Positions 1 to 36,170 of a DNA stretch of 36,170 bases are shown piece by piece. A program made the position numbers and the translations under genes. The stretch's first letter is position 1. Every line of letters starts with the position of its first letter. Source of the DNA: an uncultured Halomicronema sp. (GTDB taxonomy: Bacteria; Cyanobacteriota; Cyanobacteriia; Phormidesmidales; Phormidesmidaceae); the NCBI GenBank assembly GCA_937899725.1, contig CALCCA010000141.1:1-36170 (forward strand), written 5' to 3'. The notes under the pieces are model-generated. The model saw only the letters and a list, made by a program, of their open reading frames with translations. It ran no database searches and was not told the origin of the DNA.

Positions 1-42
1 GTCCGCCGCATCTAAGCCAATCGCAATCAATGGACGAACCAT
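1..42 (-). CDS. Alkaline-phosphatase-superfamily (type I phosphodiesterase/nucleotide pyrophosphatase-like) protein, N-terminus only, cut by the window edge
   Basis: Reading the minus strand from an ATG at 42 gives MVRPLIAIGLDAAD, still open at the left edge. A strong Shine-Dalgarno (AAAGGAGA, complement of 47-54) sits just upstream. Proteins of the type I phosphodiesterase/nucleotide pyrophosphatase family commonly begin with a strand ending in IGLD[GA]AD, whose Asp binds a catalytic metal; that is family knowledge. Only 14 residues are visible, so the family call rests on this motif. It lies downstream of, and on the same strand as, the polysaccharide operon, and could be its sixth gene. 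Enzymes of this type may modify lipids, sugars or nucleotides; the substrate cannot be told. Confidence 0.6.
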   Translation of the reverse strand, partial: MVRPLIAIGLDAAD

Positions 43-253
43 TCTATCTCCTTTCTTTCCCAGCCAGTGAAGAGCTTCTTTCCAGCAGACTAAAACTCGT
101 CAAAGAAAGTTCCGCTCTTCAAAGGGCATTATTGCGAGTCCGGCGGCACCTCGCCTACCCCGAGCCTCCGCACAATTACTCAATCTTTATCCACCAATCA
201 CTTCCTCGAATCTCCCTTCATTACGCCTTCATGTTGGAAGTCCTTATTTATAC

Positions 254-2377
254 CTAATATCCGTAAAACACTCCTCGCCCATTCGTCCCCACAAACACCA
301 ACCCATCGATTTGCTGACTCGCGGCCAAGACATTGGGCTTGTTGCCAATCGGCTGTGTCGCGGACGTCAACTCTTCCCACTGATCGCCCAAATCCCAGGA
401 GCGAAACAGTCCTGTTTTTTGATCAGCTAGGGTGCCATAGATGTAGAGTGGCGTTCGCCCTCGGGCTGGCTTACCGAAGGCCAGCAAATGAGCGGTTTTG
501 ACGCTGTCGATCTCCCGAAAGTTTTGACCAGCATCTTCTGAGTAATACAAACCGCCCTCCCCCAGCGCCAAGCCCAGCCGCTCTGGTTGCCGGGGATCAA
601 CTTGCAGAATCGGCTCTGAGGCAGCTGGCCAGCCCTGGCTCAGCAACTCAAAGGACTCTCCCCCGTCACGGCTCTGATAGACTTCACCATTATTCGTAGC
701 GTAATAAAACCCCTGATCGAGAGCCGGATCAGCCACCAACGGCTTCGACCAATTCCAAGGGCCGTCGGGGCCATCGGGGAGCCCGGTGGTCGTCGCCCAG
801 GTGCGCCCCCGATCGCGACTATATAACGGCGGCTCATCATCCAAAATCACAACGATGCTGTCGCACGTGGGTGACGCGATCGCCACATCAATTGGCAACT
901 GATCGGCGGGAAAGCGCGGCGACGCCTGCCAAGTGTTGCCAGCATCGGTGGAAACTGCCAGCAAATATTGGTCATCCCAGCGGGTGCCCCCAATGCGGAC
1001 GAAGACGGCAGGATCTTGCTCACAGTACGCCAAGCTATAGGTATCAGAAATGCGCTGTGATCCCTGTACTCCCAAACGTTGCTGAGGATAAGTCGCCAAC
1101 GTATCGTCGTGCACAAAGCCATCCACATCGGCCAAGCCACTGACTAACACCGGCCCGGTCGGCGGCGCCATCAACGCAAAAGACACCACTTGCTCATGCC
1201 CCGCCACATAGTTTTTCCACACTGAGGTGGGGCGATCGAGCTGATCGGTGCGCCACACCCCATACCAATCGGTGAGCCAGAGCCGCTGAGGATGATGCGG
1301 ATCAAGGCGAATCGCGGCAATGGCCGGTTGGGAATTCATAAAATCAGTCCACCACGGCACTTGGCCCTGGAGCCGGCGCGATAACCGCCGCCACGTGGCG
1401 CCGCGATCGCGCGACTCAAAAATCTCCGTCTCCCGATCTTCTTTAGAGCTGACTACCAAGTGTTCAGCATCATGGGGATCAAGACTCAGCGCATTGAAGA
1501 CCACCTCAGCGCCGCCGCTCTGGCGGGGGGCAATCGGCTCCCAGCTTTGATCGCCGTAGCGATAAACGGTATCACCCACCGCGTATAGGCTCTGGTCAGT
1601 CGCCACCGCAATTTGTTGCACGGCCTGCGGACTCTCTGGCAAGCGCTGCCAGCGGCTGCCGCGATCACGCGAGACATAGACGCCCGATTCAAAATGGGTG
1701 GCGTAAACGATCGCCGCATCTACCGGATCAAACACAATGCCCGTGATGCCCACAGGATCATCCGGCACGATCGGGATATCCATGACTTGCTGCCAAGTAA
1801 CACCGACATCACTAGAGGTCCACAGACCGCTCTGACGAGAGCCAAACAACAGATGGGCCGAGTCTTGCGGATCAACCACCAGGCGCGAGCCCAGCCATCG
1901 GTTAATTTCATTACCGCCCATTGGCAACTCTAGGCCCAACCTTTGCCAGGTGCCCCCGCGATCGCCCGACCGAAAAATTGCCCCCGGCGCATCATCCAGA
2001 TACTTGCCCGCCGCAATATACACCACCTCCGGATTGTTAGGATCAAGCGCTAAGGCCTCGCCACCATAGTAGTTTTGCTCAGCCGCCGAGAAGCGATCGG
2101 TAATCGGTAGCCAGCGCTCCGTCGCCGCCTGCCAACGATAAAATCCCCCCATATCAGTTCTGAGGTAGATCAGATCAGGCTCAACCGGATGGATATAAAT
2201 GCCAGTAACATATCCGCCGCCACCAATGGGGACGTTAGTTAGCGCCGCTGTCGGCGCGATCAGGGCCGCTTTAGACGTCGGCTGCAGCCACTTATGAATC
2301 GCTGCTGATAGGCCAAACGCCAAGAGTAGACCTAGCAACAGGCAACCTATTCGCACTGCCAAACGGCGTACTTGCAT
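254..2377 (-). CDS. Membrane-anchored Asp-box (BNR/sortilin-like) beta-propeller protein
   Basis: About 707 residues. The ATG at 2377 is preferred over an upstream one at 2443 because it has a clear GGAGG (complement of 2383-2387) and avoids overlap with the preceding glycosyltransferase. An N-terminal hydrophobic stretch (about residues 8-26) follows MQVRR and looks like a signal anchor or signal peptide. The rest carries at least nine Asp-box motifs of the form S-x-D-x-G-x-[TS]-[WF], for example RSGDRGGTW, ESRDRGATW, VSTDAGNTW, YSRDRGRTW and QSRDGGESF, spread over the whole length. This pattern is typical of sortilin/VPS10-type and BNR-repeat glycosidase-like propellers. The protein is probably exported and may bind or cleave glycans. 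It is the fifth gene of a polysaccharide operon. No catalytic residues could be assigned. Confidence 0.8.
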   Translation of the reverse strand: MQVRRLAVRIGCLLLGLLLAFGLSAAIHKWLQPTSKAALIAPTAALTNVPIGGGGYVTGIYIHPVEPDLIYLRTDMGGFYRWQAATERWLPITDRFSAAEQNYYGGEALALDPNNPEVVYIAAGKYLDDAPGAIFRSGDRGGTWQRLGLELPMGGNEINRWLGSRLVVDPQDSAHLLFGSRQSGLWTSSDVGVTWQQVMDIPIVPDDPVGITGIVFDPVDAAIVYATHFESGVYVSRDRGSRWQRLPESPQAVQQIAVATDQSLYAVGDTVYRYGDQSWEPIAPRQSGGAEVVFNALSLDPHDAEHLVVSSKEDRETEIFESRDRGATWRRLSRRLQGQVPWWTDFMNSQPAIAAIRLDPHHPQRLWLTDWYGVWRTDQLDRPTSVWKNYVAGHEQVVSFALMAPPTGPVLVSGLADVDGFVHDDTLATYPQQRLGVQGSQRISDTYSLAYCEQDPAVFVRIGGTRWDDQYLLAVSTDAGNTWQASPRFPADQLPIDVAIASPTCDSIVVILDDEPPLYSRDRGRTWATTTGLPDGPDGPWNWSKPLVADPALDQGFYYATNNGEVYQSRDGGESFELLSQGWPAASEPILQVDPRQPERLGLALGEGGLYYSEDAGQNFREIDSVKTAHLLAFGKPARGRTPLYIYGTLADQKTGLFRSWDLGDQWEELTSATQPIGNKPNVLAASQQIDGLVFVGTNGRGVFYGY

Positions 2378-2406
2378 AGCAACCTCCACCTTCCAAGAGG
2401 ACTGGG

Positions 2407-3426
2407 TTAACGGCCAGATGTCGACATTTTTTGGCGTTGCCAAGCCCCCATTAGCTGAGCCGCCCCTGATTCGGCCAACCGATAGAGCGGGTAGGGCAAG
2501 ATCGTCAGCAACCCGGCCCCCCCTAACACTCGCAGCGTGGGGGCTGGCTCTTGCCGGAGGATTCGCCAGTCGCTGGCGAGCATTTGCTGCGCAAAATGTC
2601 GGGCCATCGCGCCATTACGCAGGCGCACCGCTTTGCGAGACAGAACCCGCGATCGATAGGCCAGACTCAGCTGGCCCCATTGCTCCACCCGTTCAGGCGC
2701 GTAGGTCGCGACTTTTTGTAGCACCTGCTGCCAAGAGTCAAACTGCTGCACGAGACTCGCCGATAGGCCACCCGCATTAATGCGATACAGCGTTAACGGT
2801 TCAGCAATGCCCTCAATTTGCCAAGCGGTCAACAAACAAATGCGTAACCAGCATTCAATATCTTCTGAGCGGCGAAAGTCTTCATCAAAATAGAACGTCT
2901 CCACCTGACCGTAGCGATCTTGCTGAACGGCGATCGCCTCCAAAACTGGTCGTCGGATTACCGGCGTTGACCCATTGCCAATCGGATTGTTGCGAAACAG
3001 GTATTCGGCAGTAATCGCCTGGAGCCGGGGGGTAAGGTAAGTGCCTGTTGGGTCACCCGCTTCATCAATGAGCACTGAAGGACTGAAACTCAAACCGACA
3101 TCTGGATTCTGTTCCAAATGCTCAACATGCCGCGCGAGCTTCGTGGGTTGCCACAAATCGTCCCCGTCTAAAAACGCTAGATAGGTGCCTTGGGCGTGAC
3201 GAATACCGGTATTGCGCGCCCCCGCTAAGCCCCGGTTTTTTTGGTGCACGATGGTGATGCGCGAGTCCTCAAATCGCTGGCAAATTTCGACGCTTCGATC
3301 CGGCGATTCATCATCGACCAAAATCAATTCAAAATTGCCATAGGTTTGATCTAGAACAGATTGCACAGTTTTGGCAATATACGCCTCGACGCCATACACC
3401 GGCACAATTACTGAAACTAACGTCAT
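2407..3426 (-). CDS. GT2 family glycosyltransferase
   Basis: 339 residues, GT-A fold. The N-terminus MTLVSVIVPVYG followed by VDD (37-39) and DGDD (87-90) are the nucleotide-sugar and metal binding motifs of family 2 glycosyltransferases. GLAGARNTGI (66-75) is the usual conserved segment between them. No transmembrane segment is obvious, so it should act at the cytoplasmic face, adding a sugar to a lipid-linked oligosaccharide. GGGAGC (complement of 3435-3440) is a well-placed ribosome binding site lying at the very end of the flippase gene, so the two genes are tightly coupled. The sugar specificity cannot be read from sequence. Confidence 0.9.
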   Translation of the reverse strand: MTLVSVIVPVYGVEAYIAKTVQSVLDQTYGNFELILVDDESPDRSVEICQRFEDSRITIVHQKNRGLAGARNTGIRHAQGTYLAFLDGDDLWQPTKLARHVEHLEQNPDVGLSFSPSVLIDEAGDPTGTYLTPRLQAITAEYLFRNNPIGNGSTPVIRRPVLEAIAVQQDRYGQVETFYFDEDFRRSEDIECWLRICLLTAWQIEGIAEPLTLYRINAGGLSASLVQQFDSWQQVLQKVATYAPERVEQWGQLSLAYRSRVLSRKAVRLRNGAMARHFAQQMLASDWRILRQEPAPTLRVLGGAGLLTILPYPLYRLAESGAAQLMGAWQRQKMSTSGR

Positions 3427-3439
3427 TGCCCATGCTCCC

Positions 3440-4738
3440 TTACGTCAAAAATCCTTTGCGAGCTACAAAAACGTAGCGCATTGACCACAGCAGATAAGTC
3501 GGGACGAAGCAGTAATAAATAGCAACCACAGAGATCGCCACTCCCCGTGCCCCAAATTGCACGCCCACCAGCAAAGACAACCCAAACAATACGGTAAAGC
3601 CAATATTCCACAGCAGACCAATGCCGGAGCGATCAACTGCAGTCAATAAATAAAACGACGCCTGATCAAAGGGACGAGGAATCGCCGAGATACAGATCAA
3701 AATCAGAATGGGTATCGCCGGAATCCACTCTTCACCAAATATAAACGGTACATAAAAACGAGCCGCCATGGACTGCAGCATCACGAAGGGAATAATGACG
3801 GCAGCAATCGTCTTGAGACTGCTGAGAAAAGCCGCTTTGAGCTGACTCAAGGTCTCTCTCGCCGCGCAGAGGTATGGCAGCAGCGCCGTCGTAATGCTAT
3901 TGATGATCGTCAAACTAATGCCTAAACCAGCATTGTAGGCAAAGTAGTAAAAGCCCAATTCACGGATGCCAATGAATCGTCCGACGATCAGGTAATCCAT
4001 ATTCTCGCGGGCCGTTTGTAGCAGCTGCACGCCAAGAATATTGAAGCCAAATTTGATGATTTCTCCCCAGCGATGGGTGGTAAATCCCTGGGAAGGCCGC
4101 CACTTGTGCTTCCGCAACAAAATAAAATATTCAATGGGCGCGGCAATCACTCTGGGCAAGACAATCGCCCATAGCCCCAACCCAGCAACGGCAAACACCG
4201 CCGTCAAAATATTTGCCGTGGTATAGCGGAGGGACTGAGCCATTGCGTAGTCTTTCAGGCGATTTTCTCGCTGAATCAACGACGACTGAATTTGACCCAC
4301 CGGCACAATCAAAAACGTGATTGCCAGAACACAAATCGGCAAAATCAGCCGGTCATTGTCATAGAACCAAGCCACCGGAAAAGCGAGCGTGCACTGCAGC
4401 ACAAACAACCCGACAAACAACACCAGGTTGAGCCAAAAAGCACTATTACTCAGCTCGCCGATCTCGTCATCTTTCGCTTGAATCAGCTTGGCATGCAGGC
4501 CAAATCTCGTAAACGTGCGCGTAAACTCATAGGTTGTGAGCACCAGGGCGGCTAACCCATAATCTTCGGGGGTTAAAAACCGAGGCAGCAACAGTGTCGC
4601 CCCGAGCCTGGAAAAGCGAATCAACGCCTGAGAGATCCCGAGCCATCCTAAGCTGCGAGCAAACCGATCTTGTAATTTACGGCCAATAAACTGTCGAGTT
4701 CTTTGGAAGAACTGTTGAATCTTTTCCCCAAGGGACAT
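3440..4738 (-). CDS. Wzx-type oligosaccharide flippase (polysaccharide biosynthesis protein, MATE/MOP superfamily)
   Basis: 432 residues with about 12 hydrophobic segments distributed over the length. The segment around residues 30-70 (LGISQALIRFSRLGATLLL, then LTPEDYGLAALVL) is the typical start of lipopolysaccharide/teichuronic acid flippases in the MOP exporter superfamily. The family moves undecaprenyl-linked oligosaccharide units across the inner membrane. It lies between two GT2 genes and downstream of a Wzy-like gene, which fits a Wzx/Wzy-dependent pathway. The ribosome binding site is weak. Confident as a flippase; the substrate is unknown. Confidence 0.88.
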   Translation of the reverse strand: MSLGEKIQQFFQRTRQFIGRKLQDRFARSLGWLGISQALIRFSRLGATLLLPRFLTPEDYGLAALVLTTYEFTRTFTRFGLHAKLIQAKDDEIGELSNSAFWLNLVLFVGLFVLQCTLAFPVAWFYDNDRLILPICVLAITFLIVPVGQIQSSLIQRENRLKDYAMAQSLRYTTANILTAVFAVAGLGLWAIVLPRVIAAPIEYFILLRKHKWRPSQGFTTHRWGEIIKFGFNILGVQLLQTARENMDYLIVGRFIGIRELGFYYFAYNAGLGISLTIINSITTALLPYLCAARETLSQLKAAFLSSLKTIAAVIIPFVMLQSMAARFYVPFIFGEEWIPAIPILILICISAIPRPFDQASFYLLTAVDRSGIGLLWNIGFTVLFGLSLLVGVQFGARGVAISVVAIYYCFVPTYLLWSMRYVFVARKGFLT

Positions 4739-4800
4739 AACTCACTGTAGTCGCGATTGTAATCTTTATCCGCAGCGGAAATAACGTCGCGTCCAGGTCA

Positions 4801-5760
4801 TCACTGCAGCACTACCGGGGGCTTATCGCCCAAGCGCTCAATGAGAGATTTGGCCCAGTCCTGAGGCAGCGTGTTGAGAATGAAGAGTTTCACGGTCAAC
4901 CGCTGAGTATCTCTTTCGAGCAGCGATCGCGGCGAATTGAGAATTGACTTCGTGAGCTTTTGCGTCGCGACCGCTAAATCTTCGCGGCTCGATGAGTTGC
5001 GCACGCACTGCAGAGCCAAATAGCGGTACAGCTTACTTAAACTGCGAGGCTTCAAGTATTGCAGATCTTTAGGAGCCTGCGAAAAGGCCCGCTCAATGAC
5101 CGTCAACCCATAGGATTCCATGCGAGGCACGCTGGCTGACATCGCTTGAGAAGATTTTCGATAATATATCTGATGCTTCTTCACCACTGAAAAATTACAG
5201 CGGGCTGCCAGTCTGAGGTAATACTCCCAGTCTTCAACGGAATGCAAATTTGGATCAAACTGGCCCACCTCTTCCACAATCGATCGCCTCACCAGAATGT
5301 TAGAGCCGTTGGCAATAAAGTTTCTCACTAACAGCGCCGGATAGACATCCCCTGCGTGGTGTAGGGGAACACAGGCATATAAAAAGTTATCGTACTCATC
5401 GATAAAAGCCGTCCAACTATAAGCAACACCGGCCTTCTCATCGCGGTTGAGTGCATTGACTTGACACTCAATTTTGTCCTGAGACCAGAGATCGTCGGCA
5501 TCGACAAAACTAATGAATTCTCCTGTGGCATTGTCAATGCCCCGGTTTCTCGCTACCGGCAGCCCACCATTGGGATACGAGCACACCTTGATGCGCGGAT
5601 CTTCAAAACCGGCCACCACCTCTAACGTATTGTCTTTAGAACCATCGTTAATCACGATGATCTCGAGATCTTGATAGGTCTGCTTAAGAATAGATTCCAG
5701 CGTTCTGGCAATCGTTTTAGCGCCGTTATAGACCGGAATAACAATAGAAACGGTAGACAT
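4801..5760 (-). CDS. GT2 family glycosyltransferase
   Basis: About 319 residues from the ATG at 5760, which has GAGG (complement of 5766-5769) upstream. A longer reading to 5850 would overlap the preceding gene and adds non-family sequence. The N-terminus MSTVSIVIPVYNG, then INDGSKD (37-43) and DADD (87-90), are the GT-A nucleotide-sugar and metal motifs. NGGLPVARNRGID (64-76) is the connecting conserved segment. It resembles the glycosyltransferase at 2407-3426 in architecture but differs enough to act on another donor or acceptor. It should work in the cytoplasm within the same polysaccharide operon. Confidence 0.9.
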   Translation of the reverse strand: MSTVSIVIPVYNGAKTIARTLESILKQTYQDLEIIVINDGSKDNTLEVVAGFEDPRIKVCSYPNGGLPVARNRGIDNATGEFISFVDADDLWSQDKIECQVNALNRDEKAGVAYSWTAFIDEYDNFLYACVPLHHAGDVYPALLVRNFIANGSNILVRRSIVEEVGQFDPNLHSVEDWEYYLRLAARCNFSVVKKHQIYYRKSSQAMSASVPRMESYGLTVIERAFSQAPKDLQYLKPRSLSKLYRYLALQCVRNSSSREDLAVATQKLTKSILNSPRSLLERDTQRLTVKLFILNTLPQDWAKSLIERLGDKPPVVLQ

Positions 5761-5773
5761 AAAGACCTCTGAT

Positions 5774-7069
5774 TTAAGAATGGGTAGCGACCGATAAAGG
5801 CGGCTCATCGGATGCACTCGCGAACACCCGATCAGGTTCTTGTAAGCCAATCCCCAACATGACTAGTCCAGGCCAAAACATGTAGGCCAGCGTCTCCAGA
5901 TTTTCGCCAAACGAGAACGCCAGCATGGTCAGAAACACCATCAGACTGACCTGCGAGACCTTGCTCCCCTGAGACTTAATCACCAGATCGACCAGGGTAT
6001 AAGCAGCAGCGAAGAATAACGCTGTGGTGCCGACCAAACCGTGGGTAAAGAGCACCCCAATCCAAGTGTGGTGACTACCAATTGGCATATCGCGGGTCGC
6101 CTGTGAGCCAGGGGCCTTCATCGCGTGGCCCCAGATGGGCGCATCAGTCCAGCGATTGAGGGCAACTCGGGCTAAGACTTCTCGCACATGGGACGATTCA
6201 CTACGTTGGTTGTCAAAGTAAATCTTGAGGTCAGTCAGCCCCGTCACGATTCGCGAACTTTGCAAACTGGCCAAAAAGGCAGCAAACGCCGCCCCAAACA
6301 GCCACATGGGCCGAGTCAAATTAATCAAACTAAAGCGGACGAGCGGTAACACGACCAAACATAACTGCCCCAAGCGAGAGGCAGAACCAATTATCAAAAT
6401 GATATTGGCACCAATTCCTAGCCACCGGAGTACGACATTTTTTTCGTAGCTAGCCAACCACATATGCACCGTCGCGGCACAGGCCAAAGCAGGAGCCCAC
6501 GGCGCAAACATCGTTAGCCGACTCTGACCCGAGATATTTTCAACCGCGTGCAGCGCCACTTCGTAATAAAGGTCAGAAAAGCCACCAATTTTAGACAGGA
6601 TAGAAATTGTGTAGAGCGGCATCTCAACCCCAGCGGTCATCATGATGTAAGCAAAGGGCAAGATGATGAGAGTTTGAACCGCCAGGAGGCAAATAGCTCG
6701 GGACACGATTTGAGGGCGAATCTGGAAGCAGCCAATCAAAGGAAAGACCGCCAGCAAAGCCCAAGTGCGCATGAAGTTATTGATAAAAGACTTAATTAAG
6801 CGAGTGAGACTGGCATCAATGTTGACTAGCCCGACCATCAAGGCGACTAGAATAGCTAACATCGCCACCACCCAAACCCAAACGCCAATCGGAATATGCA
6901 CCGCTGACCGTTTGGCAGGCCGAAGAAAGAAATGGTCGAGAACCAAATAAGCCAGCAAACCCCAGGCGATCATGGGCACGGCAATAAACTGACTGCTCAG
7001 GAAAAATAAGAGATAAATACCAATAATTGAATAGTAAATAACGGCTTCTTGAAAGTTTTGAGGCTTCAT
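5774..7069 (-). CDS. O-antigen ligase/polymerase (Wzy/WaaL)-like membrane protein
   Basis: About 431 residues from the ATG at 7069; a longer reading to 7186 adds a charged, cysteine-rich stretch unlike the family. Ten or more hydrophobic segments are present. A long periplasmic-type loop precedes GSHHTWIGVLFTHGLVG (from about residue 331), which matches the Wzy_C pattern of the O-antigen ligase/polymerase superfamily, where a conserved His lies in H-[NH]-[TS]-[WYF]-[LI]. The family joins or polymerises undecaprenyl-linked sugar units on the periplasmic side. It is the first gene of the operon and ends 13 bases before the next start. Polymerase and ligase cannot be separated by sequence alone. 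Confidence 0.82.
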   Translation of the reverse strand: MKPQNFQEAVIYYSIIGIYLLFFLSSQFIAVPMIAWGLLAYLVLDHFFLRPAKRSAVHIPIGVWVWVVAMLAILVALMVGLVNIDASLTRLIKSFINNFMRTWALLAVFPLIGCFQIRPQIVSRAICLLAVQTLIILPFAYIMMTAGVEMPLYTISILSKIGGFSDLYYEVALHAVENISGQSRLTMFAPWAPALACAATVHMWLASYEKNVVLRWLGIGANIILIIGSASRLGQLCLVVLPLVRFSLINLTRPMWLFGAAFAAFLASLQSSRIVTGLTDLKIYFDNQRSESSHVREVLARVALNRWTDAPIWGHAMKAPGSQATRDMPIGSHHTWIGVLFTHGLVGTTALFFAAAYTLVDLVIKSQGSKVSQVSLMVFLTMLAFSFGENLETLAYMFWPGLVMLGIGLQEPDRVFASASDEPPLSVATHS

Positions 7070-7162
7070 AATCAAGCAGTTTTTAGCGTTTTCAAAAAAT
7101 TTAGATGTCCGTGAAGCGATACCAGCAGGCCACACTTTTCCGAGTTCGAAGTCGCACACAGG

Positions 7163-7176
7163 GCTGCTTAAGCAGC
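7163..7176. repeat. 14-bp perfect palindrome upstream of the polysaccharide operon
   Basis: GCTGCTTAAGCAGC reads the same on both strands. It lies about 94 bases upstream of the Wzy-like start codon at 7069, a position where a dimeric regulator could bind. No known operator consensus was recognised, so a function is only possible. Confidence 0.4.
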
Positions 7177-7613
7177 GGCTCGACAACCAGGCAGACTAAG
7201 GGAAACAATCTGCGGTCCGCAGCATTGAGGCATCTGTAGAGGCCCTAAGACGATTGGGCATTGAACATTGGGCGAATCAACTCAGAGGCGACCAATCTTG
7301 ATCGGGCTGAATATTAACCAGTTTCAAGTCATTGGGCACAACAATTTTTTCTGGTTTGACTGGGCGACATATCTAGTCTTCAACTACTAGGTGATTTCCC
7401 AAAATACGTTCGCAAATTTAGCCTGCGATAGGCTCCGCGATCGCCTGAATTAGAAAGCTTGAGCCACCAAAGCGGAAAAACTTTCGTTTCTCATAAATAT
7501 CAAATACGTATTTGTGCCGATCTCCTGAATTTGCTTCTTCATAGTCTGTTCACATACTAGTGGAGAGGTGCCTGCAGTGTCTAACGAAACTTTACGCTTC
7601 ACAGGTTCTTTAA

Positions 7614-7645
7614 AGTTTGGTCAACCCTCCTAACTCGACCAAACT
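7614..7645. repeat. Hairpin-forming inverted repeat (9-bp arms, 14-nt loop)
   Basis: AGTTTGGTC at 7614-7622 is the exact reverse complement of GACCAAACT at 7637-7645. No U-tract follows on either strand, so it does not look like an intrinsic terminator. It could be an operator or RNA element; there is no gene next to it to decide. Confidence 0.4.
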
Positions 7646-7784
7646 GAGCGCCGCTGACCTCTCCCAATCGTGGCTGGCCAGCGCTCTACCACCGCGATTA
7701 GAGCCCGTCATCAAAACCGCGTTGTCAGATCATCACGGCAGTTAGACCATGACTCTCCACGGCGATCGCGATCGTTCTACGTCA

Positions 7785-7849
7785 CCTACAGCCCCGCACC
7801 TGAAAGATTACTGCAGCGCCCAGAAGCGTTGCGGGGCCAGGGCTGTAGG
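7785..7849. repeat. Compound inverted repeat in non-coding DNA
   Basis: CCTACAGCCC at 7785-7794 pairs with GGGCTGTAGG at 7840-7849, and the overlapping GCCCCGC at 7791-7797 can instead pair with GCGGGGC at 7831-7837. The two pairings share bases and so are partly alternative. This may be a remnant of a small mobile palindromic element or a structured RNA. Confidence 0.35.
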
Positions 7850-8016
7850 CTAACGATACCGTGATCGTCCGTTGGCCAGCGCGATCGCTCCAACACCTGA
7901 CCTAGCATGGGCGCCATCGCCCCACCATTTACAGTTCTTTCACAATTGGGCTAGCGCCACCGTCAGGGCGATAAAGAACAGCTGCATAGCGGGCAGCGGG
8001 TTGCCACAATCAAGGC

Positions 8017-8799
8017 CTACTGCGTTTTGAACATGCGGCCCACCGCACCGGTCAACGCTTCACGGGGCAAAAAGCGGCCCGCATTAACCAATAGCTGGTT
8101 AGTGAGGCCCCCGGTCACCACGTTAGATTGCCCCTTGTCTAACGCTTGCAGCGCATCACTCACGACGGCTTGAGGCGAGGTATAGTTTTGCCCGACACTT
8201 TCTCCCAGGCTATCGGGAAACTCAGCCGTCTTAAAGAATTGCGTTTCGGTTGGGCCAGGGCAGACACCGAGCACTTTGATGTTATGCGGTTTGCATTCAA
8301 ACCAGAGCGCTTCGCTGAAGCTCAACACAAAGGTTTTAGTGGCCGCATACACGGCAAAATAAGGAATAGGCTGAAACGCCGCCGTGGAGGCAATGTTTAA
8401 GATGCTGCCGGTCTGCCGCTGCTTCATGCTCTGCAAACAGCGGTAGGTCAGATCCACTAGTACCATCGTATTGAGCTGAATCATGTTGAGATAGGTGCTG
8501 AGTTCGCCGTCGGCAAATTCGCCGTAGGTGCCAAATCCCGCATTGTTGACGAGCAGGTCGGGCTGAAGCTGCTGCTGCTCCAGCTGAGCCATGACCTTGG
8601 CAGCGGCGTCAGGCGTGGTCAAGTCTTGCACTATGACGGTGGCTTTGACGTGGCGCTGCTGGCTCACAGTATCGGCGATCGCCTGCAGCTTGTCGGGAGA
8701 TCGCGCCACTAACACTAAGTCGTAGCCGCGTTGGGCTAACTGCTCAGCAAATTCAGCGCCAATCCCAGCCGAAGCCCCTGTAATTAATGCAACTGCCAT
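8017..8799 (-). CDS. Short-chain dehydrogenase/reductase (classical SDR, DltE-like)
   Basis: 260 residues, normal for a classical SDR. TGASAGIG (7-14) is the glycine-rich dinucleotide site, NNAG (85-88) the structural motif, and Ser138 with Tyr151-x3-Lys155 (YAATK) complete the catalytic set. R33 after the second strand suggests NADP(H), as an inference. AGGAAAG lies just upstream of the ATG. Homologues are annotated as DltE-like or general oxidoreductases; the substrate is unknown. It is a single minus-strand gene with no evident operon partners. Confidence 0.88.
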   Translation of the reverse strand: MAVALITGASAGIGAEFAEQLAQRGYDLVLVARSPDKLQAIADTVSQQRHVKATVIVQDLTTPDAAAKVMAQLEQQQLQPDLLVNNAGFGTYGEFADGELSTYLNMIQLNTMVLVDLTYRCLQSMKQRQTGSILNIASTAAFQPIPYFAVYAATKTFVLSFSEALWFECKPHNIKVLGVCPGPTETQFFKTAEFPDSLGESVGQNYTSPQAVVSDALQALDKGQSNVVTGGLTNQLLVNAGRFLPREALTGAVGRMFKTQ

Positions 8800-9091
8800 A
8801 GCTTTCCTAGTGAGTTTTTAACGCGGTGAGGATCGACGCAATGTTGGCTGTAGCTGTCTTCGAGGGGATACCCCACCGCTCACGCTAGCGGCCCTCGCCC
8901 ATCTGCGTCAGCCTTGCTCTATGGTAAAACCTATTTTCTCTCAGGGAGGAGAGTGTCTCAGAGACAATGCTAGCGATCGCGTGAGTTCTCCCCAGCCGCT
9001 GACAGCAGCGAGCATTGTCTGGAGATCCCATGAGAAAATGAGAACCCTGATTCAGTTCTCACCCTGTCATGCCCTTGGAATCAACCACTTT
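8800..9091. other. Divergent intergenic region with a compound hairpin at 8861-8897
   Basis: Separates the SDR gene (minus) from the PlsY-like fusion gene (plus). CGAGGG (8861-8866) pairs with CCCTCG (8892-8897), enclosing CCGCT (8876-8880) paired with AGCGG (8887-8891). The region also holds upstream in-frame ATGs (8921, 9038) for the fusion protein, so part of it may be coding. No promoter could be assigned with confidence. Confidence 0.4.
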
Positions 9092-10873
9092 ATGCTGAGC
9101 CTGACTCAAGTTTGGGGCACCTTGCTCATTTTCGTGCTGTGCCCGCTGCTGGGGGCCTTACCGCTGACGGCTTGGTGGCTCACCCTGTTGACGCGTCAGG
9201 CAACCCCACAGCCGTGGCGGCGCGAGATCAGTATTGCCACAGCGGTTGTCGAGGGCAATCAGCTGGTGGGCAGTTTGGCCTGGCTCACCGAGGTGGCCAA
9301 AGGCGTGGGGACAGTTTGGCTGGCTCGCCACTATTTCCCCACTGACCCCGGTTGGGAAATCATTGCCCTGATGGCCTTGGTCATGGGCCGCTACTGGCGA
9401 TCGCACGCCGTAGGCACCACTAGCCTGATTGGCGGGGCCTTTGCCCACACCCCCGTGGTGGCCGGTCTGAGCTTTTTGGTGGGCTTTTTGGGCTTCACCC
9501 TATTTCGGGAAAAGCAGCAGGGTCGGCTACTGGTGCTGGGGCTGTTTACGCTGATCACGGCCCTCAGCCACCCCAACGGCATGCGGATCTTGCTGACGGC
9601 CAGCCTTTGCGGTCTGATCGGCTGGATTTATCAAAAAATGCCCGAGGAGCTGGATCAACCCAACCCCGCCATGCGGCTCGAATCACGGCGGCTATTCGGC
9701 TTCTTTCGCAGCGATCGCGCTCTGCTGGCGCTCCAAAAACGGTTGGACAAAGATCAGGTCGGGGCGAAAGCAGCCTCACTGTCGCAGCTGCTCGGTTGGG
9801 GCTATCCCGTGCCAACAGGCTATGTCTTACCCGCTGGGGATGATCCCGCGATGCTGCTGGAGATTACCCAACCGTCGCCACAGGCTCCCGTCATTGCCCG
9901 ATCATCTATCGTGGGCGATCGCCCAGCTCTCTCGTCCAGTGCGGGGCAATATCCGGCAAGTACCAACCTGACCTCGCCAGAAGCGCTGTACGCGGCGATG
10001 AATCAGTGCTTTCGCGCCTACAGCCAGGCCAGTGCCCTGCAGTATCGCCGCGATCGTGACCTGCCCGAGGGCAGTCTGGCCGTCATTGTGCAGCAGCAGG
10101 TGCAGGGCCTGTGCAGCGGGGTCGCCTTTAGCCGCGATCCCTTTACAGGAGCAGGAGACGCCGTCGTTATTGAAGCACTGCTCGGCCCGGCCGCTTTCGT
10201 CACGGCTGGCCAGCGATCGCCCGAGCAGTGGCAAGTCACCCTGCAGCCCGCTGACCGGCCAGATAATCTCGAAAGTCCTGACAGTTGGCGCTTGCCCGAG
10301 GCACTCACCCTCGACGTCAAGGGCAGCGGCGAGACCCCGCAGCGGCTGCTGCAAGAAGTGGCCTTTTTAGCTCGCCACCTGGAGCAGCGCTGTGCAGGCA
10401 TTCCCCAAAATATTGAATGGAGTTTTGACGGCGATCGCCTCTGGCTCCTGCAGAGTCGGCCCATCATTCCCGTTGAGGGCCAGCGGGGGCAGGGCGCCCA
10501 GCGCCAGTTGCCGACCGCTGAACCACCGACTGTTGCCTTGACTGAGGCCACCTCACGGCTGCACGCCCTGCCGGTCTGTCCTGGAGCAGCCACGGGTAAA
10601 GTCTCAGTCTTAAAGGCTTTGCGCCAGCCTCAAGCGCTACCGCTCGACACTATTTTGGTCGTGCCGTTTCTCAAGGCCAGTGATCTGCCGGCCTTTGCCC
10701 AACTGCCGATCAACGGCTTGATTGCCGAAACCGGCGGCCAACTTTCTAATGGAGCGATCGCGGCGCGCGAGTATGGCATTCCCACCATTGTGATGAGCCA
10801 GCGGCGCGATCGCTTGCAATCCGGACAGCGGATTCATCTAGACAGCACTTTAGGGACCGTAGATTTGCTGTAG
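9092..10873 (+). CDS. PlsY-like membrane domain fused to PEP-synthase-like ATP-grasp and swivelling domains (likely pseudoenzyme or regulatory protein)
   Basis: 593 residues from the ATG at 9092; in-frame ATGs at 9038 and 8921 would add 18 or 57 residues of non-family sequence. Residues 1 to about 190 are hydrophobic and follow the acyl-phosphate:glycerol-3-phosphate acyltransferase (PlsY) plan: PLLGALPLT in place of YLLGSIPTG, EVAKG in place of DVLKG, and MGRYWRS in place of the GHxFPVF motif. The glycine-lysine-rich GGKG loop is replaced by GTTSLIGGAF. The next part (VGAKAASLSQLLGWGYPVP, ARSS, VAFSRDPFTG, NIEWSFDGDRLWLLQSRPI) is the ATP-grasp domain of PEP synthase/PPDK. The last part is the PEP-utilising swivelling domain, where GG-x-TSHAAI-x-AREYGIP becomes GGQLSNGAIAAREYGIP, with Asn (codon 10748-10750) at the phosphohistidine. 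The TIM-barrel domain is absent. Catalysis of the classical PEP reaction is therefore unlikely; this is inference. Confidence 0.78.
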   Translation: MLSLTQVWGTLLIFVLCPLLGALPLTAWWLTLLTRQATPQPWRREISIATAVVEGNQLVGSLAWLTEVAKGVGTVWLARHYFPTDPGWEIIALMALVMGRYWRSHAVGTTSLIGGAFAHTPVVAGLSFLVGFLGFTLFREKQQGRLLVLGLFTLITALSHPNGMRILLTASLCGLIGWIYQKMPEELDQPNPAMRLESRRLFGFFRSDRALLALQKRLDKDQVGAKAASLSQLLGWGYPVPTGYVLPAGDDPAMLLEITQPSPQAPVIARSSIVGDRPALSSSAGQYPASTNLTSPEALYAAMNQCFRAYSQASALQYRRDRDLPEGSLAVIVQQQVQGLCSGVAFSRDPFTGAGDAVVIEALLGPAAFVTAGQRSPEQWQVTLQPADRPDNLESPDSWRLPEALTLDVKGSGETPQRLLQEVAFLARHLEQRCAGIPQNIEWSFDGDRLWLLQSRPIIPVEGQRGQGAQRQLPTAEPPTVALTEATSRLHALPVCPGAATGKVSVLKALRQPQALPLDTILVVPFLKASDLPAFAQLPINGLIAETGGQLSNGAIAAREYGIPTIVMSQRRDRLQSGQRIHLDSTLGTVDLL

Positions 10874-11080
10874 CCAGCCCTCGCATCGAGTTTGGTTGTT
10901 GATGATTTTTTAACAAAGTCTCCCGAGTAATTACGGTGAAAAATTTATTTATCCATCAAGATGGGCAGATTTAGTAAGGTCTATCGGTGGAAATCCGGGA
11001 CTGCAGCGGCTCATTTTTGAGGTCTCTGCCCGCAGCACTTCCTAAATTTAGTTGTCAGGCGTTAGTCACTGCTTAAACCG

Positions 11081-11713
11081 ATGAGTCATCCCAGTTTTAA
11101 GACGTATGTCAAAACTCTCAACAGCTTGCTGAAATACAAAGGGGATTGGCTACAGCAAGAGTCTCAAGATTTAGCCAAACTTTGTCACATGTACGGCAAG
11201 CTGCTACAGCTCGATGAGAACGAACGCAAAACACTGCTGTTAGCCGCTTATTTTAAGAACTTGGGGGCGCTCTACATCGCCGACCAGTTATTAGAGGAAG
11301 AGTTTCGCGATCATGGTCATATGGTCGCCAGCTTGAATATCTGGTTTGCTGAAAGCGCCAATATCGCCAGAGATTCAGGACTCACAGACGTCGAAGCTAT
11401 TTTGAACCAGTATCACTTGCGCACCATCCCGCAGCACAAGCTCGCTCGCATTTTTCAAGTGCTCAACACTTGGATTGCCTGCCAACAAGAGAAGGGGTGG
11501 CGGCATCCGATGACGGAGCGCGAAGCCAGAATTATCTTGGAACAGCGGGCCCGCCTGCGGTGGTCAGACCCGCTGATTGTGCGGCATTTCATTCACTGCT
11601 GTAATCAGTCCTGCAGGCTGTCGGATGCGCCCACCGCTGATTACAGCTTGCCCTCTCAAGCCGCTACCCAAGAAGCATCAGAGGCGATCTCCCCCCTCGA
11701 AGAATTGGCCTAA
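11081..11713 (+). CDS. Degenerate HD-GYP/HD-domain-like protein of unknown function
   Basis: 210 residues, soluble. The helical segment LLLAAYFKNLGALYIADQLL occupies the place of the HD-GYP signature AA-x-LHDIGK-x-x-IP-x-x-IL, with the metal-binding His-Asp pair replaced by Lys-Asn. Further segments (HGHMVASLNIWFAES, NQYHLR, EREARIILEQRARLRWSDPLIV) run in the order of the second half of HD-GYP domains, including the equivalent of the segment before the final helix. If the assignment is right, it cannot hydrolyse cyclic-di-GMP and may act as a binding or scaffold protein. It starts 207 bases after the PlsY-like fusion gene on the same strand. The family call is by motif order only. Confidence 0.55.
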   Translation: MSHPSFKTYVKTLNSLLKYKGDWLQQESQDLAKLCHMYGKLLQLDENERKTLLLAAYFKNLGALYIADQLLEEEFRDHGHMVASLNIWFAESANIARDSGLTDVEAILNQYHLRTIPQHKLARIFQVLNTWIACQQEKGWRHPMTEREARIILEQRARLRWSDPLIVRHFIHCCNQSCRLSDAPTADYSLPSQAATQEASEAISPLEELA

Positions 11714-13110
<1,397 letters not shown>

Positions 13111-13182
13111 AGGATGTTTGCTAGGGGTTTGGCAGTGCCACCCCCCGGTTGTTAGCGACCTGGCAGAAACCGTAGATCGCGA

Positions 13183-13800
13183 TCAAAACAGCTTTGCGGT
13201 CTGCGCTGCCGTGTCAAAGACGTAGCGGCTTTTATAGTCAGTCACGCCATAAAGATTGAACGAAATCGTCGGCTCGTCTCCATAGGGTTCGACCTGGTGA
13301 ATCGCGCCGGGGGTAAACGTGATGATGTCACCGGGAGCCAAGATGGTTTCCTCTAGCAGCTCAATTTTGTCGGGCTGATCGGGCGTTGGCGATCGCCGCC
13401 AGATCCGATTTTTTTCCTGGCCGCCCAGCATCGCCACTAGGCCCCAAGTAGCGTGATTGTGAATGGTGGAAGCACTCCCAGGGCTCCAGGTCACCATTTG
13501 TATCGTCAAGGGAAACTGATATTCTCGATAGAGAAAATGCACGCCCCAGCCGGTTTTGGGGTCAGGCTCTTTGTATTCCATCTGCAGCCAGTAGGAACTG
13601 ATCAGCAGCTTGCGCACCAGGGGGGCGATCGCTGCCAGCCGTTTTGCATCGTCCTGTTCCGCCGCCAAAACATCTTCTAACTCGGTTAAAAAGCGATAGA
13701 GGCGATAGATTTTTTCAGGCTCCTCAGCAGCGGCCGCCTTGAGGGTTTGCAGCGTGCCATCATCTGTTACCAGCCAGTTGCTATTTGCCATGATGCTCAT
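13183..13800 (-). CDS. Cysteine-dioxygenase-family cupin protein
   Basis: 205 residues; the second Met (13791, MANSNWL) is an equally good start. H114 and H116 in TIHNHATWGLV and H168 in TPGAIHQVE fit the three-histidine iron site of the cupin fold used by thiol dioxygenases. The segment SSYWLQMEYKEPDP and the C-terminal ISFNLYG are typical of the predicted metal-dependent cysteine-dioxygenase-type proteins of cyanobacteria. The family oxidises cysteine or a related thiol to a sulfinate, but the true substrate here is unknown. It is divergent from the lipoprotein gene at 13871 with a 70-base shared promoter region. Confidence 0.75.
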   Translation of the reverse strand: MSIMANSNWLVTDDGTLQTLKAAAAEEPEKIYRLYRFLTELEDVLAAEQDDAKRLAAIAPLVRKLLISSYWLQMEYKEPDPKTGWGVHFLYREYQFPLTIQMVTWSPGSASTIHNHATWGLVAMLGGQEKNRIWRRSPTPDQPDKIELLEETILAPGDIITFTPGAIHQVEPYGDEPTISFNLYGVTDYKSRYVFDTAAQTAKLF

Positions 13801-13827
13801 TTGAGAAACCGATGGCTATGGTAATAC
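13801..13827 (+). promoter_or_regulatory. Candidate extended -10 promoter for the FGE-domain lipoprotein gene
   Basis: TTGAGA (13801-13806), a 15-base spacer, then TAATAC (13822-13827) preceded by TGG, an extended -10 arrangement, about 44 bases ahead of the ATG at 13871. The spacer is shorter than the usual 17, so this is tentative. Confidence 0.3.
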
Positions 13828-13870
13828 TGAACGCCGACGAATAGATGAATCTCTGCTGAGGGAGTGGTCA

Positions 13871-14803
13871 ATGGGCAAACATTTATTAAAAATCGCCGCT
13901 GGAGGCTTGCTGCTGCTCTCGGCCTGCAGTGCCGCCTCAGAAGCCGAGCCGCTGATGACCCGCGATCGCTGCGCCGCCCAGCCCGGTTTCGTCTTTGTGC
14001 CAGCGGGCACCTTTATCACGGGCAGCACCCCTGCCGAGCGCGACTATGGCTACGAGATTTCCGCCCAGGCGATCGCGGATTCACCCGAGGCCATCGCGGC
14101 CGCCGAACAGGGATTGCGCGATCGGCGCTGGTTTGAGTTTGAAGCCGATCAGCAGACGGCCTCGTTGGCCGCTGTTTGCATGCAGGCCAATCTGGTCACC
14201 CAGCAAGACTATGCTGCCTTTATCGCCGCCACCGGCCACCGCGCCCCCGGCATTTCTGCTGCCGAGTATCAAGAGCAAGGGTTTTTAGTGCATCCCTACG
14301 CAGACGTCGTGCCCTACCTGTGGCAAGACAACATGTTTCCTGACAGTTTGGGGGAGCATCCGGTGGTGCTCGCCTCCTATGACGATGCCGTAGCCTATGC
14401 CGAGTGGCGCGGCCAGCAAGATGGCGTGCAGTATCGGTTGCCCACTGCCGACGAATGGGAAAAAACCGCCCGAGGCGAAGATGGTCGCTACTTTCCCTGG
14501 GGCAATGACTGGCAAGATGACGCCACCCACTGGGGTCAGTCAATCCCTTTTGGTACCAGCGCGATCGCCCGCTATCCCCTCAGTCAAAGCCCCTATGGGG
14601 CCGAAGACATGGCCGGCAACGTGTTTGAGTTCACCTCCACCCTGCGGGAGCGGCGGGGCGTCACTGTCTCGGTAATGAAAGGCTGCTCTTGGGATGACCT
14701 GCCCGGCTTTTGTCGCGCCGCCTATGAGCACACGCGCCCAACGACTTCGCGCCATATTCTCTTCGGGTTTCGGCTGGTGCTGGTGCCCGAGTTGCTTGAG
14801 TAA
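13871..14803 (+). CDS. FGE-sulfatase (SUMF1) domain lipoprotein lacking one canonical active-site cysteine
   Basis: 310 residues. The N-terminus MGKHLLKIAAGGLLLLSAC ends in a lipobox (LSAC, Cys19), so the protein should be lipid-anchored outside the cytoplasmic membrane. GAGGGAG precedes the ATG. FGE-domain landmarks follow: FVFVPAGTFITGS near the start, RLPTADEWEKTARG, FPWGND, GAEDMAGNVFEFTS and the C-terminal GCSWDDLPGFCRAAY ... FGFRLV. In true formylglycine-generating enzymes a Cys-x4-Cys pair binds copper in the last segment; here the second Cys (C281) is kept and the first appears to be Asp, with an extra Cys272 before SW. It may therefore be a carbohydrate- or protein-binding relative. 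No sulfatase gene is present nearby. Confidence 0.8.
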   Translation: MGKHLLKIAAGGLLLLSACSAASEAEPLMTRDRCAAQPGFVFVPAGTFITGSTPAERDYGYEISAQAIADSPEAIAAAEQGLRDRRWFEFEADQQTASLAAVCMQANLVTQQDYAAFIAATGHRAPGISAAEYQEQGFLVHPYADVVPYLWQDNMFPDSLGEHPVVLASYDDAVAYAEWRGQQDGVQYRLPTADEWEKTARGEDGRYFPWGNDWQDDATHWGQSIPFGTSAIARYPLSQSPYGAEDMAGNVFEFTSTLRERRGVTVSVMKGCSWDDLPGFCRAAYEHTRPTTSRHILFGFRLVLVPELLE

Positions 14804-14926
14804 CACGTGTGTCGATCGTGTGATCTCCAGGTGCAACGCGCAAGGGAACGGAGGAGCGGGAGAGTAGCAGACTAAGGGAACGGAGGCGCAGACTTAAGGA
14901 ATTCAAACTCAAACATGCCCCACCAG

Positions 14927-14990
14927 CAGAACCCGGTTTCTGGAAACTGGTCGACCAACCTGACAAGTTTTTCGTGGAAACCGGGTTCTG
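14927..14990. repeat. Palindromic repeat element with 14-bp perfect arms
   Basis: CAGAACCCGGTTTC (14927-14940) is the exact reverse complement of GAAACCGGGTTCTG (14977-14990), with 36 bases between. Elements with an AGAACCCGGTTTCT core are familiar as dispersed repeats in filamentous cyanobacterial genomes, from general knowledge. It lies between the convergent lipoprotein and kinase genes, where it could also help end transcription. Confidence 0.6.
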
Positions 14991-15027
14991 GGACACCTGA
15001 TTTCTTGGCAAACTCCTAGTTCAAAAT

Positions 15028-16857
15028 TCAGCCATCCGCAACAGCTTGCCAAAACCGGATAGTTTCATCAGCGGCGCTGCTGATCAGCGTTTGACTATCG
15101 GGCGTAAACACCAAGTCACAGACCGCCCAATCATGGCGCAGTACTGCACATCGCTGGGGGATCTCACCGCTCCAATCCCATAGGTGAATCTCGCGATCGC
15201 GGCTCCCCGTAGCCAACCAGCGACCGTTCGGGCTGAGGGCGATCGCGCTGACCGCATCTTGATGCTGGCCTAGTTGCTGATGCTGAGCCAAATCTGTCAG
15301 TGACCAGAGCGTGACGGCACCCCGACGATCGCCGGTCACCACTGCCGGTTCAGTCGCCTTGAGTGCCACCGCCCGCAGTCCCGCTGGCGCCGTCCAAGTG
15401 TGGAGCAGTTGCCCCGTCGGCAGCGCCCACAGCCGCAGCGTGCCCGCTTCTCCCACGCTGACTAGGCGATCGCCCAGGGGGCTCACCTGCACTTGGTTCA
15501 CCGCACCGCTGTGGCGCGTTAAATCCACCAGACGCTTACCCGCATTAATCTGCCATAGCGAAATGCGGCCTGTGGTATCAGCAGCCACGAGCTGCGTCCC
15601 GTCAGGAGTGAGGGCGATCGTTGTCACCAGCCAGCCTGGCTGCTGCCAGCTCTGCCGCAGCCGATCGCTGTCTAAATCCCACTGTTTGACCGTACCGTCT
15701 TGGCTAGCGCTAAATAGCGTTTGACCATCGGGATGAAAGGTCACCGCCGTCGCGGCATCGCGATGGCCCTCACCCAACCCCAAGCGCTGGGCAAAGGTAT
15801 GCAAAACCTCACCGATTTGCCGATCCCAAAGCTGCACAGTGCTATCACTATTGGCTGTGGCGATCGCTCGCCCCGTTGGCGCGATCGCCACAGCCTTCAC
15901 CACTCGACCCGGTGTCGGCCAGGTTTGCTGACAACGCCAGGGGGCAAGGGATTGCTGAGCCAAATCAGATGTGACCCGTGGCTGCGGCACTAACCCTGCT
16001 GGGGCCAGATCAGCCAAGGCCGCTATTGCAGTGGGGTAGCGGCTACGCAGCGTCCGTGCGGTTAACCGGTTCAGCACTCGCGCCAGCGCATCACCGACGG
16101 GGGCCGGCGTCAACGTTTGCCACACCCAGCAATCTGCCGCTACGGAATACAGGTCAAACGGATGCATCCCGGTAAGCAGATGCAGGCAAGTCAAACCCAG
16201 ACTATAAAGATCGCTGGCGGGTACCGCTTTGCCCAGGGCTTGCTCAGGGGCCGCATAGCCCGCGCTGCCAATGATCGTGCCGGTCTGCTCGAGTTCACTG
16301 GCCGTGGGCACTGGTCGCGCCGCCCCAAAATCGACCAAGACAGGAAGACCATCGCCTGCCGACAGCACCACATTCTCGGGCTTAATGTCGCGGTGAATAA
16401 TCTTTTGGTCGTGAATAAACTGCAGCACCGGCAAGAGGGCCAGCAGCAGCGATCGCACGTCCTTTTCAGTGAACGGGCCATCCGCCGCCAATCTCTGGGC
16501 CAGGGTACGACCCGCCACATAGGTTTGCACCAGGCACAGATCACGCGATGATTCCAAAATGGCAATTAAGCTCGGAATCTGCGGATGTTGCCCGAGCTGG
16601 GCTAAGCGCTTCGCTTCCGCTAGATCTTGATCACGGCTGCCGCGCGACCGCAGGATTTGCTTGATCACACAGCGCTGAGGCGGGGTCACCGCTTCATCCC
16701 AGGCTAAAAAAGTTCGGCCAAAGCCGCCCTCGCCCAACCCTTGCGTTGGGCGAAACCGTTGGCCCAAGCGCAAACGATCGCCACAGCCCTGGCAGCGATC
16801 GCTCTCTGCCGCATTGCTCGGAGCCGGACATTGAGGATTAATACACAGAGTCACCAT
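15028..16857 (-). CDS. Zinc-ribbon Ser/Thr protein kinase with a seven-repeat WD40 propeller
   Basis: 609 residues. An N-terminal zinc-ribbon (C5, C10, C22, C25) precedes the kinase: GLGEGGFG (40-47), Lys66 in CVIKQI, HRDIKPEN (155-162) and DFG (176-178), followed by GSAGYAAPEQ. All catalytic residues are present, so it is probably active. The C-terminal half contains seven WD repeats ending in LWD or a variant (VQLWD, VKQWD, ISLWQ, LRLWA, VTLWS, IHLWD, IRFWQ), enough for one complete propeller. No membrane segment is seen. This architecture is common in cyanobacteria, where the propeller is thought to bring in partners. The substrate is unknown. It is flanked by unrelated genes. Confidence 0.92.
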   Translation of the reverse strand: MVTLCINPQCPAPSNAAESDRCQGCGDRLRLGQRFRPTQGLGEGGFGRTFLAWDEAVTPPQRCVIKQILRSRGSRDQDLAEAKRLAQLGQHPQIPSLIAILESSRDLCLVQTYVAGRTLAQRLAADGPFTEKDVRSLLLALLPVLQFIHDQKIIHRDIKPENVVLSAGDGLPVLVDFGAARPVPTASELEQTGTIIGSAGYAAPEQALGKAVPASDLYSLGLTCLHLLTGMHPFDLYSVAADCWVWQTLTPAPVGDALARVLNRLTARTLRSRYPTAIAALADLAPAGLVPQPRVTSDLAQQSLAPWRCQQTWPTPGRVVKAVAIAPTGRAIATANSDSTVQLWDRQIGEVLHTFAQRLGLGEGHRDAATAVTFHPDGQTLFSASQDGTVKQWDLDSDRLRQSWQQPGWLVTTIALTPDGTQLVAADTTGRISLWQINAGKRLVDLTRHSGAVNQVQVSPLGDRLVSVGEAGTLRLWALPTGQLLHTWTAPAGLRAVALKATEPAVVTGDRRGAVTLWSLTDLAQHQQLGQHQDAVSAIALSPNGRWLATGSRDREIHLWDWSGEIPQRCAVLRHDWAVCDLVFTPDSQTLISSAADETIRFWQAVADG

Positions 16858-17017
16858 AGGCCCAATCGCTGCCCCAGTTACGCTGCTACAGAGCGATCGT
16901 TGGCACTGTCGCCATCAGGGTTGCCGGGCAGCCGTTGAATTCCGACTGCCGCACGTCGCCTTCTGAATTCTGCAATGCTGAAACCAGATGAGCCCGCATC
17001 GCTCAGTCGAGTCGCCA

Positions 17018-17758
17018 TCAAAAGGGATATGACTTAAACGGAATCCACTGACCCCAAAGACGATTCAGCGTGCCGTCGATCATCAGCCCACTCAAAATAC
17101 TGTTTAAAGCATCCAACAGTTCACGGTTACCTGGTAAGACAGCAATGCCAAACGGATGCTGTGATGGAATTTCGAATGCGACTCTCACCCCAGCATTCTG
17201 GGCTTCAGTGGCAAACAAAATCAGCGCGTCTTCCACCACCGCGTCGATATGGCCTTCGCGCAATTCCTGCAGCATTTCGATTTCAACGTCCTTAGTGCCG
17301 TCAAAATACACCGGGTCAATGTCGGCGGGTAAGACTTCTAACAGTTGCCGACTGACACTCTCTTGAATCACACCAATGCGCCGACCACTTAGGTTCGACC
17401 GATCTTCGATCGGAGAGTCTTCGCGCACTAAAACTGCCGTATCAAACCGGCCATAGGCGCGGGTAAAGTCAGCCCGAGCGCGGCGCTCTTGAGTAATGAT
17501 CTGGTTAAACCAGATAACGTCATACTCGCCGGTTCTCAAGGTCGAATAGAATTTTTTGAGCGGAATGTCAAACCACACCGGCTCTACCCCGAGGCGATCG
17601 CAGACGATGCGCGTGAGCGCTGGCTCAAACCCTTGACGCCGCCCATCGTCCACAAAACTCATCGGGCGAGTGTTGATATCACTGGTAATAATGCGGAGCT
17701 GCCCCGACACCACAGTCGTGAAACTGGGCAATTGCTGAGTATCAGTCATGTTTGACAT
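17018..17758 (-). CDS. Family 3 solute-binding-like protein without a signal peptide
   Basis: 246 residues, close to the length of a mature SBP family 3 domain. Typical segments are GQLRIITSDINTRPMSFVDD (strand 1), FEPALTRIVCDRLGVEPVWF, and LRTGEYDVIWFNQIITQERR, with the second lobe GRRIGVIQES, VEDALILFA and GIAVLPGN. The family binds amino acids or related small molecules between two lobes. The usual signal peptide or lipobox is missing: the start MSNMTDTQQLPSF is polar and goes straight into the domain. It may be a cytoplasmic ligand sensor or binding protein rather than a transport component. No ABC permease or ATPase lies next to it. Confidence 0.78.
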   Translation of the reverse strand: MSNMTDTQQLPSFTTVVSGQLRIITSDINTRPMSFVDDGRRQGFEPALTRIVCDRLGVEPVWFDIPLKKFYSTLRTGEYDVIWFNQIITQERRARADFTRAYGRFDTAVLVREDSPIEDRSNLSGRRIGVIQESVSRQLLEVLPADIDPVYFDGTKDVEIEMLQELREGHIDAVVEDALILFATEAQNAGVRVAFEIPSQHPFGIAVLPGNRELLDALNSILSGLMIDGTLNRLWGQWIPFKSYPF

Positions 17759-18047
17759 GAGTTTCTATCTCTCACCACCAGAGCAGGAAAGAGTAATCGG
17801 CGCCTCAACCCTGACTTGATTAGACCCTAGCAGACCGAATGCCCTCTGAAAAGATGACTTTTGTCCTATGTGAGGCGTCTCAGAGGCATCAAAAACATTC
17901 TAGCTTTGACTGATCAGGTTGTGACATCAGCGCAGGCATCACGGTGACATCAGCCTCACTCATCCCTAACTGAGACCAGCCAGTCGGCCCGCCGAGAGAG
18001 CACAGACAAAGTCACTGCTGAGTCACCGCCATGGGCCGCATCATGCT
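17759..18047. other. Intergenic region with a short direct repeat
   Basis: Lies between the end of the GT-C-like gene (18048) and the start of the solute-binding-like gene. GTGACATCAGC is present twice, about 20 bases apart, in the 17927-17970 part. No coding frame or terminator was recognised. Confidence 0.35.
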
Positions 18048-19784
18048 TCACAATTCAGCCTTGAGACAGGCCGTTTCCAGCAGCAAGAGCGAGTCAAAGG
18101 GGGCGATCGCACAGCGATCAATCAGCCCCTCTAGCACCGTGGCCTGCGGGTTGGCGATCGCTTGCTGAGGGGCCTCGGTACTGCGGGCATACTGCCGCAG
18201 CCAGGCATTGGTTTGAATCCACTCGGGGGTAAACATCGCCTCAGAAACCAGCCAGAAATCAATTGCATTGTTGTTCAAAAAAGTTTTGACCACGGCGGGA
18301 TCAGCGCTATATTGTGCCGTGATCAACTCAACTGAGCGGCGGCTCACTTCTTCGTAATAGCCCAAGTGGTAAGGCAAGGCGAACCCTTGACCGCCCACAA
18401 AAATCGAGCGATTGGTAAAGCTCGGCAGGTTATTGATTTCTGCATCTAACCCCGCCGTCACCACGTCTGCCGGCTGACCTTGCAAATATTGATACAGCTC
18501 AGGAAACTGACCGTGAATATAGTTGCCCCGCGATTCGCCAACGGCTAAACCCACCACCAGCGGCGCTAAGGCCCATACCAACAACACCGTCAGCCCAACC
18601 GACCGTTGCTTTAGTGACCATCGAGACAGCCGTCGCCGCTCAAGGATGAGGGCGATCGCGACGCCCGCGCCCAAAGCCGCGATCGCCCGAAAGCTATGCT
18701 CGGTATACCGATTCGGCAAATGCAGCTGAAATAACAACAGATGGGCGACCAAAAAGCACAGCGTCGAGGCGATCGCCACCTGCAGCAATAGGGCAATGCG
18801 ACCGGCATTCTGTCTGGGCAGGGTTGATCGCCCTGGAAACGCCAGCAAAAAAGGCAGCGCCAGCGTCAGCCAAACTTGCGGCTGCACCTTTAAATCTAGC
18901 GTTGACCATTCCAGCGGCAGTAGGCCCGTCCGCTTACCAAATAGCCAAAAATCGGCAAAATCTTCGTCAAAAAACTTGGACCAGCCCGACGGCGACAGGG
19001 CAAACATATCTCGCGCCTGAGCCACCGTCAACACCGGCCCGTAAGCCGAGTCTTGCAGTGCGTAGGGCAATAGAGCCAAAAACGCTGCCAGCAAGCCACT
19101 GCCAATCACCCAATAGTCCGCTTTCGTGCCGGTCAGAGTCAATTGGCTTTTTTGCCAGCGTACCAGGGTAAGACCTCGCAACCCCAGCGTCGCCGCCATG
19201 ACTAACACCCCCTGCGGATAAAACCACCCCAACAGCAGAATCGATAGCGCACCAGGCCACCACCAGCGCCGCAGCAAGCACAACAGAAACGCCAGAAAAA
19301 AGGGATGGAAAAACGCCACTGGCGTCGCCGCCACCACGTCGTCGCGCACGGGCAGCATTTGGTTGAAAAACATGGCTGACACAAACGCTGCTGGCGGCAT
19401 TTGTGTCAGTTCCATCAAGATAAAAAAGACCATACCGGTCGCCACGAGCGCAATCACCACCGGCAAAATTTTGTTGAGCACCCAAGGATCGATGCCCACT
19501 TTTGCTGCCAGATGATAAAACGTGGTGTAGCCCCAAGGCGCCACCGATTGAAAATAGTCGGCAAACAAATCTTGAGGAAACAGATCAGGATTGAGAAAGC
19601 GCTGCATCCAAAACACGTGCTGGCGCGCATCATCTTGCACAACATAGGTCGCAGAAAATGCGTTGTGCAAGGCAGGTAAGCGATATACCACAGCGATCGC
19701 CAGACTCATCATCAACCAAACTGCGGTCGGGGTGCACCATGATTTCAGAGACGGATGCGATCGCCCCGGCACAGACTCAGCCAT
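18048..19784 (-). CDS. Polytopic membrane protein, GT-C glycosyltransferase-like
   Basis: 578 residues with about 11 hydrophobic segments in the first 420 residues and a soluble C-terminal part. GAGGGG lies directly before the ATG. The first extracytoplasmic loop carries VVQDDARQH (D51, D52), an acidic pair at the position where GT-C enzymes such as the ArnT and PMT families hold their catalytic Asp. A polyprenyl-sugar-dependent transferase is therefore a reasonable guess, but no specific family was recognised. Aromatic-rich loops (AFFHPFFLAF, GWFYPQGVLV) and the segment INNLPSFTNRSIFVGGQGF are conserved-looking. It is not in the polysaccharide operon, so its acceptor cannot be inferred from context. 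Confidence 0.65.
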   Translation of the reverse strand: MAESVPGRSHPSLKSWCTPTAVWLMMSLAIAVVYRLPALHNAFSATYVVQDDARQHVFWMQRFLNPDLFPQDLFADYFQSVAPWGYTTFYHLAAKVGIDPWVLNKILPVVIALVATGMVFFILMELTQMPPAAFVSAMFFNQMLPVRDDVVAATPVAFFHPFFLAFLLCLLRRWWWPGALSILLLGWFYPQGVLVMAATLGLRGLTLVRWQKSQLTLTGTKADYWVIGSGLLAAFLALLPYALQDSAYGPVLTVAQARDMFALSPSGWSKFFDEDFADFWLFGKRTGLLPLEWSTLDLKVQPQVWLTLALPFLLAFPGRSTLPRQNAGRIALLLQVAIASTLCFLVAHLLLFQLHLPNRYTEHSFRAIAALGAGVAIALILERRRLSRWSLKQRSVGLTVLLVWALAPLVVGLAVGESRGNYIHGQFPELYQYLQGQPADVVTAGLDAEINNLPSFTNRSIFVGGQGFALPYHLGYYEEVSRRSVELITAQYSADPAVVKTFLNNNAIDFWLVSEAMFTPEWIQTNAWLRQYARSTEAPQQAIANPQATVLEGLIDRCAIAPFDSLLLLETACLKAEL

Positions 19785-19955
19785 GACCCCTCACCAACAA
19801 CAACCCACCTATTTCAGCATATTTGTGCAGCGACACTATCGATCGCCCTAGACCTTGACGGTGCCGTCAGTCACTCAGCCGAGGCTAGCCGGAGATTATC
19901 CGCCGCAGTCTAGCGATCGCGCGCCGTTTTGGCCTCTCTGGTAGACGGGAGACTC

Positions 19956-20660
19956 TCACGTTTTAGCAGGGGCTGATCCATCGCCTACCTGGGTCTGCAG
20001 CAACGCCAGACAGTCTTGTACAGAAGCGTTTTCGGTCATGGCAATCACCAGGGCTTGATAGGCGTCGGTGTGCTTTTCCAACAGGGTTTGGGCTTGCACG
20101 ACGGCCCAGCGCTGGCGCATTTGCCCTTCTTGCAGGGGGCGCTGCAGCTGTTGCCACAGGATCGAAAACTTTTGGCGATCGTCTTGACCGCCCTGAGACT
20201 CGCCATAGACGAGTTTCTCAGCCGCAATCCCAGCCATCCACACCGTGCAATAGCGATTGAGGGTTTGGGCGGGGAGCTGTCCGGTTTTCAGCGTGGCCTC
20301 CAGATCAGTAGTGTCAAACTGCACTCCCCCTAATCCAGGCATGCCTTTGCGCCAGGCTTCCCACGCGCTGAGCGTATAGTCAGCGACCGGAATATCGAGC
20401 AGGTACGCTACTAAAAAATGTCCGGCTTCATGACGCACCACGCGATCGCGCTCTTCGCCCGATAAACGGTTGACGCCATTGATCAAGAGGTTACCCAGGG
20501 TGCCATTTAAGCTAGTTTGATCAAGCGTAGCAATGCTCAAAAGAGTGGCGATCGCGATCACGGGCAGAGCCTGTGGAATATCGAGTAGCGGGCCGAGCAG
20601 CATGCCCATCGTCACCATAAAGATGGTGATTGCCACAATATTGAGCGTAGTTTGACCCAT
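19956..20660 (-). CDS. Stand-alone M41 (FtsH-like) membrane zinc protease without AAA+ domain
   Basis: 234 residues. Two hydrophobic segments (about 5-25 and 31-46) anchor the N-terminus. HEAGH (77-81) is the zinc-binding motif of the FtsH M41 domain, and AGIAAEKLVYGESQGGQDDR (about 143-162) matches the FtsH region with the third metal-binding Asp. The domain therefore has its proteolytic residues. The AAA+ ATPase of FtsH is absent. Such ATPase-free M41 proteins occur in cyanobacteria and plastids; they could assemble with FtsH or cut unfolded membrane proteins alone. The neighbouring VanY gene lies upstream on the same strand, 106 bases away, with an inverted repeat between. Confidence 0.82.
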   Translation of the reverse strand: MGQTTLNIVAITIFMVTMGMLLGPLLDIPQALPVIAIATLLSIATLDQTSLNGTLGNLLINGVNRLSGEERDRVVRHEAGHFLVAYLLDIPVADYTLSAWEAWRKGMPGLGGVQFDTTDLEATLKTGQLPAQTLNRYCTVWMAGIAAEKLVYGESQGGQDDRQKFSILWQQLQRPLQEGQMRQRWAVVQAQTLLEKHTDAYQALVIAMTENASVQDCLALLQTQVGDGSAPAKT

Positions 20661-20698
20661 CTTGACGACTCTGTCTCTGCGGAACTGATATGACTATA

Positions 20699-20724
20699 TT
20701 CCCAAGTTGTACCCGCCTTGGGAA
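20699..20724. repeat. Inverted repeat between VanY-type and M41 genes
   Basis: TTCCCAAG (20699-20706) pairs exactly with CTTGGGAA (20717-20724) across a 10-base loop. There is no U-tract in the direction of transcription (minus), so it may be an operator or an RNA-processing site rather than a terminator. Confidence 0.4.
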
Positions 20725-20766
20725 CGGATGGCCCAACCCAGAAGAAGGCTGATGCCTATTCTCAGC

Positions 20767-21543
20767 TTAGCGATCGCTGTAAAAAGTTTGCAGGCTATCG
20801 GAGTCGCCGATAAAGCGCCAGTGCCAGGGTTCGTACTGCACGCCTTGCTCATTCCCCTCTTCAAACGAGAGTTCAAAGCCATAACGGGGGCCGTTCACTT
20901 CTAACCATTCGAAGGCAGCGGTCTCTTCAAACGCAACGCTCAGGTTGGCATCTGGGACATCCGCATCCCCAATATCAACTGCATATCCGGTGTGATGCTC
21001 ACTAAAGCCTGGTGGGGCACTCACCTCAGCCCGCACTCGCGGCGTTTGTCCTCGCTCGGCTTGGATATCAAAGAACAGATAATCTTGATCTTCCTTTGAG
21101 CGAAATCCAGAAATTGGCACGAGATAAATATTTTGAGCGCGAGCCGCCGCCACCATCTCATCAAATTTAGTCGCCGCCGCCGGTCGTAGCTGAATCGTCG
21201 CATTGCTGGCCACACTCACCAGTTCAGCAGGATCAGCCTCTTCATAGGGAAAGTGTCCTAACAGCGAAGATTGAGACCCCGACGGGCCGACCAGATCATT
21301 CGCATTAGCGTTAACCTCCGCTGCCCCGGTCATCGGTAAGAAGGGCACCGGTAGAGCGGTCTCAGCCCCTTGATAGGTCAGCCATGAAACTGCCAGCCCC
21401 GCGATCGCGCTCAGCAGTCCCACCAAAAACCAGATCAGCCAGCGCCGAGGGCCGCGCCAACCACCGCCCTGAGTCCCTGCCGACACGGCATCACGCTGAG
21501 CCTCAGGAATATCGTCGACAGGACCATAAAAATTGGGTTCCAC
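20767..21543 (-). CDS. D-alanyl-D-alanine carboxypeptidase, VanY/M15B family
   Basis: 258 residues starting at a GTG (21543). One hydrophobic segment (about 35-56) follows an RR-rich N-terminus, placing the catalytic domain outside the membrane. SGFRSKEDQ (145-153), SEHHTGYAVDIGD (181-193, with His184 and Asp190 as metal ligands) and EPWHWRFIG (238-246, His241) are the full set of M15B zinc residues. The family removes the terminal D-Ala from peptidoglycan stem peptides, trimming the wall. It precedes the M41-like gene on the same strand. The sequence between the anchor and domain is low in similarity and probably a linker. Confidence 0.9.
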   Translation of the reverse strand: MEPNFYGPVDDIPEAQRDAVSAGTQGGGWRGPRRWLIWFLVGLLSAIAGLAVSWLTYQGAETALPVPFLPMTGAAEVNANANDLVGPSGSQSSLLGHFPYEEADPAELVSVASNATIQLRPAAATKFDEMVAAARAQNIYLVPISGFRSKEDQDYLFFDIQAERGQTPRVRAEVSAPPGFSEHHTGYAVDIGDADVPDANLSVAFEETAAFEWLEVNGPRYGFELSFEEGNEQGVQYEPWHWRFIGDSDSLQTFYSDR

Positions 21544-22067
21544 AGCTCAAGAACCTATAAACATTCGATAATTTACGACTTCAGCAGCACCCAGATGATT
21601 CTGCCACTGCCTTTGAGACTGACACCGGATACCAGAGTTTGCCACCCAGAGAGATAATACCGGTCTCACCCGGATAGTGGCGGATAATTGTCCCAGGTCT
21701 TGCCGAATTTTATGGCACAACGTTTCCGAAAACTGCGTTGACAACCACAGGATAAGTCCCCTGAGCGGGCGGTATCGTCATCCTGCCTCGCCGATAGTTT
21801 GCCCTCATCTAAACCTGAAACTGCCTATCCCTGATCAGACATTCCTTGAATCCAATAACTGCAGGAAGATGGTTTCACGGCAGCATACATCAGAAAAATT
21901 ATGGGCCTCAACATCCTGAATCTATTCCAGCAGTTCCTGCCAGCCGAGCCCGAGTGTCTCAATGACAACCGCAGGCTAGGCCAGTTGAGCGCTGCGCCTC
22001 TGACCCAGCGCAGCCCGATAAACTGTTTAACGTTGATGTCCTTTACCGCTGTTGGGAAGCAACCATC
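21544..22067. other. Intergenic region between divergent cell-wall genes, no gene seen
   Basis: About 520 bases separating the VanY gene (minus) and the SH3b/PGB gene (plus). Short open frames at 21677-21919 and 21901-22164 have unbiased composition, no ribosome binding site and no family features, so they are not reported as genes. Promoters for both neighbours should lie here. No strong repeat was seen. Confidence 0.5.
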
Positions 22068-23240
22068 GTGGATTTTCTCGCAACACCTCTGCTCTGGGAA
22101 CTTTACGAAACGCCGATCGCCACCGCCCAACATGAACGGGCAGTGGCTAGAGCTCGGCGATTGATGTCATCAGGGCACACTGTTCGGCTGGGGGCGATCG
22201 CCCTGATCACTATCAGTCCGGCGCTACAGGCCAACATCTTTCCCCCCGCAGGGACCGCCTACATTGACCCACCACCGGGCTATAGCTTGAATATTCGCAA
22301 CGGCCCTGGCACTCAATATGCCGCGGTCAACACCTTGCGTTCTAACCATGCGATTGCCCTGACAGGGGCCTATCAGAACGGCTGGGCGCAGCTCACAGAC
22401 GGCACTTGGGTGGCAGGCAACCTGATCAATTCGCAGCCTGTGATCGTGAGCGGTGCTACCACGGCTTACATCGCTCCGCCCGATGGCTTCAACGTCAATA
22501 TTCGCAGCGGCCCTGGTGTGCAACACGCGGCCGTTAATACCCTCACGGTAGGCACGCTGATTACCATTACGGGCCGCTATGAGCAGGGCTGGGCACAGCT
22601 GACCGATGGCCACTGGGTCGCGAGCAATCTTATTCGCATCGGTGTCCCGATCAACCAGCCGGTGCCAGCGCCACCGCTGCCCCCACCGGTACCGCCGCCT
22701 GACCCCTTACTTTTGCAAGTCGGCACGCGCAACCTCGCTGTTTTTGATTTAGAGCGGCGACTGCTTGACCTCGTTTACGTGACGCCCAATTTTGTCCCTG
22801 ATGAATATTTCGGGACTGACACCGAGCAGGCCGTTAAAAATTTTCAACAGCTCAATGGGCTGCCTGCCGATGGTGTCGCTGGCCCTGACACTCGCAGCTT
22901 GATGTATAGCGATCGCGCGATTCCCAATACTGCTGGCGGCGGCAGTCCGCCGCCTCCCCCCGCGACCAATCCCGATCCACCCACCGAACCAAATCCGCCG
23001 ACCGCACCCAATCCACCGACGGAGCACACCCCGCCTCCAGATCTGGGCGATTCGCGTGAGGTGCAGGTCACGACTGCCGACGAACTAGATGCGCTGGCAT
23101 TTTCCGGGCCTGGGACAGAATTTGACTTGGTGGGCTTTGTACCCCATGGCACCACAGTGACCATCACGGGACGCACTGAGAACCGGTGGTCAGAAGTGGA
23201 TGACGGCAGCTGGATCTACAACGACTTTTTAGATCTCTAA
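22068..23240 (+). CDS. Exported SH3b and peptidoglycan-binding-domain protein
   Basis: 390 residues from a GTG at 22068; an ATG at 22164 (residue 33) is the alternative and would give a more usual signal peptide (residues 33 to about 55, ending PALQA). Two bacterial SH3 domains (about 62-121 and 131-190) are close duplicates, both carrying NIR[NS]GPG and GWAQLTDG. A proline-rich linker (about 196-214) leads to a PG_binding_1 domain (about 218-280, DLERRL ... AVKNFQQLNGLPADGVAGP). A second proline-rich linker with NPPT-type repeats (about 293-325) leads to a third, diverged SH3b domain (about 330-388). The protein should bind peptidoglycan in the periplasm and has no catalytic domain. Divergent from the VanY gene. 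Confidence 0.87.
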   Translation: MDFLATPLLWELYETPIATAQHERAVARARRLMSSGHTVRLGAIALITISPALQANIFPPAGTAYIDPPPGYSLNIRNGPGTQYAAVNTLRSNHAIALTGAYQNGWAQLTDGTWVAGNLINSQPVIVSGATTAYIAPPDGFNVNIRSGPGVQHAAVNTLTVGTLITITGRYEQGWAQLTDGHWVASNLIRIGVPINQPVPAPPLPPPVPPPDPLLLQVGTRNLAVFDLERRLLDLVYVTPNFVPDEYFGTDTEQAVKNFQQLNGLPADGVAGPDTRSLMYSDRAIPNTAGGGSPPPPPATNPDPPTEPNPPTAPNPPTEHTPPPDLGDSREVQVTTADELDALAFSGPGTEFDLVGFVPHGTTVTITGRTENRWSEVDDGSWIYNDFLDL

Positions 23241-23381
23241 GTCTGCTGAGCACTGTCCTCTAGCCAAACCATCCAGAGCAATCCGTCGAAGTCACAGGCG
23301 ACGCCCCTGAGCCCAAACGCCTCAGTGATCAAAGTGCGAGGGGAATTCGCTAGTCTGGTCAACAGAGTGATGCATTGAGGA

Positions 23382-24212
23382 ATGTCGAGAGAGATGAGCA
23401 AGTTAGAAGCTTTGCAGACCCTGTTTAACGACATGGAACAGGCTCTGATCGCCTATTCAGGAGGCATCGACAGCACACTGGTAGCGAAGGTAGCTTACGA
23501 CGTGTTGGGTGATCGCGCGTTGGCGGTAACGGCTGATTCTCCCTCGCTGATGCCCGAAGATCTCGAAGATGCCAAAGTGCAGGCAGCTGAAATTGGCATT
23601 GCTCATGAAGTAGTTAAAACCTTCGAAATGGAGAATCCTAACTACACCAGCAATCCCGCTAACCGCTGCTATTTTTGCAAAAGCGAACTCCACGACACGC
23701 TCAAGCCGCTGGCGACGCAAAGGGGCTATCCCTACGTGGTGGATGGAGTGAATGCCGATGATCTCAGCGACTATCGTCCCGGCATTCAAGCCGCTAAAGA
23801 GCGCAGTGCGAGATCGCCCTTAGCCGAAGTCGGCATCACCAAATTCGAGGTGAGGGAAATCTCGCGATCGCTCGGCTTACCCTGGTGGGACAAACCCTCC
23901 CAGCCCTGCCTGAGTTCCCGCTTTCCCTACGGCGAATCGATCACAACGGATAAACTGCAGCGAGTAGCCCGCTGTGAACGCTATCTGCGGCAGCTAGGTC
24001 TGCGCAACCTACGCGTTCGCTCGGCGGCAGACTCGGCTCGCATCGAGCTGCCCCCCGCCGACATCAAGACTTTTGTAGAAGCGACCGATTTGCCGGCGCT
24101 CGTCGCTGCTTTTCAAGATTTTGGCTTCACCTATGTCACGCTCGACTTAGAAGGCTACCGCAGCGGCAAACTGAACCAAGAGCTACCGCTCAAAACCCTC
24201 GTTCAGCAATGA
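23382..24212 (+). CDS. larE: LarE-type ATP-dependent sacrificial/catalytic sulfur transferase
   Basis: 276 residues; ATG at 23382, with a second Met at 23394 also possible. SGGIDS (26-31) is the PP-loop that activates the substrate with ATP. LarE adds sulfur to pyridinium-3,5-biscarboxylic acid mononucleotide to build the nickel-pincer cofactor of lactate racemase and related enzymes. QPCLSSR contains Cys176, the position of the sulfur-donating Cys in Lactobacillus LarE. RCYFCK adds C96 and C99, which suggests the three-cysteine type that holds an iron-sulfur cluster in some LarE proteins; this is inference. No larA, larB or larC is in the window, so the gene is apart from the rest of the pathway, if that is present. 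Confidence 0.88.
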   Translation: MSREMSKLEALQTLFNDMEQALIAYSGGIDSTLVAKVAYDVLGDRALAVTADSPSLMPEDLEDAKVQAAEIGIAHEVVKTFEMENPNYTSNPANRCYFCKSELHDTLKPLATQRGYPYVVDGVNADDLSDYRPGIQAAKERSARSPLAEVGITKFEVREISRSLGLPWWDKPSQPCLSSRFPYGESITTDKLQRVARCERYLRQLGLRNLRVRSAADSARIELPPADIKTFVEATDLPALVAAFQDFGFTYVTLDLEGYRSGKLNQELPLKTLVQQ

Positions 24213-24312
24213 GAGAGTGGTCGCACTGTCGACCCGACAGCGCCCAAATGGCAGTCGAGGAGCAAGCATCGTCATCAAGCCTGGCAACCTTAGCCTTGGC
24301 CAGCTGCCAGCA

Positions 24313-25044
24313 TTATTCCAGCATGGCCTTGACAACAACCGCCGGGTCAACCCAAGTACCCTGATATTTCATGCCCCAGTGCAAGTGCGGGCCAGTGGTG
24401 CGACCCGTCATGCCAATGCGACCAATCCGCTGGCCGCTCTCAACGGTGTCACCCTGACGCACTTTAATGCCACCGTCGTGATCGACCAGCCAGCGATCGC
24501 CATCGGTCTCGATCACTACATACCCCTGCAGATGGCAATAAATATGCAGCCAACCGGATGATTCAATGACCACGCTGGTACCACAAGCCGTATCGTCCGT
24601 CACTTCCACCACCTGACCTGACCACCAGGCGCGAATGTAGCTGCCCATCGGAGCCGCAATATCTAACCCGTAATGAAAGCTGCGCCCCCCAAAAGGATGA
24701 TCGCGGTAACCAAAAGCTGACGTGTAGGCCAAAAACTCTTCGACCGGAAAAGACGCCGACTGCCAGGGCGACAGTGGCTCTTGCCCGACCGCCTGAGTCG
24801 CCTGTGCCTCCACCAGCGGCGGCTGATAGCCCAGCTCAGCCACAGCCCAGATGAGCCCACCAAGTAGAGCCAAGCCCATTGCCCCCAACCAAGTAGAGCG
24901 CTGCTGAACCACACGTGGTAATTTTGCCGTTGTCGCTGGCTCGCCAGACCCTGAAGACGGGGGCGCGTAGTGGCGGGAATAGCGCTGAATCGGCTGGTCT
25001 CGACCGCGATCCACCAGCGGCGACGGCTTGAACGACAACTTCAT
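24313..25044 (-). CDS. M23 family metallopeptidase (LytM-type endopeptidase)
   Basis: 243 residues. A basic N-terminal stretch and one hydrophobic segment (about 53-70) anchor the protein. The catalytic domain has GRSFHYGLDIAAP (His124, Asp128), YCHLQGYV (His171) and GPHLHWGM (His220, His222), which are the zinc ligands and catalytic histidines of active M23 enzymes. The family cuts peptide cross-links in peptidoglycan. The ATG at 25044 directly abuts a long perfect inverted repeat (25045-25108), so its leader RNA can form a very stable hairpin. It follows the photolyase gene on the same strand by 141 bases and is convergent with larE. Confidence 0.92.
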   Translation of the reverse strand: MKLSFKPSPLVDRGRDQPIQRYSRHYAPPSSGSGEPATTAKLPRVVQQRSTWLGAMGLALLGGLIWAVAELGYQPPLVEAQATQAVGQEPLSPWQSASFPVEEFLAYTSAFGYRDHPFGGRSFHYGLDIAAPMGSYIRAWWSGQVVEVTDDTACGTSVVIESSGWLHIYCHLQGYVVIETDGDRWLVDHDGGIKVRQGDTVESGQRIGRIGMTGRTTGPHLHWGMKYQGTWVDPAVVVKAMLE

Positions 25045-25108
25045 GACATATCGCCAGCAACTGCAATATAGTATTTTTGTACTATATTGCAGTTGCTGGC
25101 GATATGTC
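25045..25108. repeat. Perfect inverted repeat with 29-bp arms, adjoining the M23 start codon
   Basis: Arm 25045-25073 is the exact reverse complement of 25080-25108; the loop is six bases (25074-25079). On the minus strand the second arm ends at the base next to the ATG of the M23 gene, so the ribosome binding region would lie in the stem. No U-tract follows, which argues against a simple terminator. Perfect arms suggest recent origin or strong selection. Confidence 0.9.
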
Positions 25109-25185
25109 TATTGATTTGGCCAGATTGCCTGTTCCTGGCCCCATGCTTGCCCAGAAAATATTAACGCTGACGTCTGCGGTCAAAA

Positions 25186-26637
25186 CTAAGCAGGCGTTCG
25201 AGCTTTTTGGGCCTGATATTTTTCTTTGAAGATGGCCTGCTGCTTTTTATGCTCCACAATCGGGCGCGCATATTGGACGCGATCGCACGCTTCCGGAGGA
25301 ATCTTGCCAGTGACCAGTTCAGCCGTGTCTAAATGGCGAATCTCTGGCAGCCACTGACGAATATATTCAGCGTCTGGATCAAACTTTTGGGCCTGGCTAG
25401 CGGGGTTAAAAATCCTCAGAGGCTTAGGGTCCATGCCACTAGAGGCGCTCCACTGCCAGCCACCGTTGTTAGCAGACAGGTCACCATCCACCAGCTTTTG
25501 CATGAAGTATTTTTCACCCCACTGCCAGTTGATGATCAAATCCTTCGTGAGAAAGCTAGCGACAATCATCCGGCAGCGGTTATGCATCCAACCCGTTTCA
25601 TTCAGCTGCCGCATCGCCGCATCCACGATGGGATAGCCCGTCTGGCCCGCACACCACGCCTGAAAATGAGCTTTATTGTTAACCCAGGGAAAATCCTTCA
25701 GCTGCTGGCGGTAAGGGCCGGCCGCTAATTCGGGGAAGTAGTACATCACATGCTGATAAAACTCACGCCAGGCCAGTTCTTGCTGCCAGGTTTGCACCTG
25801 CTGATGGGTTTCATCACTGCGGCAGCGACCATAGGCCAAGTCAGCAGCTTCCCAAACCGTGCGAATGCCGATCGCGCCAAACTTCAAAGCGGCACTAAGA
25901 CGCGAGGTGCCCTCCACAAAGGGAAAGTTGCGCTGCTCACCATAAGCCGCAATCTGACGGTCATCTTCACAAAATTGGGTGAGCTGGTCGCGGGCGGCAG
26001 CTTCTCCAGGCTCCAGTAACAGCGGTGCATCCCAGACAAACCCGAGGTCTTTGGCCGTCGGCAGCGCGATCGCACCCGCCGCCTGAGCTTGCGCCTGCCG
26101 CTCTGATGACAACCCCTCGGCAGCTTCTAAAGCAGCCACTGGCGCTGTTTTAGCCTGGCTGATCCAATTCTTCCAAAACGGACTGTAGACGGTATAAGGC
26201 GTGTCATCCGATTTAGTTAATACAGTGCCCGGCGCCTGCAGCAGTTGATCCCAAAAAGTCGTCTTCAGTTCAATGCCGTTCTCTTTGAGGGCAGCCGCGA
26301 CGGCGGTATCGCGCTCGCGAGAGTAGGGCTCGACCCCGCGATTCCAATAGACGGCGGTCGCGCCAATGGCAGTCGCCAAAGCCGGGATACCGCTGACCGG
26401 ATCGGTCTTCAGCATGAGTAAGTCGCTGCCTGCGGCAGCATAGCGCTGTTGTAGCTCGGCCAGGCAGCCCATCATGTAAGCCACCCGCGCTGGCGCGATA
26501 TCATCTCGATTCAGAATGTGGGGATCTAAGCAAAAAACACCCGTCACTTGGGGAGAACGCGATCGCGCGGCAGCCAGACCCACATTGTCACTGATTCGTA
26601 AATCTCGGCGATGCCAAAACAAAATGCGATCGGACAC
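25186..26637 (-). CDS. phrA: Deoxyribodipyrimidine photolyase, cyanobacterial 8-HDF type
   Basis: 483 residues, matching the length of the Synechococcus (Anacystis) enzyme. The N-terminus ILFWHRRDLRISDN and LFCLDPHIL-type segment (here VFCLDPHIL) belong to the antenna-binding alpha/beta domain. The FAD domain shows RNFPFVEGTSRLSAALKFGA, WQQELAWREFYQHV, GYPIVDAAMRQLNETGWMHN, RMIVASFLTKDL and GGWQWSASSGMDPKPLRIFN, all characteristic. The enzyme repairs UV-induced cyclobutane pyrimidine dimers with light. The 8-HDF antenna is assigned from resemblance to the Synechococcus protein. It is upstream of the M23 gene, possibly on the same transcript. Confidence 0.95.
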   Translation of the reverse strand: MSDRILFWHRRDLRISDNVGLAAARSRSPQVTGVFCLDPHILNRDDIAPARVAYMMGCLAELQQRYAAAGSDLLMLKTDPVSGIPALATAIGATAVYWNRGVEPYSRERDTAVAAALKENGIELKTTFWDQLLQAPGTVLTKSDDTPYTVYSPFWKNWISQAKTAPVAALEAAEGLSSERQAQAQAAGAIALPTAKDLGFVWDAPLLLEPGEAAARDQLTQFCEDDRQIAAYGEQRNFPFVEGTSRLSAALKFGAIGIRTVWEAADLAYGRCRSDETHQQVQTWQQELAWREFYQHVMYYFPELAAGPYRQQLKDFPWVNNKAHFQAWCAGQTGYPIVDAAMRQLNETGWMHNRCRMIVASFLTKDLIINWQWGEKYFMQKLVDGDLSANNGGWQWSASSGMDPKPLRIFNPASQAQKFDPDAEYIRQWLPEIRHLDTAELVTGKIPPEACDRVQYARPIVEHKKQQAIFKEKYQAQKARTPA

Positions 26638-26876
26638 GCTCTCCCCCTTAATTTGCTGAGTCGCTGGACGTCCTTCAGTATAGACAGCCCCGCCTGAGCT
26701 CGCTGACGGCGATCTCCCGCAGCGGCAACCCCAATTCAGCTCAGACGCCTTTCATGAACAATTACGTTGTTACTCACACAAACCTGCTTTGCTACATACA
26801 ATAAAGACAAGAACTGTATAAGCCACTACAGTTTTAGATAACACTTTTGTTCGTCGCTATTTTTGGGAGAAACCTC

Positions 26877-27062
26877 ATGAAGCTATCCTATCGGGGCCAT
26901 ACTTACGACGCTCATCTCGCGCCGACCCAAGCACAATCCACCGAAGAGATTGGCGTCTATCGGGGGGCTCGTCTTACTCGCAAGACCTTTCAGCCCCCTC
27001 ACCACGAGCACGGCAAGGTTGAGCTGACCTATCGCGGTGCGACATATTCTCACGAGCTCTAA
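26877..27062 (+). CDS. DUF4278 small protein
   Basis: 61 residues from the ATG at 26877, which has GGGAGA eight bases upstream; an earlier in-frame start at 26847 adds non-family residues. It contains MKLSYRGHTYD at the start, VYRGARL in the middle and LTYRGATYSHEL at the end, the YRG repeat pattern of DUF4278, a small family almost restricted to cyanobacteria. The function is unknown. No membrane segment or cysteine is present. It is a single-gene unit, divergent from photolyase and ended by a hairpin at 27122-27154. Confidence 0.9.
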   Translation: MKLSYRGHTYDAHLAPTQAQSTEEIGVYRGARLTRKTFQPPHHEHGKVELTYRGATYSHEL

Positions 27063-27121
27063 GTCCTCGTTGACAGCACATCGTTATACCCACCATCAAG
27101 TTGAATAGCTCAGCTTAAATT

Positions 27122-27154
27122 CAAGCGGCAGTCGGTTTAATCGACTGCCGCTTG
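27122..27154. terminator. Probable terminator hairpin between convergent genes
   Basis: CAAGCGGCAGTCG (27122-27134) pairs exactly with CGACTGCCGCTTG (27142-27154) over a 7-base loop. It sits 60 bases after the DUF4278 stop and 37 bases before the end of the convergent CSP41b-like gene, so it can serve both. The T-tail is weak on both strands. Confidence 0.6.
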
Positions 27155-27191
27155 TTGCTGATGTGAATCCATAGAAAGCTGGGAAGTCGCG

Positions 27192-28127
27192 TCAGCTAGC
27201 GGCCAAAATTTCATCATCCAGCGGAAATTCACGCTCGACCTGATGACGTCCTGACGCGAGAAAATCGTTTTTGAATGAATCTCTCAGGCCTTCAACCAAG
27301 TCAAATTGAGGCCCCCAATTGAGTTCTGCCTTGGCCTTAGCAATCGTGGTAAAAAAGTGTTGTACCCGCATGGGAAAAGCTTTCTGCTTGCCAAAGTCAA
27401 AGGCCTTAGGGTCATAATGCACAAGTTTTAGCGTCGCCGGATCTCTGCCCGCCGAGATCGCACAGGCCCGCGCCAAACCGTCAAAACTCACCGCTTTATC
27501 GCCTGAGATGTTGTAAATCTGTCCCTTGGCCTGATCGTTACCCAATACTGCCGCCATCGAGGCGGCCAAATCAGCCACATGGCCCATCTGAGTTAGCGCC
27601 ATGCCATTCCCCGGAATCGGCATGGGGCGATCGCGCACAACGCGCTCAAAAAACCACGCCTCCACATCGTTGTAGTTTTGCGGCCCGTAAATATAGACCG
27701 GACGCACTGCGGTGAATGGGATGTTTTGACTCGCCAAAAAGTCTTCGGTGGCGAATTTGCCTTTGTGGCGGCTATTGGGATCAACAGCATCGCCTTCGGC
27801 ATGGGGCATCTCGTCTGACTTGAGATACACGCCCGCCGAACTGACATAGATAAAATGCTGCACCTGATCGCCAAACAGTGCCACCAGAGGCTGAGTATCG
27901 CTCAGCTCTCGACCGTTGTTATCAAAAATAGCGTCGAAGCGTTCCCCCGCCAGCTTTTCCTTGAGCGCGGCAGCATCTTTGCGATCGCCCTGAATCACCC
28001 TTACCCCCGCTACCGGAGCGGGCTTATTACCCCGGTTAAACAGCACCACCTCATGCCCCTGACTGACCAGCAATTTCGTCAGGTAAACCCCAATAAACCG
28101 GGTGCCCCCCATTACCAAAATCCGCAT
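27192..28127 (-). CDS. CSP41b-like NAD-dependent epimerase/dehydratase-family protein
   Basis: 311 residues from the ATG at 28127, preceded by GGGAGGA; an upstream reading to 28208 is unlikely. GGTRFIG (7-13) is the dinucleotide-binding loop. SSAGVYLKSDEMPH, DPNSRHKGKFATE, RPVYIYGPQNYNDVEAWFF and HYDPKAFDFGKQKAFP closely follow the plant chloroplast stem-loop binding protein CSP41b and its cyanobacterial relatives. In this family the usual SDR catalytic Tyr-x3-Lys is not kept: SRHKGK stands in its place. Plant CSP41 binds and cleaves RNA and associates with ribosomes and the transcription machinery; a role in RNA metabolism here is inferred from that. Confidence 0.88.
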   Translation of the reverse strand: MRILVMGGTRFIGVYLTKLLVSQGHEVVLFNRGNKPAPVAGVRVIQGDRKDAAALKEKLAGERFDAIFDNNGRELSDTQPLVALFGDQVQHFIYVSSAGVYLKSDEMPHAEGDAVDPNSRHKGKFATEDFLASQNIPFTAVRPVYIYGPQNYNDVEAWFFERVVRDRPMPIPGNGMALTQMGHVADLAASMAAVLGNDQAKGQIYNISGDKAVSFDGLARACAISAGRDPATLKLVHYDPKAFDFGKQKAFPMRVQHFFTTIAKAKAELNWGPQFDLVEGLRDSFKNDFLASGRHQVEREFPLDDEILAAS

Positions 28128-28423
28128 GCTGTCCTCCCAGCGGCTATCGCATCTCTCTAGGTATCTTAGAATGCAGTTGCCGTTTGATCGGGATGAATTA
28201 GCCGCCAACTGAGAGGCGATCGTTAAATCCTATTCATAAACTCTTTGACGAATGCTTAAGCGAATAGGCAGAAAGTCGCAGATTGCCGTCCGCGCCCTTA
28301 GTCTGAGACCATTACAGTCTCGCGGGTAGCGCTTAAGCCCATTAAAATAGAGAGACTGTTATCTTCTCAACTATTTCAATAGCTGTACGTTAATAGCAGT
28401 TTGCACCTCATCGGCGAAGCTTC

Positions 28424-29539
28424 ATGCAAGAGCTCGATAATGCCTATCGCATCTTAGATTTAGAGCCTGGAGCCTCAATGGAAGAGGTTAATCAGGCTTA
28501 TAAAGATCTGGTGTTTATCTGGCATCCTGATCGGCTGCCCAAAGACAATTTACGTCTCGTCGAAAAAGCTCAGGAAAAAATCAAGCAGCTGAATCACGCG
28601 CGGGACTATCTACGCACCCACGCCCGGGTCGGCTCAACCGCCCCAAGCACCCATGGCAGCGGCTATCGATCGCGCACGCGTCCCCACAGCCGCAGCTATA
28701 CCAACCCGTCCTACCGACAAAAATCAGCCTACGGTCAATCAACCGGGCAATCGCAGCCAAAAGCATACGAAAATCCCTATCGCGCTTACCAGTCGCGCTA
28801 TGCCCAGTCGGCCTACGGCACCTATGGCGCTTACCGCAGTGCGGAAACTGGCGATCGCGCCACTCATAACGGTTCCAGCAACGGTTCGACAGCCAGAGAC
28901 CACACCCGCAACCCGGCTTCTGCCAGCTACAGCGCACCGAAATCTCCGCCCAGAAGCTACACGCCAGGCAATAGTGCCGCTCACTCCAGCACCAACGACG
29001 GTTGGAACAACTACACCACTCCGCGCCCCAGTGGCTCCGGCAACGCTGCCAGCGCCAGCCGGGCTAGCGGTCCGAGCTACACCGTCAACAATAGCCGCAC
29101 CAGTGCTGCTCCCGGTCGGTCAGCGTCAGAAGCGACCACCTCATCGCCTCCCCCCCAGCGCACTCGGCAACAAAATCCTGACCTCAGCGGCTCCAATCTA
29201 CGCGGGGCCAACCTCAAAGAGAAAGACTTTTCGGGACGCAATCTCAGCAGTGCTGATTTAACCGGCGCTGATCTGCAAGATGCCTTTTTGCATGGCGTCA
29301 ACCTCAACCGGGCCGATCTTTCCAACGCCAACCTATTTCGCGCTAACCTGCTGCAGGCTAATCTCAGCCATGCCAACCTCCGGGGCGCTAACCTCATCGG
29401 CGCTGACCTCAGCGGCGCTGACCTGAGTGGAGCCGATCTCAGCGGCGCTAAGGTGGCCGTCGGCGATCGCGTCATGGTCAAACTCACCAGCACCATTTTG
29501 CGCGGCACGATCATGCCCGATGGCACCATTAATGCCTGA
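28424..29539 (+). CDS. J-domain protein with C-terminal pentapeptide repeats
   Basis: 371 residues. Residues 1-65 are a J-domain with the essential HPD (34-36) in VFIWHPDRLP, so it can stimulate an Hsp70 (DnaK). Residues about 66-250 are a Ser/Tyr/Arg/Ala-rich, probably disordered linker with many SY, AY and RA repeats. Residues about 252-345 are pentapeptide repeats of the A[DN]LxG type (LSGSNLRGANL ... ADLSGADLSGADLSGA), forming a quadrilateral beta-helix. The end (VAVGDRVMVKL ...) is short and separate. Fusions of this kind are known in cyanobacteria, their clients not. It is a single-gene unit. Confidence 0.92.
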   Translation: MQELDNAYRILDLEPGASMEEVNQAYKDLVFIWHPDRLPKDNLRLVEKAQEKIKQLNHARDYLRTHARVGSTAPSTHGSGYRSRTRPHSRSYTNPSYRQKSAYGQSTGQSQPKAYENPYRAYQSRYAQSAYGTYGAYRSAETGDRATHNGSSNGSTARDHTRNPASASYSAPKSPPRSYTPGNSAAHSSTNDGWNNYTTPRPSGSGNAASASRASGPSYTVNNSRTSAAPGRSASEATTSSPPPQRTRQQNPDLSGSNLRGANLKEKDFSGRNLSSADLTGADLQDAFLHGVNLNRADLSNANLFRANLLQANLSHANLRGANLIGADLSGADLSGADLSGAKVAVGDRVMVKLTSTILRGTIMPDGTINA

Positions 29540-29865
29540 GATGCATTGCTCATCGCTCTGTCACAGTCGCCTTCTCTACAATTCACCCGGTAGTGCCCCC
29601 CGAACGGTAGATCTCAAGACGATCATCAGAGCCGTGAGACCCGTCCCATGGCTCCGCCGCACCGGCTACTTCACAGTTCCACCGACATTGATGCTGAGAC
29701 TCTCAACAGGTAAACGGCGTTGGTGTAGAGCCTGCCATCAACAAACTCTTTCGCAAAAAGATATATGTGGAAATTTCCCAATCTGACCAAAATCAGCTAG
29801 AACGGGGAAGTTAGCATCCCGTAACGCTGCTGTTGTAGATGCTTGGTTTTTAGCTGCGATCGCCC
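29540..29865. other. Intergenic region, no gene or clear signal
   Basis: About 325 bases between two plus-strand genes. An open frame overlapping the end of the J-domain gene (29427-29786) is a shadow of the pentapeptide repeats. The S9 peptidase promoter should lie here, perhaps in the AT-rich part around 29745-29800, but no -35/-10 pair could be fixed. Confidence 0.4.
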
Positions 29866-32010
29866 ATGACTTTTTTCAAACCGAACTGGTTGCCCTTTGG
29901 CGTACCTTCTCTACCAGGTCTCATCGGTTTTACGACAACGCTTCTGATAACTGCTTTCCCAGCTACCGCAGAAATCATCAATATCGGGTTCGACGAAACC
30001 GATCTGCCCACCCTTTCCGATGACGAACTCGTCAAGTTAGACACGCTGCAGTCGGCCCGCTTTCCCATCGTTCTCAGTGATATTAGCCCTGATCGATCAA
30101 CATTAGTCGTGGCCACGGTTGATCGCCTCAGCCAAAGTGACTGGCAAGTAAAATTTCTTGATTTAAACACCGGCGAACTCATCGACTCCCTAGCGCTGGA
30201 GTATGAAGTCTTTGGGCCGACTCTACCGATTCAATGGGTCGATAATCAAACCATTCGCTTTGTTCAAGAAGGATTTTTAGGCCCTTGGGAGGTGGTTTCC
30301 CTCAATCGCCATACCGGCATTGTCTCCCGCACAACGGTCTATCCCACCGAAGATGAGGCAGGAGAAATTCTCGGGGCCGCTCCTGACTTTTCTCGATTTG
30401 CCCTGCGCGTCTATGAAGAAACGGAAGATGTGATCTATCTGGTTTCTCTGCGATCGCTCGACCGGATTGAAGTCGGTCGTTTGCCCTCAGATTTAGACCT
30501 GCAACCGCCGTCTTGGTCCGATAGCGGGCAGCAGGTCGTCTTCGTCACCTCTTCCATCGAAGAGCGCGACCTGTATGAACGCACTCCCTTCAGCCCGACC
30601 CTCGCTGATCCTGTCAATCAAGATGCTCTGGGTCGCACGCCCCCCGAAGACAATCTGTTCTTGCAGGAAAACACGGTCAAAGTCTATGACCTCACCCAAA
30701 CCGAGCCCTTGGTGCTAGAGCTTGATGCCATGAACGATCAAGCGCACCTGCTGGCTGCTGCGAGCATGAGCCCTGGTGGCGAGCACGTCGTCATTAAGTA
30801 CTTAGAACCCAGTACCCTGGGGGGCCGGGAATTTCCGACCTATTTGTATCCGCAGCGATCGTACTATCAGGTCTTTGACCTGCAGGGCAACCTCATCGAC
30901 ACGATAGAAGATCAAATTTTAGATGGCCCCCTGGAAAGCGCCGCCGAATTTGTCGACGAAGACACGCTCGTTTTTAACGCGACAGTCGGCACCAACCGTC
31001 ACTTCTATACCTACGAGATGGGCTCGGAGACGTTTAATCGCTTACCACTGCCAGAGGGCAGCGTCGGGCTTGATTCTTGGCAAGTCTCGAATGTTGACGA
31101 GGCGCTGATTTTTGCCTTTTCCTCAGTCACTCAGCCCTCTGAATTATTCTCAATTCCCTTAGATGGGAGCGCCCCCCCCACTCAACTGACCGATATCAAT
31201 GCTGAAGTGACCGCGATCAACGCGGTGCAATCTCATTCCGTCAGTTTTGCCACCAGCAGCGGCCCTCGGGAGGGCGTATTGATTCAACCGGCGGGTGCAG
31301 CGTTCCCTCCCGTCGACAGTCCGATTGTCTTTTGGCAGCAGGGGGGACCGGGCTTTTCGATGGTGAATGAATTCGCGATCGAAGTCGAAATGCCCTTTAA
31401 CCTCCTGCCAAACTTCGGTATCTCCGTGCTGTCTGTACCCCTTGCCGGTCGAGAGGGCTTTGGTGCCGAGTTCTATCGCCTCCAGGCCGATGACAATAAC
31501 TTCGGCCAAGTAGACATTATCGAAGGCGTTGAAATCGCCGCCCAGCTGGTCGGGGAAGGGTGGGCTCGACCTAACCAATTGGGTATCAGTGGCTGTTCCT
31601 ACGGGGGCTATTTTGCGGCTCAAACCATCACCCAGTTTCCTGATGTCTTTGCCGCCGCCAATCCCCAATGCTCTTTGTTAGACGCCTTTACCGAATGGCA
31701 GCTCGGCTATTCTTCCCTCCTGTCTTATTTGACCGGGCTGACCCCCATGGAAGCACCAGAACGCTATCGCCAACTCTCGCCGCTTTACAGTGCCGGAGAC
31801 ATCACCGCTGCCACTCTCATCTTCCACGGCTCTAACGACTTTTTGCAGGTCGATATGGCCCGCAACTTTCATGATGTCATTGAGCAAAACGACATCCCCA
31901 CCATGATGTACGAGTTTGAAGGCGTCGGTCACAGCATCTTCGACATTGGCCTACAGCGCATTGCGGCTCAGCTTCAGGTCGATTTTTTCAGAGAGCATTT
32001 GCAGCCGTAA
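29866..32010 (+). CDS. Secreted prolyl-oligopeptidase-family (S9) serine peptidase
   Basis: 714 residues. A signal peptide spans about 1-36 (hydrophobic LPGLIGFTTTLLITAFPATA), so the enzyme is exported. Residues about 45-440 form the N-terminal beta-propeller typical of S9 peptidases. The alpha/beta-hydrolase domain has GISGCSYGGYFAAQ with Ser578 as nucleophile, HGSNDFLQ with Asp658, and GVGHSIFD with His689, a full catalytic triad. The family cleaves short peptides, often after proline or in acyl-aminoacyl form. No obvious Shine-Dalgarno. The gene is isolated between intergenic regions and precedes the Psb34 gene. Confidence 0.87.
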   Translation: MTFFKPNWLPFGVPSLPGLIGFTTTLLITAFPATAEIINIGFDETDLPTLSDDELVKLDTLQSARFPIVLSDISPDRSTLVVATVDRLSQSDWQVKFLDLNTGELIDSLALEYEVFGPTLPIQWVDNQTIRFVQEGFLGPWEVVSLNRHTGIVSRTTVYPTEDEAGEILGAAPDFSRFALRVYEETEDVIYLVSLRSLDRIEVGRLPSDLDLQPPSWSDSGQQVVFVTSSIEERDLYERTPFSPTLADPVNQDALGRTPPEDNLFLQENTVKVYDLTQTEPLVLELDAMNDQAHLLAAASMSPGGEHVVIKYLEPSTLGGREFPTYLYPQRSYYQVFDLQGNLIDTIEDQILDGPLESAAEFVDEDTLVFNATVGTNRHFYTYEMGSETFNRLPLPEGSVGLDSWQVSNVDEALIFAFSSVTQPSELFSIPLDGSAPPTQLTDINAEVTAINAVQSHSVSFATSSGPREGVLIQPAGAAFPPVDSPIVFWQQGGPGFSMVNEFAIEVEMPFNLLPNFGISVLSVPLAGREGFGAEFYRLQADDNNFGQVDIIEGVEIAAQLVGEGWARPNQLGISGCSYGGYFAAQTITQFPDVFAAANPQCSLLDAFTEWQLGYSSLLSYLTGLTPMEAPERYRQLSPLYSAGDITAATLIFHGSNDFLQVDMARNFHDVIEQNDIPTMMYEFEGVGHSIFDIGLQRIAAQLQVDFFREHLQP

Positions 32011-32095
32011 CGCTATCAATAACGCCTTTTTCTTCAAAGAAAGCTTGATGAAACCCGAAGAATGTTAAGAAGTGTGTAGATAAACCTCGATTTTC

Positions 32096-32107
32096 TGTTA
32101 ATGTTAA
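32096..32107 (+). promoter_or_regulatory. Tandem TGTTAA hexamers upstream of the Psb34-like gene
   Basis: Two TGTTAA copies adjoin directly, 33 bases before the ATG at 32140. The related decamer AATGTTAAGA is present at 32061-32070 and 32100-32109. Direct hexamer repeats are the usual form of light-response sites in cyanobacteria, but the HLR1 consensus is not matched, so the role is unproven. Confidence 0.35.
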
Positions 32108-32139
32108 GAGGATAGAAAGATTCGAAAAGGTAATTTGAT

Positions 32140-32310
32140 ATGCGCTATACCGTTGAAGATGGTGGTCGGCTTAATAACTTCGCTGTAGAGCCTAAAATGT
32201 ACGAGGCAGAGCCTCCCAGCGCCAACGAAAAGCGCAATTACATTATCTTAGGAGCGTTTGCCGTCAGCCTTGTGGTGGGTGTCTTCTCAATTGCCTTTGT
32301 AGTTTCTTAA
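32140..32310 (+). CDS. psb34: Photosystem II assembly protein Psb34 (Ssl1498-like, single-helix)
   Basis: 56 residues: MRYTVEDGGRLNNFAVEPKM at the N-terminus, a charged middle, then a single transmembrane helix from about residue 33 to 55. The N-terminal block with GGRLNNFA and EPKMY is the signature of the small cyanobacterial light-harvesting-like family named after Ssl1498, shown to be Psb34, which binds near CP47 during photosystem II assembly and affects binding of high-light-inducible proteins. AAAGG lies nine bases before the ATG. The gene is followed at 34 bases by a good terminator, so it is probably monocistronic. It is too short for ordinary gene calling. Confidence 0.82.
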   Translation: MRYTVEDGGRLNNFAVEPKMYEAEPPSANEKRNYIILGAFAVSLVVGVFSIAFVVS

Positions 32311-32343
32311 CTTTTTACCGCCAAGTAGCTCAATCCCCCTTTT

Positions 32344-32373
32344 ACAGCCGCAGCAGTTTGCTGCGGCTGTTTT
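32344..32373 (+). terminator. Rho-independent terminator of the Psb34-like gene
   Basis: ACAGCCGCAGC (32344-32354) pairs exactly with GCTGCGGCTGT (32360-32370) over a 5-base loop and is followed by TTT (T-tract TTTT including the last stem base). It lies 33 bases after the stop at 32310. Confidence 0.85.
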
Positions 32374-32408
32374 GCATGTAGTCTTTGGGCAGATGTTTCG
32401 TTACGACT

Positions 32409-33473
32409 ATGAGTCAAACAACCTGCCTTTTGCAATTTGAGACCCGGGCAGATGAGATTCGCACCTCACTCTCAGCCATTCGCCAGATTGAGTCTCATCT
32501 CTGGCTGGGCTGCGATGAAACGGCGACATTAGAACGCTTGACCTATCGCGGCGATCACGCTGATGATCATCATCATTTTGCGATCGCGGACTATTTAGAC
32601 TTACCAAGCTCTAGTGACGAAGAAATCGATATCGAGGGCATTGCCTACAGCGATTATTATCTCTGGTTTGTCGGTTCTCATAGTCTGAAGCGCAAATCTT
32701 ACAAGCCAGAGAAAACGGTAGCAGATAACCTCAAGCGCCTCCGCAAGGTCGAACGTCAGGCAAATCGCTACACGCTTGGGCGGATTCCCCTAGTTAACGG
32801 TCAGCTTTATCCTTTCTGCAGCCATCCTAAAGATCCCGACATTACCTTGACCGCGGCCCAACTCAAGCATCGCAAAACGGGTAATGAGTTAACCAAAGAG
32901 CTAGAGCACGATCGCTATCTCGGGGATTTTCTCAAGGCTAATATTCCAGGCAAAGACAATGGGTTTGATATTGAAGGGTTAGCCTTAAACGGCGATCGCC
33001 TGCTGGTGGGTCTACGAGGGCCTGTGCTGCGAGGCTGGGCCGTTTTGCTCGAACTGCAGCTAACCGAAGATAAACCCGGCATTCTCAAATTGCAGCAGAT
33101 TGGGGATAAAAAACAACCTTACATCCGTCATTTTCTCAATTTGAACGGCTTAGGTATTCGCGATTTATGCCCTTGGCACGATACGCTGCTCGTTCTGGCA
33201 GGCCCGACGATGACATTAGACGGCCCGCTACAAATATTCTCCATACCTTTCGCGGCTCTCAAATCTGACACTCCCTTACATCATCCCTCCCTCGTTCTCG
33301 ACCTACCTGAGACTCGCGGGGGCGATCGTGCCGAGGGGCTCACTCTGCTCAAACCCAGTGCTGAAGAGGTCTTGGTGGTCTATGATGCACCCACTTCACC
33401 CAGACTGCAAAAGACTCGGGCAGTCTTAGCAGATCAATACTTATTGCCGATAACTCCGAGCAAACCTGGATAA
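32409..33473 (+). CDS. DUF3616 domain-containing protein
   Basis: About 354 residues from the ATG at 32409; a TTG in frame at 32385 would add eight residues but has no ribosome binding site. The sequence has the DUF3616 pattern: WLGCDETATLERL near the start, DIEGIAY (about 70), the conserved arginine/lysine-rich KSYKPEKTVADNLKRLRKV, DIEGLAL (about 200), GLRGPVLRGWAVLLEL and GIRDLCPWHDTLLVLAGPT. The alternation suggests a beta-propeller, with acidic IEG motifs at repeated positions. There is no signal peptide. The function is not known. It is monocistronic after the Psb34 terminator. Confidence 0.85.
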   Translation: MSQTTCLLQFETRADEIRTSLSAIRQIESHLWLGCDETATLERLTYRGDHADDHHHFAIADYLDLPSSSDEEIDIEGIAYSDYYLWFVGSHSLKRKSYKPEKTVADNLKRLRKVERQANRYTLGRIPLVNGQLYPFCSHPKDPDITLTAAQLKHRKTGNELTKELEHDRYLGDFLKANIPGKDNGFDIEGLALNGDRLLVGLRGPVLRGWAVLLELQLTEDKPGILKLQQIGDKKQPYIRHFLNLNGLGIRDLCPWHDTLLVLAGPTMTLDGPLQIFSIPFAALKSDTPLHHPSLVLDLPETRGGDRAEGLTLLKPSAEEVLVVYDAPTSPRLQKTRAVLADQYLLPITPSKPG

Positions 33474-33796
33474 CTCTGCAGGCCGACTCAATGTCAGGGC
33501 TGGCAATCAACCTTACGAGAGCGATGTGACAGCGATAGACCAAATCAGAACGCCTCATAGACAACGACCAGAAACCGCTCAACGGGCAAAATTTTGTTAA
33601 TCTCATCTGTAAGCTATCGATTCGCATATAGTTCTGATTAATCAATCTTTGGCAATGATAAGAGGCTTATGCCAAAGTCCATAGATCGTCCCCATCACAG
33701 CGACCGTCACTAAAGCTATCACTGTCGTTATCCCTTCAATTAAGAGGTCGCTATCGTGCTTTGCTCGACCATCCTTCAGCACCAGTTCGTATTCCT
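33474..33796. other. Intergenic region with an 8-bp hairpin at 33647-33677
   Basis: CTTTGGCA (33647-33654) pairs with TGCCAAAG (33670-33677), loop 15 bases. No T-run follows. The minus-strand open frame at 33349-33645 overlaps DUF3616 and is a shadow. The promoter of the YbaK-like gene is expected here. Confidence 0.4.
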
Positions 33797-34282
33797 ATGA
33801 AAACGAATGCCGCCCGAATTCTTGAACAGCAGGGCATTCCCTACGAGCTTCTGAATTACGAGGTTGACCCCAGCGATCTAACAGCCGAGCGAGCGGCGGA
33901 AAAACTCGGACTCCCCCACCAACAAGTCTTTAAAACCCTGGTTGCTCGCGGCGATCGCTCCGGAATTTGTCTAGCCGTCATTCCTGCTAACGCCATACTG
34001 GACCTGCGAGCCCTGGCAAAAATGTCAGACAACAAGAAAGTAGAGACCGTCTCCCTCAAAGAAGTCCAACCCCTCACAGGTTATATTCGCGGAGGCGTCA
34101 CAGCGATTGGCTGTAAAAAGCCCTACCCGGTGTTCATCGATATTTCCGCAACTCAATTCGATACGATTGCGGTCTCTGCTGGTAAACGAGGACACATGCT
34201 GATGATCTCGCCGACGACCTATCAGATTGTTGTTCAAGGCACTATCGGTGCGATTACGTCTCACGATCTTGATAAAGCTTGA
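33797..34282 (+). CDS. ybaK: Cys-tRNA(Pro)/Cys-tRNA(Cys) deacylase, YbaK/EbsC family
   Basis: 161 residues from the ATG at 33797 (MKTNAARILEQQGIPYEL), a standard YbaK start; the frame continues upstream to 33761 without family sequence. The family hydrolyses Cys-tRNA(Pro) and so corrects errors of prolyl-tRNA synthetase. Typical segments: AAEKLGLPHQQVFKTLVARG with the conserved catalytic Lys in VFKTL, AVIPANAILDLRALAK, TGYIRGGVTAIGCKKPYPVF and FDTIAVSAGKRGHMLMI. All are in normal order. Its last 22 bases overlap the end of coaE on the other strand. Confidence 0.93.
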   Translation: MKTNAARILEQQGIPYELLNYEVDPSDLTAERAAEKLGLPHQQVFKTLVARGDRSGICLAVIPANAILDLRALAKMSDNKKVETVSLKEVQPLTGYIRGGVTAIGCKKPYPVFIDISATQFDTIAVSAGKRGHMLMISPTTYQIVVQGTIGAITSHDLDKA

Positions 34283-34851
34283 TCAACCTGCGCATAAAGT
34301 GCGGTCATGGTTTCATTATTGTGGAGCACAATATCTGCCCCAACAATCTTGGCTGAAAACGGCCACTGACTGTTAATTCTGGCTCGCGCCGCCTCTTCCG
34401 AAAGGGCATTGCGCCTGATCAATCGCGCTAATTGAATACTTTCAGCAGCAATCACAACCCAGATTTCAGTCACCTGGGCAACAAAATTAGCCTCAAACAA
34501 AAGCGGAATTGACTGTACAACCGTAGGCGCAGATTGCAGAAGCTGCATCTCTTCAGCAAACCGTTGCCGCACAAACGGATGAATTTGCTGTTCAACCCAT
34601 ATCTTCTCAACAGGATCTTGAAAGATCACCTGAGCCAGATGTAAGCGGTTGAGAGTGCCATGGGCATTCAACACGTCGTCACCATATCGCTGAGCGATCG
34701 CTGCCAACGTCTTTGTCCCTAACTCAACGGCCTGACGTGCATAAACATCAGCATCCAATACAGGAAGCTGATAGTGCTCAGCTAAATAGTCTGAAACGGT
34801 TGACTTCCCTGTAGCGATACCTCCAGTCAAGCCAATGATGCGCTGGCCCAT
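34261..34851 (-). CDS. coaE: Dephospho-CoA kinase
   Basis: 196 residues, the normal length. GLTGGIATGKST (7-18) is the P-loop, and VLDADVYARQAVE (31-43) contains the conserved D-x-D for dephospho-CoA binding. LLFEANF (about 117-123) and RLIRRNALSEEAARARI match the lid and adenine region. It phosphorylates dephospho-CoA at the 3'-OH in the last step of CoA synthesis. Its start overlaps the end of hemD by 25 bases, so translation is probably coupled. The 3' end overlaps the convergent YbaK gene by 22 bases. Confidence 0.96.
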   Translation of the reverse strand: MGQRIIGLTGGIATGKSTVSDYLAEHYQLPVLDADVYARQAVELGTKTLAAIAQRYGDDVLNAHGTLNRLHLAQVIFQDPVEKIWVEQQIHPFVRQRFAEEMQLLQSAPTVVQSIPLLFEANFVAQVTEIWVVIAAESIQLARLIRRNALSEEAARARINSQWPFSAKIVGADIVLHNNETMTALYAQVDQALSRS

Positions 34852-35630
34852 CGTTCCATTGCCTGCGTGAGACCATCCAAAGTGTATTCTGTAGCTTCAA
34901 TATCTACCCGCCCCAACAGTTGACGACAAGTTTCTGAAGTCTTGGGTCCAATAGAAGCGACAGCAACATTATCTAAAAATCGCAACCAGTCAGTTCCTAA
35001 ACCTTGCTCAAATAATTGACAGGCATGACGCACAGTTTTAGAACTGGCAAACGTAATGACATCAATACATTGAGTCTGCAAAGCGGAGATCGCTTTCACA
35101 TCCGGCTCTTGAGGACATCCCGACTCATAGGCAGGCACCTCAGTCACGGTTGCGCCTGCCGCCTGCATCGCCTGCACTAAGATTTCCCGTCCCCCACTTT
35201 CTACTCGCGGAAACAAAAATTTCTGCCCAGCTATCGGCTCCGGAAAATCTGTTGCAAGCGCATCCGCGACGAAATTAGACGGCACAAAATCCGGTTTCAG
35301 ATTGTGGCATTTTAGTACGGTGGCCGTCTTCTTGCCGACAACAGCTAATTTTAGAGCCTCTAAATCTGCTCGATGTCCTACTTTCTCAAATCTTTCAAAG
35401 AAAAAAGAAACCGCATTCGCAGAGGTCAAAATCAGCCAATCATAATGCTTGAGCTGACAGATTGCTTCATCTAAAAACTGCCAACTAGAGGGGGGGCAGA
35501 TTTCCAGCGCTGGCATCTCGATCACTGTCATTCCGACTGCTACCAGCAGTTCAGCAAACTGGCTCGATTGCGCCGCGGCGCGCGTCACCAGCACTGTGAT
35601 CGGAGAAGTTTGTCGAGGTGATCGGACCAT
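34827..35630 (-). CDS. hemD: Uroporphyrinogen-III synthase
   Basis: 267 residues from the ATG at 35630; a TTG in frame at 35654 is an unlikely alternative. The enzyme closes hydroxymethylbilane to uroporphyrinogen III, the common precursor of haem and chlorophyll. Visible family features: PITVLVTRAAAQSSQFAELL at the N-terminus, DWLILTSANAVSFFFERF, VPSNFVADALATDFPEP, FLFPRVESGGREILVQAM, VPAYESG, DVITFASSKTVRHACQLF and VASIGPKTSETCRQL. These are in the order of the two alpha/beta domains. It overlaps coaE by 25 bases. The pairing of the two cofactor genes may be chance. Confidence 0.95.
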   Translation of the reverse strand: MVRSPRQTSPITVLVTRAAAQSSQFAELLVAVGMTVIEMPALEICPPSSWQFLDEAICQLKHYDWLILTSANAVSFFFERFEKVGHRADLEALKLAVVGKKTATVLKCHNLKPDFVPSNFVADALATDFPEPIAGQKFLFPRVESGGREILVQAMQAAGATVTEVPAYESGCPQEPDVKAISALQTQCIDVITFASSKTVRHACQLFEQGLGTDWLRFLDNVAVASIGPKTSETCRQLLGRVDIEATEYTLDGLTQAMERWASASLA

Positions 35631-36170
35631 AGATAGTTGCTGAAACACTTGCAATTTAGTTTGAGTCAGGCAATTGCATCAGTCATCATCGCCAACATCT
35701 AAAACCGAACTTTTTGCTTCGCCACCCATTCCGCATGCCTTTTGATATTGACATCTGTTCGAATGCTTGCCAATGTTCGAAACTTTTACGCCAGTATCAT
35801 TGCATCACAATGATACTGGATCCCGTTGTGGCACAAGCAGCATACACAAATTCCTGCATTCAGCTCCGACCTTACATAAGTTTTCTTGAAGCGGGAGCGA
35901 CGGTGCAGCTTCTTTGGAATCAAATAGTGAAACGTCAGTGATACCTAAGGCCGACACAACAGACATTTACCTTCGTGACTACCCGCCAAAGCAAAACTTT
36001 AAACCCACAAAAGCATTGTAGAAGATAAATTTGTCGTCGATGCAAGTAACCGCATGAACACAAGAATGGTAGCAATACGGGATGACTTCTTCTAGCCGCC
36101 CAGATTCATCTCAGCAATAATCAATAGTTTTTAAAGCAATCCCCCCTCACGCCTTGTTAGATGAAGACGA
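35631..36170. other. Region upstream of hemD, no complete gene; holds a 12-bp hairpin
   Basis: 540 bases to the right edge. A plus frame at 35714-35941 has no ribosome binding site and unbiased composition. On the minus strand, the last bases (36170 to about 36147) read as SSSSNKA-stop or RLHLTRREGGLL-stop, so the end of a gene beyond the window is possible but not proven. The hemD promoter should lie here. Confidence 0.45.
35791..35819. repeat. Perfect 12-bp inverted repeat upstream of hemD
   Basis: CCAGTATCATTG (35791-35802) pairs exactly with CAATGATACTGG (35808-35819) around a 5-base loop (CATCA), about 160 bases upstream of the hemD ATG. No T-tract follows on either strand, so it resembles an operator or a leader structure more than a terminator. 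Confidence 0.6.

Follow-up and report, generated by a model that had tools for sequence, protein, structure and literature searches.

A cyanobacterial PlsY-like/dikinase fusion and its short form, a putative pseudo-dikinase best read as a product of domain loss

The membrane acyltransferase PlsY, which uses acyl-phosphate and glycerol 3-phosphate (G3P), binds the G3P phosphate through Ser35, Arg45, Lys104, and Asn180 and contacts the acyl-phosphate through His92, Thr41, and loop amides, as given in the available part of its description (PMC5700162). Rifampin phosphotransferase (RPH) is a dikinase built from an ATP-grasp domain, a substrate-binding middle domain, and a swivel domain bearing a His (His825), and its Thr136 contacts the alpha-phosphate. 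According to the accessible part of the mutant analysis of RPH, Lys22Ala was inactive and Glu297Ala active, while Arg117Ala and Thr136Val lost the second step and retained ATP cleavage (ATP-pyrophosphatase activity) (PMC4844700). In the two-component dikinase HpeHI, the His-to-Gln mutant H581Q of HpeH is described as inactive in the portion of the report that could be consulted (PMC12167813). Among papers judged by title and the start of the abstract, we found none treating a fusion of a PlsY-like domain with a dikinase, nor did we find a family name for the long PlsY-like/RPH-like proteins described below, and the family is apparently unstudied.

We analyzed a stretch of 36,170 nucleotides (the window) from an uncultured Halomicronema sp. 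(contig CALCCA010000141.1, positions 1 to 36,170, forward strand). An earlier note, made from the sequence alone, had described within it an open reading frame that joins a PlsY-like membrane domain to a PEP-synthase-like module with Asn at the position of the catalytic His. The frame, the fusion, and the Asn were all borne out by Pfam matches, the AAT codon, and the predicted folds. The 593-aa protein matched PF02660 at 25.4 bits (cut-off, 24.1), PF01326 at 97.6 bits, and PF00391 at 47.4 bits, and its start, the ATG at 9092, is common to the orthologues in the alignment. The features of this protein, hereafter the short form, and of one neighbor are as follows.

9092..10873, forward strand: short-form fusion of PlsY-like, ATP-grasp, and swivel domains, 593 aa plus stop (Pfam, alignment)
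9092..9661, forward strand: PlsY-fold membrane domain, residues 1-190 (PF02660, predicted fold)
9215..9259, forward strand: residues 42-56, the site of GTGN...YHGG in the long forms (alignment)
9386..9424, forward strand: residues 99-111 (GRYWRSHAVGTTS), reading GRYW..GAGTTN in the long forms and GH...GGK in PlsY
9674..9724, forward strand: residues 195-211 (RLESRRLFGFFRSDRAL), connector from membrane to ATP-grasp domain, invariant in 6/6 short forms
9713..10471, forward strand: ATP-grasp domain, residues 208-460 (PF01326; 5hv6_A, Z 21.2)
10472..10555, forward strand: variable linker, residues 461-488, occupying the position of the long form's ~400-aa middle domain (alignment)
10556..10870, forward strand: swivel domain of the phosphohistidine type, residues 489-593 (PF00391)
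10748..10750, forward strand: Asn553, codon AAT, at the phosphohistidine position within GGQLSNGAI
11081..11713, forward strand: HD_5-type neighbor with the HD pair changed to KN, also beside the long form of genome G012 (Pfam, alignment)

The structure of the 593-aa protein was predicted with AlphaFold2 from 27 family rows (mean pLDDT 81.9, pTM 0.61). Residues 8-202 of the model adopted the seven-helix PlsY fold (5xj8_A at Z 15.8, with 178 residues superposed at 3.2 A and a target TM of 0.68), in agreement with the fold proposed earlier for residues 1-190, and residues 200-593 adopted an RPH/PPDK-like fold, with RPH as the top match (5hv3, Z 34.0, 4.0 A over 342 residues), followed by RPH 5hv2 (Z 32.5), PPDK 1kbl (28.6), and PEP synthase 2ols (24.1); RPH entries in other conformations gave Z values of 13-24. 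With RPH, its best fold match, the short form shares the ATP-grasp and C-terminal swivel folds and the equivalents of Lys22, Arg117, Glu297, and Arg311; however, it lacks the substrate-binding middle domain, carries Asn for His825 and Ala for Thr136, and has a membrane domain added. The same two folds are found in PEP synthase and PPDK, but the short form is without their His and their PEP/pyruvate domain. HpeI, the ATP-grasp component of HpeHI, also matches the short form (9goj, Z 18.4) and illustrates that the modules can be rearranged, although HpeHI keeps both the His and the substrate domain. At the level of sequence models, the short form missed the TIGR01418 (PEP synthase) cut-off, with 92.4 bits against 739.75, and no cut-off among the NCBIfam models listed was reached by it (25 of the 26 models viewed) or by four long forms. 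Among viral proteins, the best fold match of the window protein model was Gp139 of Bacillus phage G (365 aa, E 6.5e-20, target TM 0.73), a compact phage protein with the same kind of fold and no named function, followed by unnamed and dikinase/ATP-grasp proteins.

The largest change in the short form, missed by the earlier note, lies between the ATP-grasp and swivel domains. The same fusion, in the same domain order, is widespread in cyanobacteria as a long form of ~980 residues with an additional middle domain of ~400 residues at this place, which was absent from all six short forms in the alignment. The short-form protein was searched against the window's genome and 38 relatives and matched 37 of these 39 genomes. 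Each of the six genomes of the window's genus contained an open frame of 596-683 aa; among the other 33, an open frame of 948-1053 aa, matching over the N-terminal ~460 residues and further on over the C-terminal swivel, was found in 20, the long gene was in pieces or had internal stops in four (G008, G013, G014, and G030), and the remaining nine gave partial matches only, most of the PEP-synthase type, or none. In a class-wide search with the membrane domain, 193 of 290 genomes matched at E <= 0.001, 168 of them below 1e-30. The 150 best class-wide matches comprised 141 frames of 835-1229 aa, five short frames (596-683 aa), all in the window's genus, and four frames of 215-354 aa, two of which (G279 and G014) are each divided over two reading frames while one (G211) ends at a contig end. 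The short form was therefore found in every one of the six genomes searched from the genus and elsewhere in none among the 150 best class-wide matches.

From a scan of named genomes, we retained the best 80 of 532 confirmed relatives, all with cyanobacterial titles; 78 were long forms, and the two short forms belonged to Halomicronema sp. CCY15110 and Oscillatoria sp. CS-180. The swivel motif was seen in 72 of these 78 long loci, with His in 72/72. The other six are odd frames, broken or cut, and are not short forms: in four the match reaches the end of the long form, in one frame or across two, and one reaches a contig end. At locus L091 (Adonisia turfae CCMR0081), the long-form match extends to residue 889 and the sequence then continues in frame, within a single frame of 1777 aa with no recognized swivel motif, a run-on that may reflect masked bases or a real fusion. 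Split or stop-containing long-form genes were also seen at L170 (G279), L172 (G014), L023 (G030), L061, and L084, and represent either sequencing errors or real decay. For the residue comparisons, the two short forms and six odd-frame loci of the 80 named relatives and two duplicate rows were left out, giving a long set of 91 rows that includes six second copies, 86 of the rows being distinct in the shared columns.

By sequence profile, the long form came closest to RPH. Two long forms scored 67.6 and 48.6 bits against PF02660. A profile of 21 long forms matched RPH in two stretches (5fbs, E 4e-79), and PEP synthases came next (8a8e, 4e-59; 2ols, 8e-44). A long-form model (mean pLDDT 78.4) matched RPH with Z 23.2 over 563 residues (5hv1) and 23.1 over 648 residues (5hv3), and PEP synthase 2ols with Z 23.0 over 239 residues at 2.5 A; the rmsd between RPH and this model exceeded 20 A, so the domains are placed differently. 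We therefore call the long form RPH-like on the basis of the sequence profile and the extent of the match. On sequence profile, RPH-like is a better label than PEP-synthase-like, although in fold the two are tied in Z for the long model.

We then compared the residues of the membrane domain. The sequence match of the fusion to solved PlsY was weak (E 0.11), and in the alignment MGRYWR stands at the position of PlsY GHxFP and the GGKG loop is absent, as read in the earlier note. Although a PlsY fold is predicted, the Arg45, Lys104, His92, and C-terminal RHxxN motif of PlsY are absent from the window protein: at the G3P clamp it has Arg43 and Val53, with no counterpart of the Lys104 loop or the RHxxN segment, and in place of the acyl-phosphate side chains it has Arg100 for His92 and Ala49 for Thr41. 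Arg100 (GR for the GH of PlsY) was found in 91/91 aligned long rows as well as 6/6 short forms, and the substitution is therefore not peculiar to the window's copy. Where PlsY has Ser35, Arg45, and Lys104, Thr and Tyr occupy the first two positions in the long forms and lysine is missing from the third; these forms have Arg for His92, mostly Ser for Thr41, and no RHxxN. Judged from the alignment, the G3P clamp appears to have been dropped by the fusion family as a whole and not only by the window's copy. The long family retains the glycine loop and a strongly conserved motif foreign to PlsY (GTGN...YHGG, GAGTTN), and the window's genome encodes a separate canonical PlsY (168 bits, usual motifs). 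Since the clamp appears to be gone, the family has a conserved motif of its own, and a canonical PlsY is present separately, the membrane domain of the long family probably deals with some other lipid or lipid phosphate. In contrast to the intact pocket motif of the long form, the GTGN/YHGG motif was lost in 6/6 short forms: Thr43, Asn45, Tyr53, and His54 are changed or gapped in all six, where the alignment of the loop among them is uncertain, and residues 38-42 form a low-confidence loop in the short-form model. Ala107 and Asn111 of the GAGTTN loop are likewise changed in 6/6, with Val107 in every one.

The ATP-grasp domain was better preserved. Lys226, Arg270, Glu442, and Arg456, corresponding to Lys22, Arg117, Glu297, and Arg311 of RPH, were kept in 6/6 short forms (the equivalents of Arg311 and Gln309 were assigned by alignment only). 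The Thr136 equivalent is Ala289 in the window protein and Ala or Gly in 6/6 short forms, versus Ser or Thr in 91/91 long rows; Asp277 and Asp440 are changed in 6/6, and Glu276 becomes Asp. In the swivel domain, the TDxGW motif was lost in 6/6, with Thr527, Asp528, Gly530, and Trp531 changed and Lys528 in all six, so that TDAGW of the long forms reads LKASD in the window protein; this loss, together with that of the middle domain, would fit a vanished interface. To compare the domains, we used columns at least 95% conserved in the 85 long rows that remain without the second copies, with the linker excluded. Changes in all six sequences affected 30/184 of these columns in the short forms versus 8/184 in the second long copies of the same genomes (Fisher p 2e-4), an excess of which part may be rate, since the stem of the short clade is longer (0.40 vs 0.35). 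Columns kept in all six short forms made up 62/84 in the ATP-grasp domain versus 52/100 in the PlsY-like and swivel domains together (Fisher p 0.004). The earlier view that both halves have lost chemistry while keeping their folds is supported for the window's copy, in which the residues are absent and the folds predicted, but does not extend to the fusion as such.

At the phosphohistidine position, His was found in 91/91 aligned long rows (86 distinct), while the six short orthologues were divided, with Asn in four (all AAT) and His in two (G001 and G004; codon CAC). The Asn is therefore not conserved among the orthologues, and its interpretation as a conserved new catalytic residue was ruled out. 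G001 and G004 are sisters nested among the Asn short forms (support of the relevant fork, 88/77), and the history with the fewest changes requires two, one loss and one regain of His; alternatively, there may have been three independent losses. At the loci of these two genomes (L039 and L040), the apparent return of His goes together with a Gln-to-His change at residue 454, a position that is Gln in 91/91 long rows.

These residue patterns bear on whether the short form might be an active enzyme with altered chemistry, in which the ATP-grasp domain would cleave ATP and might also pass phosphate on to another residue or to a lipid in the membrane domain. Such activity would be compatible with the core ATP-grasp residues kept, with the His of two orthologues, and with the RPH mutants that cleave ATP without the second step in the part of the study available (PMC4844700); however, the Thr136 equivalent, Asp277, Asp440, and the membrane pocket motif were lost in 6/6, Gln454 in 2/6, and Asn replaces His in 4/6, and we regard this explanation as improbable. 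The new reaction offered as one option in the earlier note was unsupported here.

To trace where the short form came from, we built trees of 27 and of 97 rows. Its six representatives formed a single clade nested among long forms from their own family, beside those of G012, G015, and G011 (the last does not differ from Leptolyngbya sp. PCC 6406 in the columns compared), and were 56-58% identical to these sister long forms over residues 1-458. In AU tests, for which the groups were chosen after a first tree had been seen, holding the long forms of the family together without the short ones was rejected (p-AU 0.003). In addition, the window and the long-form locus of G012 have three neighbors in common, the HD-like protein, the protein at 13186-13800, and an FGE-sulfatase-type protein, in partly inverted order. 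Among the short loci, the HD-like neighbor occurs at three of six (window, G002, and G005), as does the pair of the 13186-13800 and FGE-type proteins (window, G002, and G003), while at those of G001 and G004 the upstream short-chain dehydrogenase is the one shared neighbor. On the strength of the tree placement and the partly shared neighbors, the most plausible reading of the short form is a resident long gene whose middle domain was deleted in frame.

All six genomes of the genus also carry, alongside the short form, a second, full-length long copy of another lineage, and the two genes were not adjacent on the contigs seen. AU tests rejected joining this copy to the short clade (p-AU 7e-10) as well as placing it inside the family's own clade (p-AU 0.001, with two of the four outside rows long-branched). 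The second copy may be either an acquisition from outside the family or an old duplicate. One scenario, which we hold only as a tentative minority view, is that the resident was displaced, being trimmed after a copy from another lineage had settled, and was retained to regulate lipid-linked phosphorylation, possibly that of the newcomer, in response to ATP. To a structural partnership we give about the same, rather low, credence: the short form would join the second long copy in a membrane hetero-oligomer and set its activity in the manner of a pseudokinase subunit. Both proteins occur in 6/6 searched genomes of the genus, and HpeH is recorded as a mixture of monomer and dimer in the consulted part of PMC12167813, but the genes lie apart on the contigs seen, and co-occurrence within one genus amounts to a single evolutionary event. 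The second copy also has a middle domain, which raises the possibility that the short form is half of an HpeHI-like two-component dikinase drawing its middle domain from another protein. Such dikinases do exist (PMC12167813, as far as its available text goes); nevertheless, in HpeHI the swivel is described there as staying with the substrate-binding domain rather than with the ATP-grasp domain, and the swivel of the short form has lost TDxGW in 6/6 and His in 4/6, making this arrangement quite unlikely.

The short gene showed signs of constraint. Nei-Gojobori dN/dS between short forms was 0.10-0.23 (11 of 15 pairs with estimable dS), and that between the second long copies of the same genomes was 0.10-0.18 (12 of 15 pairs); most dS values exceeded 1, so these ratios are rough. 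For the closest pair, dN/dS was 0.05 in the ATP-grasp domain, 0.07 in the swivel, 0.11 in the membrane domain, and 0.37 in the linker, residues 461-488 of which form the least conserved segment. The short form thus looks like a used protein under purifying selection. A pseudogene decaying since the arrival of the second copy might account for the missing middle domain and the several lost motifs, but an open frame in 6/6 species, these dN/dS values, and residues fixed in the short clade and different from the long family (e.g., Lys528 and Val107, 6/6) argue against it, and on the open frames and dN/dS we rejected it as very improbable. Homologues that keep His and the PlsY motifs had been named in the earlier note as a sign that this copy is a decayed one; the long rows do keep the His, together with a pocket motif that is not that of PlsY, and the copy is not decayed.

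Taken together, we propose, with somewhat more confidence than doubt, that the short form is a maintained pseudo-dikinase, most likely serving in the membrane as a regulator or partner that responds to nucleotide. Descent, losses, and purifying selection are shown by the sequence comparisons, and the folds are predicted. In its safest form, the statement is that a resident membrane dikinase was apparently cut by domain loss and kept by selection after losing its phosphotransfer features. A resident long gene, encoding a PlsY-fold membrane domain and an RPH-type dikinase with ATP-grasp domain, substrate-binding middle domain, and His swivel, would have lost the middle domain in frame in cells with a second, intact long copy. 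The ATP-grasp domain would bind ATP or ADP, and this binding would shift the swivel against the ATP-grasp and membrane domains. With the middle domain absent and the His mostly absent, no phosphate would be handed on, so the protein would act by binding and conformation. The nucleotide-responsive part of the proposal draws on the residues kept and on the fate of His mutants in the relatives, and the sensor of nucleotides or lipids suggested earlier is plausible. Several observations speak against a pseudo-dikinase: His is present in two of six orthologues, and its apparent regain would be odd for a dead phospho-carrier; a half reaction is possible, given the ATP-pyrophosphatase activity kept by Thr136Val and Arg117Ala of RPH in the accessible text of PMC4844700; and the gene neighborhood points to no partner or ligand, and even the six short loci have their neighbors only partly in common.

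Gene neighborhoods were compared across 90 loci of the fusion family, and no neighbor was conserved across it. An alpha/beta hydrolase was a same-strand neighbor at 11/90 loci, two of which come from a second record of a genome already included; an M23 peptidase at 10/90, directly adjacent in nine; and a bactofilin lay directly 5' of the long form on the same strand at 9/90 (L100, L067, L072, and relatives), each of the three in one lineage as far as seen. Inference of function from neighborhood was rejected, as the commonest neighbors are each confined to one lineage as far as seen. At 11/90 loci, all of one lineage (L083, L049-L051, L081, and relatives), a Hydrolase_4 (lipase-type) protein lies directly 3' of the long form on the same strand. 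The neighbor at 11081..11713, which had been noted for an apparently lost metal site, does show HD changed to KN, as do all four homologues compared. One of these stands beside the intact long form of G012; the change is therefore not linked to the lost His, and a functional link between the fusion and the degenerate HD neighbor is unsupported. Elsewhere in the window, an FGE-sulfatase-type protein (PF03781) is divergent from a 205-aa protein without a Pfam match (13183-14803), a pair also found in G002, G003, and G012, and a Ser/Thr protein kinase domain is fused to WD40 repeats (15028-16857).

By the count of 168 of 290 matched below 1e-30, over half of the genomes sampled from this cyanobacterial class carry the membrane domain of the family, and the long parent, which combines a PlsY fold with a rewired glycerol-phosphate clamp and a dikinase, raises the question of its lipid-soluble substrate. 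For this apparently unstudied family, the short form is a natural deletion experiment that shows which parts can go and which are held, and it places a putative pseudoenzyme beside its enzyme relative in the same cell, with a history that can be traced. If its reading as an ATP-responsive regulator is true, the short form would be a pseudoenzyme made by domain loss.
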